Shown: one piece after another, positions 1 to 64,000 of the stretch
Position numbering within the stretch: the stretch's first letter is position 1
Layout: each line of letters begins with the position of its first letter
Assembly: GCF_007750855.1 (NCBI RefSeq)
Contig: NZ_CP036291.1
Coordinates: forward strand, 1,364,001-1,428,000
Direction of reading: 5' to 3'
DNA from: Pirellulimonas nuda
GTDB taxonomy: Bacteria; Planctomycetota; Planctomycetia; Pirellulales; Lacipirellulaceae
Length of the DNA stretch: 64,000 nucleotides
Translations under genes and position numbers: made by a program
Notes under the pieces: model-generated
Told to the model about the DNA's origin: nothing
The model's database searches: none
What the model saw: the letters and a program-made list of their open reading frames with translations, nothing else

Positions 1-11
1 AACGGCGGGTG

Positions 12-44
12 GCTGGGGTCGGAGGCGTTAGCCGCAGCCCCAGC
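12..44. repeat. small inverted repeat near the left edge
   Basis: GCTGGGG at 12-18 pairs with CCCCAGC at 38-44, and an inner GGC/GCC pair (24-26 with 31-33) closes a GTTA loop. It lies in the 119 bases left of the first gene, where I see no coding sequence. It may be the end of a structured intergenic repeat or a terminator for the SUKH-like gene, which is read toward it; there is no T-run. Confidence 0.35.
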
Positions 45-119
45 GGCGGCCGCTTCACTGGCTCAAACTCGATGGCGACCGGCTGGGGGCTGCGCTTCGC
101 TGCGATCCCAGGCGCCCGG

Positions 120-689
120 CTATGTCTCGTCGTCTCGCATGCTCTCGAGTTCGCCGCACCAGAAACCGTCCTCCTGAAGAGCGAGCGGATCGATCTGGCT
201 GAGTTCATTGCGCAGCCAAGCCTGCAAGTCGGTTGCTATGTGACCGTCCAGGTACGCGTCTTCGCCGTTCTGCTGCTGGGTTTCCCTTACCACATGTCGA
301 AACGCCAGCAATGATTCGGCGAGGTGGATCACAGACGAGTTCATCACGACTCGGCGGAAGTCGCAATCGTGGTTCAGATAGACAATTTGCCCGCCGGCTG
401 ATTCATCGATACACAGGGGGTCACCAGAGCCGTTGGAACCAATGACCCGATAGCGATCGAACGCGGGTGGGAGTTTCCAAAGGTCGGCGGCGGTCTGGAC
501 TATGCCATTATTTGGGCCCGCGAAGTCGAGGAACGGCGCAGCGGAATCAGGAAGTCCAGCGGCTGCGAGAAACACCCGGTGTTCTTCTGGTACGGCAACA
601 TCTACGAGCGAGTCCGCGGGATAGGACACGAGCGACTCGTCGTCGTCATCGCACCAGCGATTGCGGAAATCAGTTGGACTGATCGTCAT
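120..689 (-). CDS. SUKH-like (SMI1/KNR4-type) protein
   Basis: A 189-residue soluble protein with no signal peptide or membrane segment. The stretch EEHRVFLAAAGLP followed by an acidic/hydrophobic block and a late VIHLAESLLAF helix resembles the SUKH superfamily, whose members are mostly immunity proteins against polymorphic toxins or general binding adaptors. The frame stays open upstream to 785, but I start at the ATG at 689 (MTISPTDF) because the preceding 32 residues are Arg/Pro-rich and look non-coding. No toxin gene is beside it in the window, though one could lie beyond the left edge. Family assignment is from motif impression only. Confidence 0.55.
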   Translation of the reverse strand: MTISPTDFRNRWCDDDDESLVSYPADSLVDVAVPEEHRVFLAAAGLPDSAAPFLDFAGPNNGIVQTAADLWKLPPAFDRYRVIGSNGSGDPLCIDESAGGQIVYLNHDCDFRRVVMNSSVIHLAESLLAFRHVVRETQQQNGEDAYLDGHIATDLQAWLRNELSQIDPLALQEDGFWCGELESMRDDET

Positions 690-1059
690 AGTGGCTTGGC
701 AATGAATCGGACACGGTCTTGGCGGCCTGTGACGGTCCTGGCCTGACCGTGCCAATGCGTTATCCCGCTCGGCGATCGCGGTCAATTGATGTGATCTGCG
801 GCCATATGGCGACGAGCTACGGGCGTGCGTCGTTTACAGACTCAGTATACAGTCCCGGCAGGGCCCGGTTCGGTGGCGCGTTGGGGCGGTGTGTACGGGT
901 CGAGCCGGCACCGCTTTCCGCGGCCGCGACAGGCACAGCCTGACCTACTTTTCTGTCCGTTTCTTTGTCGCAAATAGCCAGCGGCGCCGAGACAATGCGG
1001 GGTCGTGAGCGCTGGCAGAACGCCGCGGGCCGCCGGTCCGCCCGCTGATGCTGCGCCTG
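690..1059. other. intergenic stretch without a gene
   Basis: Together with the repeat at 1060-1262 this is part of 623 gene-free bases between the SUKH-like gene and dnaB. A TATACT hexamer on the minus strand (AGTATA at 844-849) could be the -10 element for the SUKH-like gene, but no convincing -35 lies upstream of it. Open frames across the stretch are short, GC-driven and lack ribosome binding sites. Confidence 0.4.
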
Positions 1060-1262
1060 GGGCGCCCCGCGGCCGTGGGGGCGCGAATTCTGTCCAGGAG
1101 GTGTCCGATTGGACGGTGTTTTGTCTGCTGCGGCGCGTCCACCGGGGGCGCGGCGGGGGGCCCCAGGGCCGGGCCCCGGGCGTAGGCCCTGCAAACGCAG
1201 GGTCGCGCCCGGAGCGGGGGTGGGTTTTGTCCGATTTTCGGCGCCGGGGGCGCCGGACAAAA
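1060..1262 (-). repeat. ~200-bp intergenic element, copy A (downstream of dnaB)
   Basis: Read on the minus strand this starts about 50 bases after the dnaB stop with TTTTGTCCG (1225-1233 on the plus strand) pairing with CGGACAAAA (1254-1262) around a GGCGCC hairpin. It continues through GCCTACGCC (near 1180) to a CGGACACC/TGGACAGAATT block (about 1085-1107). The same ordered words occur at 44695-44898, also about 50 bases beyond the stop of a minus-strand gene. I infer a diverged dispersed repeat or a shared 3'-UTR structure. Confidence 0.6.
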
Positions 1263-1312
1263 GGACAAAAGTCGCCGCCCCGCTCCGACACGCCCCGCTC
1301 TGTCGCACGGGG

Positions 1313-2770
1313 CTACTGGAAGTCGCTGCCGCCGCTGTAGCCGCCGAACTCTTCGTACGGCTTGGCCGAGGCGTTGGAGAAGCGGGTGAAGTCGTGCAGC
1401 CAGGTCAGCTTCACGTCCCCCACCGGGCCGTTGCGTTGCTTGCGGATCAGCAGGTCGGCCTCGCCGCGGACGCGGTCGCGGTCTTCTTCGTTGGTTTGGT
1501 AGTACTCGTCGCGGTGGACGAACATCACCACGTCTGCGTCCTGCTCAATGGCGCCCGACTCGCGCAGGTGGCTGAGCTGGGGCTTGTTGTCGCGGGTCGA
1601 CTCCACCTGGCGGTTGAGCTGCGCCAGGCAGAGCACCGGCACGTTCAGCTCGCGGGCCATCCCCTTGAGGCGGCGGGCGATCTTGGCCACCTGCTCCTGC
1701 CGGGGGTCGCGGGAGTTGTCGGGCTCCACGAGTTGGAGGTAGTCGATCGCCACCAGCGCCAGCCCGTGACGACGCTTGAGGCGCCGCGCGGCCGCGGCGA
1801 TTTCGGTCATCGTGCGGCTGGGGGCGTCGTCGATGTACAGCGGGGCGGCGCTGACAACGCTGGCGGTCTGCACCAGCTTCTTGCTTTCTTCGATCGAGAC
1901 CTGCCCGTTCCGCACCCGCCGGCTGTTGACCTGGGCCCGCGAGCAGAGGAGCCGGTCCCCCAGTTCCAGCGCAGACATTTCGAGGCTGACGAACAACGCG
2001 GGCTGGCCGAGGTCGATCGCGATGTGCTCGACGATATTCATCGCCAGGGCCGTCTTCCCCATACTGGGGCGGGCCGCCAGGATCACCAGCTCCGAGCCGT
2101 GCAGCCCGCCGGTGAGGTCGTCGTAGTCGTCGAAGCCGGTCTCCAGTCCCCCCGAGGCGTGCTCGTTCTGCATCCGGGCGTCGAGCCGGTTGAGCGACTC
2201 CTTGAGCACGTCGCTGATCGGCTTGACCTGGCTTTTGCCCTTGGAGTCGAGGATGGAGAAGATCTTCTCCTCCGCCGAGGCGAGCATGTGCCGCGCCTCG
2301 ACGGCGGGCTCGTAGGAGTCTTTGAGGATGTCTGCGCTGGCGTGGATCAGGGCGCGGAGGGTCGCCTTCTCGCGGACGATCTGGGCGTAGTACTCCGCGT
2401 GCGCCGCGGTGGCGACCGACTCGGCCAGCTCGGCGAACCCGGCGGCGCCGCCGATGGACTCGAACTCGCCGGCGTCGCGCAGCTTCTGCACCAGCAGCAT
2501 CGGGTCGATCTGCTTGCCCGCCTCGTGCATGGCGAGCATGTGGCGGAAGACGCGTGCGTGGGCGTCGTCGTAGAAGTCGTCGGCCCGCAGGATCAGCGCG
2601 ACCTCATCGCACGCCTCGGGGAGCAGCAGCAGGCTGCCCAGCACGGCGCGTTCCGCCTCCATGCTGTGGGGCAACGAGCGGTTGAGGAGGTCCTCAATCG
2701 GCTGCTTGCCGTGGGGCTTGCGGCCCCCGTTGGAATCGTCGCGGGGCTTGCCTTGATCGGGACCGTCCAT
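1313..2770 (-). CDS. dnaB: replicative DNA helicase DnaB
   Basis: A 485-residue hexameric 5'-3' helicase that unwinds DNA at the replication fork and loads primase. The N-terminal DnaB domain starts near residue 36 (MEAERAVLGSLLL). The RecA-like ATPase domain carries Walker A (ARPSMGKT, about 233-240) and Walker B (LVAIDYLQL), and ends with the RNGPVGDVKLTW segment. Length is normal and there is no intein. The start is ATG with a Gly/Lys/Arg-rich N-terminal tail of about 30 residues. It is the last gene of the rplY-pth-rpsF-ssb-rplI-dnaB series but is separated from rplI by 318 bases of repeat and hairpin, so it may have its own promoter. Confidence 0.97.
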   Translation of the reverse strand: MDGPDQGKPRDDSNGGRKPHGKQPIEDLLNRSLPHSMEAERAVLGSLLLLPEACDEVALILRADDFYDDAHARVFRHMLAMHEAGKQIDPMLLVQKLRDAGEFESIGGAAGFAELAESVATAAHAEYYAQIVREKATLRALIHASADILKDSYEPAVEARHMLASAEEKIFSILDSKGKSQVKPISDVLKESLNRLDARMQNEHASGGLETGFDDYDDLTGGLHGSELVILAARPSMGKTALAMNIVEHIAIDLGQPALFVSLEMSALELGDRLLCSRAQVNSRRVRNGQVSIEESKKLVQTASVVSAAPLYIDDAPSRTMTEIAAAARRLKRRHGLALVAIDYLQLVEPDNSRDPRQEQVAKIARRLKGMARELNVPVLCLAQLNRQVESTRDNKPQLSHLRESGAIEQDADVVMFVHRDEYYQTNEEDRDRVRGEADLLIRKQRNGPVGDVKLTWLHDFTRFSNASAKPYEEFGGYSGGSDFQ

Positions 2771-2936
2771 GCGCGTTCACTCCGTTGCTGCGTGGGATCG
2801 AAGCGTGGGGCAGAGAGGCGGGCGCCAACGCCCGCGAGAGAGATTGCAAGCTACGCCGGCCGGCGGCGCGACGCTATCCCGACCTGTCGGGGGGGCCGGC
2901 GGGTCGCAATCCGCGCGACGCACGGCGTTGGGCGCG

Positions 2937-3008
2937 CCCAAACGAACCCGGGGGCCCAAACGAACCCGGGGGCCCAAACGAACCCGGGGGCCCAAACGAA
3001 CCCGGGGG
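2937..3008. repeat. 4 x 18-bp perfect tandem repeat
   Basis: Four identical head-to-tail units (2937-2954, 2955-2972, 2973-2990, 2991-3008) of CCCAAACGAACCCGGGGG. Each unit contains the CCCGGG palindrome. The array lies in the rplI-dnaB gap and runs directly up to the hairpin at 3012-3054. Perfect identity suggests recent expansion by slippage. Confidence 0.9.
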
Positions 3009-3011
3009 CGA

Positions 3012-3054
3012 GGACGCCCCGGCTCGCACGCTACGGGTGCGAGCCGGGGCGTCC
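3012..3054. repeat. perfect 17-bp stem inverted repeat between rplI and dnaB
   Basis: Bases 3012-3028 (GGACGCCCCGGCTCGCA) are the exact reverse complement of 3038-3054, with a 9-base loop. There is no T-run on either strand, so it is not a textbook intrinsic terminator. It could attenuate transcription between rplI and dnaB, stabilise an mRNA end or be a REP-like element. Confidence 0.8.
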
Positions 3055-3088
3055 CCGCCCCCGGCGTACTTGTGTGCTAGGACCTGGC

Positions 3089-3628
3089 TCAGTCGCTGCC
3101 GGCCGCGGGAACGACCCAGACCTTGACCTCGCCCTCGACCTCGCTGGAGAAGCGGATCTTGACGGTGTAGAGGCCGAGCTCCCGCAGGGGGCCTTCCAGA
3201 CGGACCTGGTCGGCCGCGAGGACAAAGCCGTTCTTCTTGAGCGCGGCCACGATCTCCGGGGCGCCGACGCTGCCGTACAGGTGGCCGTCCTCGGTGGCGT
3301 TGGCCTCGATGGTGACGCTCTGACGCGCCAGCTCGGTGGCCTGGGCCTTGAGCTTGGCGTGGCGGAGCCGCTCCAGGTCTTGCAGCTTGGCCTTGTGCTT
3401 CTCGACCATCCGTTTGTGGTGGTCGCTGGCGACGGTCGCGAGGCCCTGCGGGATCAGGTAGTTGCGGGCGTAGCCGCTGCGGACCTCGACCACGTCTCCC
3501 TGGTGACCGAGGTATTCGACCGACTGAATGAGCAGCAGTTGGACCCCGCCCTGCGGGCCGATCGGCAGCGGCGTCAGCCGGCTGGTTTCCCGCTTGATCC
3601 TCTTCTGCTTCCTCTGCTTCATCTTCAT
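3089..3628 (-). CDS. rplI: 50S ribosomal protein bL9
   Basis: A 179-residue large-subunit protein that binds 23S rRNA and helps maintain reading frame. The N-terminal bL9 domain is clear at QLLLIQSVEYLGHQGDVVEV and YARNYLIPQGLA. A charged connecting helix follows, then the C-terminal domain with APEIVAALKKNGF. About 28 residues precede the usual bL9 start and are rich in Lys, Arg and Gln (MKMKQRKQKR). I keep this extension because it starts at ATG and, from memory, similar basic extensions occur in Pirellulales bL9. The gene begins 45 bases after ssb, so cotranscription is very likely. Confidence 0.95.
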   Translation of the reverse strand: MKMKQRKQKRIKRETSRLTPLPIGPQGGVQLLLIQSVEYLGHQGDVVEVRSGYARNYLIPQGLATVASDHHKRMVEKHKAKLQDLERLRHAKLKAQATELARQSVTIEANATEDGHLYGSVGAPEIVAALKKNGFVLAADQVRLEGPLRELGLYTVKIRFSSEVEGEVKVWVVPAAGSD

Positions 3629-3673
3629 GGCAAACGCACCGGCTTGAGCGGTCGGGTGGTAGTTGATTCGTTG

Positions 3674-4120
3674 CTAGAAAGGGATTTCGGTGCTGCCGGA
3701 GTAGCTCTCGGACTCGTCGTAGTCGGCGGGGCCGCTGTACTCGTCGTCGTTGCGACGGCTGCCGCCGCCGCCCGCTCCGCCACCGCCGGCGCCGGGCTTG
3801 CCGCCCAGCATCTGCATGCGTTCGCAGATGACGCGGAGCTTGGAGCGCTTCTGGCCGTCCTTCTCCCACTGGTCGAGCTTCAGGCGTCCCTCAACCAGCA
3901 CCGGCGCCCCCTTGTTGAGGTACTGGTTGACGATCTCGGCGGTGCGGCCCCAGAAGGTGACGTCGACAAAAGTGGTCTCGTCCACCCAGTCGTTGCCACG
4001 CTTCACGCGGTCGTTAACGGCGATCGCCTGGTCCATGACGGCGGTGCCGCTGGGGATATGCCGCAGCTCGCAGTCGCGTGTCAGGTTGCCGGCAATAATG
4101 ACCCGATTGAAGTTCGCCAT
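3674..4120 (-). CDS. ssb: single-stranded DNA-binding protein
   Basis: A 148-residue SSB that coats single-stranded DNA in replication and repair. The OB fold opens with [15 protein letters not shown] and contains [20 protein letters not shown] and [15 protein letters not shown] flexible Gly-rich linker (about 105-120) leads to an acidic tail ending EIPF, the analogue of the DDIPF tip that recruits partner proteins. It lies between rpsF and rplI, the conserved position in many bacteria. Confidence 0.96.
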
Positions 4121-4222
4121 GCTCGCCCCCGCTGGGTGGGATTACTGTTCTTTTGTGCGCTACTGGAGGAAAGGCTAACAGGGCGTGCGGCCCGTGGCAA
4201 GCTTCCCGCCGGCGCGTGGGGT

Positions 4223-4636
4223 TCAGCCTTCGGCGGCGGGCGCCACGGCCTGGGCCGCCTCGCCTTCGGCCTCGGCCTCTTCTTCGGAAACGGCGCCGGT
4301 GGCGTGGGCCAAGATCGGCTCAACGAGCCGGGGGTGGATCTTCAGCACGAGCTGACGCAGGACCGAATCGTGCAGCTCGCAGGCGCGGTTGAGCGCGGTG
4401 ATTTGCAGCGGGTTGATGCGGAAGTACATCAACCAGTAGGCGCCCTTGCGGTGGCCATTGATGGGGTAGGCCAGGCGGCGCTCCTCCCACAACCGGCTGA
4501 CCAGCACTTCGCCCCCGAGCTCGGTCACGAGCTTCTCAACGGCCTCGGACACCGCGTCGTGGTCGCGGGCGAAGCGGTTGGCGTCGAGGATGAACAATCC
4601 TTCGTAGACGTTGGTCGTGACAGTTTCGGTGGACAA
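4223..4636 (-). CDS. rpsF: 30S ribosomal protein bS6
   Basis: A 137-residue small-subunit protein. The ferredoxin-like fold shows YEGLFILDANRF, RLAYPINGHRKGAYWLMYF and ACELHDSVLRQLVLK. I place the start at TTG 4636 because GGAGAG lies 6-7 bases upstream; the frame is open to a GTG at 4690, but that extension is Pro/Gly/Arg-rich and has no ribosome binding site. The C-terminus is an acidic Glu/Ala tail ending AAEG. In other bacteria the bS6 tail is the substrate of the RimK glutamate ligase, and a rimK homologue is encoded at 45.9-46.8 kb here. Confidence 0.94.
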   Translation of the reverse strand: MSTETVTTNVYEGLFILDANRFARDHDAVSEAVEKLVTELGGEVLVSRLWEERRLAYPINGHRKGAYWLMYFRINPLQITALNRACELHDSVLRQLVLKIHPRLVEPILAHATGAVSEEEAEAEGEAAQAVAPAAEG

Positions 4637-4719
4637 GTGGGGCTCTCCGCTGGGGCCGGGCGGCACGCGATGGGCGCCGGCCCGAGGCACGCTGGTGGTT
4701 TTAGTACGTCAAACTCTGG

Positions 4720-5277
4720 TCAGTTAAATCGGTTCATGGCCTGCTCGGGTCCCTCGCGGGCCCAGCACTCCACGGCGTCGGCCGCCTCCTGCAGCACAAC
4801 CGCCATTTCCTCGGTCTCTTCCTTGCGGAACCTGCCGAGCACGAAGTCGGCCGCGTCCCACCCTTCGGGCGCCGGCCCGACACCTACCCGCAAGCGGGGG
4901 ATATCGTCGCCGCCCATCCTCTGTATCACGTTCTCGAGCCCGCGCTGCCCGCCCGGCGATCCCTTGGGCCGCAGCCGGAGCTTTCCGACGGGCAGGTGGA
5001 AATCGTCGCAAACGATCAGCAGGTCGGCGTTGTCCGCCTTGTAAAAGGAGGCCGCCTGGGAGGCCGCCGTCCCGCTCAAGTTCATAAACGTCTGGGGCCA
5101 CAACAACAGCAACCGCTCGCTGCCCAGCCCTGCCTCGCTCGCGAGGCTGGCGAACCTCACCCGGGGGGCGGGGGCCGCTAGCCGTTGGGCGAGGAGGTTT
5201 AGCACGTCGAAGCCGACGTTGTGCCGCGTCCCCTCGTATTTTCTTCCCGGGTTGCCAAGCCCCACTACGATCTTCAT
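4720..5277 (-). CDS. pth: peptidyl-tRNA hydrolase
   Basis: A 185-residue cytosolic enzyme that cleaves peptidyl-tRNA released from stalled ribosomes so that the tRNA is recycled. MKIVVGLGNPGRKYEGTRHN is the family start and contains the catalytic His. Conserved blocks follow: WPQTFMNLSG, CDDFHLPVGKLRLR and GSPGGQRGLENVIQ, then a final VGVGPAP. Length is normal. It lies between rplY and rpsF on the minus strand, the usual pairing with rplY. Confidence 0.96.
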   Translation of the reverse strand: MKIVVGLGNPGRKYEGTRHNVGFDVLNLLAQRLAAPAPRVRFASLASEAGLGSERLLLLWPQTFMNLSGTAASQAASFYKADNADLLIVCDDFHLPVGKLRLRPKGSPGGQRGLENVIQRMGGDDIPRLRVGVGPAPEGWDAADFVLGRFRKEETEEMAVVLQEAADAVECWAREGPEQAMNRFN

Positions 5278-5352
5278 GTGGCCTTCATGTGGCGATCATG
5301 TGGCGATCTTCACGCGACGATCTCCGCTGGCTGGCGTCGACCGGGAAATGCG

Positions 5353-5991
5353 TTATTCCGCCTTGCTTTCACTGTCTGCTTCTTCTTCATCCTTTCCGAT
5401 CACTTCCGGCTCGCCGGCACCCAGCACGGCCTCTTCTGGTTCGGGCTCGCCGGCCGGCTGGATGCAGTTGACCAGCACCGCGTCAGCGGGCGTAATCAGC
5501 TTGGCGCCCGCGGGCAGGTCGGTGATGTCGCCCGCATAGATCGAGCCGCCCAACTGCAGATTGGCGACGCTGGCGTGGAGCCGGTCGGGCATGTGGGCCG
5601 GGTCGACCTCGATCTCCACCATGTGGAGCTGGTGCTCGAGGATCCCCCCGTTGTTCAGGCCGGGGGCGTCTCCCTTGAGGTCGACCGGGATCTCGACGGA
5701 GACCTTTTCGTCCGCGCTGACCCGCAGGAAGTCGATGTGCAGCACGTTCTTGCGGAACGTGTCCCAAGCCAGGCTTTGCACCAACGCCTTCTGCTTCACG
5801 GCGCCCTGCAGATCGACCACCTTGGCGCCGTGACGCAGCGCCGCGGCGAACTGGGCCGTCGAAACAGAAAGGCTCACCGGGGTTTCGCCGTGCCCGTACA
5901 GGATGGCCGGCAGCCGGCCCTCGTCTCGCAGGCGGCGGTTGTGGATCTTGCCCAGCTTCGTGCGGGGCTCAACGGTCATGATTTCGGACAT
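5353..5991 (-). CDS. rplY: 50S ribosomal protein bL25 (CTC/TL5 type)
   Basis: A 212-residue 5S-rRNA-binding protein of the long two-domain form. The N-terminal bL25 domain has LGKIHNRRLRDEGRLPAILYG. The C-terminal TL5 domain carries VSVEIPVDLKGDAPG and ends in an acidic tail with EEEADSESKAE. I start at ATG 5991 (MSEIMTVEPRTKLG). The open frame extends to 6117, but those residues do not resemble the family. First gene of the leftward operon that continues with pth, rpsF, ssb, rplI and dnaB. Confidence 0.94.
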   Translation of the reverse strand: MSEIMTVEPRTKLGKIHNRRLRDEGRLPAILYGHGETPVSLSVSTAQFAAALRHGAKVVDLQGAVKQKALVQSLAWDTFRKNVLHIDFLRVSADEKVSVEIPVDLKGDAPGLNNGGILEHQLHMVEIEVDPAHMPDRLHASVANLQLGGSIYAGDITDLPAGAKLITPADAVLVNCIQPAGEPEPEEAVLGAGEPEVIGKDEEEADSESKAE

Positions 5992-6325
5992 GGTTTCAGA
6001 CAGCAACGCGGCGGTCGTAAGGCCTCTCCGGCAGACGGCCGAAATGGCCGGCCGGACGGGGCGAAAGTTGATTCGGGGCGAAGCTCGGCATTGTCCCACT
6101 TTTGGCCGCCGCCGCAAGCCCCATCGGGGCGGCGCACCGCAGGCGGGCGGGAGGCTCGAACGCCGACCGGGGCAGGCCGCCCCGGTCGGCGGCGACGGGC
6201 CTACTTGGGGGGCGTGGACGCCTCCCCTAGAATGCGGGGGATCCGATCACCACACAACACTGCCAGAGTGGGCGCCGGAGTCCGTCAACCGTCCAGGACG
6301 CGGCATCCCCTCGCCGCGTAGCTTT
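5992..6325. other. divergent intergenic region between rplY and the FHA-PP2C gene
   Basis: A 334-base stretch without a gene. It must hold the promoter of the rplY operon on the minus strand, which I could not place. The plus-strand promoter candidate is listed separately at 6205-6233. A GC-rich run with GGCGGG/CCCGCC words spans about 6120-6200. Confidence 0.5.
6205..6233 (+). promoter_or_regulatory. sigma-70-type promoter candidate for the FHA-GAF-PP2C gene
   Basis: TTGGGG (6205-6210), a 17-base spacer and TAGAAT (6228-6233) lie about 93 bases upstream of the ATG at 6326. The -10 hexamer TAGAAT recurs upstream of the prepilin (19031) and kdsA (49294), which supports it as a local promoter word. 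Confidence 0.5.
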
Positions 6326-8017
6326 ATGGCCTATCTGAAACTGGTCGCCGGGTGCGAGCCCGGCAAAGAGTTCGAGATCCCCGGCGTCGGCCAGGCGACC
6401 ATCGGACGCAGCGGCGACTGTCACGTGGCGCTGGACGTCGCCGCCGTGAGCCGCCACCACGCCGCCGTCGTGGCCGAAGGGGGGCAGTTCTATGTCGAGG
6501 ACCTCGGCAGCAGGAACGGCACGCTGCTGGACGGGCAGCCGGTGGTCGGCCGGACGCCCCTGCGGGACGGCAGCGCGATCTCGGTCTGCGATCAGGAGTT
6601 CACGTTCCACATCCATCGCACGCCGTCGCTGATGGCGTCGCCGACCCGCAACGACGAGTCCAGCCTCGCCCAACTGGTCTCCGACGACGAAGAGGAGGGC
6701 AACTCACGCGCCAGCGTGATGGGGACCATCGACCTGGGGTCGGGGTCGATCGCCTGGAACCTGTCGGCCAAGCCGGAGGTGAAGCTGGCGGCGATGGTGG
6801 AGATCTCGCACGCGCTCGCGCAGTCGATCTCGCTGTCGGAGATGCTGCCGCACCTGCTCGAGAGCCTGTTCAAGGTGTTCGTGCAGGCGGACCGCGGATT
6901 CGTGATCATGCGCCCCAACCCCGAGGCGCCGCTGACCCCCGTGGCGGCCAAGAGCCGCCGCGAGAGCCAGGAGGGGCAGATGCGGATCAGCCGCACGATC
7001 ATCGAAGAGGCGATCAACAGCAAGCAGGCGATCCTCTCTGCCGACGCGGCTAGCGACGAGCGGTTCGGCATGGCGCAGAGCATCGCCGATTTTCAGATCC
7101 GCTCGATGATCTGCGCCCCGATGCTGGGGAGCGACGGCGAGCCGGTCGGGCTGATCCAGATCGACACCATGAACCAGCGCAGCCGGTTCACGCAGGACGA
7201 CCTCGAGGTGCTGGCCGCGGTAGCCAGCCAGGCCGGCGTGGCCATCGACAACGCCAGCCTCCACGAGGCGGCGGCCCAGCAACGCGCGCTGGAACGCGAC
7301 CTGCAGTTGGCCGCGCGGATGCAGCGGGCGCTGCTCCCCAACGGCCCCCCCCAGGCGCCGGGCTACAGCTTCTTCGCCTACTACGAGTCGGCGCGCCAGG
7401 TGGGGGGCGACTACTACGACTACATCGCGCTGCCGGGCGGCCGCCTGGCGGTGGTCGTGGGAGACGTGGCCGGCAAGGGGGTTTCCGCGGCCATCCTGAT
7501 GGCCAGGATCAGCAGCGACGTGCGGTTCGCCCTGGCGACCGAGAGCGACCTGGCCAAAGCGCTGATGCTGGTGAACATGGCGTTCGCCAGCCGCGACGTC
7601 GACGACCGCTTTGTCACCATGGTGGTCGCGGTGATCGACCCGGCGACGCACGAGATGCAGCTGGTGAACGCCGGCCACATGCCCCCGCTGCTGCGGAACG
7701 CCAAGGGGAAGGTAAGCGAGATCGGCGAGTCGATCGCCGGGCTGCCGTTGGGGGTATACGACGGGTACGAGTACGAGTCGTTCACCCACACCATGCAGCC
7801 CGGCGACTTCGTGACGATGTTCACCGACGGCTTTAGCGAGGCGATGAACTCCGCCCGCGATCTTTACGGCATGGAACGGCTTATCAAGGTGGTCGGCGAG
7901 GGCGCGGTGAGCCTCGACGAGCTCGGCAGCCACATCTTGGACGACGTTCACAAGTTCGTCGGCGGCCATCCCCAAAGCGACGACATGTGTCTCGCCTGCT
8001 TTGGGCGGACGGACTAG
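6326..8017 (+). CDS. FHA-GAF-PP2C (RsbU/SpoIIE-type) serine phosphatase
   Basis: A 563-residue soluble signalling protein. Residues 1-95 form an FHA phosphothreonine-binding domain (GRSGDCHVAL, SRHHA, DLGSRNGTLLDG). About 155-310 is a GAF sensor domain (ADRGFVIMRP through VASQAGVAIDNASLHEAA). A short coiled linker leads to a SpoIIE/RsbU phosphatase domain with metal-binding motifs GGDYYDY, VGDVAGKGVSAAIL and MFTDGFSEAMN. Such proteins usually dephosphorylate anti-anti-sigma factors; no such partner gene is nearby. The start is ATG 6326 because the FHA domain begins there; the upstream open frame is antisense to rplY. Likely in one transcript with the next gene (48 bases apart). Confidence 0.92.
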   Translation: MAYLKLVAGCEPGKEFEIPGVGQATIGRSGDCHVALDVAAVSRHHAAVVAEGGQFYVEDLGSRNGTLLDGQPVVGRTPLRDGSAISVCDQEFTFHIHRTPSLMASPTRNDESSLAQLVSDDEEEGNSRASVMGTIDLGSGSIAWNLSAKPEVKLAAMVEISHALAQSISLSEMLPHLLESLFKVFVQADRGFVIMRPNPEAPLTPVAAKSRRESQEGQMRISRTIIEEAINSKQAILSADAASDERFGMAQSIADFQIRSMICAPMLGSDGEPVGLIQIDTMNQRSRFTQDDLEVLAAVASQAGVAIDNASLHEAAAQQRALERDLQLAARMQRALLPNGPPQAPGYSFFAYYESARQVGGDYYDYIALPGGRLAVVVGDVAGKGVSAAILMARISSDVRFALATESDLAKALMLVNMAFASRDVDDRFVTMVVAVIDPATHEMQLVNAGHMPPLLRNAKGKVSEIGESIAGLPLGVYDGYEYESFTHTMQPGDFVTMFTDGFSEAMNSARDLYGMERLIKVVGEGAVSLDELGSHILDDVHKFVGGHPQSDDMCLACFGRTD

Positions 8018-8065
8018 AGCACGCGGGGGCGTTTGCGCTTCCGGCTCCAACCTCTGGAACGCTTG

Positions 8066-9610
8066 ATGATCTTCTGGGCGGTAACGGCGTTCGTTTTGTT
8101 TTTGGTGATCGTCGCGCTCTACGACATCACCCAAAAGAAGCACACGATCCTGCGTAACTTCCCCATCGTGGGGCACTTCCGTTACTGGCTGGAGACCATC
8201 GGGCCGGAGCTGCGGCAGTACATCGTGGCCAGCAACGACGAGGAGCGCCCCTTCTCACGCGACCAGCGGAGCTGGGTCTACGCCTCGGCAAAGCACCAGA
8301 ACAACTACTTCGGGTTCGGCACCGACAACGACCTAGAGCTGACCCCCAGCTACGTCGTGATCAAGCACAGCGCGTTCCCCGTGCTGAGCCCGCCGCCGGG
8401 CGATCCGGCGTACGACCACAAGCACGTGGTTCCCTGCGCCAAAGTGCTTGGCGCCCGCCGCGGGCGGGCCAAGGCGTTCCGACCCCACTCGGTGCTGAAC
8501 ATCTCGGCGATGAGTTACGGGTCGCTCAGCGCCGCGGCGATCGAGGCCCTCAATCGTGGGTCGCACCTGGCGGGCTGCTTGCAGAACACGGGGGAGGGGG
8601 GCGTCTCCGATCATCACCTGCAGGGGGGCGACCTGGTTTGGCAGATCGGCACCGCCTACTTCGGCTGCCGCGAGCCTGACGGCGGGTTCTCGATGGACCG
8701 ATTGGCCGAAACCGTCGAGCGCTGCCCCTCGATCCGGGCCATCGAGGTCAAGCTCAGCCAGGGCGCCAAACCGGGGCACGGCGGCGTGCTGCCCAAGGCG
8801 AAGATCACCCCCGAGATCGCCCGCATCCGCGGCATCCGCACCGACCGAGACTGCGTCAGCCCGGCGGGGCACACCGCCTTCGGCAGCGCCGATGGGCTGC
8901 TCGATTTCGTCGAAGCGATCGCGGAGCGGACCGGGCTGCCCGTGGGGATTAAGAGCGCGGTCGGGGAGCAGCGGTTTTGGGTAGAGCTGTGCGACCTGAT
9001 GGAGGACGGCGCCCGCGGCGTCGACTTCATCACCATTGACGGCGGCGAAGGGGGCACGGGCGCCGCGCCGCTGGTGTTCGCCGACCACGTGTCGCTCCCC
9101 TTTAAGCAGGGCTTCGCCCGCGTCTACCGGGTGCTGGCCGAGCGCGGCGTGCACGACCGGGTTGTGCTGATCGGCTCCGGCAAGCTGGGGCTGCCGGAAA
9201 CCGCGATGGTGGCCTTCGCCCTGGGGTGCGACATGGTGAACCTGGCGCGGGAGGCGATGCTCTCGATCGGCTGCATCCAGGCGCAGCGGTGCCACACCAA
9301 CCACTGCCCGACCGGCGTCGCCACGCAGAACCGCTGGCTGATGCGCGGCCTCGACCCCCATCTCAAGGGCGTTCGCGCCGCGAACTACATCGTCCACCTC
9401 CGCAAAGAAGTGCTCGAGCTGTGCCACGCCTGCGGCGTGTCACACCCGGCCCTCGTCACCCCTGAGCACATCGACATCATCGACGACCACTTCGGTCACC
9501 GCACCCTGAGCGAGGTTTTCGGCTACCCGCCGGGGTACGGGGTCCCCTCCGGAGACGACCGGCAGCGCATTGTGGAGTTGATGGCGAAAGACCACACGGC
9601 GGCCGACTGA
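8066..9610 (+). CDS. FMN-binding glutamate synthase family protein, membrane-anchored
   Basis: A 514-residue relative of the GltB synthase domain. One N-terminal membrane segment (WAVTAFVLFLVIVALYDI) precedes a TIM barrel with the family motifs SAMSYGSLS, NTGEGGVS, VKLSQGAKPGHGG, PAGHTAFG and ITIDGGEGGTGAAP. A CX5CX4C cluster motif (CIQAQRCHTNHCPTG) fits the 3Fe-4S site. There is no glutamine amidotransferase domain, so these stand-alone proteins are usually left as FMN/Fe-S oxidoreductases of unknown substrate. The start is ambiguous: ATG 8066 or TTG 8033, the latter preceded by a G-run; the membrane segment is included either way. Confidence 0.9.
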   Translation: MIFWAVTAFVLFLVIVALYDITQKKHTILRNFPIVGHFRYWLETIGPELRQYIVASNDEERPFSRDQRSWVYASAKHQNNYFGFGTDNDLELTPSYVVIKHSAFPVLSPPPGDPAYDHKHVVPCAKVLGARRGRAKAFRPHSVLNISAMSYGSLSAAAIEALNRGSHLAGCLQNTGEGGVSDHHLQGGDLVWQIGTAYFGCREPDGGFSMDRLAETVERCPSIRAIEVKLSQGAKPGHGGVLPKAKITPEIARIRGIRTDRDCVSPAGHTAFGSADGLLDFVEAIAERTGLPVGIKSAVGEQRFWVELCDLMEDGARGVDFITIDGGEGGTGAAPLVFADHVSLPFKQGFARVYRVLAERGVHDRVVLIGSGKLGLPETAMVAFALGCDMVNLAREAMLSIGCIQAQRCHTNHCPTGVATQNRWLMRGLDPHLKGVRAANYIVHLRKEVLELCHACGVSHPALVTPEHIDIIDDHFGHRTLSEVFGYPPGYGVPSGDDRQRIVELMAKDHTAAD

Positions 9611-9669
9611 ACCGCGCGGCGGGTCGCCCTGACCCCGGCGGCCAGCAGGTCATCGCGCGGACGCGGGAA

Positions 9670-11163
9670 CTAGCGGGCCGAAAGCACCTCGGGCCGGACC
9701 GTCTCGTTCAAAGCGACCGGCTTCTTGCCGCTCGCCTTGGGCTTTGGTTTGCGGGCTTCCATCGGGTAGAGCGGAGTCGGATTGGCGACCTCTCCGGCGG
9801 GACGGCGTGCGGCGGGAGCGTCGCCCCCCAGCTCGGCCTCCATCTGGTCCGCCAGCCGGCCGAGCTTGGCGACGATCTCTGGGTACTGCTCCGCGAGGTT
9901 CGTCCGCTCGCCGATCTCTTGGTCGAGGTTGTAGAGTCGCCCACCTTCCTTCGCGTCGCGCGAAACGCCTCGCCCCATCGTCTCGCGTTGAGCCGCTACG
10001 GCGAGCTTCCACGGCCCCTGCCGCACGGCCTCGAGCTGGTAGTTGGAGAAGTAGTAGTGGGCTTCGCGAGGCGATTGGGCGCTGTTGCCGAGCAGGACCT
10101 CGGACAGGTCGCGCCCGTCGATCTCCGGCCGGTCGGGTAGCTCCCCCCCCGCTAAGCAGACGAAGGTGGGGAGCAGGTCGATGGTTCCGGACACCGCGTC
10201 GCACACGCTCCCGGGGGCGATCTTGCCGGGCCAGCGGGCGAGGGTCGGCACGCGGACGCCCCCCTCCCAGGTGCTCCCCTTGCCGCCCCGCAGGGGCTCG
10301 GCGCTGCCGCCGTCGGCGCCCTTGATCAGCCACGGGCCGTTGTCGCTGGTGAACAAGACGAGCGTCTTCTCGTCGAGCCCCGCTTCTTCGAGCGTCTCTA
10401 GCACTTGGCCGACGCTCCAATCGACCTCTTCCACCCAGTCGCCGAACCGCCCGTTGTCGCTCTTCCCGCGGAACGCCTCGCCGGGAAAGATGGGCGTGTG
10501 GACCGCGGTGTGCGGGAAGTAGAGGAAGAAGGGGCCGTCCTTGTGTTCCCGGATGAAGCGCGTCGCCTCGTCGGTGTAGCGTTCTACGATGCGGCTCTGC
10601 TGGTCGTCCGTGAGCAGCTCGGCGACCTTGTCGTCACGCAGCAGCGGCACCACCGGCGCGTCGCCCCCCTTCGCGACGCGTTGCATATCGTTGGAATAGG
10701 GGATGCCGAAGTAGTGGTCGAACCCTTGCGCGGTCGGCAAGAACTGCTTCTGGTCTCCGAGGTGCCACTTGCCGATGCAGGCGGTCGCGTACCCCAGCGG
10801 CCCCAGCCGTTCGGCGATCGTGAGCTCGGTCGGATTGAGCCCGGTCGGACCCTGCGGGAACAAGACGCCGGGGATGGAGACCCGCGGCCCGTAGCAACCG
10901 GTTAACAGTTGGGCCCGCGACACAGAGCAGACCGGCGCCCCATAGAAGGAGGTCAGTTTCATCCCTTCACGCCGCATCCGTTCGAGGTGCGGCGTCTTCT
11001 GTTTCGTCGCGCCGAACGGGCCGATGTCGGCGTAGCCGAGGTCGTCGATAAAGATGACGACGATGTTCGGCTTGGATGAGGCCGAGTCTTCCGCGGCGTG
11101 GGCGGCCGTCAAGAAAGGGGTTGTGGCGTAGAACGCGGCGCACAGAAGCAAGCAGCGGATCAT
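9670..11163 (-). CDS. secreted sulfatase with atypical CSVSR active site
   Basis: A 497-residue exported sulfatase. The signal peptide ends near AHAAE (about residue 24). KPNIVVIFIDDLG supplies metal-binding aspartates, GKWHLGD and LFTSDNGPW are further active-site blocks, and RGGKGSTWEGGVRVP is typical of arylsulfatase A-like members. The formylglycine motif is C79-S-V-S-R, with Val where Pro or Ala is the rule; Cys and Arg are kept, so it may still mature. The Lys/Pro-rich C-terminus is odd. ATG 11163 is used because it opens the signal peptide (MIRCLLLCAAF). Substrate unknown. It converges with the glutamate-synthase-like gene. Confidence 0.93.
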   Translation of the reverse strand: MIRCLLLCAAFYATTPFLTAAHAAEDSASSKPNIVVIFIDDLGYADIGPFGATKQKTPHLERMRREGMKLTSFYGAPVCSVSRAQLLTGCYGPRVSIPGVLFPQGPTGLNPTELTIAERLGPLGYATACIGKWHLGDQKQFLPTAQGFDHYFGIPYSNDMQRVAKGGDAPVVPLLRDDKVAELLTDDQQSRIVERYTDEATRFIREHKDGPFFLYFPHTAVHTPIFPGEAFRGKSDNGRFGDWVEEVDWSVGQVLETLEEAGLDEKTLVLFTSDNGPWLIKGADGGSAEPLRGGKGSTWEGGVRVPTLARWPGKIAPGSVCDAVSGTIDLLPTFVCLAGGELPDRPEIDGRDLSEVLLGNSAQSPREAHYYFSNYQLEAVRQGPWKLAVAAQRETMGRGVSRDAKEGGRLYNLDQEIGERTNLAEQYPEIVAKLGRLADQMEAELGGDAPAARRPAGEVANPTPLYPMEARKPKPKASGKKPVALNETVRPEVLSAR

Positions 11164-11176
11164 GGGAGAAGGTCGC

Positions 11177-11704
11177 TCAGTCGAGAGGAGTGGTAGGGGG
11201 TTGTTCGGCGGACGACCGCCCGCCGCTGGGGCGCCCATCGGCGGCGTCCGGCCATTCTATCCTACGAAGCCGATCGGCGAATTGCCTCAGCGTTTCCGCT
11301 GGAGAGTGGTTGAACACCGCGCGGCCATCGGTGGTCCACACGCCGGAGGCGAACTGGAAGATGGCTGTTGCGGACCGCAGGTTGCCGACCGCGGCGACCT
11401 CCTCCATGCCGCCCCCCGGGACCGCCTCGAAAGCAATCTCGGCCTCGACCAGCGCGACGAGCGTCCCCTCTGGGTCGGTCGCGGCTTCGAGATTTGGCCC
11501 CAGGCTCGCGTGTTTCCAGCGGAGCCCGCGTGGTTTGCCCGATTCTTGAGCGGCCGTGCAGAACGCTTCGCCGAGTTGCTCGAGCGACCCGCAAAGCTCC
11601 GCCAGGGCCGCGCTACGGCGGGCCTTGCGGCGGGCAGCGGCGCCAACGGCGCCTGCCCAGACGGCCAAGCCGGCGGCGATTCCGGCGGCGATGAAGTACC
11701 ACAC
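11177..11704 (-). CDS. hypothetical membrane-anchored protein
   Basis: A 175-residue protein that I do not recognise. A single N-terminal membrane segment (YFIAAGIAAGLAVWAGAVGAA) is followed by a basic stretch and a soluble domain of about 110 residues with alternating hydrophobic strands (GTLVALVEAEIAFEAVPG, ATAIFQFASGVWTTDGRA). The start is GTG 11704 with GGGGAA about 8 bases upstream. The stop is 13 bases from the sulfatase start on the same strand, so the two are probably cotranscribed. Prediction rests on codon pattern, membrane segment and spacing. Confidence 0.7.
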   Translation of the reverse strand: MWYFIAAGIAAGLAVWAGAVGAAARRKARRSAALAELCGSLEQLGEAFCTAAQESGKPRGLRWKHASLGPNLEAATDPEGTLVALVEAEIAFEAVPGGGMEEVAAVGNLRSATAIFQFASGVWTTDGRAVFNHSPAETLRQFADRLRRIEWPDAADGRPSGGRSSAEQPPTTPLD

Positions 11705-11764
11705 AGCGGCGTTCCCCAGTCGAGCGATACGCCCGAGTGTAGCCGACGGCGCGCTGGGCCGCGG

Positions 11765-12271
11765 CTAGCGGACCGCGGTCTGGGTCTTCCGCCAAGCCGA
11801 GGGGAGGTTGACCGGATCGGGCCGGAGCTTGTCCGAGGGGGACGCGGGCTCGGCCGCCGGATTGGCCTGAGGGGCCGCCGGGGGACGCGGGACGGCTTCG
11901 CTGGTCGGGGGGGCGTTTCGCGGCGCCGGCGGAGCAGCGTAGGCCGGCTGCGGCGGCGCGGCCAGCACGGAGGGGGCGCCGAAACCGTCGCCAACGTTAG
12001 ACGGCCCCCAGTGCGCGCCGCCGGCCTGCGGGTGGATCGCTACCTCGTACGCGGGCGCTTGGGGTCGGAGCGGCGCGCGGACCCAGGTAATCCCCTGGCC
12101 GACGGATGTCGGCTTCCACGGCCGGACCAGCAGCATGGGGGCGTGATAGCCGGGACCGAACCCCATGCCCAGGCACTGCTGCCCCTGGCTGGGCATGTTG
12201 TAGAAGCCCGACCCGTACGCCGATGCGGCGCACAGGAGGATACCGAGCCATGCGGCGGCCGAGCGGATCAT
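11765..12271 (-). CDS. hypothetical exported Pro/Ala-rich protein
   Basis: A 168-residue protein with a clear signal peptide (MIRSAAAWLGILLCAASAYG). The mature part begins with a Gly/Met-rich segment and becomes strongly Pro/Ala-rich after residue 90, which suggests a disordered periplasmic or surface tail. The frame extends to 12340, but the signal peptide fixes the start at ATG 12271. It lies 60 bases upstream of the preceding hypothetical gene, on the same strand. Function unknown. Confidence 0.7.
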   Translation of the reverse strand: MIRSAAAWLGILLCAASAYGSGFYNMPSQGQQCLGMGFGPGYHAPMLLVRPWKPTSVGQGITWVRAPLRPQAPAYEVAIHPQAGGAHWGPSNVGDGFGAPSVLAAPPQPAYAAPPAPRNAPPTSEAVPRPPAAPQANPAAEPASPSDKLRPDPVNLPSAWRKTQTAVR

Positions 12272-12417
12272 ACGAGGCTTCCCTGCGACAGGCGTTGGGG
12301 CGTCTATCGGGGGCGCCCATGCAAGCACTATCGAACGCACGAGGGGGCCGCTTGCACGGTTTTCACTCGGCTTCGGCCAAGCGGTCCGAAATCACAGGCC
12401 GGCGGCGAAGATTGGAG

Positions 12418-12435
12418 GATCGGCGCCGGCCGATC
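12418..12435. repeat. hairpin in the BON/hypothetical intergenic gap
   Basis: GATCGGC (12418-12424) and GCCGATC (12429-12435) form a 7-bp stem with a GCCG loop. It lies downstream of the BON gene, on whose transcript it could act as a weak 3' end; no T-run follows. The rest of 12272-12543 shows no gene. Confidence 0.35.
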
Positions 12436-12543
12436 GGGTTGTGCGGCCTCAGGCCAACAGACAGAGGGCGGCCCGCGCGAGCTTTCGAGACCCCTACGCC
12501 GGCCGCCCCCTTCCGGGGAGCGAACCGGCCCGGCTCGCAGCGA

Positions 12544-12825
12544 TTAACCGTTGGACGCGGCGATTGCCCCGCGGAGCCAAACCACCTCGATCAGGTTCTC
12601 GATCCGCTGGACTCCGTCGAGGCGGCGGACAATCTCTTGGGCCATCTGCTTCTCGAAGTAGCTCTCAACCCGGCCGTGGAGGCGAACGGCGCCTTCTTCT
12701 GCTTCGATTCGCACCCGCCGGCCCGAGGTGTAGGGGCTGGTAACCAAGGCGTTCTCCACCCGTTCGTGGAGCGTGGTGCGGAGGGCGGCCTTGGGTGCGG
12801 GGGGGGCGAGGGTCGAGGCGGGCAT
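12544..12825 (-). CDS. BON domain protein
   Basis: A 93-residue protein carrying one BON domain (LHERVENALVTSPY, VRLHGRVESYFEKQMAQEI and VQRIENLIEVVW), a small alpha/beta fold linked to phospholipid or polymer binding in envelope proteins. ATG 12825 is chosen because it begins shortly before the domain; the open frame to 12993 adds unrelated residues. No signal peptide is visible from this start. Transcribed divergently from the sulfatase at 13.1 kb. Confidence 0.8.
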   Translation of the reverse strand: MPASTLAPPAPKAALRTTLHERVENALVTSPYTSGRRVRIEAEEGAVRLHGRVESYFEKQMAQEIVRRLDGVQRIENLIEVVWLRGAIAASNG

Positions 12826-13115
12826 GGCGGCGGTGCTCTGTGAGGGGGGCGATGGGCCGTAGGGGGGCGACGCAAAGATAGGTCGCCGATTGGGAATAAG
12901 AGATGAGATCGGCCCCCCGACCCGGACGTGTCCACCCCTGACCGTTAGGAAGTTGGGGTAATTTGCGGCCGCCACGCCGCCTGCGCCGTCCATGCCGGAA
13001 ACGCCGGTTGTCTGTGATATCCCGAAAGCATCAAATCAGACAAGGCGGGTTTCTGCCGGTTTTGGCGGGTTAAGATAGTCACAGAGGCGGAGTAGTTGTT
13101 CCCTTCGAGGTTCCC

Positions 13116-14555
13116 ATGCGATTCATCGTAACATTGGCATTTGGCGCGTGGCTGAGCTCCTGCGTTGACGCCCGGCAGCCGAACGTGGTGTTCTTCTTGG
13201 TAGACGACCTCGGCTACTCCGACCTGGGGTGCTTTGGCAGCTCGTTCTACGAGACCCCCAACCTCGACCGCCTGGCCGAATCCGGCGTCAGGCTCACCAG
13301 CGCGTACGCCGCGTGCCCCGTTTGCAGCCCTACCCGGGCCAGCATCCTCTCCGGCAAGTACCCGCAGCGGGTGGGCATCACGGACTTTATCAACGCGGCG
13401 GGGGGGAATCAGCCCGAGAACTGGGGCCGCAACACGCCGCTGCTGCCGGCGCCGAACCAGGATCAACTGGCGCTGCAAGAGCAGACGCTGGCCGAGGCGT
13501 TCAAGGACGCCGGCTACGCCACATTCTTCGCCGGCAAGTGGCACTTGGGGTCGGACGGTTGGGCGCCCGAAGACCAAGGTTTCGATCGCAACGCGGGGGG
13601 CCTGGAATGGGGCCATCCCAAGGGATACTTCAGCCCCTACCGCAACCCGAAGCTCCCGGACGGCCCGGACGGAGAGCACCTCACGGCGAGGCTGGCCGAG
13701 GAGACGTGCAAGTTCATCCGCGAGTCTGCGGATCAGCCGTTCTTGGCCTACCTGTCGTTCTACACCGTTCACACGCCGCTCCAGTCGCCCAAGGCGCTCG
13801 AGAAGAAGTACCAAGCCAAGAAACGCTCCGAGGCGCCCGAGACCCAGTGGGGCAGGGAGAGCCCCAGGGAGGTGAGGCAGACGCAGAACCACCCGGTGTA
13901 CGCCGGCATGGTGGAGTCGATGGACACGGCGGTCGGGCGGGTGCTTACAACGCTTGAAGAGCTCGGCCTCGCAGACGACACGATCGTGGTCTTCACTTCG
14001 GACAACGGCGGGCTCTCGACCTCCGAGGGGAGCCCCACGTCGAACCTGCCGCTCCGCGGCGGCAAGGGGTGGATGTACGAGGGGGGGATCCGCGAGCCGA
14101 CCATCGTCCGTTGGCCCGGCCACGGCAAGCCGGGCGTCAGCAGCGACGCGCTGGTGCTGAGCACCGACTACTACCCCACGCTGCTCGCGATGGCAGGGGT
14201 TCCACCGCGGCCCCAGCAGCACGTCGATGGCGTCAGCTTTGCGCCGGTGCTGGAGGGGACGGCAGACGCCGCGCGCGAGTCGGCCTGCTGGGACTACCCG
14301 CACTACGGCAACCAAGGCGGCTCGCCCTGCGGCGCCATCCGCCGGGGTGACTGGAAGTTGATCCACTGGTACGGCAGCGACCGTGTAGAGCTGTACAACC
14401 TGGCCGACGACATCGGCGAGCACCACGACCTGGCCGAGAGCAAGCCGGAGCTGCGTGACGAACTGCTCGGACGGCTCAACGCTTGGCGCCGAGAGGTCGG
14501 GGCCAAGGCGCCGACCCCCAACCCGAAGTACAAGCCCGCAGCGAAACAGCGCTGA
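13116..14555 (+). CDS. secreted sulfatase (formylglycine type)
   Basis: A 479-residue exported sulfatase. A short signal peptide (MRFIVTLAFGAWLSSCVDA) is followed by QPNVVFFLVDDLGYSDLG. The canonical C70-S-P-T-R motif is present, as are GKWHLGSDGW, FTSDNGGLS and RGGKGWMYEGGIREP. It probably hydrolyses sulfate esters of marine polysaccharides; the exact substrate cannot be read from the sequence. GAGG lies 6 bases before the ATG. It opens a plus-strand series in which the DUF1549/DUF1553 gene follows after 10 bases and the DUF1501 gene after 4 more. Confidence 0.95.
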   Translation: MRFIVTLAFGAWLSSCVDARQPNVVFFLVDDLGYSDLGCFGSSFYETPNLDRLAESGVRLTSAYAACPVCSPTRASILSGKYPQRVGITDFINAAGGNQPENWGRNTPLLPAPNQDQLALQEQTLAEAFKDAGYATFFAGKWHLGSDGWAPEDQGFDRNAGGLEWGHPKGYFSPYRNPKLPDGPDGEHLTARLAEETCKFIRESADQPFLAYLSFYTVHTPLQSPKALEKKYQAKKRSEAPETQWGRESPREVRQTQNHPVYAGMVESMDTAVGRVLTTLEELGLADDTIVVFTSDNGGLSTSEGSPTSNLPLRGGKGWMYEGGIREPTIVRWPGHGKPGVSSDALVLSTDYYPTLLAMAGVPPRPQQHVDGVSFAPVLEGTADAARESACWDYPHYGNQGGSPCGAIRRGDWKLIHWYGSDRVELYNLADDIGEHHDLAESKPELRDELLGRLNAWRREVGAKAPTPNPKYKPAAKQR

Positions 14556-14565
14556 CCCCCCTCGC

Positions 14566-17433
14566 ATGTTGTTAACGCGCCTACGACAGCCCGTTCTCGT
14601 TGCGGTCGCCGCCCTGCTTTGTCAGGGGGCGCCCCTCAACGCTGCGCCGGCCAGGATCGGCTTCAACGAGTCGATCAGGCCGATCTTCGCCAAGCACTGC
14701 GTCGCCTGCCACGGCGGGGTGAAGCAGGCGGCCGAGCTGTCGTTTATCTACCGCGACAGCGCGCTCCCCTCGCTCGTGCCTGGGCGTCCCGATCGGTCGC
14801 TCCTGCTGGAAAGGGTGACAGAACCGGACGACGACCAGCGGATGCCCCCCAAGGAGCACGGCCCCAGGCTGAGCGCAAAAGACGTTGCGTTGCTGCGGGC
14901 GTGGGTCGAGCAGGGCGCCCAGTGGCAGGAGCCGTGGTCGTTCGTGCCGCCGCGCCGTGGGAAGGCGCCAGAGGTGGCGCAGAGCGACTGGCCGCGGGGC
15001 GAGGTCGACCGACATGTGCTGGCCCGGCTCGAGCAGGAGGGCCTGGCGCCGTCGCCCGAGGCGGACCGCGCCCAGTGGCTGCGGCGGGCGACGTTCGACA
15101 TCACAGGCCTGCCGCCAACCGGGCAAGACCTGGACCGCTTCCTGGCCGACGCACGGCCCGACGCCTACGACCGGGTGGTCGATCGGCTGCTGGCCTCGCC
15201 CGCGTACGGCGAGCGTTGGGCGTCGGTGTGGTTAGACCTGGCCCGCTACGCCGACACGTGCGGCTACGAGAAGGACCCGCACCGAGACATCTGGCCCTTC
15301 CGGGACTGGCTGATCCGCGCGCTCAACGCAGACATGCCGTACGACGAGTTCACGGTGAAGCTGCTGGCGGGCGACCTGCTCCCCGACGCTGCGCAAGACG
15401 ACGTGCTGGCCAGCGCGCTGCACCGCAACACGCAGTCAAACTTTGAGGGGGGCTCAGACGACGAAGAGTTCCGCCTGGTCGCGGTGCTCGATCGGGTGAA
15501 CACCACCTGGCAGGCGTGGCAGGGGACCACGTTCGGCTGCGCTCAGTGCCACGCGCACCCCTACGACCCCATCGAGCACGACGAATACTACCAGTGCGTC
15601 GCGATCTTCAACTCGACACGCGACTCAGACACACGCGGCGACGCCCCGAATCTGAGCTACCCGATCGACCCCGCCGACCGCGCGCAGGCCGAGCGGATCG
15701 ACCGCGAGATCCGGGGGCTGCGCAGGGAGTTGCACGCCCCCGTGGCCCGGCTCGCCGCGCAGCTCGACCAGTGGCGGGAGATCGCCTTCGACTCCGCCAC
15801 GTCCACGGGCAACACCAAGCTGGAAGCGCGTGAGTCCGACGGCCACCACGAGGTATGGGCCGAGGGGACGATCAGCGCGGGGAGCAAGTTTGCGCTCGCC
15901 GGCCCCTCGCCCGTGCCGAGCGTCACGGCGTTGCGGATCGACGCGCTGCCGAAAGACCCGGACGCCGCGATCAAGATCCCCGAGCTGGGCTTTGCCGTCA
16001 CACGCCTCAAGCTGTGGGTCGCCGCGCCGGGCGACCAGCAGCCGCGCGAGGTCTTGTTCCGCACGGTGTTTGCGGACGAGGCCGATCCGCTGTACGACCC
16101 CGTCGACAGCATCAAAGACAACAGCACGGGGTGGTCGGTCGGCACGCGGATGTCGCGCCCGCAGCACGCGGTGTTCGTGCTCGACGAGCCGATCGAGCTG
16201 CCGACCGGGTCGCGGGTGACGCTAGAACTGAAACAGGAGCAGAAGACCGACGGCTCGGCCGCCTTGGTGATCCAGCGGGGGCGGTACGCGTTGTCGGCGG
16301 ACCCACGCTGGACCGAAATGACGCGCGGGGCGCCTTTCCGCGACGCAACAGAGCGGCTCGCGGTGCTTGAATCGGACCGTAAGCAGGTCGACAGCGTCAA
16401 CGTGCCGGTGATGGAGGAAGTCTCTCCGGGCAATGAGCGCCAGACGCAGACATTCGTGCGTGGCTACTGGTTGGAGCGGGGCGATCCGGTCGAGCCGGGG
16501 CTGCCGAAGGCGCTCCCCCCTTTGGCCGACGACGGGCCGGTCGATCGTCTGGCGATGGCCCGCTGGATCGCCTCGCCCCAGAACCCGCTCACCGCCCGGG
16601 TGCAGGTGAACCGTGTCTGGGCGCAGCTCTTCGGGACCGGCATCGTAGAGACGCTGGGCGACTTTGGCACGAGCGGCGAGCCGCCGTCCCACCCGGCGTT
16701 GCTCGATCAACTGGCGGTCCGCTTCCAGACCGACCTGCGTTGGAGCGTCAAGGCGTTGATCCGCGAGCTGACGCTCTCCGCCACGTATCGCCAAGCAAAT
16801 GCTGTTACGCCAGAGCTGCTAGCGCGCGATTGCGACAACCGCCTGCTCGCCCGCGGGCCGCGGGGCAGGCTCAGCGCAGAGATGACGCGCGACCAAGCGC
16901 TGGTGCTCTCGGGCAGGTTCAACGCGGCGCTCTACGGGCCGCCGGTGATGCCCTACCAGCCAGAGGGCGTCTGGCGCAGCATCTACTCCAGCGCTAAGTG
17001 GGAGCAGTCCGCGGGGGACCAGCGGTTCCGCCGCGCGGTATACACGTATTGCAAACGTACTAGCGGCTACCCGGCGCTGCTGGCCTTCGACATGACGGCC
17101 CGCGACCTCTGCACGGCCCAACGCGTCCAGACCAACACCCCGCTGCAAGCGCTGGTGTCGATGAACGACCCCGCGTTTGTCGAGCTGTCCGAGGGGTTGG
17201 CCGAGCGGATGGCCAGCGAGGGGGGCGGGTCGCCCGCACAGCAGGTGCGGTGGGCGTTCCGCCAAGCGACCAGCCGGCGCCCCACGGCGCCGCAGGCCGA
17301 CGAGCTCGACGCCCTGTACGCCGATGCGCTGGCGGCAGCCCCGGCCGAAGGCTCGGCCGAACAGGCGCACGCCTTTGCGCGGGGCGTTGTGGCCGCCACG
17401 CTGCTGAACCTCGACGCGGCCCTGACCAAGTAA
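14566..17433 (+). CDS. DUF1549/DUF1553 protein with N-terminal cytochrome-c-like (PSCyt1) domain
   Basis: A 955-residue exported protein typical of planctomycetes. After a signal peptide, residues about 30-115 form the PSCyt1 domain with CVACH (45-49) and the RMPPK block. DUF1549 follows (WLRRATFDITGLPPT, YGERWASVWLDLARYAD, TFGCAQCHAHPYDPI). DUF1553 is C-terminal (MARWIASPQNPLTARVQVNR, LGDFGTSGEPPSHP, QTNTPLQALVSMNDP). A central beta-rich segment (about 430-590) resembles a carbohydrate-binding insertion. Role unknown; always paired with a DUF1501 partner, as here. It starts 10 bases after the sulfatase stop. Confidence 0.93.
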   Translation: MLLTRLRQPVLVAVAALLCQGAPLNAAPARIGFNESIRPIFAKHCVACHGGVKQAAELSFIYRDSALPSLVPGRPDRSLLLERVTEPDDDQRMPPKEHGPRLSAKDVALLRAWVEQGAQWQEPWSFVPPRRGKAPEVAQSDWPRGEVDRHVLARLEQEGLAPSPEADRAQWLRRATFDITGLPPTGQDLDRFLADARPDAYDRVVDRLLASPAYGERWASVWLDLARYADTCGYEKDPHRDIWPFRDWLIRALNADMPYDEFTVKLLAGDLLPDAAQDDVLASALHRNTQSNFEGGSDDEEFRLVAVLDRVNTTWQAWQGTTFGCAQCHAHPYDPIEHDEYYQCVAIFNSTRDSDTRGDAPNLSYPIDPADRAQAERIDREIRGLRRELHAPVARLAAQLDQWREIAFDSATSTGNTKLEARESDGHHEVWAEGTISAGSKFALAGPSPVPSVTALRIDALPKDPDAAIKIPELGFAVTRLKLWVAAPGDQQPREVLFRTVFADEADPLYDPVDSIKDNSTGWSVGTRMSRPQHAVFVLDEPIELPTGSRVTLELKQEQKTDGSAALVIQRGRYALSADPRWTEMTRGAPFRDATERLAVLESDRKQVDSVNVPVMEEVSPGNERQTQTFVRGYWLERGDPVEPGLPKALPPLADDGPVDRLAMARWIASPQNPLTARVQVNRVWAQLFGTGIVETLGDFGTSGEPPSHPALLDQLAVRFQTDLRWSVKALIRELTLSATYRQANAVTPELLARDCDNRLLARGPRGRLSAEMTRDQALVLSGRFNAALYGPPVMPYQPEGVWRSIYSSAKWEQSAGDQRFRRAVYTYCKRTSGYPALLAFDMTARDLCTAQRVQTNTPLQALVSMNDPAFVELSEGLAERMASEGGGSPAQQVRWAFRQATSRRPTAPQADELDALYADALAAAPAEGSAEQAHAFARGVVAATLLNLDAALTK

Positions 17434-17437
17434 CGCC

Positions 17438-18910
17438 ATGAACCACGCACAGCACTACACGCACGAGCAACTGCGGCTCAATACCCGGCGAACTTTCCTA
17501 CGCACCGGCATGAGCGGCATCGGCGGGTTGTGGCTCGGCGCGCAGGGGGCCCAGGGGTCGGCCGGCGCCGTGCAGCACGACCCCGCGCAGCCCATGCTGC
17601 CGCGCCCCGCGCCGCTGGCCGGCACGGCAAAACGGGTGATCCACCTGCACATGGCCGGCGCGCCGAGCCAGCTCGAGTTGTTCGACTACAAGCCGGAGCT
17701 GGCGCGGCTCGACGGGCAGGACTGCCCTCAAGAGTTCTTGGAAGGGAAGCGGTTCGCCTTCATCCGCGGGGTCCCCAAGCTGCTGGGGCACAGCTACCCG
17801 TTCCACCAACACGCCCAGACGGGACAGTGGATCAGCGACCGGTTGCCCCACTTCGAGAAGGTGCTCGACCGCGTCACGTTCATCCGCACGATGCAGACCG
17901 ACCAGTTTAACCACGCCCCGGCCCAGTTCTTGGTCCACACCGGCAACCAGCGGATCGGTTACGGCTCGGTCGGCTCGTGGGTGACGTACGGACTGGGGAC
18001 AGAGAACCAGGACCTCCCCGGCTTTGTCGTGCTGCTCTCTGGCGGCACGTTCCCCAGCGCGGGCAAGAGCGCCTGGGGCAGCGGCTTCTTGCCCGGCGTG
18101 TACCAGGGGGTGCAGTGCCGTGGGGAGGGAGACCCCGTGCTGTTCCTCTCGAACCCAGACGGGATCGACTCGCGGATGCGAGCCCGGATGGTCGAGTCCA
18201 TCGCCCGGATCAACCGTCAGACACACGCCCAACTGGGCGACCCAGAAACGCTCACGCGGATCGCCCAGTACGAGCTCGCCGCCAGGATGCAGTTGGCCGC
18301 CAGCGACGCGACGGATCTCACGGACGAGCCGCAGCACATCCACAGCCTGTACGGCACGCAGCCCGGCCGGGAGAGCTTCGCCAACAACTGCCTGCTCGCC
18401 CGCCGCTTGGCGGAGCGGGGGGTCCGCTTCATCCAGTTGTTCCACGAGGGGTGGGACTCGCACGGCACGTCCGAGATCGAGGCGCTCAACCGCGGCTTCA
18501 AGAACCGCTGTGAGGAAGTCGATCGGCCGATGGCGGCCCTGCTGCTCGACCTCGAGCAACGCGGCCTGCTCGACGAGACGCTGGTGGTGTGGGGGGGCGA
18601 GTTCGGCCGCACGCCGATGCGCGAGAACCGTGGCGGCTTGGAAATGAAGCTCAAGGGCCGCGACCACCACCCGGCCGCGTTCACCGTGTGGATGGCCGGC
18701 GGGGGCGTGAAGCGCGGTTTCAGCTACGGCGAGACCGACCCCATCGGGTACAACCCGATCACCCCCCCCGTGCAGGTCCGCGACCTGCACGCCACGATGC
18801 TCCACCTGCTGGGGATCGACCACCAGAAGCTGATTTTTCCCCATCAGGGGCTCAACCAAAAGCTGACAGGGGTGCATCCTAGCCGGGTGCTGCACGAAGT
18901 GGTGGCGTGA
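17438..18910 (+). CDS. DUF1501 protein, Tat-exported
   Basis: A 490-residue protein of the DUF1501 family, related to the sulfatase/alkaline phosphatase fold. The N-terminus carries a twin-arginine signal ([19 protein letters not shown]). Family blocks are [52 protein letters not shown] and [17 protein letters not shown]. Tat export suggests it folds with a metal before transport. It starts 4 bases after the DUF1549/DUF1553 stop, so translation is probably coupled. Biochemical role unknown. Confidence 0.93.
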
Positions 18911-19011
18911 TCGAAGGCAGTGGTTCGCGTCTTCTGCTGCTGGGGGCGAACGCGGGGTCCGAGGCAGAACCGCACTGTGCCTACGGGGTTTATTGGCGGG
19001 ATCGGTGGTGC

Positions 19012-19036
19012 GCAGACGCGCCGCGTCTGCTAGAAT
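19012..19036 (+). promoter_or_regulatory. hairpin plus extended -10 element upstream of the prepilin gene
   Basis: GCAGACGC (19012-19019) pairs with GCGTCTGC (19023-19030) across a 3-base loop. The right arm ends in TGC and runs into TAGAAT (19031-19036), giving an extended -10 (TGCTAGAAT). A transcript would start about 80 bases upstream of the TTG at 19122. The overlap of an inverted repeat with the -35/-10 region could be an operator. Confidence 0.45.
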
Positions 19037-19121
19037 CGCGGTATCGAGCGGGGCCGGCCATTTGCCGCCGTTCGTCCAGTCGTTGCAGGCGCAACTTACT
19101 GCAGACAGTGGAGTAGACGCC

Positions 19122-20195
19122 TTGAGTCTCACATCGCGACGACGTACGCGGCCGCTCCGGGGTGCTTTGAGCGGCTTTACTCTGGTCGAGTTGCTGGTCG
19201 TGATCGCCATCATTGGCATCCTGGTGGCGATGCTGCTGCCGGCGGTCCAGTCGGCCCGCGAGTCGGCGCGGCGTCTGTCTTGTTCGAGCAATCTCAAGCA
19301 GCTCTCGCTGGCGTCGCTGAACTACGAGTCGGCCCACAGCGTCTTTCCGGCGGGCTTCCTTGGCAGCGTCGACTCGGCGGATTTTGGCGCCTTCGCCACC
19401 TTCGGCAATCCGCCCAAACCCCATCAATGGTCGGGGGTGATGGCGGCGCTGCTCCCCTACCTCGAAGCGCAGCCGGTGTACGACCTGTTCACCAAGACGC
19501 TCGACACCGGCGTCGAGACGTACGACGACAACTACTGGGAGGACGCCAACGCATGGGTGGCCGCCCAGACCAAGATCCCTGCCTTGCTCTGCCCAAGCGT
19601 TCCGGGAGAGGGGCCGCCCGAGGTCGCGATCCTCGACCAGCTTTACGGTGAGATCGTGGCGCCGCGGTTCGTGCTCAACGCGGCGGGTTGGAACCCCCAG
19701 GCCGGGCTGGGGCTCACGCACTACTTGGCGGTCTCCGGGATCTACGGTCGCATCGGCAGCCAGTACCTCGTCAATCAGTTGCCGGCAGACAAGGCCATCG
19801 TTGGCGTCTACTTCAGCCGGTCGAAGACAACCTTCGGCCGGATCGCCGACGGCGCCTCCAAGCAGATCGCCTTCGGCGAGGCCCCGGGCTCGATCGGGGT
19901 CGGCATCCCTGATAAGGGGTCCACCGTCAGCGGTCACGCGCTGGCGTATGCTTGGGCGGGAACCGCCACCATGCCTACCGCGTTCGGGCTCGATCCGACC
20001 GCTGAAGGCCAAGCAGACAACGCCCAGTACGACAGCCACTGGTCGTACTTCGGCAGCGTGCACAAGGGCGGGATCGTTCAGTTCGCGCTGGCCGACGGCT
20101 CGGTCCAGCCGCTGCAAGAGGACGTAGAACTGAATGTCCTCGACGCGTTCTCAACCATCCGCGGAGGGGAGAGCGTGTCGCTCGATGGCGGTTGA
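19122..20195 (+). CDS. DUF1559 prepilin-like protein
   Basis: A 357-residue protein with a type IV prepilin-like N-terminus ([20 protein letters not shown]), expected to be processed by prepilin peptidase before the Phe. A DUF1559 domain follows ([35 protein letters not shown]), ending with the [17 protein letters not shown] block. The start is TTG 19122: GTGGAG lies 8 bases upstream, and TTG places the leader at a normal length; the frame is open to 18993 without a better signal. DUF1559 proteins are massively expanded in planctomycetes; individual roles are unknown. A small lipoprotein gene follows after 34 bases. Confidence 0.93.
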
Positions 20196-20229
20196 ACCGC
20201 GCACGAATCCAACTCTTGGAGGCAAGCCC

Positions 20230-20433
20230 ATGGTGCGTCGCACCGAATTGGCCGTTCTTGATCGGTGGTTGGCGTCTGCGTTGCTCGTTGTGGTCACGGC
20301 GGCGGCGCCGCTCGGCTGCGGCGGCGACCAGCAGAAGTTCCAGATGCCCACCGACCCCACCCCCCTCCCAGACCCCGGCGACCGCATCGCCCCGGGGGGG
20401 ACGCCGAGCACCTCCCGACCGATGGAGCGCTGA
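20230..20433 (+). CDS. small lipoprotein
   Basis: A 67-residue protein with a lipoprotein signal: hydrophobic core LASALLVVVTAAA and lipobox PLGC, leaving a mature part of about 35 residues that is Pro/Asp-rich and probably disordered. GGAGG lies 7 bases before the ATG. Small lipoprotein genes directly behind DUF1559 genes are a recurrent planctomycete arrangement, so a joint role in envelope or pseudopilus assembly is plausible but unproven. Confidence 0.8.
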   Translation: MVRRTELAVLDRWLASALLVVVTAAAPLGCGGDQQKFQMPTDPTPLPDPGDRIAPGGTPSTSRPMER

Positions 20434-20545
20434 CGGCTGGTAGGCTAACTGCTGCGACGGGGCGCCTCCGCCTGACGCTTGCGGCCTGAGGGCTAGGGCG
20501 CCACGGGCCCCGTCCCGCGGCACCCCCGCTGGCCAGCCGGGCGTG

Positions 20546-20594
20546 GTTTGGCCAAACTAGTGGGCTTGGCCGAGGAGGTTCTACGTGCCTCGGC
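20546..20594 (+). promoter_or_regulatory. palindrome and hairpin in the metH leader
   Basis: GTTTGGCCAAAC (20546-20557) is a perfect 12-bp palindrome, 60 bases upstream of metH. GCCGAGG (20569-20575) pairs with CCTCGGC (20588-20594) over a 12-base loop, 22 bases before the start codon. They may be an operator and a translation-control hairpin. I find no match to the cobalamin or SAH riboswitch cores. Confidence 0.35.
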
Positions 20595-20616
20595 GCCGGC
20601 GCCCCCTAGGATTCCC

Positions 20617-24339
<3,723 letters not shown>

Positions 24340-24374
24340 CCAACACCAACCGCCAATCAGCGCCCAACGCGCCG

Positions 24375-25040
24375 CTAATAGCGGAACGGCGGCGGAGTCG
24401 CGGCCGGCGGGGCGCCGAACAACTCGGCCGGGGTGGGCGACGCCGGCGCCGGCTGCGGCGTGAACACCGGCGGCGGGGTGGTCGGCGCGATGAACTGCGG
24501 CGCGGGCGGCTGCGGCGCAAAGGGGATAGGGTCCCCCGCCGCGGGCGGCACATACGCCGGCGCGGCGAACGGGTCGGGCGCGCCGAGGGTAGGCGCGCCG
24601 ACGATGGGGGTCGTCGCCGAGGCCTGCACCTCGGCGCGGAGCTGCTCGCCCCGCCCGATGATCTCTTCCGCGGGCACCACGCGCTGCGGCGCCAGGTTGA
24701 ACGCTACGTTGCGGTTGTCGCGGATCCGCATCGGGACCAGGTTTTCGCTGATGAAGTCGATGCCGGGGTACTGGTACCACGGGGTCGGGATCGGCTGGTT
24801 GACCGTCAGCGTCTCGTAGCCCGGCTTCGCCAGGCGGATCTCGCGGGTGCCGTAGTAGATGAAGTCGACCGAGCAGGGGGTCTCGCCGATGTGCTGGTTG
24901 TCGACGTAGACGATGGCGCCCGGCGGGTTGCTGCGGACGGTCAGCCGGCGGCGGACGCAGCCCGTCGTGGCGAGCACAACCAGCGCGATCAGGGCGATCG
25001 AATGGAGATGGCGTCGGCGGATAGGATGCATGGGGCTCAT
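24375..25040 (-). CDS. PEGA-domain lipoprotein
   Basis: A 221-residue predicted lipoprotein. The signal region (HSIALIALVVLATTGC) has a TTGC lipobox. Residues about 30-75 form a PEGA repeat (LTVRSNPPGAIVYVDNQHIG, IRLAKPGYETLTV), a small beta domain common in envelope proteins. The last 70 residues are Pro/Ala/Phe-rich and likely disordered. I use ATG 25040; ATG 25031 is an alternative and the open frame reaches 25097. It converges with metH (35 bases between stops) and diverges from the PP2C gene. Confidence 0.85.
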   Translation of the reverse strand: MSPMHPIRRRHLHSIALIALVVLATTGCVRRRLTVRSNPPGAIVYVDNQHIGETPCSVDFIYYGTREIRLAKPGYETLTVNQPIPTPWYQYPGIDFISENLVPMRIRDNRNVAFNLAPQRVVPAEEIIGRGEQLRAEVQASATTPIVGAPTLGAPDPFAAPAYVPPAAGDPIPFAPQPPAPQFIAPTTPPPVFTPQPAPASPTPAELFGAPPAATPPPFRY

Positions 25041-25186
25041 GGCGCAGCGGTCGCGGCGGTCGAGGGCCGCGGAGTCTAGAGGGGGTCGCCCCGCCACGCC
25101 AGAGCGCCCGTTGCTGTCATTGAAGGCCCGTCGCGGCTAAAATCGAGCAGAGCCGCCACCACCCGATCCGCTTCCCGACCGCCCTG

Positions 25187-26461
25187 ATGCCGCAGCCCGC
25201 CCACCGGATCGAATTCGCCGTGCTGAGCGACCTGGGCATGCGGCGGCTCAACAACCAGGACTCCGCCGCTGCTAGCACCGACGGCAACGGCGGCAGCATG
25301 CCGGGCGACCTGTTCATCGTGGCCGACGGCATGGGGGCCCACGCGGCGGGCGAGCTCGCAAGCAAGCTGGCGGTGGACAACGTGCCCCACCTGTACCGCA
25401 AATCGAAGGAACGCTCGCCGCACGCGGCGCTGCGGCACGCGATCCACCGCACGAACGCCGTGATCCACGCCAAGGGAGAGAGCTCCCCAGATTTCCATGG
25501 CATGGGCACCACCTGCACCTGCCTGGTGGTGCTGGACCGCCTGGCCCTGGTGGCGCACGTGGGAGACAGCCGCGTCTACCGCCTGCGGCGCGACAGGCTG
25601 GAGCAGCTCACCTTCGACCACAGCCTGGTTTGGGAGATGGCCGCGGCGCAGAACGTCTCCGCAGACAAGGTCCCCTCGTGCATCCCCAAGAACGTGATCA
25701 CGCGGTCGCTCGGCCCGCACGCGATGGTGCAGGTAGACCTGGAGGGGCCGCACGAACTCGAGCCCGGCGACGTGTTCCTGCTGTGCTCCGACGGGCTCAC
25801 GGCGGTCATCGACGACGAGCTGATGGGAGCGTTGCTCGGCGCCATGCCCCCCGAAGAGGCGGCGCGGACGCTCGTGGACGTAGCGAACCTGCGCGGCGGG
25901 CCGGACAACATCAGCGTCGTGATCGCCCGCGTTGCCGACGCAGACCCCGGCGCCAAAACGCCGCCCGAAGCAACGCCCCAGAAGCCGACGCCCGGCGGGC
26001 GGCGGGCGGCCGCCGCGGGGCTGATGCTGGCCGGGGCGATCGGCGTGGTTTGGTTCGCCTCGCTGAGCCAGTCGTTCCCGATGCTCATCAGCGCCGCCGC
26101 GGCGGGCGCGGGCCTGATGCTGGCGTTGATGGGACGCGGCGCCGCGCACCCCGCCCACCCCAGCGACACAGGCGGGCCCTACGGCAACGGCCCCTACCGA
26201 TCGATCGATTGCCAGACTGGCGAGGGCGCCGCCCACGCGCTGGCCGAGGTGGTCGCAGAGCTCTCCGCGCTGCGCGACCGCGAAGAAAAGGGCCCCGACA
26301 TCGACTGGGCCCCCTTCGACGCCGCGCGCGAACAGGCCAAGGCGAAGCGCGACGCCGGCGACGTACGCGGCTCGCTCACCAGCGACGCCAACGCGATCCG
26401 CGGCCTGATGGAGCAGGTCCGCAAGCTCGCCGGCGCCGACAGCGGCATCTTCGATGCGTGA
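25187..26461 (+). CDS. PP2C-type Ser/Thr protein phosphatase with membrane anchor
   Basis: A 424-residue phosphatase. The PP2C domain (about 8-250) has the metal motifs LSDLGMRRLNNQDS, IVADGMG, VAHVGDSRVYRLR, LCSDGLTAVI and GGPDNISVVIA. Two membrane segments follow at about 275-320, then a charged cytoplasmic tail of about 90 residues with no domain I know. It would reverse Ser/Thr phosphorylation by Hanks-type kinases, which are abundant in planctomycetes; no kinase gene is adjacent. ATG 25187 begins just before the domain. Its stop lies 10 bases from the convergent regulator gene. Confidence 0.92.
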   Translation: MPQPAHRIEFAVLSDLGMRRLNNQDSAAASTDGNGGSMPGDLFIVADGMGAHAAGELASKLAVDNVPHLYRKSKERSPHAALRHAIHRTNAVIHAKGESSPDFHGMGTTCTCLVVLDRLALVAHVGDSRVYRLRRDRLEQLTFDHSLVWEMAAAQNVSADKVPSCIPKNVITRSLGPHAMVQVDLEGPHELEPGDVFLLCSDGLTAVIDDELMGALLGAMPPEEAARTLVDVANLRGGPDNISVVIARVADADPGAKTPPEATPQKPTPGGRRAAAAGLMLAGAIGVVWFASLSQSFPMLISAAAAGAGLMLALMGRGAAHPAHPSDTGGPYGNGPYRSIDCQTGEGAAHALAEVVAELSALRDREEKGPDIDWAPFDAAREQAKAKRDAGDVRGSLTSDANAIRGLMEQVRKLAGADSGIFDA

Positions 26462-26471
26462 GCCAGCCGGC

Positions 26472-27860
26472 TCAGGCGCTCTGCCTCACCACCGTGGTCT
26501 GACTCAGCTTGTTGTAGAGCGTCTTTAGGCTGATGCCCAGCTCCTCGGCCGCCTTGGGCTTGTTGCCGTCGTGCCGATCGAGCGAGTCGTGGATGGCTTC
26601 CATCTCGAGGTCGCGGAGCGACATCGGCCCGCTGCGTCGCGCGGCGCCCGTCAGTTGGCGGCGGTCGAAGTGCCGCGGCAGGCACGCCGCGGTGATCGGG
26701 CCGGAGTCGCAGAGGATGGTCGCGTGCTCGATCACGTTGGCCAGCTCGCGGACGTTGCCGGGCCACACGTGGCCGCGGAGCGCCTCGAGGGCGTCGTCCG
26801 TAAACTGCTGCGTGATGGCCGCGGCCCGCGGGCGGAAACGCTTGAGCAGCGCCACGGCCAGTTGCGGCAGGTCGTCCAGCCGATCGCGCAGCGGCGGCAG
26901 GCCGACCTCGAACGTGTTGATGCGGTACATCAGGTCCTCGCGGAAGTCTTCCGCGGCGACCATCTCTTCCAGGTTGCGGTGCGTGGCGCACACCACCCGC
27001 ACGTCGACCTTGATCGAGTGGTTCTCACCGACGCGGCGGATCTCTCGGCTCTCCAGCACGCGCAGCAGCTTGGCCTGCATCGCCTTGGGGAGCTCGCCGA
27101 TCTCGTCCAGGAAGATGGTGCCGCCGCTGGCGACCTCGAACAGCCCGGTGCGGTGCTCGTCCGCGCCGGTGAAGGCGCCCTTGGCGTGGCCGAACAGCTC
27201 GCTCTCGATCAGCGTCTCGGGGAGCGCGCCGCAGTTGATGGCCACGAACGCCCCGTCCGCGCGGGCGCTCTGGTCGTGGACGCTGCGGGCGGCCAGCTCC
27301 TTGCCGACGCCTGTTTCGCCCAGGATCAGCACGGTCGATTCGGTCGGCGCCACGCGGGCGATCAGCTCGCGGACGCGGTTCATGGGCGCCGAGTCGCCGA
27401 TCAGCAGCGGCTTGCCCTCGATGCTGTCGAGCCGGCGGCGCAGGGCGCTCACCCGCTTGGTGAGCTCGCGTTTGTCGCGCACGCGCTTCAGCAGCCCCTC
27501 GATCTCCACCAGCCGGCACGGCTTGGTGAGGTAGTCGAACGCGCCGTACCGCAGCGCCGCGATGGCCGAGTCGGTCGTGCTCTTGCCGGTGAGCACCACC
27601 GCCTCGACGTCGGGGGAGAGCTCCTTGGCGCGGGAGATCACGTCGATGCCGGTCAGCCCCGGCATGTCGAGGTCGACGATGATGCAGTCGTAGGCGTTCT
27701 TCTCGAGCGCCGCGACGGCGGTCTCGCCGTCGGGGCAGACGGTCACCGTGTGCCCCATCCGCGGCAGTTCGTGCTTCATCAGCTCCTGGAGGGAACGCTC
27801 GTCGTCCGCGAACAGCAGCGTGAGGCCGCTGGCCGGGGTGTCTGCTTTCTTCGTGCTCAT
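26472..27860 (-). CDS. sigma-54-dependent response regulator (NtrC family)
   Basis: A 462-residue activator. The receiver domain (about 12-130) has phospho-acceptor D63 in [11 protein letters not shown] and a late Lys in YLTKPCR. The AAA+ domain carries Walker A (GETGVGKE), the sigma-54 contact loop [24 protein letters not shown] and an arginine-finger region. A Fis-type helix-turn-helix closes the protein ([19 protein letters not shown]). It activates sigma-54 promoters when phosphorylated. ATG 27860 (MSTKKADT) is used. The cognate kinase gene ends 38 bases upstream on the same strand. Confidence 0.95.
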
Positions 27861-27897
27861 GCGAATCAACTATGAATGGAACGGGGACGGATGAACG

Positions 27898-29601
27898 CTA
27901 AGCGGCGGCAAACGCCGCGTGGGCGAGCGGCAGCTCGACCGTGAATTTACTCCCTCGACCCACGCCGTCGCTGTGGGCGACGATGCGGCCCTCGTGCTCT
28001 TGAACGATGCGGAAGCTGATCGACAGCCCCAGCCCCGTCCCCTGGCCCCCGCGGCGGCGGGTGAAGAACGGCTCGAACAGGTGGGTCATCACCTCTTCGG
28101 TCATCCCGCAGCCGTCGTCCTCTACGGCGACCCAGGCGCACCGGCTCGACTGGCCCAGCGAGACCCGCACGCGGCCCGTGGCGTCGAGGCTGTCCAGCCC
28201 GTTGGTGACCAGGTTGAGCATCACCTGCTTGATCTCTTGCTCGTTGACCGCCGCGTACACGGCGGGCCCCGGGGCGAACTCGAGCCGCTTGTTCTTGTAC
28301 CGGCCCAGGTGGCCGACCATGTCGACCACCCCCTGCGTCAGCTCGCGGAGGTCGACGGAGCGGCGCAACGAGTCGCCCGTCCGCGAGAAGTCCAGCAGCT
28401 TCTCGGTGATCTGCTTGCAGCGGAACGCCTCGTTCTGGATCATCTCCAGGTAGCTGCGCACCACCGGGTAGTCGTCGCGGAGGCCCGACTCGTCGGAGAG
28501 CAGCTCGGCCAGCCGGCCCTCGAGCGACTCGCTGCTCATGGCGATCGCGGCCAGCGGGTTGTTGATCTCGTGCGCCACGCCTGCCGCCAGGAAGCCGACG
28601 CTCGCCAGTTGTTCGCTGCGGACGACCTCGCGCGTGCGCTCCTGCACCTGGCGGTCGAGGTCGTCGCGTATCTCGCGGAAGCGGGCCGTCATGTCGTTCC
28701 ACGCCTCGGCCAGCTCGCCCATCTCGTCGAAGGAGTCGAGCTCGATGCGCTGGTCGAACTTGCCCGCCGCGGCGCGGCGTGAGCCGTCTACCAGCAGCTC
28801 GAGCGGGCGGGCCACGGCCCGCCGGAACACCTGCACCGAGGCGGCCAGCAGCAGCGCGACGAACAGGATCATCGCCCACACGGTGGGGATGGCGATGCGG
28901 TACTGGTTGCGGACGTCGCCGGCCAGCGCGTGCAGCCGCGAGTGCAGGTGGCTGGGGAGCTCCGCGGTGAGCACGCGCAGCGTCTCGATGTCCTCCTCCA
29001 GCACCCCGAGGCCGACCGTTGGCTCGTCGAACAGCATCCGCGGCTCGCGGCCCTCGCGGTCGAGGCTGGCGAGCCGATCGATCTTGGTGAGGACCGTATC
29101 GATCTTGGCGAGCGTCTCGCGCTCGCGGAGGTCGTCTCCGATCGCCTGGTTCTCGCTGTCGCGGTTGTACTCAAGCTGGGCGCGGTAAGCCTCGAGCGTG
29201 GCGCGGAACTCTTCGAACCCGGTGCTGAACTGGTTGCGGAGCCAGGTGACCTCGTACAGCTCCGGCTCGTACGCCACGCTGGCCGGGAACTGCAGGCTGG
29301 AACGGGCCATCCGCTCATGCGCGGTGCTCAGCACCACACGCAGGTTGGCGACGTGCTGGCTCAACTGGTTGGCCAGCGGCAGCTCGTTCGACCTGGCGCT
29401 GAGCGTCTTCACCAACCCGCGGTACGCGTACAGGCCGTAGAGCGCGGTGATCGAGAGGATCAGCGTGCTCATGGCCAGCAGGCCAAGGCCGATGCGGAGC
29501 TTGTCGCGGATGGGACGGTGCGCGAGCACGGCGGACTTCCTTGTCACGGCGACGCTTGCTGGGGGCGCCATCCATGGCGACCCGGAGCGGGAATGTAACA
29601 T
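27898..29601 (-). CDS. membrane sensor histidine kinase
   Basis: A 567-residue kinase. TM1 is at about 37-59. A long helical periplasmic sensor region follows, then TM2 ([19 protein letters not shown], about 236-256), HAMP, HisKA with phospho-acceptor His in [13 protein letters not shown], and an HATPase domain ([41 protein letters not shown]). The helical sensor resembles four-helix-bundle input domains; ligand unknown. It pairs with the sigma-54 regulator immediately downstream. The start is ATG 29601 or ATG 29571; neither has a strong ribosome binding site. Confidence 0.94.
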
Positions 29602-29659
29602 TTACCAACCGGCCCCGCAGCGCGGATATCTGCACGGAGAATCTCGCGGGATTCACCTT

Positions 29660-29791
29660 GGCGAGCCGCCGGCGTCAGCCGACGCAGTGCGCGCGGGACG
29701 CGGTGTTGGGGGGAGCCCCCACCGCTTCGCATGGCGTCGCGACGCCCACCGGCAACGCCATCCTCCGGCGGCTGACGCCCCACGGCTCGCC
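29660..29791. repeat. 132-bp palindromic intergenic element
   Basis: GGCGAGCCG (29660-29668) pairs exactly with CGGCTCGCC (29783-29791), and GGCGTCAGCCG (29671-29681) with CGGCTGACGCC (29769-29779). A central hairpin CGGTG/CACCG with a G4/C4 extension occupies 29701-29724. It fills the gap between the permease gene and the histidine-kinase gene. It looks like a planctomycete REP-type intergenic repeat, but only one copy is in this window. Confidence 0.7.
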
Positions 29792-29803
29792 ACGCTTGCG
29801 TTG

Positions 29804-30973
29804 CTAGTGGCGGGAGACCTGTCGCAGCAGCCACAGGCCCCACAGCCCGAGCGCCGCGTTGCCTGTCCACACCACCACCGGGGGCGCCACGCCGTTCTTG
29901 GCGGCGTCGATCGAGAGCGCAAGCATCGGGTAGTAGATGAGCAGGATGGGGCAAAAGCAGACAAAGAAGCTCGCCAAGAAGTCGCTCTTGCGTTTGAGCG
30001 CCGCCATCGGCACCCCCACCAGCGCAAAGCCCAGGCAGCTAAACCCGGCGGCCCAGCGGCGGTAGGGCTCGGTCCGCACGCGGTTCTCGTGGCTCTCGGC
30101 GCCCGCGATACGGGCCTGGGCGTCGGCCCACACCGGGCCGGAAAGGTCGCCGATGTCGCCGGTCAGCAGACCCAGCGTGGCGCGGGCCGCCATGTCTTGT
30201 CGCGCCGCCTCGGCGCCGGCCTGCGCCAGCCGCCGTGCGGGGCCGATCTCCGACAGCGCCAGCGTCGAGGTGCTGCGGCTCCGCTCGCCGAGGTCGTCCA
30301 GCGACATCACGTACTCAAACGTCGATGGGTCGCTGTACTGCACGCGGCCGTCGAGGTCCATGTCGTGGAAGCGGATCACCAGCCGCCGACCGGGGACGTC
30401 CGACGCCAGTTCTGCCCAGGCCGCGGAGATGGTCCACGGGGACGAACCGCCGTCGTTCACCGTAACCGTCGGCTTGAGCAGGCGCCGGCCTTCGACCTTC
30501 TGCACGGCGATCTGCATGCTCGGGAGCGTGTACTCGCGGTGGATCCGTAGTTGACCGTAAACGACTTCTTCGAGCGACTCCATGAACACCCGGTCGACCC
30601 CCAGGCGCCCCCAGGAAACCGCCACGTCGTTCAGCAGCACGTTTCCCATGCTGATCGCAGCCGCGAGGATTAGTGTCGGCTGGATCACCGTCCAGGGGGA
30701 GACGCCTGCCGCCTTCAGCGCCACTAGCTCGTTCGACCCGGAGACCCGGCCGTAGACGCTGGTTACTGCTAGCAGCAGCGCGGCGGGCACGGCGAACTGC
30801 ATTGCTTGCGGCGCCACGAACGGCATCATCCGCAGCAGCGGCCCGAGGCCCAAGCCGCGGTCGACCGCTTCTTTGCCGACCAGCCCGATAAAGATCAGCG
30901 CAGTCATCGCCCCCAGGGTCAATAAAAAGACCATGGTCACGTCGGTCAGCACGTAGCGGGCGATCAGCCGCAC
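29804..30973 (-). CDS. LptF/LptG-type permease (YjgP/YjgQ family)
   Basis: A 389-residue inner-membrane protein of the LPS-export permease family. N-terminal membrane segments (DVTMVFLLTLGAMTALIFIG and the ALLLAVTSVYGR region) precede a long periplasmic domain and C-terminal segments (FSCLGFALVGVPMAAL, PILLIYYPMLALSID). GTG 30973 (VRLIARYVLTD) matches the family start and has AAGGA upstream; GTG 31012 would add 13 residues without a signal. LptF/G works with LptB to extract LPS; this fits with kdsA in the same window. It is a single copy here, with no second permease or ATPase beside it. Confidence 0.87.
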   Translation of the reverse strand: MRLIARYVLTDVTMVFLLTLGAMTALIFIGLVGKEAVDRGLGLGPLLRMMPFVAPQAMQFAVPAALLLAVTSVYGRVSGSNELVALKAAGVSPWTVIQPTLILAAAISMGNVLLNDVAVSWGRLGVDRVFMESLEEVVYGQLRIHREYTLPSMQIAVQKVEGRRLLKPTVTVNDGGSSPWTISAAWAELASDVPGRRLVIRFHDMDLDGRVQYSDPSTFEYVMSLDDLGERSRSTSTLALSEIGPARRLAQAGAEAARQDMAARATLGLLTGDIGDLSGPVWADAQARIAGAESHENRVRTEPYRRWAAGFSCLGFALVGVPMAALKRKSDFLASFFVCFCPILLIYYPMLALSIDAAKNGVAPPVVVWTGNAALGLWGLWLLRQVSRH

Positions 30974-31067
30974 GAATAGGAACCATCCTTGGCGCCGCGG
31001 GGAAGGCCGCACTGTAGCAGTGGCGGCGGCGTGCAGAAACGCCGCTTGCGCTCAGGACTACGATTTA

Positions 31068-31221
31068 ACCACGGATAGCACGGATTGCACGGATGATTGG
31101 GGAGCCGGCAAGCAGCGCGCCAGGAGTCCGGGCTGTACCGCGAACCAACCTGTCAGTCGAAACCGACGACGGAACGCTAGAAACGCGGCGCCCTATCCGT
31201 GGAATCCGTGCTATCCGTGGT
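31068..31221. repeat. inverted repeat of CACGGAT words
   Basis: Bases 31068-31094 match the reverse complement of 31195-31221 over 27 positions with one mismatch. Each arm consists of reiterated words of the form (AC)CACGGAT / GCACGGATT. The 100 bases between the arms hold no gene. It lies between the permease gene and lexA. Two other intergenic gaps in the window carry inverted repeats built the same way from different words. Confidence 0.8.
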
Positions 31222-31236
31222 CAAGCGTCGTTGCCG

Positions 31237-31839
31237 TCAGCCGACCTGGCGGATGACGCCGGTAACGATCCCCAGCACCTGCACGTTCCGCACGTAGATC
31301 GGCTCCATTGAGGAGTTGGCCGGCTGCAGGCGGATGCGGCCCGCTTCGGGGAACCAGTACTTGAGCGTCGCCTCGCCGTCGTCGGTGATCGCGGCGACGA
31401 TATCTCCCTTCGTGGCGCTTTTGGTCTTCTTGCAGATCACGATGTCGCCGTCGGCGATCTGGGCCTCGATCATCGAGTCGCCACGCACCCGCAGGGCGAA
31501 ATGGCTCCTCTTTTTCGGGAAGAGCTCGTCGAAATCGATCCGCTCGGCCTGCTCGATCGCTTCGCTGAGGCTGCCGGCGGCGATCTGGCCGACCAGGGGG
31601 ATGCCGTCGTCCGCGCGCGCCTCGCCGGTGAGCTGGATGGCCCGCGACATGTTCGGCTCGCGGGTGATCAGCCCCTTCTTTTCGAGCGCCTTGAGGTGGC
31701 ACATCACGCCGTTGGGCGAATTGATCTCAAAGAACTCGCCGATCTCGCGGACCGTCGGGCCGTAGCCTCTTTTTTCGATCTTTTCGCGGATGAAATCGAG
31801 CACCTCGCGTTGCCGCGGGGTTAGTTGGTCGAGTGACAT
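31237..31839 (-). CDS. lexA: LexA repressor
   Basis: A 200-residue SOS repressor that self-cleaves when stimulated by RecA filaments. The winged helix (residues 1-70) includes LTPRQREVLDFIREKIEKRG and SPNGVMCHLKALEKKG. The cleavage site is A88-G89 in GQIAAGS. The catalytic dyad is S122 (RGDSM) and K160 (EATLKYW). ATG 31839 is the family start; the frame adds five unlikely residues upstream. It is divergent from a protease gene across 165 bases; autoregulation is expected, but I could not identify the operator. Confidence 0.96.
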   Translation of the reverse strand: MSLDQLTPRQREVLDFIREKIEKRGYGPTVREIGEFFEINSPNGVMCHLKALEKKGLITREPNMSRAIQLTGEARADDGIPLVGQIAAGSLSEAIEQAERIDFDELFPKKRSHFALRVRGDSMIEAQIADGDIVICKKTKSATKGDIVAAITDDGEATLKYWFPEAGRIRLQPANSSMEPIYVRNVQVLGIVTGVIRQVG

Positions 31840-32004
31840 AGCGGTGCGCCCCACGCGCAGTCGGGCGAACTATTAGGGGGCTGAGAACGTATACCAATGA
31901 CAAATGTCGAACGCCGAAATGGAAGTTGTCGCCGGATCGGCTACAATGCAGCGTCGGCTCCTCTACTAGAGTGTTCATATACGTCCGTACACGGTCAAGA
32001 GCAG

Positions 32005-33135
32005 ATGGGGAAATTTGTGCGCAATTCCTTCCTGATCGGTTTCACGACCCTAAGCGTCGTCGCCATCGCGACCACGCTGCCGGCCCAGCCCGCGACCCAG
32101 CAGCCCCCCGCGGCCGAAGCGCGGCCCACGGCGGGCGCTTCTCCGCTGCGGGTCGATCTTCCCGCCGAGGTGCAGGCGGTGCTCGACAAGCGCTACCCCG
32201 AGAACGTGGACGACCTCCGCACGCTCGAAGGGCAGGTCAAGAGGGTGCTGCAGGCGGGCCGCAAGGCCACGGTGGCCGTGACGCTCGGCGGCGCCGCCGG
32301 CAGCGGCGTGATTGTGAGCCCCGACGGCATCGTGCTGACCGCCGGCCACGTGGTCGGCGAGCCGGGCCGAAGGGTGACGTTCTACTTCGCCGACGGCAAG
32401 CGGGCCCGCGGCGTGTCGTTGGGGATGAACGAGTCGATCGACTCCGGCATGATGCGGATCACCGATCCCGGCCCCTGGCCCTACGCAGAGCTGGCCGAGG
32501 CGGACTCGACCAAGATAGGCGACTGGGTGTTGGCCATCGGCCAACCGAACGGCTTCTTCAAGGACCGCGCCCCCCCCGTGCGGCTGGGGCGGGTGCTGTA
32601 CCAGAGCGATGAGGTGATCAACACCGACTGCACGCTGGTCGGCGGAGACTCGGGGGGACCGCTGTTCAACCTGCGTGGGCAGGTGATCGGCATCCACAGC
32701 CGGATCGGGCCGCGCCTGACCGCGAATATGCACGTGCCAATCTCGACCTACCACGTCACCTGGGACCGCCTGGCGGACAGCGAGGCCTGGGGCGGCCGAC
32801 GGCGTCGGGGGGGGCGAGAGATGCCCGCCGAGGGCCGCCCGCTGCTGGGCGTCGCCGGAAACCCAGAGGGGGTTGATTGCACCATCACGCAGGTCTTCCC
32901 CGGGCTCCCGGCCGCGCGTGCCGGGGTGAAAGTGGGCGACGTGGTGCAGAAGTTCGACGACGCCGAGGTGGCCTCGTTCGCCGACCTCAGCCGGCTGGTG
33001 CTCACCAAACGCCCGCGCGACAAGGTGAAGCTGCGGCTAGTGCGTGATGGAGAAGAGCTAGAGATCGAGATCGCGCTGGCGGGGGTAACCGGCGATTTCC
33101 CCGGCGCCCCGTCGCCCAGCGACGAGAAGGAGTAA
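32005..33135 (+). CDS. secreted trypsin-like (HtrA-type) serine protease with C-terminal PDZ domain
   Basis: A 376-residue exported protease. The signal peptide ends near LPAQPA (about 28). The protease domain (about 75-275) has the full triad: H115 (LTAGHVV), D146 (ESIDSGMM) and S216 (GGDSGGPL). A Gly/Arg-rich linker leads to one PDZ domain (about 287-365; LLGVAGNPEG, AARAGVKVGDVVQKFDD). It probably degrades or senses misfolded envelope proteins. A -10-like TACAAT lies at 31942-31947. It is followed on the same strand, 74 bases on, by a protease-like protein with a rearranged and mutated active site. Confidence 0.93.
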   Translation: MGKFVRNSFLIGFTTLSVVAIATTLPAQPATQQPPAAEARPTAGASPLRVDLPAEVQAVLDKRYPENVDDLRTLEGQVKRVLQAGRKATVAVTLGGAAGSGVIVSPDGIVLTAGHVVGEPGRRVTFYFADGKRARGVSLGMNESIDSGMMRITDPGPWPYAELAEADSTKIGDWVLAIGQPNGFFKDRAPPVRLGRVLYQSDEVINTDCTLVGGDSGGPLFNLRGQVIGIHSRIGPRLTANMHVPISTYHVTWDRLADSEAWGGRRRRGGREMPAEGRPLLGVAGNPEGVDCTITQVFPGLPAARAGVKVGDVVQKFDDAEVASFADLSRLVLTKRPRDKVKLRLVRDGEELEIEIALAGVTGDFPGAPSPSDEKE

Positions 33136-33209
33136 GCCGGGGCCCAGTCCGCCGCCGGGCAGGCCCCGCCTGAGTATCACGAAACGCGACTTTGCTGGAT
33201 CAACCCTCT

Positions 33210-34307
33210 ATGCGACACGCTCATCCGGTCCTTATCGCCCTGCTGCTCTTGGGGGCGTCGCAGACGCTCGCCCAAGAGGCGGCCCCCGACTCGCTCGAGC
33301 AGGCACGCGAGGCGTTCCGCAACGCCTTCGACCGGATGTGGTCGCCCCCCGGCTACCGCCTGAAGAACGGCCCGCACGTGCGGGCGGCCTTCCGAGACGT
33401 GGTCGAGGGGACGCAGCCCTCGGTGGTGCGTGTGAAGAACGACGGCAAAGACGCCGCGCTGGGGGGCGTGGTGGGGCCAGACGGCTGGGTGCTGACCAAG
33501 TCGAGCCAGCTCACCGGCCGGGTGACCTGCCGGCTGAGCGACGGCCGAGAGCTGGACGCCAAGATTGTTGGCGTCGATCGCAAGTACGACGTGGCGATGC
33601 TCAAGGTCGACGCCAAGGACCTGAAGTCGCTTGAACTCGCCGACCACGACATCAGCGAAGAGGGGCGCTGGGTGGCGACGCTGGGCCAGGGGGACGACCC
33701 GATCGCGGTGGGCGTGGTCAGCGTTTCGGCGCGGCGGATCCCGCACCAGGCCGGCATCCTGGGCGTGCGGCTGGAAGAGGCGCCTGGGGGCGGGGCGTTG
33801 ATCGACACCGTCTACGCCGAGTCGGGCGCCGCCAACGCCGGCATCGAGGCGGGTGACATCATTGTCTCCATCAACCAAGAGAAGACCGCCGATCGCGCGG
33901 CGCTCATCCGCACCGTGCAAAAGTACACCCCCGGCGACGTGATCGAGATCGATCTGAAGCGGGGCGACGAGCGGCTTACCGTCCGCGCCCGCCTAGCGGG
34001 TCAAAACAAAGAGATGCCGCTGGACCGCGGTCAGATCCAGAACAACCTTGGGGGCGAGCTCAGCGATCGGCGGTTCGGCTTTCCCACCGCCGTCCAGCAC
34101 GACACGGTGATCAACCCGAAGGACTGTGGCGGGCCGATCGTCGACCTCGACGGCGCCGTGGTGGGCTTCAACGCGGCCCGGGCGGGCCGGACGGAGAGCT
34201 ACGCGATCCCGTCGTACGTGGTCCGTGGGCTGCTGTTCGAGCTGATGAGCGGCCGGCTGACCCCCGTGACCCTCGAGGGGGACCAGCACACCGCCTTGGC
34301 GGAATGA
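33210..34307 (+). CDS. degenerate HtrA-like protein with PDZ inserted in the protease domain and Ser-to-Cys site
   Basis: A 365-residue exported protein (signal peptide ends near TLAQEA). Residues about 65-175 match the N-terminal lobe of a trypsin-like protease (GVVGPDGWVLTKSSQL, DRKYDVAMLKVD, WVATLGQGDDPIAVGVVS). The His of the usual TxxHV is absent (KSSQ), while D127 is kept. A PDZ domain then occupies about 181-263 (ILGVRLEEAPGGG, AANAGIEAGDIIVSINQEK). The second lobe resumes at about 287-345 with INPKDCGGPIVDLDGAVVG, aligning with the canonical INPGNSGGPL but with C306 for Ser. ATG 33210 opens the signal peptide; a TTG at 33192 is possible. Proteolysis is unlikely; a binding or redox role is inferred. 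Confidence 0.85.
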   Translation: MRHAHPVLIALLLLGASQTLAQEAAPDSLEQAREAFRNAFDRMWSPPGYRLKNGPHVRAAFRDVVEGTQPSVVRVKNDGKDAALGGVVGPDGWVLTKSSQLTGRVTCRLSDGRELDAKIVGVDRKYDVAMLKVDAKDLKSLELADHDISEEGRWVATLGQGDDPIAVGVVSVSARRIPHQAGILGVRLEEAPGGGALIDTVYAESGAANAGIEAGDIIVSINQEKTADRAALIRTVQKYTPGDVIEIDLKRGDERLTVRARLAGQNKEMPLDRGQIQNNLGGELSDRRFGFPTAVQHDTVINPKDCGGPIVDLDGAVVGFNAARAGRTESYAIPSYVVRGLLFELMSGRLTPVTLEGDQHTALAE

Positions 34308-34344
34308 TTTTGCTTCGTGGCGCCTAATCGCGTACGATTGCCGC

Positions 34345-34851
34345 ATGCTCGGTCTGACGCTCACCCTCTGCCTCCGCGTGGCGACCGCTGTAGCGGTCGC
34401 CGCCACGGGATTGCCCGGGCTGGCCTGTGTTTGTCCCGGGTGCGGGTGCTGCGGCGGGCAGGTTCGTGTCGATGCGGCCGGCGCCGCGTCGTGTTGCGGC
34501 GGCTCGGCGGCAAAGAACGCCCCGGCCGGCTGCCAGCACTGCGCCAACCGGCAGGCGTCCCAGCCACTCGCTGGTGGGCCCTCTGGCGCCCAACCTGGGC
34601 ACGACAAGCTGCCTCCCACGCAGCACCGCTGCGGTTGCTGCATCCAGAGCTCGCAGCCGGCCGTGCCCCCTGCTGTCTCGCTCGCTACGGTAGAACTCGG
34701 CGGCCACGCCTTTCACGCCGCGGTCCCTGGCGGCTGCTCCTACGACCTGAAATTAGCCGCCCCCGTCGCCAACGGCGACGCGTGGCGGATATCGAGAGGC
34801 CACCCGCCGCATGCGCGGGCGCAATCGGTCTTGTGCGTCTGGGTCATTTGA
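34345..34851 (+). CDS. exported Cys-rich hypothetical protein
   Basis: A 168-residue protein with an N-terminal hydrophobic segment (about 5-27) and 15 cysteines, most of them in three clusters: CVCPGCGCC just after the signal, CC/CQHC at about 50-65 and HRCGCC near residue 95. The second half has few cysteines. The clustering suggests metal coordination rather than ordinary disulfides. The ATG follows the protease-like gene by 37 bases. I do not recognise a family. Confidence 0.65.
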   Translation: MLGLTLTLCLRVATAVAVAATGLPGLACVCPGCGCCGGQVRVDAAGAASCCGGSAAKNAPAGCQHCANRQASQPLAGGPSGAQPGHDKLPPTQHRCGCCIQSSQPAVPPAVSLATVELGGHAFHAAVPGGCSYDLKLAAPVANGDAWRISRGHPPHARAQSVLCVWVI

Positions 34852-34930
34852 ACGATACGCGACCACGAGTCTCTCTCGTGGCGAGTTGTCCGTTCGTTTC
34901 CCAGCGTTTCTCCTCACAAGGACCGAAACT

Positions 34931-35425
34931 ATGTTCTCAATTTGGAAGATTGCCGCGGTGGCCGGCCTGGCCGCCGTAGGCGGCTTTGCGATCCGCGCAT
35001 CGCAGGCCACCTCGACCCCGGTTGCCGCAGACGCACCGACGAGCTGCTGTTGCAAAGGCGTTTGCGAGTGCGACGCCTGCGATTGCGACGGCCAGTGCTG
35101 CACCGACTGCGACTGCCCGGAGTGTGACTGCTCCGGCTGCGCGTGCGGCGAAAGCTGCAACGCCCAGGCTTGCTGCGCCAAGTGCGGCGACGACTGCGCG
35201 TGCGAGGTCTGCTCGTGCGACGGCTCGGCCGCGGCCTGCTGCCCGGAAGGGGCTGCTTGCAGCGTCAACGCGGCTGCTTGCTGCTCCGGCGGCGGATCGT
35301 GCTGTGCTAGCAGCGAAACCGTAGCGACCGCGGCGGCGTGCAAGTGCGGCGCCGACTGCAAGTGCGACCCCTGCACCTGCGAGAAGCAGACCGGAGAGGT
35401 CGCCGAGTCGGTCGCTAGCCGCTAG
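34931..35425 (+). CDS. exported metallothionein-like protein, 22% cysteine
   Basis: A 164-residue protein with a signal or anchor segment (WKIAAVAGLAAVGGFAIRA) followed by about 130 residues containing 36 cysteines in CC, CxC and CxxC spacings (for example CECDACDCDGQCC). Acidic residues alternate with cysteine in the first half; the last part (CKCGADCKCDPCTC) is similar. No aromatic core is present, as in metallothioneins, but the protein appears to be exported, unlike classical bacterial metallothioneins. AAGGA lies 8 bases before the ATG. A strong terminator follows 33 bases after the stop. Confidence 0.8.
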   Translation: MFSIWKIAAVAGLAAVGGFAIRASQATSTPVAADAPTSCCCKGVCECDACDCDGQCCTDCDCPECDCSGCACGESCNAQACCAKCGDDCACEVCSCDGSAAACCPEGAACSVNAAACCSGGGSCCASSETVATAAACKCGADCKCDPCTCEKQTGEVAESVASR

Positions 35426-35457
35426 TCGGCCGGCGTCGGCACGTTGATCGAAGAACG

Positions 35458-35498
35458 CGGTCCCCACCGGGCGAGACTCGGTGGGGACCGTTTTTTTT
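35458..35498 (+). terminator. intrinsic terminator after the Cys-rich genes
   Basis: CGGTCCCCACCG (35458-35469) is the exact reverse complement of CGGTGGGGACCG (35479-35490), with a 9-base loop and eight T residues (35491-35498). It ends the plus-strand unit containing the two Cys-rich genes. Confidence 0.93.
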
Positions 35499-35614
35499 GC
35501 GAACCGCTCTTCCCCCCGCGCGAGCCGATCGCGTATCTATCCGTCCCAAGCGGCTCGTCCGAGCCGTCGGCCCGCGCATGCGCGTCGGCTTCCACACACA
35601 ACGCGAGGTTCGCA

Positions 35615-35776
35615 ATGCACCGCCCTTCACGCACCGTGATCATGATCGCGATCGTCGCCCTGGGGATGATCTCGATGATGGCCCGCGCCGGTTCCCCGAT
35701 CAGCAGCCCCAGCCAAGTGCCGCTGGGCGACGAGCCGCCGTTCGTGTCGTCGAAAGCCGATGTGCTGCGGCGCTAG
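35615..35776 (+). CDS. small exported protein
   Basis: A 53-residue protein with a signal peptide (RTVIMIAIVALGMISMMARA) and a mature part of about 27 residues (SPISSPSQVPLGDEPPFVSS). GCGAGG lies 7 bases before the ATG. It stands between the terminator at 35498 and the FtsX permease gene, 65 bases upstream of the latter and on the same strand. Not recognised; the call rests on the signal peptide and ribosome binding site. Confidence 0.6.
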   Translation: MHRPSRTVIMIAIVALGMISMMARAGSPISSPSQVPLGDEPPFVSSKADVLRR

Positions 35777-35841
35777 CCGGTTGTCTTAGCGGCTCTGGAG
35801 GGGGATGCTGACGGCTGCATCCGCCACTCTGGAAAGCCGCC

Positions 35842-38800
35842 GTGACACCGCTCCGCTACGTCCTCGCCAGCCTGTGGGCCTACCGCCGATCGCACCTGGC
35901 CGTTGCGGCCGGGGTCGCGGTGGCGACCGCTGTGTTAACCGGCGCGCTCTTGGTGGGCGACTCGGTACGCGGCAGCCTACGCGACCTCACGCTCCAACGG
36001 CTGGGAACGATCGACGTCGCGTGGACGGCGCCCCGGCCTTTCTTGGATACGCTGGCCTCCGAGCCCGGCTTCGCCCAGCGGTACGCACGCACGGCGCCGG
36101 CCCTGCGCTTGCAGGCTTCGGCCACGAGCGACACCCAGGGGGGCCCGCGGCGGGCGCACCGCATCGCCGTGATGGGGGTCACGCCGGCGTTCTGGGCGTT
36201 CGGCCCCGAGGCGCCTCAGGGACCGGCCGACGGCGAGGTCTGGCTAACCGCCGCGCTCGCCGAGGAACTGGGCGTCGCCGCCGGCGGCGAGGCGCTGCTG
36301 CGGCTCCCCAAACCAAGCGCGCTGCCGTCCGAGAGCACGCTCGGCGAGAAGGTGGACACCACCGTTGGGTTGCGGCTAGAAGTGGCGCGCGTGCTCCCGG
36401 ACGTCGGCCTCGCGCGGTTCGACATCGCCCCGTCGCAACGCCCGCCGCGCACCGCGTTTGTTTCGCTGAAGCAACTGCAGAAGACGCTCGACCTGCCCGG
36501 CCGCGCGAACCTGCTGCTGGCGACGCAGCAAAAGGACGCCCCGAGTCTCCCCGCTGAGGTGCATCCCCGGCTCGCCAACTACGGCGTCGCTGTCGAGTCG
36601 GTGGCCTCCGGCAGCGACACGCTGGTGCAGATCGAGTCGGACGCGCTGGTCCTGCCCGCCGCCGTGGTGGCCGCCGCCCAGCAGACGCTGGCCGACCGGC
36701 CGCTACAGCCGGTTGTCACCTACCTGGCCAACCGCATCGAATTAGGGGAGGGCGCGGCCCGCAAGAGCGTGCCGTACTCGATCGTCGTCGGCGTCGATCC
36801 CACCGAAGCGTTGGGGCCGCTACGCGGCGCCGCGGGGGAGCCGTTCGCGATCGCCGACAACCAGGTGGTGCTCAACGATTGGACCGCCGAGGCGCTCGGC
36901 GCCAAGGTGGGCGACACGGTGCGGCTGGTCTACTACCAGCCGGAGAGCACGCACGGCGAGCTCGTCGAGGCGGCGCCCGTTGCGCTGAGGGTCACCGCAA
37001 TCGTGCCGCTAGAACAAGACGGCAAGCCGACCGCCGCGGCCGACCGTCGGCTCACCCCCGCGCTGCCGGGCGTGACCGACAGCCGCTCGATCGGCGAGTG
37101 GGACGTGCCGTTCGAGCTGGTCGAACCGATCGGCCGCGCCGACGAAGACTACTGGGAGCAGCACGGGCCGACCCCCAAGGCGTTCGTGTCCCACGCCCTG
37201 GCAGCCAAGCTGTGGTCGAGCCGCTGGGGGACCCAGAGCCTGCTGCGCACCACGGGGGCGTCCGATGCGATTGGCGCGGCCCTGGCCGGGCGGCTCGACC
37301 CGGCGGACCTTGGCCTGGTAGAGCTGCCGCTCCGCCGGCAGGGGCTCCACGCGGCCGGGGGCACGACGCCGTTCGACGTGCTGTTCGTCGCGTTCAGCAT
37401 GTTCCTGATCGCCGCCGCGGTGATGTTGATCGCGTTGCTGATGCGGCTGGGGGTCGAGGCGCGCTCACGCGAGGCGGGCCTGCTGTCGGCGGTCGGGCTG
37501 CGGGCCGGCACGATCCGCCGGTTGCTGCTCCGCGAGCTCTCCCTCGCCGCGGCCGCCGGCGCGGTGGTCGGGGCGGCGCTGGGCGTGGCGTACTGCTGGC
37601 TGATGGTGTGGGGGCTGACGACCGTCTGGGTCGACGCCATCGCGGCGCCATTCCTGGCGATGCACGTCTCGCCACGCAGCCTGGCGATCGGCCTGATCGG
37701 CGGCTTCCTGGTCGCCTGGCTGGCCGCCAGGCTCACGCTGCGCGGCGTGCTGAAGCAGCCCGCCAAGGCGGCACTGGCGGGCGATCCGGCGGTCCCCTCG
37801 GGCGCGAGCGCCGGCTGGTCCCCTATCGTCGCGGTCGCCGGGTTCGTCGGCGCCGTGGCGGCCGCTGCCGTCGGCGTCTTCGGCGGCGAGGGCGCCCGCG
37901 CGGGGGCGTTCTTCGGCGCGGGCGCGCTGGCGCTAGTCGCCGCGCTCGCGGGCGTGCAGTGGACGCTGGCCCGCGCGGGGCGCGACTCACGCACGACCGC
38001 GCGGTTCGGGCTGGGGTCGCTCGCGCTGCGGAACGTGGCCCGCCGCCCCGGCAGGACCCTGCTCACAATGGGGCTCACCGCGTCGGCGACGTTCCTGCTG
38101 CTGGCCGTGAGCGCGTTCCGCCTGCCCCCCAGCGAGGCGGGGACCGGGGGCTTCGATCTGATCGCCCAAGCGAGCGCCGCCATCCACTTCGACCTCGCGA
38201 CGCTCGCGGGCCGCCAGGAGCTGGGCTTTGGCCGGAACGACGACGCGCTGTTCGAGGGCGCCACGATCGAGGGGCTCCGCGCCCACGACGGCGAGGACGC
38301 AAGTTGCCTGAACCTCTACCAGACCCGGCAGCCACGCGTGCTGGGCGTGCCGGCGTCGCTGGGCGACGCAAGCAAGTTTGCTTGGGCCGGCGTCCGCGCG
38401 GGTTACGAAGATAAGCCGTGGGACGCGCTCACGGTCCGGCTCGGCCCCGACGCCGAGGGAGCGCCGGTCACCCCCGTGGTGCTCGACCTCAACACGGCCC
38501 TCTACAGCCTGAAGCTCTACGGCGGCGTCGGCCAGCGATTTGTCATCGAAGACCAAACCGGCCGACCGGCCACGCTGGAAGTCGTCGGCCTGCTGAACAA
38601 CAGCATGCTGCAGGGCGACCTGCTGATCGGCGAGCAGGAGATGGTGCGGCTCTTCCCCGACTCCGGCGGCGACCGGCTGCTGCTGATCCGCTTGCCGGCA
38701 GACGCGCCCCCCGGCCGCGCCGCCGATCTTGCCGCCGCGCTCGAAGACCGCCTAGCCGACTACGGCGTCGACGTTGAGCCCGCGCTCGATCGGCTGGCCG

Positions 38801-39201
38801 GGTTCCTCGCCGTGCAGAATACTTACCTCTCCACCTTCCAATCGCTCGGCGGGCTGGGGCTGTTGCTGGGGGTCGTCGGCCTGGCGGTGGTGCAGCTGCG
38901 CAACCTGATCGAGCGTCGCGGCGAGGTGGCCCTGCTCCGCGCCGAGGGTTTTAGCCACGCCCGCGTGAACCGCTTGGTGCTGCTCGAGAACCTGCTGCTG
39001 GTGGGCGGCGGGCTGCTGGTCGGCGCCGCCGCGGCGCTGGTGGCGCTCGCCCCGCAACTGCTCTCCCGCGACGCCCGTTTCCCCGCGCTCGAGGCGCTCG
39101 CGCTGGTGGCGATTGTCGGCGCGGCGGGGATCGTGGCGGCGCAGCTCGCGACCCGCGGACCCCTACGGGCGGCCATCTTCCCTGCGCTACGCGGGGAGTG
39201 A
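35842..39201 (+). CDS. large FtsX-type ABC transporter permease
   Basis: A 1119-residue membrane protein with the MacB/LolC-type layout: N-terminal TM (about 17-38), a large extracytoplasmic domain (about 40-500), an FtsX domain with three TM segments (about 510-640), more TM segments, a second extracytoplasmic domain, and a second FtsX domain (about 990-1110, SLGGLGLLLGVVGLAVVQL and RGEVALLRAEGFSHARVNR). Such permeases move lipoproteins, lipids or peptides or act as mechanotransmitters, driven by a separate ATPase. No ATPase gene is adjacent. The start is GTG 35842 with GGAAAG about 6 bases upstream. Confidence 0.9.
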   Translation: MTPLRYVLASLWAYRRSHLAVAAGVAVATAVLTGALLVGDSVRGSLRDLTLQRLGTIDVAWTAPRPFLDTLASEPGFAQRYARTAPALRLQASATSDTQGGPRRAHRIAVMGVTPAFWAFGPEAPQGPADGEVWLTAALAEELGVAAGGEALLRLPKPSALPSESTLGEKVDTTVGLRLEVARVLPDVGLARFDIAPSQRPPRTAFVSLKQLQKTLDLPGRANLLLATQQKDAPSLPAEVHPRLANYGVAVESVASGSDTLVQIESDALVLPAAVVAAAQQTLADRPLQPVVTYLANRIELGEGAARKSVPYSIVVGVDPTEALGPLRGAAGEPFAIADNQVVLNDWTAEALGAKVGDTVRLVYYQPESTHGELVEAAPVALRVTAIVPLEQDGKPTAAADRRLTPALPGVTDSRSIGEWDVPFELVEPIGRADEDYWEQHGPTPKAFVSHALAAKLWSSRWGTQSLLRTTGASDAIGAALAGRLDPADLGLVELPLRRQGLHAAGGTTPFDVLFVAFSMFLIAAAVMLIALLMRLGVEARSREAGLLSAVGLRAGTIRRLLLRELSLAAAAGAVVGAALGVAYCWLMVWGLTTVWVDAIAAPFLAMHVSPRSLAIGLIGGFLVAWLAARLTLRGVLKQPAKAALAGDPAVPSGASAGWSPIVAVAGFVGAVAAAAVGVFGGEGARAGAFFGAGALALVAALAGVQWTLARAGRDSRTTARFGLGSLALRNVARRPGRTLLTMGLTASATFLLLAVSAFRLPPSEAGTGGFDLIAQASAAIHFDLATLAGRQELGFGRNDDALFEGATIEGLRAHDGEDASCLNLYQTRQPRVLGVPASLGDASKFAWAGVRAGYEDKPWDALTVRLGPDAEGAPVTPVVLDLNTALYSLKLYGGVGQRFVIEDQTGRPATLEVVGLLNNSMLQGDLLIGEQEMVRLFPDSGGDRLLLIRLPADAPPGRAADLAAALEDRLADYGVDVEPALDRLAGFLAVQNTYLSTFQSLGGLGLLLGVVGLAVVQLRNLIERRGEVALLRAEGFSHARVNRLVLLENLLLVGGGLLVGAAAALVALAPQLLSRDARFPALEALALVAIVGAAGIVAAQLATRGPLRAAIFPALRGE

Positions 39202-39301
39202 GGAAGGGTGACCTCACCCCTCGCCCCACCTTCCGGTTCGCCCTAAAGTAGACCCAGAAACCCGCCCCCGCCCCCAGCCCGGTCCCCATCCCAGTACCGC
39301 C

Positions 39302-40441
39302 ATGCGTAGCATGCTCTTTGTCGTTGTGTCGTTCGCGTTGACCGTCCTCTGCTGGGGCCTGTACGGCCCCGTGCTGCACGAGGGGCAACACCTGATGTCG
39401 ACCGACGGCGGATTCGCCCGCTGGCGGCCGTTCGTGTGCGTGGGGCTGGCCTACTTTCTGATCGGTGTGCTCGCCCCGATGGCCTGGCTGATCATGCGCG
39501 GGGAGAAGGGCGCCTGGACCATGACCGGCATCGTCCAGAGCCTGTTCGCCGGGGCGCTAGGAGCGGTCGGCGCGCTGGGCATCATCTTGGCGTTCACGTT
39601 CGGCGGCAAGCCGTTTGTGGTGATGCCGCTGGTGTTCGGCGGCGCGCCGGTGGTCAACTCGTTTCTCACGATCGTGATGGCCAAGAAACTCAAGGAGGTC
39701 GGCCCCCTCTTCTTGGCAGGCCTGGCGATGGTGCTGCTGGGGGCCGTTACCGTGTTGCTGTCGGCCCCCAAGGCGGCCGCCAAGCCGGCGCCCGAACCGG
39801 CCCCGGTGGCCGTTGCTGCCGATGACGCCGCAACAGGCGGGGCAGGGGAGGGGGAGACCGCCCAGGCCCCCCCAGCCAAGAGCGATGGCGCCCTTTCTGC
39901 CGCCACGCGGTTCGGACTGCAGCTCGCGTCGATCGCGACGGTCATCGTCTGCTGGGGCGCTTACGGCCCGGTGCTGCACCGCGGCCAGGCCGGCATGCAG
40001 GGGAGCCGCCTCAGGCCGCTGGTGTGCGTCGGCCTGGCCTACTTCGCGATCGCGGTGGTGGTGCCGCAGATGATCCTCACCGCGACTCCCGAAGCCAGCA
40101 CCTACAACTTCTTCGGGACCGCCTGGAGCCTCGCCGCCGGCGCCGCGGGTGCGCTGGGAGCGCTGGGCATCATCCTGGCGTTCAACTTCGGCGGCAAACC
40201 GGTGTTCGTGATGCCGCTGGTGTTCGGGGGCGCCCCGATCGTCAACACGCTGGCCGAGGGGCTCGCCAAGGGCGCCTTCGCGGGCGCTTCGTCGCTGGGG
40301 ATGTCGGTCTACATGGCGGGCCTGATGCTGGCGATCGCCGGCGCCGCGATGGTGCTGGTCTTCGCCCCCAAGGGCGCCCCCCCCAAGAAACCGGCCGATA
40401 AATCGGCCGAAACCAAAGTCCCCGCAACCGCACCTGCATGA
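39302..40441 (+). CDS. internally duplicated polytopic membrane protein
   Basis: A 379-residue protein made of two homologous halves (about 1-157 and 201-365) joined by an Ala/Pro-rich linker. Each half carries CWGxYGPVLHxGQ, RPxVCVGLAYF, GALGIILAFxFGGKP and VMPLVFGGAPxVN, and about four or five membrane segments. This layout recalls small-solute transporters evolved by duplication (EamA/DMT-like), but I cannot assign a family. The C-terminus is a Lys/Pro/Ala-rich tail. ATG 39302; it follows the FtsX permease gene by 100 bases. Confidence 0.85.
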   Translation: MRSMLFVVVSFALTVLCWGLYGPVLHEGQHLMSTDGGFARWRPFVCVGLAYFLIGVLAPMAWLIMRGEKGAWTMTGIVQSLFAGALGAVGALGIILAFTFGGKPFVVMPLVFGGAPVVNSFLTIVMAKKLKEVGPLFLAGLAMVLLGAVTVLLSAPKAAAKPAPEPAPVAVAADDAATGGAGEGETAQAPPAKSDGALSAATRFGLQLASIATVIVCWGAYGPVLHRGQAGMQGSRLRPLVCVGLAYFAIAVVVPQMILTATPEASTYNFFGTAWSLAAGAAGALGALGIILAFNFGGKPVFVMPLVFGGAPIVNTLAEGLAKGAFAGASSLGMSVYMAGLMLAIAGAAMVLVFAPKGAPPKKPADKSAETKVPATAPA

Positions 40442-40450
40442 CGGTTTTGA

Positions 40451-40633
40451 CACGAAGGGCACGAAGAGGCACGAAGGAAGCAAAAGAACAGAAGAATGGG
40501 AGTCGTATCGAATCGGCTCCAAGAGATCGACCCGGATCAAGACACAGACCTTGTTTTGATCCGCGTCTATCCCGTCAATCTGCGTGCATCCGCGTCCAAT
40601 TCTGCCGTCCGTCCTTCGTGCTACATCGTGCCC
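40451..40633. repeat. inverted repeat of CACGAAG words with nested GGATCAA pair
   Basis: The left arm (40457-40478) and right arm (40612-40633) match as inverted copies over 22 positions with three mismatches; both consist of reiterated CACGAAG-type words. Inside, CGGATCAA and TTGATCCG pair around 40534-40563, followed by ATCCGCG/ATCTGCG words. The element fills most of the gap between the duplicated membrane protein and queE. Confidence 0.7.
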
Positions 40634-40666
40634 ATAGTGGTTAGCCTTCCGGCCCCCCGGCAGGGT

Positions 40667-40680
40667 ATTATCAAGGTTCC
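40667..40680 (+). promoter_or_regulatory. -10-like TATTAT close to the queE start
   Basis: TATTAT at 40667-40672 is only 8 bases before the queE ATG at 40681. If it is the true -10 element, the mRNA would be leaderless or nearly so. No Shine-Dalgarno sequence stands out apart from AAGG at 40674-40677, which is too close to the ATG. Confidence 0.3.
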
Positions 40681-41367
40681 ATGAAAGTCGTAGAGATCTA
40701 CCGCTCGATCCAGGGCGAAGGGCTGATGACCGGCTGCCCTTCGGTGTTTGTCCGCGCCAGCGGGTGCAACCTACGCTGCTGGTTCTGCGACACGCCCTAC
40801 GCCTCGTGGGCGCCCGAGGGGCGCGACCTGTCGGTCGACGAGATCGTGGCCAGCATCGAAGAGTGGGACTGCCGCCACGTGGTGCTCACCGGCGGCGAGC
40901 CGATGCTATTTTCTGAGCTGATCCCGCTGTGCGACCGGCTCCGCCAGCAGCACCGCCACGTGACCATCGAGACGGCCGGCACGCTCTACCTTCCCGTACG
41001 GGCCAGCCTGATGTCGATCAGCCCGAAGCTGGCGGGCTCTGCCCCCGACCCCCAGCAGCACCCGCGTTGGCGCCGCCGCCACAACCGCACCCGGCACCGC
41101 CCAGAGATCGTCCGCCGGCTGATGCGTGAGCACACCCACCAGCTCAAGTTCGTGGTGGACGCGCCGCAGGAGCTCGCCCAGATCGAGACCTACCTCCGTG
41201 AGGTCGGCCCGGTCGACCCCGAACGCGTGCTGCTAATGCCGCAAGGGATCGCGCTAGCCGAGCTCGAGTCGAAGGCCGACTGGCTGCGGGACTACTGCCG
41301 CGAGCGCGGGTACGTGTACTGCCCGCGGAAGCAGATCGAGTGGTTTGGTTCGTTGCGCGGGACTTAG
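40681..41367 (+). CDS. queE: 7-carboxy-7-deazaguanine synthase (radical SAM)
   Basis: A 228-residue radical SAM enzyme that contracts 6-carboxy-tetrahydropterin to 7-carboxy-7-deazaguanine in queuosine biosynthesis. The [4Fe-4S] motif is C29-NLR-C33-WF-C36. EIYRSIQGEG at the N-terminus, VVLTGGEPMLF, and VDAPQEL/LMPQGI in the C-terminal part are family blocks. Length is normal. Other que genes are not in the window. Confidence 0.94.
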   Translation: MKVVEIYRSIQGEGLMTGCPSVFVRASGCNLRCWFCDTPYASWAPEGRDLSVDEIVASIEEWDCRHVVLTGGEPMLFSELIPLCDRLRQQHRHVTIETAGTLYLPVRASLMSISPKLAGSAPDPQQHPRWRRRHNRTRHRPEIVRRLMREHTHQLKFVVDAPQELAQIETYLREVGPVDPERVLLMPQGIALAELESKADWLRDYCRERGYVYCPRKQIEWFGSLRGT

Positions 41368-41402
41368 GCGATCCCGCCGCACAACGATTTCTGTAAGTCC
41401 AC

Positions 41403-41431
41403 TTGACCAGGGGCGGAAACGGTTATATGCT
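41403..41431 (+). promoter_or_regulatory. promoter of the decayed higBA module
   Basis: TTGACC (41403-41408), 17-base spacer, TATGCT (41426-41431), about 27 bases before the toxin ATG at 41458. One of the best sigma-70-type matches in the window. Confidence 0.65.
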
Positions 41432-41457
41432 AAAGGATATGTTGGTCGGAGCCGAAT

Positions 41458-41861
41458 ATGGTTGAATACCCGTCCCACGACGCTGCGATCGTCCATTGGG
41501 AGGGGGACAGCCTTGACGTGATCCGGGAGTTTCCGGCGTCCGTCAGACGAAAGTTGGGTCAAGAGATTCAGCGGCTTCAGCTTGGCGAGGCGCCGCTCGA
41601 CAGCCGCTCGACAGCCGCCCGATGAAGTCGGTTGGCCAAGGCGTGTTTGAGTTGCGTCAACGTGACGCGGCTGGTTGGTACCGCATCATCTATCTAAAGC
41701 GGATAGGCAGCCGATTGTTCGTGCTTCATTGCTTCATCAAGAAGTCCGCGAAGACGCCTACAAACGATCTGGAAATCGCCGCACGCCGCCTGGGCATCGT
41801 GCAAGCCAAAGTGGCGGCAGAGAAGAAGGAGGAGAGACATGGCGAAAAAGGCGATCACTAA
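41458..41861 (+). pseudogene. HigB/Gp49-family toxin gene disrupted by an 11-bp tandem duplication
   Basis: The first 50 codons from ATG 41458 (GGAG 8 bases upstream) give a HigB-like start: WEGDSLDVIREFP, VRRKLGQEIQRLQLGEAP. The 11-mer CTCGACAGCCG then occurs twice in tandem (41596-41606 and 41607-41617), shifting the frame so that translation stops at 41623-41625. The rest of the toxin continues in another frame from ATG 41622 (MKSVGQGVFELRQRDAAG, YRIIYLKRIGSRLFVLHCF). Deleting one copy restores DSRPMKSVGQGV, the normal family junction. Stop and ATG overlap as ATGA, so two coupled fragments could still be made. The antitoxin gene is intact. Confidence 0.88.
41596..41617 (+). repeat. 11-bp direct duplication that breaks the toxin frame
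   Basis: CTCGACAGCCG occurs twice without spacer. Eleven is not a multiple of three, so the second copy shifts the downstream toxin frame. Slippage could remove it and restore the gene. Confidence 0.92.
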
Positions 41862-42147
41862 GGCGCCACGCGTTTCTACTGTCGAAACGCTGTTCGAAGA
41901 CATCGGCTTCTCTGCGGAGGAGGCGGCCGTCCTAAGGCTGAAGACGACGCTCCACATTGAGCTGATGAAGATAATCCGCAAACGGAAGCTTTCGCCGAAG
42001 GGGGTAGGAGAGCTGCTCGGCATGAAGCAGCCCAATGTCAGCAAGCTGCTGGGCGGCAACCTCGACCGCACGTCAAGCGATCGGCTGACGCGATATCTGA
42101 GTGTGTTGGGGCAGGAGGTGCGCGTGGAAGTGGGTAAGGCGCCGTAG
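41839..42147 (+). CDS. HigA-type XRE-family antitoxin
   Basis: A 102-residue DNA-binding antitoxin. The helix-turn-helix (about 50-80) reads LSPKGVGELLGMKQPNVSKL, followed by a short C-terminal extension (LTRYLSVLGQEVRVEV), as in antitoxins paired with Gp49-like toxins. Its ATG lies 23 bases inside the end of the preceding toxin frame, the usual higBA overlap, with GGAGG 8 bases upstream (near 41829). The frame is complete, so it can still bind its operator although its toxin is broken. Confidence 0.85.
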   Translation: MAKKAITKAPRVSTVETLFEDIGFSAEEAAVLRLKTTLHIELMKIIRKRKLSPKGVGELLGMKQPNVSKLLGGNLDRTSSDRLTRYLSVLGQEVRVEVGKAP

Positions 42148-42265
42148 TCTTCAGGCTGATTCGAACGATTGCTTGCCGCCACCGATTGGCTGCGAGAACA
42201 CTGACGGTCCATGAGACGCCCGCGCCGAGCCCCGTGCTTCAATAGAAGCAGAACATAGATCGGTC

Positions 42266-42529
42266 ATGGCCATCACGTTTGAGCTCCCGCCCCAGGTCGA
42301 CGACCGTTTGCGCAAGCGCTTCGGCGACCTCGACGCCATGGCGAAGTTGGGCCTAGCGATCGAGGCGTATCGCGCCGCGGAGTTGTCCCTCGGGCAATTT
42401 GCCGACCTGCTGGGCATTGGGCATTACGAAGCGGATGGCCTGTTGAAGCAGCGAAGGGTGATGCTGGAGTTTTCCTCGGAAGAGCTGGCCGCCGCACGCG
42501 CAGCGGTTGAGCGGCTGTTGGGGCAGTGA
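42266..42529 (+). CDS. UPF0175 family antitoxin
   Basis: An 87-residue protein of the UPF0175 family (FELPPQVDDRLRKRFG, KLGLAIEAYRAAELSLGQ, ADLLGIGHYEADGLLKQR), a small helix-turn-helix-bearing antitoxin normally followed by a DUF3368 PIN-domain toxin. ATG 42266. Its stop overlaps the GTG of the next frame as GTGA at 42526-42529, the coupling expected for the module, but the toxin is only a remnant. Confidence 0.85.
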   Translation: MAITFELPPQVDDRLRKRFGDLDAMAKLGLAIEAYRAAELSLGQFADLLGIGHYEADGLLKQRRVMLEFSSEELAAARAAVERLLGQ

Positions 42530-42567
42530 TTGCTGCGTCGGATACTTCTCCGCTAAACGAGTTGGTC
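42526..42567 (+). pseudogene. remnant of a DUF3368 (PIN-fold) toxin gene
   Basis: From the GTG at 42526 the frame reads VIAASDTSPLNELV, the N-terminus of DUF3368 toxins with the first catalytic Asp. After about 14 codons similarity ends; the frame stays open to 42732 but encodes an Arg/Ala/Pro-rich string unlike the family. The rest of the toxin has been deleted or replaced. Bases 42568-42763 hold no other gene that I can support. Confidence 0.72.
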
Positions 42568-42763
42568 GTGAACTCCACTCGCAAGCGTGCAAGCATGGGC
42601 GTCGAAGCCGGCGGCCTAGCGCCTGTCGCCGCGAGCTCTTTCTCAGCGCGCCGGAACCCACCCCGCGCCCTGGGGTTCAATCGCACGACAGCCAACCGCC
42701 CGCCGAGCATGGTCGGGCGTGCTGATCGCTAGCCTGCTTTGTTCACGCGGACGAGGGATCGCC

Positions 42764-43354
42764 ATGCGCCGGAGCGGTGGATTTACACTTGTCGAACTGA
42801 TCGTGGTCATCGGCATCGTCGGCGTGCTGGTAGCACTGCTGCTGCCGGCGGTTCAGTCCGCACGCGCCGCTAGCCGGCGGACCGCTTGCCAGTCGAACCT
42901 GCGGCAGGTGGGGCTGGCGATGACGCAGTACCTCGACCAGAAGGGGGACCGCGGCAAGTTTCCCAAGGTCGCCAAGCTCCCCAACTCGTTGAACCCCGAG
43001 GGGCTGCCGTCGCTGTACGACGTGCTCGCCGGGCACTGCGAAGAGAACCGCGAGATGTTCCGCTGCCCCAGCGACGCGTACGAGCCTAGCGAGGCGACCC
43101 TGGAGGCCGACCCCGACGCCGGGCGGTACGCTTCCTACTTCCAGCGCGAGGGGCTGAGCTACGAGTACCCGTCGATCTTCCTCGCGGGCCGCAACCGGCA
43201 GCAGGTGCGCGAGTCGCCGGAGGGGACGCGCGGCAGCGGCAAGATCTGGATCGTGTTCGACTTCGACACCTTCCACGGGCCCGCCGGCGAGGACGGCGCC
43301 CGCAACTATGTCTACCTCGACGGCCACGTTGACGCGTTGCTGGTGGCCGAGTGA
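42764..43354 (+). CDS. pseudopilin-like protein (short DUF1559-type)
   Basis: A 196-residue protein with a type IV prepilin leader ([20 protein letters not shown]) followed by a short globular domain, about half the usual DUF1559 length. [22 protein letters not shown] is the DUF1559-like helix, and [12 protein letters not shown] near the end is the H-X9-DG-type tail. ATG 42764 has GAGG 8-9 bases upstream. It may be a minor pseudopilin of a type II secretion-like machine; no assembly genes are in the window. Confidence 0.88.
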
Positions 43355-43392
43355 CTTGATCTGCGGCTTGATAAACGACTCAACAAACGCTT

Positions 43393-43440
43393 GCAGAGGC
43401 GCAGAGGGATTGAATGTTGTTTCACTCTCTGCGCCTCCGC
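43393..43440. repeat. inverted repeat of GCAGAGGC words
   Basis: GCAGAGGCGCAGAG (43393-43406) pairs with the inverted copy at 43427-43440, 13 of 14 positions, across 20 bases. The arms repeat the word GCAGAGG. It lies between the pseudopilin gene and the next gene and is the third word-repeat inverted repeat in the window. Confidence 0.7.
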
Positions 43441-43472
43441 GGAAACTCCCTTTGCCCCTACGAGCAAGCAAG

Positions 43473-44060
43473 ATGCAAAAGCCCTGGTTGATGCGCGGCG
43501 GCGCGGTGGCGTTGGGTGGGCTCGTGCTCGCCTGGATGCTTGGCTGGATCGACGGCAGCCTGCTGGCGAGCAAGTACAGCTCCGACCCCGCCGTGGCCGA
43601 GCTGCAACGGCTCAGCGACGAGGCGATTCAGGCCGGAGTTCCCAAGGACGACGCCCAACGCCAGGCGTTCCGGCAACGGATCGAGGGGCTCACCGACGCG
43701 CAGCGGCGCGAGTTCTTCACGAGCAGCCAGCCGAAGTTCACACTCATGATGGAACGCAAGCTCAACGACTTCTTCGCGCTCTCACCCGCAGAACAACGGC
43801 GTGAGCTCGACGCCGAGATCGACCGCATGGAGGCGGGCAAGAGCAACGGCAAGGGCAAGGGGGGCGGACCGGGCGGAGCCGGGGATCGCGGCGCGTTCGG
43901 CGGCGAGATTTCCCCGGAAAAGCGAGACGAGATGCGCAAGCGCAAGCTCGACGCAACCACGCCCGAGCTGCGAGCCAAGTTCGAGACCCGGCTAGATATG
44001 CTCAACGAGCGCCGCGCAAAGCGAGGCCTCGAGCCGATGGGGCCGGGCCGCGGGCGTTAG
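43473..44060 (+). CDS. hypothetical protein with N-terminal membrane anchor
   Basis: A 195-residue protein that I do not recognise. A single membrane segment (GGAVALGGLVLAWMLGWIDG) is followed by a highly charged helical domain (LTDAQRREFF, LNDFFALSPAEQRRELDAEI), a Gly/Lys-rich linker (NGKGKGGGPGGAG) and a basic C-terminal helix. The composition suggests a coiled-coil or nucleic-acid-facing cytoplasmic tail. It stands alone between the repeat at 43.4 kb and the DinB-family gene. Confidence 0.72.
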   Translation: MQKPWLMRGGAVALGGLVLAWMLGWIDGSLLASKYSSDPAVAELQRLSDEAIQAGVPKDDAQRQAFRQRIEGLTDAQRREFFTSSQPKFTLMMERKLNDFFALSPAEQRRELDAEIDRMEAGKSNGKGKGGGPGGAGDRGAFGGEISPEKRDEMRKRKLDATTPELRAKFETRLDMLNERRAKRGLEPMGPGRGR

Positions 44061-44170
44061 CCTGCCAACCGGGGGCTCTTAATCCGGCCGCGGATAGATG
44101 GCATGATGGGTCGAATTGGCCCGCCAGGCGGGCACGGCTCATCCCACCTTTCTCTCCATGGACCGCAGCC

Positions 44171-44626
44171 ATGAAGCAAGTTGCAGCAGCGCTCCGCGAG
44201 CGTGTCGCGTCGACCGAACCGAAGCTACGCGCCATGCCGGAGGCCGAGGCGGCCCACAAACCGGCGCCGGACCGTTGGTCGAAGAAAGAGATCTTGGGGC
44301 ACCTGATCGACTCCGCTTCGAACAACCACCAGCGGTTCGTGCGGTCGCAGTTGGAGGGGGGGCTGACCTTCCCCGGGTACGAGCAGGAAGGTTGGGCCCG
44401 CTGCCAGCACTACGCCAGCGCCGACTGGGGGCTGCTGATCGACTTGTGGTCGTCCTACAACCGCCACCTGGCCGAGGTGATCGAGCTGCTACCGCCGGCC
44501 GCGACCGACGAGACGTGCCGGATCGGCAGCTACGACCCCATGACCCTCGCGGCGGTCGTGGAAGACTACGTGGTCCACCTCGACCACCACCTGGCCCAAC
44601 TCGCGCGGCCCGTGCCCGCTTCGTAG
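44171..44626 (+). CDS. DinB-family metal-dependent protein
   Basis: A 151-residue four-helix-bundle protein of the DinB/YfiT-like family. The first metal His is in ILGHLIDSASNNHQR and the last pair is in YVVHLDHHLAQL; WSKKEILGH is a family block. Members act as metal-dependent thiol S-transferases or have unknown roles. ATG 44171. It is followed by 319 bases of repeat-bearing intergenic DNA. Confidence 0.87.
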   Translation: MKQVAAALRERVASTEPKLRAMPEAEAAHKPAPDRWSKKEILGHLIDSASNNHQRFVRSQLEGGLTFPGYEQEGWARCQHYASADWGLLIDLWSSYNRHLAEVIELLPPAATDETCRIGSYDPMTLAAVVEDYVVHLDHHLAQLARPVPAS

Positions 44627-44694
44627 TTGTGTCGCCCCTCGTGCGGGTCCCGATGGTGGCTACAAAACCCCCTCGCGGGGCGCTTCTGGCCCGC

Positions 44695-44898
44695 GATAAT
44701 ACGGGGCTGCTGCGTTGCGGCCGGGGCGCAGCAATTTGTCCACCGGGTGTCCGGTCAGCAGGGCCAAAACGCGGCCGCCCCATGTTGGGGCGAGCCGGCC
44801 AGGCCGAAGGTCTACCGCGGCGTAGGCGTTTTTGTGGCTTCAGGGGGGTTTTGTCCGAAAATCGATGCTCTCAGCCAGGCGACAACCGGACAAAACCC
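44695..44898 (-). repeat. ~200-bp intergenic element, copy B (downstream of the AstE-like gene)
   Basis: On the minus strand it starts 48 bases after the stop codon at 44946 with GGGTTTTGTCCG (44846-44857 on the plus strand) pairing exactly with CGGACAAAACCC (44887-44898). GCCTACGCC (about 44819-44827) and then the CGGACACC/TGGACAAATT block (about 44733-44753) follow, as in the copy at 1060-1262. The rest of 44627-44945 shows no gene. Confidence 0.6.
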
Positions 44899-44945
44899 AC
44901 GCTGGGGGCGGACGCGTTTTCGCGGACGCGGACCGGCGTGGGCTT

Positions 44946-45923
44946 CTAGGCGTCGAGCCGGGCGACGTGCACCAGGGCGTCGCCCCGATTGGCCAGCGGG
45001 TGCAGCGCCATGCCGATCACGACGCCGTCGTGCGGCGCGCGGACCCGCTTGGGCCCCTCGCCGAAGACGCTGGCGATGCTCCCCAGCACCTCGTCTGCCG
45101 CGACGCGCTGGCCCAGCAACGCCTCGAGCCTCAGCACGCCGCTGCGGCGGGCCCGGACCCAGGAGCTGGTGCGGGAGACGACGCACGGCGCGGCGGGCTT
45201 GGGAACCGCCGTGGGCGGCGTTTCGATCATCCCCATCTCGACCAGCACCCGCAGCGTCCCCTGCACTCCCACGGCGATCGGCGTGGCGTCGAAGCGGAGC
45301 GCCTCGCCCCCTTCGTACAGCAGCACCGGGATGCCGCGCTCCATCGACGCCTGCCGGAGCGATCCGTCGCGCTCGCTGGCGTCGATCACGATCGGCGGGT
45401 GGAACGCCTCGGCGCAGCGCAGGCAGGTGGGGTCGGAAAGGTTGGCGCGGATCTGCGGCAGGTTGGTGCGGTGGTTCGAGCCGGTGTGGAAGTCGAGCCC
45501 CAAATCGCTGCGGGCGACGATCTCGGTCATGAACAGGTTCGCCAGCCGCGCCGCGAGCGAGCCCTTGGCCGATCCGGGGAACGAGCGGTTCAGGTCGCGT
45601 CGGTCGGGCAGGTACCGGTCGCCGCTGGTGATGCCGAACACGTTGATGATGGGCGCGGCCAACAGCGATCCGGCGAGCCGGTCGGGCTCGATCTGGTCGA
45701 GCACCCGGCGGACGATCTCCAGGCCGTTGAGCTCGTCGCCATGGATGCCGGCCGACAGCCAGACGGTGGGCCCGGGCTGGGCGCCGCGGACCACTTCCAG
45801 CGGCAGGGTCAACCAGGTGTCGGTCGGCAGGCGGGCGACGGGGAGCTCGACACGGCGGCGCTCGCCCATCGCGATCGTGTGACCGCCGAGTTTCAGGTCG
45901 CCGGTTTGGCTTGTTTCGCCCAT
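44946..45923 (-). CDS. AstE/aspartoacylase-like zinc carboxypeptidase-fold deacylase
   Basis: A 325-residue M14-fold hydrolase of the succinylglutamate desuccinylase/aspartoacylase group. Zinc ligands H61 and E64 (GIHGDELNG) and H146 (LDFHTGS) are present, plus RDLNRSFPG, the usual Arg/Asn substrate motif. A C-terminal lipoyl-like beta domain (RVAADEVLGSIASVFG, HDGVVIGM) closes the protein. It lies 9 bases downstream of rimK, in one transcript with the retropepsin-like gene. In this context it may remove or trim amino acids added by the ligase; the substrate is inferred, not shown. Confidence 0.88.
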   Translation of the reverse strand: MGETSQTGDLKLGGHTIAMGERRRVELPVARLPTDTWLTLPLEVVRGAQPGPTVWLSAGIHGDELNGLEIVRRVLDQIEPDRLAGSLLAAPIINVFGITSGDRYLPDRRDLNRSFPGSAKGSLAARLANLFMTEIVARSDLGLDFHTGSNHRTNLPQIRANLSDPTCLRCAEAFHPPIVIDASERDGSLRQASMERGIPVLLYEGGEALRFDATPIAVGVQGTLRVLVEMGMIETPPTAVPKPAAPCVVSRTSSWVRARRSGVLRLEALLGQRVAADEVLGSIASVFGEGPKRVRAPHDGVVIGMALHPLANRGDALVHVARLDA

Positions 45924-45932
45924 CCCTTCACG

Positions 45933-46838
45933 TCACCCCTTCACGGTGTCGCGGGTCTTGCCGGGCTTGGCCTCGAGCTCGATGAACTCGATGATCTTCG
46001 CGGCCACGTCGACCCCGCTAGCGGTTTCGATCCCCTCGAGTCCGGGCGACGAGTTGACCTCCATCACCACGGGGCCGTGGTTAGACCGGAGCAGGTCGAC
46101 GCCGGCGACGCGGAGCCCCATCGCCTTGGCGCTGCGGACCGCGGTGCTGCGTTCCTCGGGGGTGATGCGGATCTTCTCTGCGGTGCCGCCGCGGTGGAGG
46201 TTGGAGCGGAACTCGCCCGGCGCCGCCTTGCGGATCATCGAGGCGACGACCTTGTCGTTCACCACGAAGCAGCGGATGTCGTTGCCGCCGGCCTCGGCGA
46301 TGAACTCTTGCACGAGGATGTTGGCGTCGAGGCCGCGGAACGCCTCGATGACGCTCTCGGCCGCCTTGCGGGTCTCTGCCAGCACGACGCCGATGCCCTG
46401 GGTGCCTTCGAGCAGCTTGATCACCAGCGGCGCGCCGCCGGCGATGTTCACCAGCCCCTCGATGTCCTTGGTGGAGTGGGCGAAGCCGGTCACCGGCAGG
46501 CCGATCCCCTTGCGGGAGAGCAACTGGAGGCAGCGGAGCTTGTCGCGGCTGCGGGTGATGGCCTGCGACTCGTTGACGGGGTAGACCCCCATCACCTCGA
46601 ACTGCCGAACCACGGCGGTGCCGTAGAAGGTGCGCGACGCGCCGATGCGGGGGATGATGGCGTCGAAGCCTTCGAGAGACTTGCCGCCGTACATCACGCT
46701 GGGGCTGTGCGACGCGATGTTCATGTAGCATCGCAGGTAGTCGATCACGTGCATGTCGTGACCGCGCGCCTCGCCGGCCGTCCTGAGCGCTGCGGTCGAG
46801 TACAGGCTCGGACGCCGAGAGAGGATTCCGATTTTCAT
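45933..46838 (-). CDS. rimK: RimK-family ATP-grasp glutamate ligase
   Basis: A 301-residue ATP-grasp ligase. [14 protein letters not shown] is the RimK start. [53 protein letters not shown] and [15 protein letters not shown] are the nucleotide- and metal-binding blocks. In enterobacteria RimK adds glutamates to the C-terminus of bS6. ATG 46838 matches the family; the frame adds two residues. The retropepsin-like gene ends 15 bases upstream, and the AstE-like gene starts 9 bases downstream. Confidence 0.94.
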
Positions 46839-46853
46839 CAACAAGCCAAGGTT

Positions 46854-47342
46854 TTAAGGGAGTTGTTTTTTCTTCTTACGGACTATCGGCAGAGAACCCA
46901 GGTACGACCGGCCGGGATCGACGACAAACCGCGTGCGGATGGCCTGGCGGCCGAGCAGCATGCGGAAGCCCATCGTGTCGCGGCTTGCGAGGGTGAGCTC
47001 GACATCCCAGCGCTGCCCCGCGAGCTCAACAGGGGTGACGATCACCGGGCGGTACGAGGTGTGCCCCCCGGAGCTCTTGACGTGTCGGTGCTCCAGTACG
47101 GCGGCCTGCACTTCGATCGATCTGCGGCTGTTGCGTTGGAGCGGATGGATCTGAAATCGGACCCACGGCGCGCCCCCCTTGAGGAAAGGCTCGACCTCAA
47201 ACGCGTGCAGCGAAGATGACCTGGCGCCGGTGTCGACTTTTGCCTTCACCAGCGCCCCTCCTAGTTTCGGAAGCACGATCCACTCCCGCCATCCGAGTGG
47301 CGGCAGCCGCCGCTCGGGCGCCGGTCGCGGGTTGGGGGGCAC
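46854..47342 (-). CDS. retropepsin-like aspartic protease associated with RimK (RimB-type)
   Basis: A 162-residue protein of the group often labelled ATP-dependent zinc protease (DUF785). GWREWIVLPKLGG is followed by D37-T-G-A (KVDTGARSSSLHA), the aspartic-protease active-site triad, and by GRQAIRTRFVVDPGRSYL. A basic KKKK tail closes it. In Pseudomonas a homologue (RimB) acts with RimK on bS6. It is first in the three-gene minus-strand operon; promoter not identified. Confidence 0.87.
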   Translation of the reverse strand: MPPNPRPAPERRLPPLGWREWIVLPKLGGALVKAKVDTGARSSSLHAFEVEPFLKGGAPWVRFQIHPLQRNSRRSIEVQAAVLEHRHVKSSGGHTSYRPVIVTPVELAGQRWDVELTLASRDTMGFRMLLGRQAIRTRFVVDPGRSYLGSLPIVRKKKKQLP

Positions 47343-47574
47343 GCGTTTCGGCTCCGGTAACGTGCGAGGATGCGGCGGAAGGCCGGTGTAACAGTCCTGA
47401 TGCTATTGCCAAGCTAGTGCAACGGGGTCGTGATGTAAACCGAACACGCCTCCCACCGGGGTCGGGGGACCGCCGCCGGCCCGTGCCGTTGGTTTGCACC
47501 CCCCGTCTGGACGGACGATACTCGCAAGACGACTCGGAAGGATTGTTCTGATTCCTCTCAATCTACCTGTTGCA

Positions 47575-48984
47575 ATGAACTCTGCTTGCCCTCGCTGGAC
47601 GCGGCCGTGCTGCACGCTGCTGCTGCTGATGGCGGCCCTGGCCGTCGACGCGGCCCCGCGGCCCAATATTGTGCTGATCTTCGCAGACGACCTTGGGTGG
47701 AAGGACGTTGGCTATCAGGGGACCGATTTCTACGAGACGCCCAACCTGGATCGACTCGCCGGGGAAGGGATGGTCTTCACGGACGCCTACGCTACCGCGG
47801 GCAACTGCGCGCCGAGCCGGGCCTGCCTGCTCTCGGGCCAGTACACGCCCCGACACGGCGTTTTCGCCGTGCAGAGCACCAAACGCGGGCCCGTCCGCGA
47901 GATGCGGATGGAGCCGGTCCCGAACAACCAGACGCTGGCGCTGGCGAACGTCACCCTTGCCGAGGCGCTCCGCTCGGCGGGGTACGCCACAGGCTGCTTT
48001 GGCAAGTGGCACCTGGGACAGGAGGGGCAGGGGACGGGGCCACAGCAGCAGGGATTCGATGTCTACTTCGACTCCCGCAAAGCAAACCCCAATCGCGAAC
48101 GTGACGCGACGACGGACCCCAAGGGGACATTCTCGAACACCGAGGCGGCCTGCCGATTCATCGCCGCGAACAAGGACCGGTCGTTCTTTGCCTACGTGGC
48201 CCACCACGCCATCCATTCGACGTTGGAGGCCCGACCGGAGACGCTTCGTCACTTTGAGCAAAAGCCCCCCGGCAAGCAGCACCGCAACGTGAAGTACGCC
48301 GGCTGCACGTACGACCTGGATGCCGGGGTGGGCGTCCTGTTGGAAAAGCTGAAAGCGTTGGGCCTGGAAGAGAACACGCTAGTCGTGTTTACCTCGGACA
48401 ACGGGGCGACCGGGCAGTCCTCGCAGGAGCCGTTGCGGGGGGCCAAGGGGGGCTACTACGAGGGAGGGATCCGCGAGCCATTTATTGTGCGCTGGCCGGC
48501 TGTCACACGGCCCGGAAGTCGTTGTTCCACCCCCGTTTCCAACATCGATCTGTACCCAACGTTCCTTGCCGCCGCGGGCGCAGAACCCCCGGCGGGGAAG
48601 GTCCTCGATGGAGAGAGTCTGCTGCCGCTGCTTCAGGACTCACGGGGCTTGGAGCGGAAGAGCCTCTACTGGCACTTCCCTGGCTACCTCGATAAGCCGG
48701 TGCTGCGTGGCCGCGACCGGGTGTTTCGCACCCGGCCGGTGAGCGTGGTCAGGCGGGGAGATTGGAAGCTGCACCTGTACCACGAGGAGTGGTTGCTGGA
48801 CGGTGGTCGTGGCCGAATCGCAGCGAACAACGCGGTGGAGCTGTACGACCTGTCGGCCGACATCGGCGAACGACACAACCTAGCGAATGAGAACCCCGAG
48901 AAGCGGGACGAGCTGTTGGACGACCTGCTGGGCTGGATAACGCAGATTGACGCGCCATTGCCGACGGCGAGGGCCAAGGACTGA
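47575..48984 (+). CDS. secreted sulfatase (formylglycine type)
   Basis: A 469-residue exported sulfatase. The signal peptide (CCTLLLLMAALAVDA) precedes RPNIVLIFADDLGWKDVG. The canonical C78-A-P-S-R motif, FGKWHLGQ, FTSDNGATG and RGAKGGYYEGGIREP are present. ATG 47575 (MNSACPRW) is used because it opens the signal peptide; the frame extends to 47494. It stands alone, without the DUF1549/DUF1501 partners of the 13.1-kb sulfatase. Confidence 0.94.
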   Translation: MNSACPRWTRPCCTLLLLMAALAVDAAPRPNIVLIFADDLGWKDVGYQGTDFYETPNLDRLAGEGMVFTDAYATAGNCAPSRACLLSGQYTPRHGVFAVQSTKRGPVREMRMEPVPNNQTLALANVTLAEALRSAGYATGCFGKWHLGQEGQGTGPQQQGFDVYFDSRKANPNRERDATTDPKGTFSNTEAACRFIAANKDRSFFAYVAHHAIHSTLEARPETLRHFEQKPPGKQHRNVKYAGCTYDLDAGVGVLLEKLKALGLEENTLVVFTSDNGATGQSSQEPLRGAKGGYYEGGIREPFIVRWPAVTRPGSRCSTPVSNIDLYPTFLAAAGAEPPAGKVLDGESLLPLLQDSRGLERKSLYWHFPGYLDKPVLRGRDRVFRTRPVSVVRRGDWKLHLYHEEWLLDGGRGRIAANNAVELYDLSADIGERHNLANENPEKRDELLDDLLGWITQIDAPLPTARAKD

Positions 48985-49041
48985 CGAGAAGGAGCGTCCG
49001 CGATCCCGCACAGACCTGCCGGGGGGCGTCCTTGTGGGCGC

Positions 49042-49140
49042 AAAAAAAAGCGGGCCTCGAAGGAGCCGGCGCCATGCCGACTAGACAACTCGGTTAGGGG
49101 CAAGTTAACCGAGCTGCCGAAATTCCATTCGAGGCCCCGC
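49042..49140 (-). ncRNA. branched RNA structure with U8 tail (terminator or small RNA 3' end), minus strand
   Basis: On the minus strand GCGGGGCCTCGAA (49128-49140) pairs with TTCGAGGCCCGC (49050-49061) with one bulged C, followed by eight T residues (A8 at 49042-49049). Between the arms, CTCGGTTA (49106-49113) pairs with TAACCGAG (49089-49096), and CGGC/GCCG pair at 49067-49079, giving a three-way junction. No minus-strand protein gene lies upstream within 380 bases, so it may end a small RNA, or end readthrough from the far side. Confidence 0.5.
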
Positions 49141-49271
49141 GGGCCAGTGAGGTTACGCTGGGGACAATTGCCCCCAGCAGCAGTCAAACAATGCACGGGG
49201 CGTGCCATGAGGTCGGTAAACCCACCTGCCAATTTGGCGTTAGCCGATGCAAGTGCTTTGGGGGTAGCAAC

Positions 49272-49299
49272 TTGCTGTGAGACACGGGCTGCGTAGAAT
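49272..49299 (+). promoter_or_regulatory. promoter candidate for kdsA
   Basis: TTGCTG (49272-49277), 16-base spacer, TAGAAT (49294-49299). It would give kdsA a leader of about 220 bases containing the palindrome AGCAATATTGCT. Confidence 0.45.
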
Positions 49300-49527
49300 C
49301 GAGAGGAATCACGCCCTTCTCACATTGGGACACTCCGTACGCGGGAAGGGATTGCGCTGCTTCTTGGGGCGCCGTGCAGCAATATTGCTCATTGAGTCTT
49401 TTGTGGCCCCGCTTCCGCCGCCCGAGTCTCAATGCGGGACAGTCGCGGGCGCCGCGGCTTGTCGCGAGCCCGTGCCGCCACCAAACTGCGGCGGCCGGTA
49501 GTTTCCTTCTGTGGACTGAGTCGATCG

Positions 49528-50373
49528 ATGCCTGATACACCCAACAATCCTGCTCTGATTGGTCCGAACTACCGCTGCGGTGCAGGAGAGCCCCTGCTGC
49601 TGATCGCGGGGCCGTGCGTGATCGAGTCTGAGACGCTCACGCTGCAGATCGCCGAGGAACTGACCAAGATCGTGGCGGGCCTGCCGATTCAATTGGTGTT
49701 CAAGGCGTCGTTCGACAAGGCGAACCGGACGAGCGCAGACGCCTTCCGGGGATCCGGCATCGACGAGGGGCTCCGGATCCTCAGTCGAGTTAGGGAAGAA
49801 ACCGGGCTCCCGATCACGACCGACATCCACGAGCCCGAGCAGGCGACGGCCGTCGGGAGCGTTTGCGACATCCTTCAGGTCCCCGCCTTCTTGGCGCGGC
49901 AGACCGATCTGTTGGTCGCCGCGGCGGCGACCGGTCGGGCCGTGCACGTCAAGAAGGGGCAGTTCATGGCGCCCTGGGACATGAAGCACGTGGTCGGAAA
50001 ACTGTCCGCTGCCGGGGCGCGCAACATCCTGCTGTGCGAGCGTGGGACCTTCTTCGGCTACGGCCGGCTGGTGAACGACATGCGGGCGATCCCGCAGATG
50101 CAGTCGCTCGGCGTGCCCGTGATCTATGACGCGACGCACAGCGTACAAGAACCAGGCGGGCTAGGGGGCGCCACCGGGGGAAACCGGGCGATGGTGGGGC
50201 CGCTCGCCCGGGCCGCCATGGCGCTCGGCGCGGATGGGCTATTCTGCGAGACTCACCCAGACCCAGACACGTCCCCCAGCGACGGGGCGAATATGGTTCC
50301 TCTGGCAGAAATGTCGGCTTTGCTGAAGCGGCTGGTCATGATCCGCGAGGCGGCCCGTAGTCCGTTGGCGTGA
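49528..50373 (+). CDS. kdsA: 3-deoxy-8-phosphooctulonate synthase (KDO-8-P synthase)
   Basis: A 281-residue cytosolic TIM-barrel enzyme that condenses phosphoenolpyruvate with arabinose 5-phosphate to KDO-8-P for LPS inner core. [57 protein letters not shown] and [17 protein letters not shown] are family blocks. [14 protein letters not shown] and [17 protein letters not shown] close the site. It supports an LPS-containing outer membrane, with the LptF/G-type permease at 29.8 kb. The lipoprotein gene follows after 31 bases. Confidence 0.96.
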
Positions 50374-50404
50374 TCGATAGGTATCCGATTCTCTTGGGTG
50401 GTTC

Positions 50405-52471
50405 ATGCCCCGCTTGGCTTCTCGCTCGGTATCGCTTGCGTTGGTCGTTCTGGCGACCCTGGTGTTGGGATGCGTAGCCGTCGGCGGGTGCGGGGGCGAC
50501 CGCCAGCCGGCAAAGCGCCGAGCGGCCGCGGTCCGGTCGGCCCTCGGAGAATCGGGCCAACTGCTCGACAACATCAAGAGCAGCCTCCGCAGCCTGCCGG
50601 AGGTGATCTCCCTCGAGATCGCGCCGCCAGAAGTCCTGCTGGACGCCCGCAAGAGCGCCAACGGCGAGGAGATCCAGTCGATCATCTTGCCCCTGGAGGG
50701 CTCAACGAAGTCCGAGGCGAAGCTGCTGGTCGTCGTCAGCGACAACGCCGGGCTGCAACGCGCCGGCGTGCAGGCGGGCGACTTGGTGAAGTTCTACGGG
50801 AAAGTCGACGAGGAAACCGCCCAGGCGATCGGCGTAGAGAGTGTTTCTGCGATCGATATGCTCGTCGGGCAGCGGCTCGATGGGGTGAAGCTGGGAGACG
50901 AGCCCCATGAGGCGCTCATCCTGGTCGACGGGCTCCGGCGCCCCGAGCTCACGCCCCGCCGCACCGAGATCTGGCGAACCACCGACGACCGGATGCGCGA
51001 GATCGACGCAGCGCTTGCCAAGTACGTGAGAACCGGCGAGCCGGCGCTTGCGTGGCAACCTACCGGCGACGCCCAGGCGCTTGATTTGGTCATCGAGCGG
51101 CTCAATCAGTGGATCCGCCCGCGCCCGAAGGACGCCAGTTGGCGGCCGGCGGGCTTGCTCGCGACGCTCCCGCCGGGGCTTCGAGACGACCCGTTGCTCG
51201 CCCCCTACTTGTCCGACGCGGCGCTCGCTTCGTCGGAGTTCCTCGCCTACGAAGGACGCGTGCTGCAAGAGGAGATCTGGCTCCGCGGGATCTCCGGCTG
51301 GGCGCACGGGCCGAGCCTCGAGCCGCTGAAGCGAGCCGCGGCGCTGCTGGATTGGACCGCCCGGAACATCGCCATCACCGGCGACCTGCGCACCTACGCC
51401 TATCGGCCGTGGGACGCGCTGGTGTTTTCACGCGGCGCGGCGTTGCACCGCGCCTGGGTGTTCTGCGGACTCTGCCGCCACTTGGGTTTAGAAGCCTGTG
51501 TGATTGAGGCGCCGACCGAGGATGGGGAACCCTACTTGCTCTGCGCGGTGCTGCACGACGGCGGCCTGTACCTGTTTGATCCGGTGGTGGGTCTCCCACT
51601 GCCTGGTCCAGATGGAGAACCCATCGCGACGTGGGAGGCCGTGGCGAGCGACGACGCCTTGTTGCGTGCGTGGGACCTCGAAGGCTCGCCCTATCCGCTG
51701 AGCTCAGAACGCTTGGCGGAAGCCACGTTCTGTGTGGTCGCCGACCCCTTCGCGCTAACGCGCCGCGCCGCGGTGCTAGACGGCAGTCTGACGGGCGACG
51801 ATCGGCTGCTGCTGTCGGTCGATGCAGACGCTGTCGCGGAGCGTCTCCGGCGGGCCGGCGGCGTCGGGGCCGATCAGGCCGTCGCGCTATGGTCGGCGCC
51901 CGCCGAAGCGATCCGCCGCAAGCTGACGCTCTCCGGTCCGGCCCGCGGCGCCGCCGTCGCAGATATCTTGCCGTTCACCTGGCGTCCGAAGCTGTGGAAG
52001 GCCCGCGTGCTGCACTTCCGCGGGGCCCTGGACGACGACGAGCAGAAGAAGCTGAGCGACCCGCTCTACGATCCGATCAACGACCACCGCGCCGCGGCCG
52101 CGCTCTACTCCGACCCGGCCGTCCGACCCGCGGAATCGCGGCTGCGAAGCGTGGCGGCCGAGAAGGCCCGCATCTATCGCTACGCGAAGCAGCAGGCGAC
52201 CTACCTGCTCGGGCTGCTGAGTTTCGATACCGGGAACCTGACCGCGGCGAGCAACTGGTTTGATTCCGACGCGCTCTCCGGCGACGTGGCGGCTCGGATG
52301 GCGGACGGCATCGGCTTCAACCGCGCGCTCACCGCGGCGCAGTTGGGCGATCTCGATCGGGCCATCGAGCTCTTGGAGCAGGACGAGTCGCCGGGGCGTC
52401 GCGGCGCCCTGATCCGGGCCGCTCGCCTCCGCGAGCAGCAACAGGCCGAAGCCATCGAGAAGGGTGAGTGA
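50405..52471 (+). CDS. transglutaminase-like lipoprotein lacking the canonical Cys
   Basis: A 688-residue predicted lipoprotein (lipobox VGGC near residue 29). After a helical region, residues about 345-430 look like a transglutaminase core: FSRGAALHRAWVFCGLCRHLG, then ACVIEAP, AVLHDGGLYLFDPVVGLP. The position normally held by the catalytic Cys reads Ala-Leu (GAALHRA), whereas the later His and Asp are kept, so it may be a non-catalytic transglutaminase fold. The C-terminal third is helical and tetratricopeptide-like (SNWFDSDALSGDV, ALTAAQLGDLDRAIELLEQD). The stop overlaps the next start (GTGA). Confidence 0.78.
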   Translation: MPRLASRSVSLALVVLATLVLGCVAVGGCGGDRQPAKRRAAAVRSALGESGQLLDNIKSSLRSLPEVISLEIAPPEVLLDARKSANGEEIQSIILPLEGSTKSEAKLLVVVSDNAGLQRAGVQAGDLVKFYGKVDEETAQAIGVESVSAIDMLVGQRLDGVKLGDEPHEALILVDGLRRPELTPRRTEIWRTTDDRMREIDAALAKYVRTGEPALAWQPTGDAQALDLVIERLNQWIRPRPKDASWRPAGLLATLPPGLRDDPLLAPYLSDAALASSEFLAYEGRVLQEEIWLRGISGWAHGPSLEPLKRAAALLDWTARNIAITGDLRTYAYRPWDALVFSRGAALHRAWVFCGLCRHLGLEACVIEAPTEDGEPYLLCAVLHDGGLYLFDPVVGLPLPGPDGEPIATWEAVASDDALLRAWDLEGSPYPLSSERLAEATFCVVADPFALTRRAAVLDGSLTGDDRLLLSVDADAVAERLRRAGGVGADQAVALWSAPAEAIRRKLTLSGPARGAAVADILPFTWRPKLWKARVLHFRGALDDDEQKKLSDPLYDPINDHRAAAALYSDPAVRPAESRLRSVAAEKARIYRYAKQQATYLLGLLSFDTGNLTAASNWFDSDALSGDVAARMADGIGFNRALTAAQLGDLDRAIELLEQDESPGRRGALIRAARLREQQQAEAIEKGE

Positions 52472-53427
52472 ACGTGGGCGCCCCCTACCTGCTGGGAACC
52501 CTGCGGCGGCAATGGTTTCTGATAACACTGGCCATCCTCTTGCTGGGGGCCTTTCTTGCGCCCGCTCGGCTGGCGCCCATCACAGAGCAGACCCCGACGG
52601 GTTGGGTCGTCGCGGCGGTGATGCTGCTGACCGCGCTCGGGGTGAACCTGCGAGCCGCGGCGTCGCACCGCGGCACTTGGGTCGCGGCGCTGCTGGCCAT
52701 CGCGGTGAGCACGCTGGCGGCGCCCCCGCTCGGGTGGCTCTCGGGTCGCGTGCTGCCGCGTGAGCTGGCGATCGGGATGATCGTGGCCGCCAGCGTCCCA
52801 TGCACGCTCGCTTCCGCGGCGGTGTGGACGCGCCGGGGCGGGGGGAACGAGGCGGCCGCCCTGCTGGTGAGCATCGCGACCAATCTGCTCTGCTTCCTGG
52901 TGCTGCCGTTCTGGACCACGCTGCTAGCCGGCGCGGCGGCCGAGGCCAACTTCGCCGCGCTGGCTTGGAAGCTGCTCGGATGGGTTGTGGCGCCCATCGT
53001 TGTGTCCCAGGCCGCCCGCTGCGTCCCCGCCGTGTCCCGTTGGTGCGATCGCCGGCGCACGACGCTCGGCATGGCGGCCCAATGCGGCGTGCTGTTCATG
53101 GTGCTGGTGGGGGCGGTCGAGGCCTCGCTGAAGACGAGAAGCGTAGGAGGGTCCGTCAGGCCGGCCGATTGGTTGCTGATGATCCTGATGGTGGCGGCGG
53201 TTCATATCGCCCTGGCGGTTCTGGGCTGGTTTGCCGCGGGCTGGGCCGGGCTCGCCCGCGGAGACAGGCTCGCCACGGCCATTGCGGGGAGCCAGAAAAC
53301 GCTGGCCGTGGGGGTGCTGGTCGCGCTCCCGTACGGGGGCCTGGCGGTGCTTCCGATGATCGCCTACCACGTTTTTCAGCTAGTGATCGACACGGTTTGG
53401 GTCGATCGAGAGCGTCGCCGGGCGTAG
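52468..53427 (+). CDS. SBF-like (bile acid:sodium symporter-fold) membrane transporter
   Basis: A 319-residue polytopic membrane protein with about nine to ten segments, of the SBF-like group. WVVAAVMLLTALGVNLR, IGMIVAASVPCTLASAAVWTRRGGGNEAAALL (the Asn/Glu-bearing transport motif) and SQKTLAVGVLVALPYGG are the conserved blocks. The start is GTG 52468, overlapping the stop of the transglutaminase-like gene by four bases, so the two are translationally coupled. Substrate unknown. Confidence 0.86.
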   Translation: MNVGAPYLLGTLRRQWFLITLAILLLGAFLAPARLAPITEQTPTGWVVAAVMLLTALGVNLRAAASHRGTWVAALLAIAVSTLAAPPLGWLSGRVLPRELAIGMIVAASVPCTLASAAVWTRRGGGNEAAALLVSIATNLLCFLVLPFWTTLLAGAAAEANFAALAWKLLGWVVAPIVVSQAARCVPAVSRWCDRRRTTLGMAAQCGVLFMVLVGAVEASLKTRSVGGSVRPADWLLMILMVAAVHIALAVLGWFAAGWAGLARGDRLATAIAGSQKTLAVGVLVALPYGGLAVLPMIAYHVFQLVIDTVWVDRERRRA

Positions 53428-53604
53428 CGGGCCCCGCCGCCGCTCGCCGCGGGGGCGCGTCCCGGCTCGCTCGCCAGCACGGCCGGGGAGCCATCTTGCC
53501 TACGGCCGGATTCCGCCCCATAATGCTGGGCTTCCGAAAAACCATGCGACCCGGGTCCCTCGCGGGCCCGATCCCAGACCCCCCGCTACGTAAGACGGCC
53601 TGCC

Positions 53605-53832
53605 ATGCAAGACGCCATCCACCCGAAGTACTACGACACCGACGTCCACTGCGGCTGCGGCAACCGCTTCACCGTCCGCAGCACGCGGAAAGAGCTGAAG
53701 CTCGACATCTGTAACGCCTGCCACCCGTTCTATACCGGCAAGCTGAAGTTCGTCGACACGGCCGGGCGGATCGACAAGTTCAAGAAGAAGTTTTCCGCCG
53801 CGGGCTATGCCAGCCTGGGGAAAAAGAAGTAA
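53605..53832 (+). CDS. rpmE: 50S ribosomal protein bL31 (zinc-binding form)
   Basis: A 75-residue large-subunit protein. [20 protein letters not shown] is the family start. C16, C18, C36 and C39 form the zinc site of the C+ type. The C-terminal [10 protein letters not shown] and KKK tail are normal. It is followed after 78 bases by prfA, a frequent neighbour. Confidence 0.96.
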
Positions 53833-53910
53833 CCCTCTCGGTTCGAAGGGTTCCAACGGATCGGGCGGCCGCGCTGCGGTCGTTCCCCGCGGGGACGCTT
53901 CGGTGTCCCC

Positions 53911-54984
53911 ATGCGCGAACTGCTGGAATCAAAGCTCAAACGGTTCGACGAGCTCGAACGGCTGCGCGTCGACCCCGATGTGTTGAGCGACGGGGATCGC
54001 ATCTCAGCGGTGGCCCGCGAGCACGGTTCGCTCTCGAAGCTCGCCGGCAAGTACCGCCGGTTCAAGGACCTGCACAAGCAGATTAAAGACGCCCGCGAGA
54101 TGATCGCCGGCCGCGACGCGGACCTGCGCGAGCTGGCCGAGGCGGAGCTCCCCGAGCTGCTTGAGCAACGCGAGTCGTTGTGGGACGAGCTGCTGGGGAT
54201 GACCATTGGCGGCGAAGACGCCAACCGCGACCGCTGCATCATGGAGATCCGCGCGGGCGCCGGCGGCGACGAAGCGGCGCTCTTCGCCCGCGATATCTAC
54301 GAGATGTACAAGCGGCACGCGGAGCAGAAGCGCTGGAAGATCGAAGTGCTCGATCACAGCGCCACGGAGCTGGGCGGGTTCAAAGACATCTCGCTCGCCC
54401 TCACCGGCGAGGGGGTGTACCGGGAGCTCGCCTACGAATCGGGCGGGCACCGCGTGCAGCGCGTGCCAGACACCGAAACCCAAGGACGCGTCCACACCTC
54501 GGCCGCCACGGTGGCCGTGATGGCGGAGCCCGAGGACGTCGAGATCGACCTCAAACCAGAGGACTACCGGCTCGACAAGTTCTGCGCCAGCGGCCCCGGC
54601 GGTCAGCACGTCAACAAGACCGAGTCGGCGGTGCGGCTCACCCATCTCGAGACCGGCATCGTTGTGCAATGCCAGGACGAGAAGAGCCAACACAAGAACC
54701 TGGCCAAGGCGTTGCGGGTGCTCAAGAGCCGGCTCTACGATCACCTGCAGCAGCTCGAGTCAGACAAGCGCGCCAGCGAACGCAAGACGCTGATCGGATC
54801 GGGCGACCGGAGTCAGCGGATCCGCACCTATAACTTCCCGCAGAATCGGTTGACCGACCACCGTATCGGGCTCACCCTGCACAAGCTCGACCAGATCATT
54901 GCGGGCGACCTCCAGCCGGTCACGGACGCGCTGGTGGAGTACGATCGCCAACAGCTGCGCGACGCGATGGGCGGGCTAGACTGA
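53911..54984 (+). CDS. prfA: peptide chain release factor 1
   Basis: A 357-residue class-I release factor reading UAA and UAG. The GGQ motif that triggers peptidyl-tRNA hydrolysis is in [13 protein letters not shown]. The codon-reading tripeptide PxT reads PDT ([14 protein letters not shown]) where E. coli has [18 protein letters not shown] and [18 protein letters not shown] are further signatures. The next gene, prmC, encodes the methylase that modifies the GGQ glutamine. ATG 53911. Confidence 0.96.
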
Positions 54985-55069
54985 TCGCCCGGGCCCGCCC
55001 CGCTCCCGCCGCTCGGGAGGGGGTCGCTCACTATCGTTTTCACTCTCCTATCCCCTGTCGCGGCCGATC

Positions 55070-55963
55070 ATGTCCCAAGACGAAACTTGGACGATCGGCC
55101 GGCTGCTGAACTGGACGAAGGACTTCCTTCAAGAACGGGGCGCCGAGAGCCCCCGCCTCGACGCCGAGGTGCTGCTCGCCCACGCACGCGGTTGCAAGCG
55201 GATCGAGCTCTACACGGCGTTTGAGGAAGAGGCCCCGCAGGAGCTCCGCGACGCCTTCCGCGAGCTGGTCCGCCGCCGCGCCTCGGGGACGCCGGTCGCC
55301 TACCTCGTGAAGATGCGTGAGTTCTACTCGCTGGAGTTCGAGGTCACCCCCGACGTGCTGATCCCCCGTCCCGAGACGGAGCTGATCGTGGTCGGCGTAA
55401 CAGACCACGCCAAAGCGACGGGGCGTTCCGCCGAGCCGCTGACGATCGTCGACGTTGGGACGGGCAGCGGCGTCCTGGCGGTCTGTCTGACCAAGCACTT
55501 GAAGGACGCGCGGGTAACGGCGCTCGACATCAGTCCGCAGGCGCTCGCTGTAGCGAAACGCAACGCCGCGCGGCACGGCGTGGCAGACAGGATCGCGTTC
55601 GTCGAGAGCGACCTCTTCGCCGCGGCGCCGTCAGACGCCCGGTTCGACTACGTCGTTTCGAACCCCCCGTACATCACGACGGCCGAGATGGCCGGCCTGC
55701 CCAATCACGTCCTCAACCACGAGCCAAGGTTGGCGCTCGACGGCGGGGCGGACGGAACCTCGGTCATCGAGCGCTTGCTGCCCCAGGCGGCTGCGCGGCT
55801 CAAACCGGGCGGCAGGCTCTTCATGGAGATCAGCCCCATGCTGGCCGATCGAGTCGATGCACTAGTACGGCGGACCCCCGGGCTTGAGCCCGAGGCGATG
55901 ATTCTGGACCTCGAGCGCCGGCCGCGGATCGCGACCGCTCGAAAAACCGTGGAGCAGGCATGA
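55070..55963 (+). CDS. prmC: release factor glutamine methyltransferase
   Basis: A 297-residue S-adenosylmethionine-dependent methylase acting on the Gln of the GGQ motif in release factors. The N-terminal helical domain is followed by IPRPETELIV, VDVGTGSGVLAVCL (SAM site) and VVSNPPYIT, the NPPY catalytic motif. LALDGGADGTSVIERLLPQA is typical. It lies 85 bases after prfA, its substrate gene, and overlaps the next gene by ATGA. Confidence 0.96.
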   Translation: MSQDETWTIGRLLNWTKDFLQERGAESPRLDAEVLLAHARGCKRIELYTAFEEEAPQELRDAFRELVRRRASGTPVAYLVKMREFYSLEFEVTPDVLIPRPETELIVVGVTDHAKATGRSAEPLTIVDVGTGSGVLAVCLTKHLKDARVTALDISPQALAVAKRNAARHGVADRIAFVESDLFAAAPSDARFDYVVSNPPYITTAEMAGLPNHVLNHEPRLALDGGADGTSVIERLLPQAAARLKPGGRLFMEISPMLADRVDALVRRTPGLEPEAMILDLERRPRIATARKTVEQA

Positions 55964-56724
55964 GCTCTAACGCCCCTTGGATCTCCTTGGTTGCTTTGGC
56001 GGATCAAGAGGTCCCGTCTCCCGACGACGTAGCGCAGTGCATGGCGGACGCGTTCCCCGACGCGTCGCCCCTTGCCGTGAGCGGGTCGACGCCCCGCGCC
56101 GCGACGTTCGACTGGGGCCCGGCGACCGTCAATTACACGCTCGTCGATCGGCCGATCCCTTGGTCGCAGATCGAAGGGCCGTGCGCCACGGCTTGGTACT
56201 GGCCGGAGGCCGAAGCGGTCATGCGCCGCCACGCGGCTCACCTGTTCGTCACGCTGCTCAGCGAGAAGCGGGACCCGATCGATCGCTCCATGCGGCTCAC
56301 CCAGCTCGTGACCGCCGTGAGCGAAGCGGCGGGGGCGGACGGGATCGTATGGGGCCCCAGCTCGCTCGTCCACGAGCCGGCCGCGTTTCGGAAGTTGGCG
56401 ACCACCATGAGCCGCGAGGACCTGCCGCTGCACCTGTGGGTGGATTTCCGCGTTAGCGAACTGGACGACGGCGCGTTCGCGCTGTTCACCACCGGGATGG
56501 AGGCGCTCGGTAGCCGTGAGTTGGAGGTCAACCGCTTCGTCGGCGAGCCGCACGTGCTCGCCGGCTACGCCTACAACATCGCGCACTACTTGCTCGAAAA
56601 GACGCCTCAGCTCAAGGAAGGAGAAGCGATCGGCCTGCCCGATGGCGCCCAGGCGTCCATCCGCTTCGAGCCTTCTCTGGTCGACGAGAGTCTAGAAGCC
56701 ATTCGGCTCGACTTTGACGGTTAG
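55960..56724 (+). CDS. DUF4261 domain protein
   Basis: A 254-residue soluble protein of the DUF4261 group (WISLVALADQEVPSPDDV, TVNYTLVDRPIPWSQIEGP, DGIVWGPSSLVHEP, GLPDGAQASIRFEPSLVDE). Members occur in bacteria and are sometimes encoded near secretion-system effectors, but no function is established. The ATG overlaps the prmC stop (ATGA at 55960-55963), so it is translationally coupled. Confidence 0.82.
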   Translation: MSSNAPWISLVALADQEVPSPDDVAQCMADAFPDASPLAVSGSTPRAATFDWGPATVNYTLVDRPIPWSQIEGPCATAWYWPEAEAVMRRHAAHLFVTLLSEKRDPIDRSMRLTQLVTAVSEAAGADGIVWGPSSLVHEPAAFRKLATTMSREDLPLHLWVDFRVSELDDGAFALFTTGMEALGSRELEVNRFVGEPHVLAGYAYNIAHYLLEKTPQLKEGEAIGLPDGAQASIRFEPSLVDESLEAIRLDFDG

Positions 56725-56862
56725 GCCCCGAGACGGTCGATCTTGCTCAACCTGCAGAGCTTAGCGGACCGATACCTCGGGGGACGACGTTCGCGCCCGG
56801 GGGGGCGTGCCGCTGGCAGGCGCCAGCGGCGAAAGCGAACGCTCGCCTTACGGGGGAAGGCG

Positions 56863-58626
56863 TTGAAACGGCAGCACTTGATTGCAGGGATGTTGGTCGT
56901 GGCGCTCGCTGGCCCTTGGGTCACCGGGTGCCGGCGGGGTTGCTACCCGACCTGCTACCCCGCCTACCGGGGCGCCGTCCTGGGTCCGCTCGACCTCACG
57001 GGCCGGTTCCTGATCCGCCCGAAGGCGTCCGAACCGTCAACCGAGAAACAGGGAAAGGATGCAGGCGCGGAGGGCGCGTCTGGCGAGAATCAGCTCGTTA
57101 GCTACCAAGTGCCGCTCGACGCGGAGCCCATCCCGGCCCCCGCGAAGCCGCCAGCGGTTGCGCCGCTCCGGCTGCCGCCAGAACTTCCGGGCGCCGACGC
57201 CCCGCCTTTACGGCTGCCGAAGCCGGGCCCCGCAGGGGGCGACGCGTCGACACTGTACGAGCCGCTGCCGCGGGTCGACCCAACGCCGCTGCCGGTCGCT
57301 GCGGGAGACGGCCGGTCGACGCTGACAGACCTGCAAGCGTTGGCGATGGCCAACAGCCCCGTCTTGAGCGTCGCCGCTGCCCGCGTTGAGCAATCCCGCG
57401 GGGAAGCGATCCAGGCCGGCGCGCGGCCGAACCCAAGGGGGGGGTACCAGAGCGATACGGTCGGCACGGCGAGTTCCGCCGGCTATCACGGCATCTATCT
57501 GTCGAAGACCTTCGTTACTTGGGGGAAGCTCGACCTGGCGCAGTCCGCGGCGGAGGTAGAGTGGGTGAACGACCGGCTGCGGCTGGAACGCGCCCGCTTC
57601 GAGGTCGCCTCCAGCATCCGGCGCGAGTACTTCCGTACGTTGGTGGCGCGGGAGAAGGTGCGCCTCAACCGATCGCTGGCGGGGTTTATGGAGCAGATCT
57701 ACCAGACCCAGATCCAGCTTGTCACGGGGGGGGAGGCGGCCGCTTACGAGCCGATGCAGCTACGTGTGCTGGTGATCCAGGCGCGGGCCGCCGTGGTGCG
57801 GGCCGAGCAAGAAGAGGTCGCCGCCTTGCGTGCGCTCTCGGCCGCGGTGGGGCTGCCGGCGACCCGGCTTCCGGCGCTCGAAGGGGGGCCCGACATGCCG
57901 GCGCCGTTTGTGGACTACGACCGGGCTCTCGCGATCCTCTTGGCGGGCCACACCGACCTGACGATCGCCCAAAACGACGTCTCGGCCGCCGGGTGGAGGT
58001 TGAACCTGGCGCGGGTCAAACCGAGGCCCGACCTCGATACGGCGGTCGTCGTGCAGTACGACGACACCACCAATCCAGGGGCCGCTACCTACAACCTGCA
58101 GGTCGGCGGCGAGATCCCGGTGCTCAACCGCAACCGTGGCGGCATTATCGCGGCTCAGGCGGAGGTCGTCCGGGCCCAGCAAGGGGTCGACCAGACTCGG
58201 AACCAGTTGATCCGCTCCCTGGCCGACGCCTACGGTCGTTACGCCGCGGCAAGGCAGCTTGCGGAGACGTTCCAACCCGAGGCCTTGCGCGATCAGGTCC
58301 GCACCTACCGCGGCATCTACGAGCGTTACCGGAATGAGACCGAGGGGATCGCCTTCAACGATGTCGTGGTGGCCCAGCAGACGCTAGCAGTGCTGCTGAC
58401 GCAGTACCTCGACCTCTTGGGCGATCAGTGGCAGTCGCTTGTCGATATCGCCGAGCTTCTGCAGGTCGACGACATTTACCTGCTGGGCGAACTCTGCCCC
58501 GCGACCCCGATCCCTGACCTTGGGTTGTCGTTCGAGCGGCCAGGACGCGACTCTGAGGGGACGCCGGCGCTCGCTTTCCCGGATTCCATGCCGCGCACGC
58601 GGTTGGCGAATCCTGCGGCCGAGTAG
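56863..58626 (+). CDS. TolC-family outer-membrane efflux lipoprotein
   Basis: A 587-residue outer-membrane factor. The signal MKRQHLIAGMLVVALAGPWV ends in lipobox VTGC. About 110 residues of Pro/Ala-rich linker precede two OEP domains (about 180-380 and 385-560) with LTDLQALAMANSPVLSVAAAR, VASSIRREYFRTLVARE and the second-repeat AQNDVSAAGWRLNLARVK. It forms a trimeric channel for efflux or type I export; inner-membrane partners are not in the window. The start is TTG 56863 (GGGGGAAGG just upstream), giving a normal lipoprotein signal; TTG 56743 would add 40 Arg-rich residues. Confidence 0.88.
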   Translation: MKRQHLIAGMLVVALAGPWVTGCRRGCYPTCYPAYRGAVLGPLDLTGRFLIRPKASEPSTEKQGKDAGAEGASGENQLVSYQVPLDAEPIPAPAKPPAVAPLRLPPELPGADAPPLRLPKPGPAGGDASTLYEPLPRVDPTPLPVAAGDGRSTLTDLQALAMANSPVLSVAAARVEQSRGEAIQAGARPNPRGGYQSDTVGTASSAGYHGIYLSKTFVTWGKLDLAQSAAEVEWVNDRLRLERARFEVASSIRREYFRTLVAREKVRLNRSLAGFMEQIYQTQIQLVTGGEAAAYEPMQLRVLVIQARAAVVRAEQEEVAALRALSAAVGLPATRLPALEGGPDMPAPFVDYDRALAILLAGHTDLTIAQNDVSAAGWRLNLARVKPRPDLDTAVVVQYDDTTNPGAATYNLQVGGEIPVLNRNRGGIIAAQAEVVRAQQGVDQTRNQLIRSLADAYGRYAAARQLAETFQPEALRDQVRTYRGIYERYRNETEGIAFNDVVVAQQTLAVLLTQYLDLLGDQWQSLVDIAELLQVDDIYLLGELCPATPIPDLGLSFERPGRDSEGTPALAFPDSMPRTRLANPAAE

Positions 58627-58720
58627 GCGCCCGGCTGTTTACCCGCCGTCCGAGGGGTAATAATGCCGCCTCCGCCCGCGATCTGCGGGTGCAAGCAAGG
58701 CAACCCCCAAGGCCGGCTCG

Positions 58721-59632
58721 ATGTCCGCCGATTTTTCTCCCATCCGATGGGACGCGACGCTCGAAGCCGACTGCCGCAAGCTGATCCGGCTTGCCTTGGA
58801 CGAGGACCTGGCCGGGGAGCGGGATTGGACCACGTGGGCGATCGTCGGAGACGATCGCAGCGCGACTGCGGATATTGTCGCTCGCGCACCCGGCATCGTT
58901 GCGGGCCTGCAGGCGCCGCCGCTCGTGTTTGCGGAGTTCGGCGCCAAGGTTGAGTGGGACAGCACCCTGCAAGACGGGGCCGCGATCGAGCCGGGCCAGA
59001 AGGTCGCCACGATGGCCGGAAACGCCGGCGATTTGTTGACGACCGAGCGGACGGTGCTCAATTTCCTCGGGCGGCTCTGCGGGATCGCGACGCTCACCGC
59101 GCGGTTTGTCGCCGCGGCGGGCAGCGCCCGTGCCCGGGTCTACGATACCCGGAAGACGACGCCCGGCTGGCGACGGCTTGAGAAGTACGCCGCCCGCTGC
59201 GGGGGAGGCCACAACCACCGCGCCGGCCTGTACGACGCCGTGCTCATCAAAGACAACCACTTGGCGTTGTCGTCACAGCAAGGTTTGAAGCCCGCGGACG
59301 CCGTGCTGCGGGCTCGACAGCGGCTTTGCGAGCGGTCGTCGGGGGGGCAGGGCATGGTCGTCGAAGTCGAGGTCGACACGCTCGACCAGCTCCGCGAGGT
59401 CCTCCCGGCGGGCCCCGACATCGTGCTGCTCGACAACATGGGCGCCGACCAGCTCCGGCAGGCGATCGCGGTACGAGACGCCGTTGCGCCGGAGGTAGTG
59501 CTGGAAGCGTCGGGGGGGATTTCCCTGTCGAGTGTCGCCGAGATCGCTGCGACGGGGGTCGACCGATTGAGCGTCGGAGCCCTTACGCACAGCGCCGTGA
59601 GCCTCGATCTGGGCCTCGATTGGCGGTACTAG
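58721..59632 (+). CDS. nadC: nicotinate-nucleotide pyrophosphorylase (carboxylating)
   Basis: A 303-residue type II phosphoribosyltransferase that makes nicotinate mononucleotide from quinolinate in NAD synthesis. LIRLALDEDLAG, TERTVLNFLGRLCGIATLT, YDTRKTTPGWRRLEKYA, CGGGHNHRAGLYDAVLIKDNH and VEVEVDTLDQL with LEASGGISL are the family blocks. Length is normal. Other nad genes are not nearby. Confidence 0.96.
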   Translation: MSADFSPIRWDATLEADCRKLIRLALDEDLAGERDWTTWAIVGDDRSATADIVARAPGIVAGLQAPPLVFAEFGAKVEWDSTLQDGAAIEPGQKVATMAGNAGDLLTTERTVLNFLGRLCGIATLTARFVAAAGSARARVYDTRKTTPGWRRLEKYAARCGGGHNHRAGLYDAVLIKDNHLALSSQQGLKPADAVLRARQRLCERSSGGQGMVVEVEVDTLDQLREVLPAGPDIVLLDNMGADQLRQAIAVRDAVAPEVVLEASGGISLSSVAEIAATGVDRLSVGALTHSAVSLDLGLDWRY

Positions 59633-59830
59633 CCGGTCGTTGACCGGGGCCTAGTACGCTGCGGGAACTCGCGACCGGTGCGTTTTCGCCGGGCCCGCGG
59701 GGGCGGCGCGACGGCCCGCGCCGGCGGGCTGACGACCAGCCGCCGACGCATGAAACGCCTTGGTTTCGCCTGGTTTCTTGGGTTTTCGAGGCCTGGTACG
59801 CTGGATTGATGGGTTTTGGATGGAAACTAG

Positions 59831-59859
59831 TTGACAGTTGCGCATGTGGCACTTAGGCT
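59831..59859 (+). promoter_or_regulatory. promoter candidate with consensus -35
   Basis: TTGACA (59831-59836), 17-base spacer, TAGGCT (59854-59859). It points at the small open frame at 59936. Confidence 0.45.
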
Positions 59860-59935
59860 CAGTGATGTAGCGCTTGGTGCGCCAGCAATGCGGTCAGTTG
59901 GCCGCTTTTCTACTGCGAAACTTGGAGCTGAACTC

Positions 59936-60016
59936 ATGAGTGTCAATTCGGCTGTGGCGAAGCAATTCGTCGCGCAGCCTCGGACATTCAGGAGTTCTAT
60001 CTACTGCAAGGCGTGA
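59936..60016 (+). CDS. possible 26-residue small protein
   Basis: ATG 59936 is preceded by GGAG 8 bases upstream. The frame encodes MSVNSAVAKQFVAQ and continues to a Cys-containing end (SIYCKA). The upstream promoter candidate supports expression, but the peptide has no recognisable family and could be chance. Confidence 0.3.
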   Translation: MSVNSAVAKQFVAQPRTFRSSIYCKA

Positions 60017-60369
60017 GCTAGCCCTTTGGCGCCTGCTCGCGAAGGGCGTGCCTGTTTAGGGGCGCCCGGTCGAGCTCCTGACTGTCGTACCGGCTCGCGT
60101 CGATCTGGCTTCGCGTCGTGAGCGCTGCGCGTCTATCGGCATTCTGCCGTACGCCCAGCCTGCTCGCCGCGCGACAGAAGAACCCTTCTGCCCAGCCGTC
60201 TTACCGCTCGCATCGACGAACGCCCCATCGTCTTGGCGTCGTCCTCTTGAGCATTCGCTGTCGGAAACAGAGTTGACGCAACTAGCCCCGCGTCCGTTGG
60301 CAGGCGGGGCGACTCCGGACTACCCATCCAAATTCTCAGGGCACTGAAGCCCTCTAGGAACTCAATCAT

Positions 60370-61197
60370 ATGATTAACCCGCGAATCACTCGACCGCTCG
60401 GCCTGCTGTTCGCAGCGGCTATGGCGGCCACTGCGGCCGCCCAAACCACGGGGTTCTCGCTCGCGATCGCCGAGAAGGAACAGGTCCTCCAGTACCCGAA
60501 TAACCCGGCCGTCAAGAACCTGGCCGCCTGGGATGCCCCGTCCCACCGGGTATTCGATCGCAGCGCGCCCTTTATCGAACTCAAGAACACGTCGGACTGC
60601 GACTGTCCGATCACGCAATTTTCGATCTCGATCGGCGACACGCGGTACCACTTCGAAGACACCACGTTCGGCGCCTACGCGGTGCCGGGCATGACGATGG
60701 ACAGCAGCCCGATCACGTTCGATGTCACGGCTGTCGGTTCCGAGCCCGATATGCTGACGATCCAGTTCGCCGGTGCGGGCCTAGCGCCCAACGAGCTCGT
60801 GCGGCTGCGGTTCGAGATCGCACCCGACGCGAACCAGCCCAACCTGTTCAGCAGCCCCGATTACCGCACCGTTCTGTTCGACGGGATCGTGGGCGCCCAG
60901 GACCTGATGGTGCCTCAGACGATCATCGATCTCGACAATCCGTCGGACAACTCCCAGGTGATTGTCAGCTTCAACGGCACGCCGTCGCCGCTGGCTAGTT
61001 ACTTTCAGGACACCATCGTCACCGGCACGCAGGGCCAGTACTTCAATCAGTTCCTGCGGCCCTACAGCGTCATGGAAGGGATCGACATGTTCACCGTCAC
61101 CGGAGAAGGTGGCGTGGTTCCCGAGCCGGCGTCCCTTCTCTTGGTGGCGGTTACGCTGCTAGGGCCGATCGGGTTGCTGCGGCGCCGCAATGGCTGA
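60370..61197 (+). CDS. PEP-CTERM sorting-domain protein
   Basis: A 275-residue exported protein. The signal peptide (LGLLFAAAMAATAAAQ) leads to a beta-rich domain with ELKNTSDCDCPITQFSIS. The C-terminus VPEPASLLLVAVTLLGPIG plus the basic LLRRRNG is a PEP-CTERM sorting signal, cleaved and anchored by an exosortase. ATG 60370 has AGGA 9 bases upstream. No exosortase or polysaccharide locus is in the window. Function unknown; probably surface-associated. Confidence 0.9.
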   Translation: MINPRITRPLGLLFAAAMAATAAAQTTGFSLAIAEKEQVLQYPNNPAVKNLAAWDAPSHRVFDRSAPFIELKNTSDCDCPITQFSISIGDTRYHFEDTTFGAYAVPGMTMDSSPITFDVTAVGSEPDMLTIQFAGAGLAPNELVRLRFEIAPDANQPNLFSSPDYRTVLFDGIVGAQDLMVPQTIIDLDNPSDNSQVIVSFNGTPSPLASYFQDTIVTGTQGQYFNQFLRPYSVMEGIDMFTVTGEGGVVPEPASLLLVAVTLLGPIGLLRRRNG

Positions 61198-61907
61198 AGC
61201 GACCTGGGATGTACCGACAAGCAGAGGTTTGATTCGTTTCAAGCGGTTTAGCAACCGGCGGTGGTGGTCCCGATGAGTCGTCCGAAGCACTGCGACCAAG
61301 ACCGTGAGGCGCGTCGGCGGTGTCGGCGTGAGACGGGCGTGGCTTCGGGGAATCGACCGGTTCGGCCGGGCGAGCAGCCCGAGTGTGCCCCCCTCCCCAC
61401 CTGCCGAACCGTCCGGTGCCGTGGCATCCGGTCCGTTCGAGACCGACGCCACTAGGCCCGCGGTCCGAGAAGGCCTGGTTAGACCGGATTTAGTCGGAAG
61501 CACGTACAACCCCGAGCGGCGCCTTCAGGGTAGTGATGGCGCCGCTCGGGGTTTTTTCGTGCGCTGCTGGCGTCTAGCGGTCTCCGCCGCTTCTATCCGC
61601 GGTCCAGTCTGAGCGGCTGATGTGCGGGATTCCCCTTCTGGGGTTCTGTTTCCGCCGAAGATGCCGGTCGTTCGCGAGGGAGCGGTTCTGCCGGACGCAC
61701 CGGTCCTGCCGGAATTGGCCAAAGTACCGGTTGCCCGGCTGCCGATCTCTTTGACTGACGCAACGATTCTATCGGCCGCGGAAGTGGCGCCGATGCGCCC
61801 GCTGCGTCTCGCCGTGTGCCCGCACGCGGCTCCGCGACGGATCGATGGCGACATGCCATCGCGGCGGGGGGGACCGTCAATTAACTTTTTTGGGGGGGAG
61901 ACCGGAG
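61198..61907. other. 710-base gene-free stretch with an internal terminator
   Basis: The only clear feature is the intrinsic terminator at 61508-61557, 311 bases after the PEP-CTERM stop. That distance means either a long 3' UTR or a small RNA transcribed from within 61200-61500. Between 61558 and 61907 I see only a T6 and G7 run (61886-61898) just before the next gene. Confidence 0.5.
61508..61557 (+). terminator. strong intrinsic terminator
   Basis: AACCCCGAGCGGCGCC (61508-61523) is the exact reverse complement of 61538-61553, with a 14-base loop and a run of six T residues (61552-61557, sharing the stem end). It acts on plus-strand transcripts from the PEP-CTERM gene or from a small RNA in the 300 bases before it. 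Confidence 0.9.
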
Positions 61908-63098
61908 ATGAAGCGCAAAATATGCGCCAAGACGGCCTACGTGGCCTGTTTGGCTGTGAGCCTGTGCACCGCGGGGGTCGTGTCGGCCCAGAACGCCGGC
62001 GGAAACTCGGCTGACAACACGATCGACCTGCTGGGGATGGCCGAGGTGGGCTCCGGCGTGGAGCTGGCCAGCTACGACTCGCCCGGGATCGGCACGCTCG
62101 GGATCGGCAAGGGATGCTCGCCCAAGTTCTACGTGGGCGCCGAGTACCTTCAGGTCCGCGCCAACTTTAGTGAGAACATCACGTACGTTGAACGCGACCT
62201 CTCGAACCTCCCGAACGGCCAGTTCACGTTCAACCAGTTCGACTTCAATTACGGAAGCTCGTACCGCATGTACGGCGGCTACCGGCTTTGTGATTGCGGC
62301 TGCGACCTGCAGTTCACGTACTCGAACTTCAGCTCCGACGCCAGCTTCACCAGCCCCGCCGCCACGACGGACATCAGCTACGTGGCGCCGCTGGAAGTGG
62401 TTGCGACCCTCCCGGGTCAGACGGTCTCCGGGTCGTCCAGCATGCAGCTGCTCAGCTACGACCTAGGCGTCTCGAAGACGATCCCGCTCGGCTCGCCGCT
62501 GGGCTGCTGCGACTCGGGCTGCGGCGACGCGTGCTGTGGCGACGTCTGCTGCGGCGACGCGTGCGGCGGCTGCGGTTGCTTCTGCCCCGCCTGGGACATC
62601 GTGTGGACCGGCGCCCTACGCTGGGCCGACCTCGACGTCACCCGCAACTTCGCCTCGCAGGGTGGAACGCCGACTCCCCTCGGGCAGCGTACTGGGAACA
62701 GCCTGCTCGAGTTTGAAGGCGGCGGCTTCCGCACCGGCATGCTGGGGCGTCGCTACCTGGGCAAGAACGGCATGGCGAGCCTGTTCCTGAAGGGCGACAT
62801 GTCTCTGCTGCTGGGCGATTTGACCATCACCAGCGCAAGCATCGACAGAACGACCGGCGTCAACAACGTCAGCCGGCAGTCGATTAGCTGCACCCACGTG
62901 ATCCCGGTCACCGAGATCGAAGCGGGCGGCACCGTGTCGATCACCAAGTACATCAACGTCAGTGCCGGCTACTTCTTGGCCGCTTGGCACGACCTGGGGA
63001 TCCGCGAAGAGTACAACTTCGGACTCCAGAACCAGTACGACGACGCCAACATCTTGGGCCTCGACGGCTGGTTCCTGCGGGCCGAGGCCTCGTTCTAA
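61908..63098 (+). CDS. outer-membrane beta-barrel protein with Cys-rich loop
   Basis: A 396-residue exported protein. The signal peptide (TAYVACLAVSLCTAGVVSA) is followed by amphipathic beta strands (KFYVGAEYLQVRANFS, SYRMYGGYRLCDCGCDLQFT, GNSLLEFEGGGFRTGMLG) and a last strand ending RAEASF with a terminal Phe, as in outer-membrane barrels. It resembles the Lpg1974-type pore-forming group common in planctomycetes. Residues about 201-228 are an insertion with 15 cysteines in CC/CxxC spacing (CCDSGCGDACCGDVCC). ATG 61908 has GGGGGAG about 6-8 bases upstream. Confidence 0.85.
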   Translation: MKRKICAKTAYVACLAVSLCTAGVVSAQNAGGNSADNTIDLLGMAEVGSGVELASYDSPGIGTLGIGKGCSPKFYVGAEYLQVRANFSENITYVERDLSNLPNGQFTFNQFDFNYGSSYRMYGGYRLCDCGCDLQFTYSNFSSDASFTSPAATTDISYVAPLEVVATLPGQTVSGSSSMQLLSYDLGVSKTIPLGSPLGCCDSGCGDACCGDVCCGDACGGCGCFCPAWDIVWTGALRWADLDVTRNFASQGGTPTPLGQRTGNSLLEFEGGGFRTGMLGRRYLGKNGMASLFLKGDMSLLLGDLTITSASIDRTTGVNNVSRQSISCTHVIPVTEIEAGGTVSITKYINVSAGYFLAAWHDLGIREEYNFGLQNQYDDANILGLDGWFLRAEASF

Positions 63099-63130
63099 CG
63101 TCCGCGGCTGGAAGCGATACCTAGAGACCC

Positions 63131-63167
63131 AAAAAAAGGAGCCGCGCTAAACTTGGCGCGGCTCCTT
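63131..63167 (-). terminator. bidirectional intrinsic terminator between the barrel gene and rpsU
   Basis: AAGGAGCCGCGC (63136-63147) pairs exactly with GCGCGGCTCCTT (63156-63167) over an 8-base loop. Seven A residues at 63131-63137 give a T-run on the minus strand, so it best serves rpsU; on the plus strand the tail is only TTCTATTT. Confidence 0.88.
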
Positions 63168-63273
63168 CTATTTGTGGCTTGCTCGCGGGTTGCTGAGTTG
63201 CCCGCGGTCGATCGAGGTGGCGACGGGCGGTAGAGCGTCGGCGATTGGCTGACGAGCGTATGCGCTCAGTCGG

Positions 63274-63471
63274 CTACGCGCCCGCGAGCTTGCGGTCGCG
63301 GTAGGCCCGGCGCTCCGCACGGAGGCGGGCGCGACGCTTGGTTTCGCTGGGCTTCTCGTAGAACTCCCGCACGCGCATCTCTTTCTTGATGCCGCTCCGC
63401 TCGACGAGCTTGCGGAACCGTCGGACGGCTTCTTGGGCCGATTCTTTATCTCGTAGCGTCAGCTTTACCAC
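63274..63471 (-). CDS. rpsU: 30S ribosomal protein bS21
   Basis: A 65-residue basic small-subunit protein. [36 protein letters not shown] and [15 protein letters not shown] are family blocks. The start is GTG 63471 ([10 protein letters not shown]), which matches bS21 N-termini; the frame is open to 63564 but the extra 31 residues do not fit. It has its own promoter candidate and terminator. Confidence 0.93.
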
Positions 63472-63520
63472 GTGTCGTCGTGTTCCGTAGCTCGGGGAAT
63501 GGGTTGAACTTTGGCCCGGT

Positions 63521-63550
63521 AGTATAGACGCAATGGGGGGACGCCGTCTA
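63521..63550 (-). promoter_or_regulatory. promoter candidate for rpsU
   Basis: Minus-strand TAGACG (63545-63550), 18-base spacer, TATACT (63521-63526), about 50 bases before the GTG start. The -35 overlaps the stop codon of ispF. Confidence 0.5.
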
Positions 63551-64000
63551 GTTGTGATCGGCAATCCGCGGCGGATCCCGGCTCAGCAGGGCCACGCAGC
63601 GGGCCTCGATGGCCTCCTCGCGGCCCACGGGGCCCACCCCTTCGCCCGTCTTGGCCTTGAGGCCAATCTGATGGGGGTTTACCCGCAAAACGCCCGCGAT
63701 CCGGTGGCGGATGGCTTCTTTAAAGTCCGCCAGCCTCGGTCGTTGGGCGGAAACAACGCAGTCTAGGTTGACCAGCGTCAGGCCGTCGTTCCGGACCCGC
63801 TCGTAGGCCAACTTTAGCATCTCGGCGGAGTCGCGGCCCCGGTTGGCGGGGTCCGAATTCGGGAAAAGCTGCCCGATATCGGCCAGTCCGGCGGCCCCCA
63901 GCAGGGCGTCGGTGACCGCGTGCAGCAGCACGTCTGCGTCGCTGTGGCCCACCGCCTGCATGTCGTGCGGCACCGCAATGCCCCCGATCCGCAGCGGTCC
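63548..64000 (-). CDS. ispF: 2-C-methyl-D-erythritol 2,4-cyclodiphosphate synthase (5' end outside the window)
   Basis: Partial: 150 codons with the N-terminus beyond the right edge. It makes MEcPP in the MEP isoprenoid pathway. [57 protein letters not shown] and [21 protein letters not shown] are the family blocks; the first metal-binding DxH would lie off-window. The frame reads without a stop to the edge. rpsU follows 76 bases downstream on the same strand. Confidence 0.95.

Follow-up and report, generated by a model that had tools for sequence, protein, structure and literature searches.

In the studied HtrA proteases, the sensor (a PDZ domain) and the catalytic site are carried on one chain, and the relay from the PDZ domain to loop L3 to the active site is therefore hard to dissect. 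Signals in this relay pass from PDZ1 to L3 and on to loops LD and L1, and L3 touches loop LD of the adjacent protease (PMC3575494). A second described system is the magnetosome pair MamE and MamO, in which MamE-dependent proteolysis requires MamO but not the triad of MamO (PMC4794232); the pair thus shows that an HtrA protease can depend for its activity on a trypsin-fold protein that is itself inactive.

We analyzed a window of 64,000 nucleotides from Pirellulimonas nuda (the whole stretch of DNA under study), in which the gene at 33210..34307 on the + strand encodes a 365-residue protein, a predicted pseudoprotease with a PDZ domain at the position of loop L3. The Pfam search revealed Trypsin_2 at residues 85-166, exceeding the Pfam cut-off, together with a further Trypsin_2 stretch, and PDZ_2 at residues 182-260. 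The only PDZ domain (residues 181-264) was located inside the protease domain, and none was present C-terminal to the protease fold. The protein scored 124 bits with TIGR02037, the NCBIfam model of the Do family, for which the cut-off is 416.2, and the defence-system models gave no match to it. By inspection of the sequence, the N terminus (residues 1-21, ...LIALLLLGASQTLAQ; 33210..33272, + strand) resembled a signal peptide. The following components were assigned behind it on the same strand: a first β-barrel of six predicted strands at residues 66-133 (33405..33608), with pLDDT values of 96-98 in the AlphaFold2 model and conserved key residues (K97 and D127, both invariant, and S99, which aligns with the catalytic His); the first two strands of the second barrel at residues 150-177 (33657..33740), from the AlphaFold2 strands and the splice test; and the PDZ domain in place of loop L3 (33750..34001), from the Pfam match and a deletion scan, with a GILGV-type carboxylate-binding loop whose G185 was found in 79/80 members of the family. 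A linker at residues 265-288 (34002..34073) contained a short helix in the AlphaFold2 model and an LSxRR motif conserved in the alignment. Strands 3-6 of the second barrel and a C-terminal helix at residues 289-347 (34074..34250), placed by the model and by conservation, carried H297, D298, C306-G-G-P, N321, R324 and R327.

The phmmer searches revealed that residues up to 181 and residues from 294 onwards aligned to DegP-like and MucD proteases, in which the two segments were only a few residues apart. Upon splicing out residues 179-287, we found one contiguous DegP-like match of 91 bits, in place of the split match of 58 and 17 bits given by the unspliced protein, and the closest relatives of solved structure, which were DegP-like, MucD and DegQ proteins, were likewise matched contiguously once the PDZ domain was removed. 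Sliding removals of 90-120 residues along the protein gave the best score with about 178-290 removed. Splicing raised the score in 80/80 members, with a median gain of 36 bits and a contiguous single match in 78. The AlphaFold2 model, for which 30 natural relatives were the input, had a mean pLDDT of 87.7 and a pTM of 0.78 and contained 6+6 strands in trypsin order, with six strands by the end of the D127 segment, two before the PDZ domain and four after it; the blocks WVATLGQG and VGVVSVSA (about residues 152-175) matched the first two strands of the second barrel. From the matches and the model, the predicted interruption falls after strand 2 of this barrel and before strand 3, in a loop that we take to be loop L3 in the HtrA nomenclature, following DegP. 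The confidence of the model, the order of its strands and the result of splicing together suggest that both lobes pack as one trypsin fold. Structural comparison with the PDB gave sequential alignments that fitted either barrel plus the PDZ domain out of register, with an rmsd of 10-24 Å, and these were set aside as uninformative on the insertion.

The initial annotation had described a PDZ domain that interrupts a trypsin-like domain and lies between its two lobes. The reading frame and the interruption agreed with the Pfam matches and with 30 relatives aligned end to end, which places the arrangement far beyond chance, but the site did not agree, as the domain was found in loop L3 within the second barrel. 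Because the PDZ domain is inside this barrel and not between the lobes, the proposed hinge that would move both lobes is not the mechanism one would naturally expect. In HtrA proteases the PDZ domain is known to communicate with the active site by way of loop L3, and an insertion there points to signalling to the partner.

Homologue searches indicated that the PDZ-inserted pseudoprotease is a conserved protein family and not the rearrangement of one gene. At least 80 distinct members were collected from Planctomycetota and Verrucomicrobiota, with a median pairwise identity of 0.34, and all 80 showed the same order of first barrel, start of the second barrel, PDZ domain and remainder of the second barrel, with an insertion length of 105-131 residues. 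The insertion, whose conservation the initial annotation had proposed to check, was thus conserved, and the order was not peculiar to the target gene. In a whole-genome search, the 30 end-to-end relatives, which had the same order, came from approximately half of 60 related genomes. When 84,980 species genomes were scanned with conserved peptides as seeds, a design that may have passed over rare members in other groups, more members appeared in Planctomycetota and Verrucomicrobiota among the matches listed; the next-best among these were ordinary proteobacterial HtrAs with the ordinary order. Among evenly sampled genomes with a completeness of 90% or more, strong matches occurred in at least 58 of 280 Planctomycetota genomes and at least 16 of 194 from the verrucomicrobial-side phylum, counts that are restricted to strong matches and that diverged members escape. 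We also observed that one genome (G350, the genome of L072) contained five members, on contigs C75, C33, C14 (two) and C21; the two on C14 were about 2 kb apart, so that tandem duplication is one way in which the pair can multiply. Six members (L022, L027, L043, L044, L046 and L051) had a C-terminal extension of approximately 70-120 residues past the protease fold.

The gene directly upstream (31897..33135, + strand) encodes an HtrA-like protease of ordinary order, with Trypsin_2 at residues 135-266 and a C-terminal PDZ_2 at residues 316-394. Its triad residues were His in TAGHVV, Asp in SIDSGMM and Ser in GGDSGGP, in columns conserved among 79 partners, and its likely start, judged by eye, is the internal ATG at 32005 (+ strand), directly before a signal-peptide-like segment. 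The pseudoprotease gene begins 75 bases past the stop codon of this partner on the same strand, and a simple promoter/terminator scan of the + strand found no terminator-like site between both genes. The pairing was nearly strict: of the 78 members with upstream sequence, 57 had an HtrA of ordinary order encoded directly before them on the same strand and 19 were joined to one in a single ORF, 76 in all, a count in which L074 was assigned as adjacent by hand and related genomes were taken as separate, the members nonetheless being diverse. The two remaining loci showed no partner within 5.8 kb (L052) or in 1.4 kb of upstream sequence (L030). As a second set, 20 loci were drawn from 17 genomes in the samples of Planctomycetota and the verrucomicrobial-side phylum, and the pair was present in 20/20 (18 separate and two fused), which brought the natural fusions of active HtrA and pseudoprotease to 21, with 19 in the first set and two in the second. 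The partnership with the upstream protease that the initial annotation had tentatively put forward was therefore recovered in all but two loci of the first set and in every locus of the second. The partners retained an intact triad (His 77/77, Asp 79/79 and Ser 79/79). They also shared a Cys in the motif T-D-C-x-x-x-G-G-D-S-G-G-P, seven residues before the catalytic Ser, a position that corresponds to HDT in the pseudoprotease.

Each of the two partner families had a single origin, and fusion occurred repeatedly. In a quick maximum-likelihood tree with SH-aLRT as the single support measure, the members formed one clade (99) and the partners another (98), and the fused or separate state changed at least 6 times. 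The model of fusion L024 had a pTM of 0.74 over 566 residues, which only suggests a defined arrangement of its two halves. According to Pfam, the active half contained no PDZ domain in fusions L024, L034, L039, L065, L075 and L084, and the same was true of the separate partners L118, L121 and L077; in these cases the inserted PDZ domain of the pseudoprotease was retained as the sole one of the pair.

Beyond the pair, other neighbour families reached 6 of 54 loci at most, and three large clusters of apparently conserved neighbours were rejected because they were antisense shadow ORFs of the pair. In the window, a LexA repressor with LexA_DNA_bind and Peptidase_S24 (31237-31854, - strand) is divergent from the HtrA pair. 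Downstream on the + strand are a small, apparently exported protein whose body is extremely rich in Cys (CCCKGVCECDACDCDGQCC...; 34931-35425), which had no Pfam match and is possibly metallothionein-like, and a large ABC-type permease of 1119 residues in which FtsX and MacB_PCD were each matched twice (35842-39201).

Taken together, we consider it somewhat probable that the exported, HtrA-derived pseudoprotease serves as the sensory or regulatory subunit of a two-component HtrA machine with its active partner. Its trypsin fold would be retained as a scaffold without catalysis, and the inserted PDZ domain, in which the carboxylate-binding loop seems intact, takes the place of loop L3. The protein would most likely assemble with the active HtrA encoded upstream, either in mixed oligomers or, in the fusions, within one chain. 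Peptide binding by the inserted PDZ domain would then be relayed by way of the L3 position to the activation loops of the adjacent active subunit, and proteolysis by that subunit would be switched on or off, presumably in the service of envelope protein quality control. By analogy with the HtrA relay, a PDZ domain that sits in L3 of an inactive subunit, with an active HtrA as its regular partner, is well suited to relaying ligand binding to that neighbour. Two points speak against a regulatory subunit: most partners (68/76) keep a PDZ domain of their own and could be self-sufficient, and L052 and L030 showed no partner in the upstream stretches given above. In addition, pairing and fusion alone do not establish the direction of regulation or allostery. 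As for the broader proposal, that Planctomycetota and Verrucomicrobiota have a two-component HtrA system of their own whose regulatory PDZ domain was moved from the protease into L3 of a dead partner, so that sensing and catalysis are divided between subunits and switching occurs in trans, we find belief and doubt evenly balanced.

The main alternative assigns the pseudoprotease to substrate delivery or chaperoning: its PDZ domain and dead cleft would catch the exposed C termini of envelope proteins that have misfolded and pass them to the partner without allosteric switching. The retained carboxylate loop (G185 in 79/80) is compatible with this, fusion and pairing fit it equally well, and the loss of the partner's own PDZ domain where an inserted one is present is as expected for shared tethering. 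However, in all members the PDZ domain sat at the relay position of L3 and not at a free terminus, and simple tethering would need no such site; we regard delivery as rather unlikely.

The catalytic positions bear on the remaining explanations. The position of His-57 aligned with S99 within KSSQ, that of Ser-195 with C306 (KDCGGP), and the triad Asp with D127. Across the 80 members the His position was occupied by Ser in 63, Thr in 11, Asp in three and other residues in three, and His was found in 0/80; D127, K97 and R327 were present in 80/80 and R324 in 79/80. C306 (codon at 34125..34127, + strand) was conserved in 75/80, with Met in three, Ile in one and Val in one (L061, L067, L069, L070 and L080); these five retained His297 and Lys97. 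H297 was also found in 75/80, with Thr in five other members, which retained Cys. Further Met or Ile versions of the Cys306 position occurred in the second set of 20 loci. The view of the initial annotation that this is a pseudoprotease, with the Asp kept and Cys at the Ser site, is supported by these columns, and in the KSS segment about which it asked, an invariant Lys stands close to a position that never holds His. Because His was absent from all members and Ser was replaced by Cys, Met, Ile or Val, catalysis by the pseudoprotease is very unlikely. Arginines just past strand 5, at the site of the S1-pocket loop of ordinary HtrA, suggest that the cleft was rebuilt.

An active enzyme of a new type, with Cys306 as the nucleophile and His297 or Lys97 as the base, would account for the strong conservation of these residues and D127 and for the retained CGGP of the oxyanion loop. 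It is nevertheless highly improbable: Cys and His297 were lost independently, in five members each and with extra Met or Ile versions in the second set, which counts against a Cys-His catalytic pair, and position 297, nine residues ahead of the nucleophile on the strand that bears QTD in ordinary HtrA, is no place for a catalytic base. We consider it just as improbable that the conserved polar cluster of H297, D298, C306, R324 and R327 is a metal or redox sensor. MamO, a pseudoprotease that binds transition metals, offers a precedent (PMC4794232), and both His and Cys are highly conserved close to the former active site; however, the two were lost independently across lineages, no second invariant Cys or His was found in the 80 members, and the Cys-rich protein downstream in the window had no conserved counterpart in the other loci. 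A functionless relic of tandem duplication, or an assembly or annotation artefact, would fit the missing catalytic residues and the adjoining homologous gene, but this reading, to which we attach practically no weight, is refuted by the conservation of the insertion and about 20 near-invariant residues over 80 members of 0.34 median pairwise identity in two phyla, and by the presence of the gene in complete single-contig genomes (G000, G013 and G052).

If the pseudoprotease is a regulatory subunit, its interest lies in the division of tasks. Sensor and catalysis are seemingly split here, with the sensor placed within the relay loop and with some active partners lacking a PDZ domain, so that cross-subunit activation of HtrA by a PDZ ligand, which has long been debated, becomes directly testable. 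The pair would also be an envelope protease system that is widespread in two phyla whose cell envelopes are unusual and that has apparently not been described before.

In the sequence libraries and open-access full text that we searched, no published description of the PDZ-in-L3 architecture was found. The HtrA/DegP/DegQ (Do) family, MEROPS S1C, shares the Trypsin_2 fold, the PDZ domain and the export signal with the pseudoprotease. In contrast, the PDZ domain is C-terminal in HtrA and inside the second barrel at L3 here, and the His-Asp-Ser triad of HtrA is reduced to Asp, with His lost and Ser changed to Cys. HtrA proteins form trimers by way of their first barrel; the pseudoprotease was modelled as a single chain. 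ClpP/ClpR and the chloroplast Deg5/Deg8, a mixed Deg complex, are hetero-oligomeric proteases with an inactive subunit. They follow the same principle of mixed or paired protease subunits, but the Clp fold differs, the PDZ arrangement of Deg5/Deg8 is ordinary and, to our knowledge, neither has a PDZ domain in L3. In the magnetosome pair, a dead trypsin fold is likewise encoded with an active HtrA. Unlike the pseudoprotease described here, MamO has no PDZ insertion and has its catalytic residues in place; it is fused to a TauE transporter domain, no counterpart of which was found in the pseudoprotease by Pfam search, and it uses surface histidines to bind metal. The family described here forms a clade of its own, belongs to non-magnetotactic phyla and has no link to magnetosome genes. 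By analogy of a dead and an active trypsin fold encoded together, MamE/MamO is the closest precedent for the pair.
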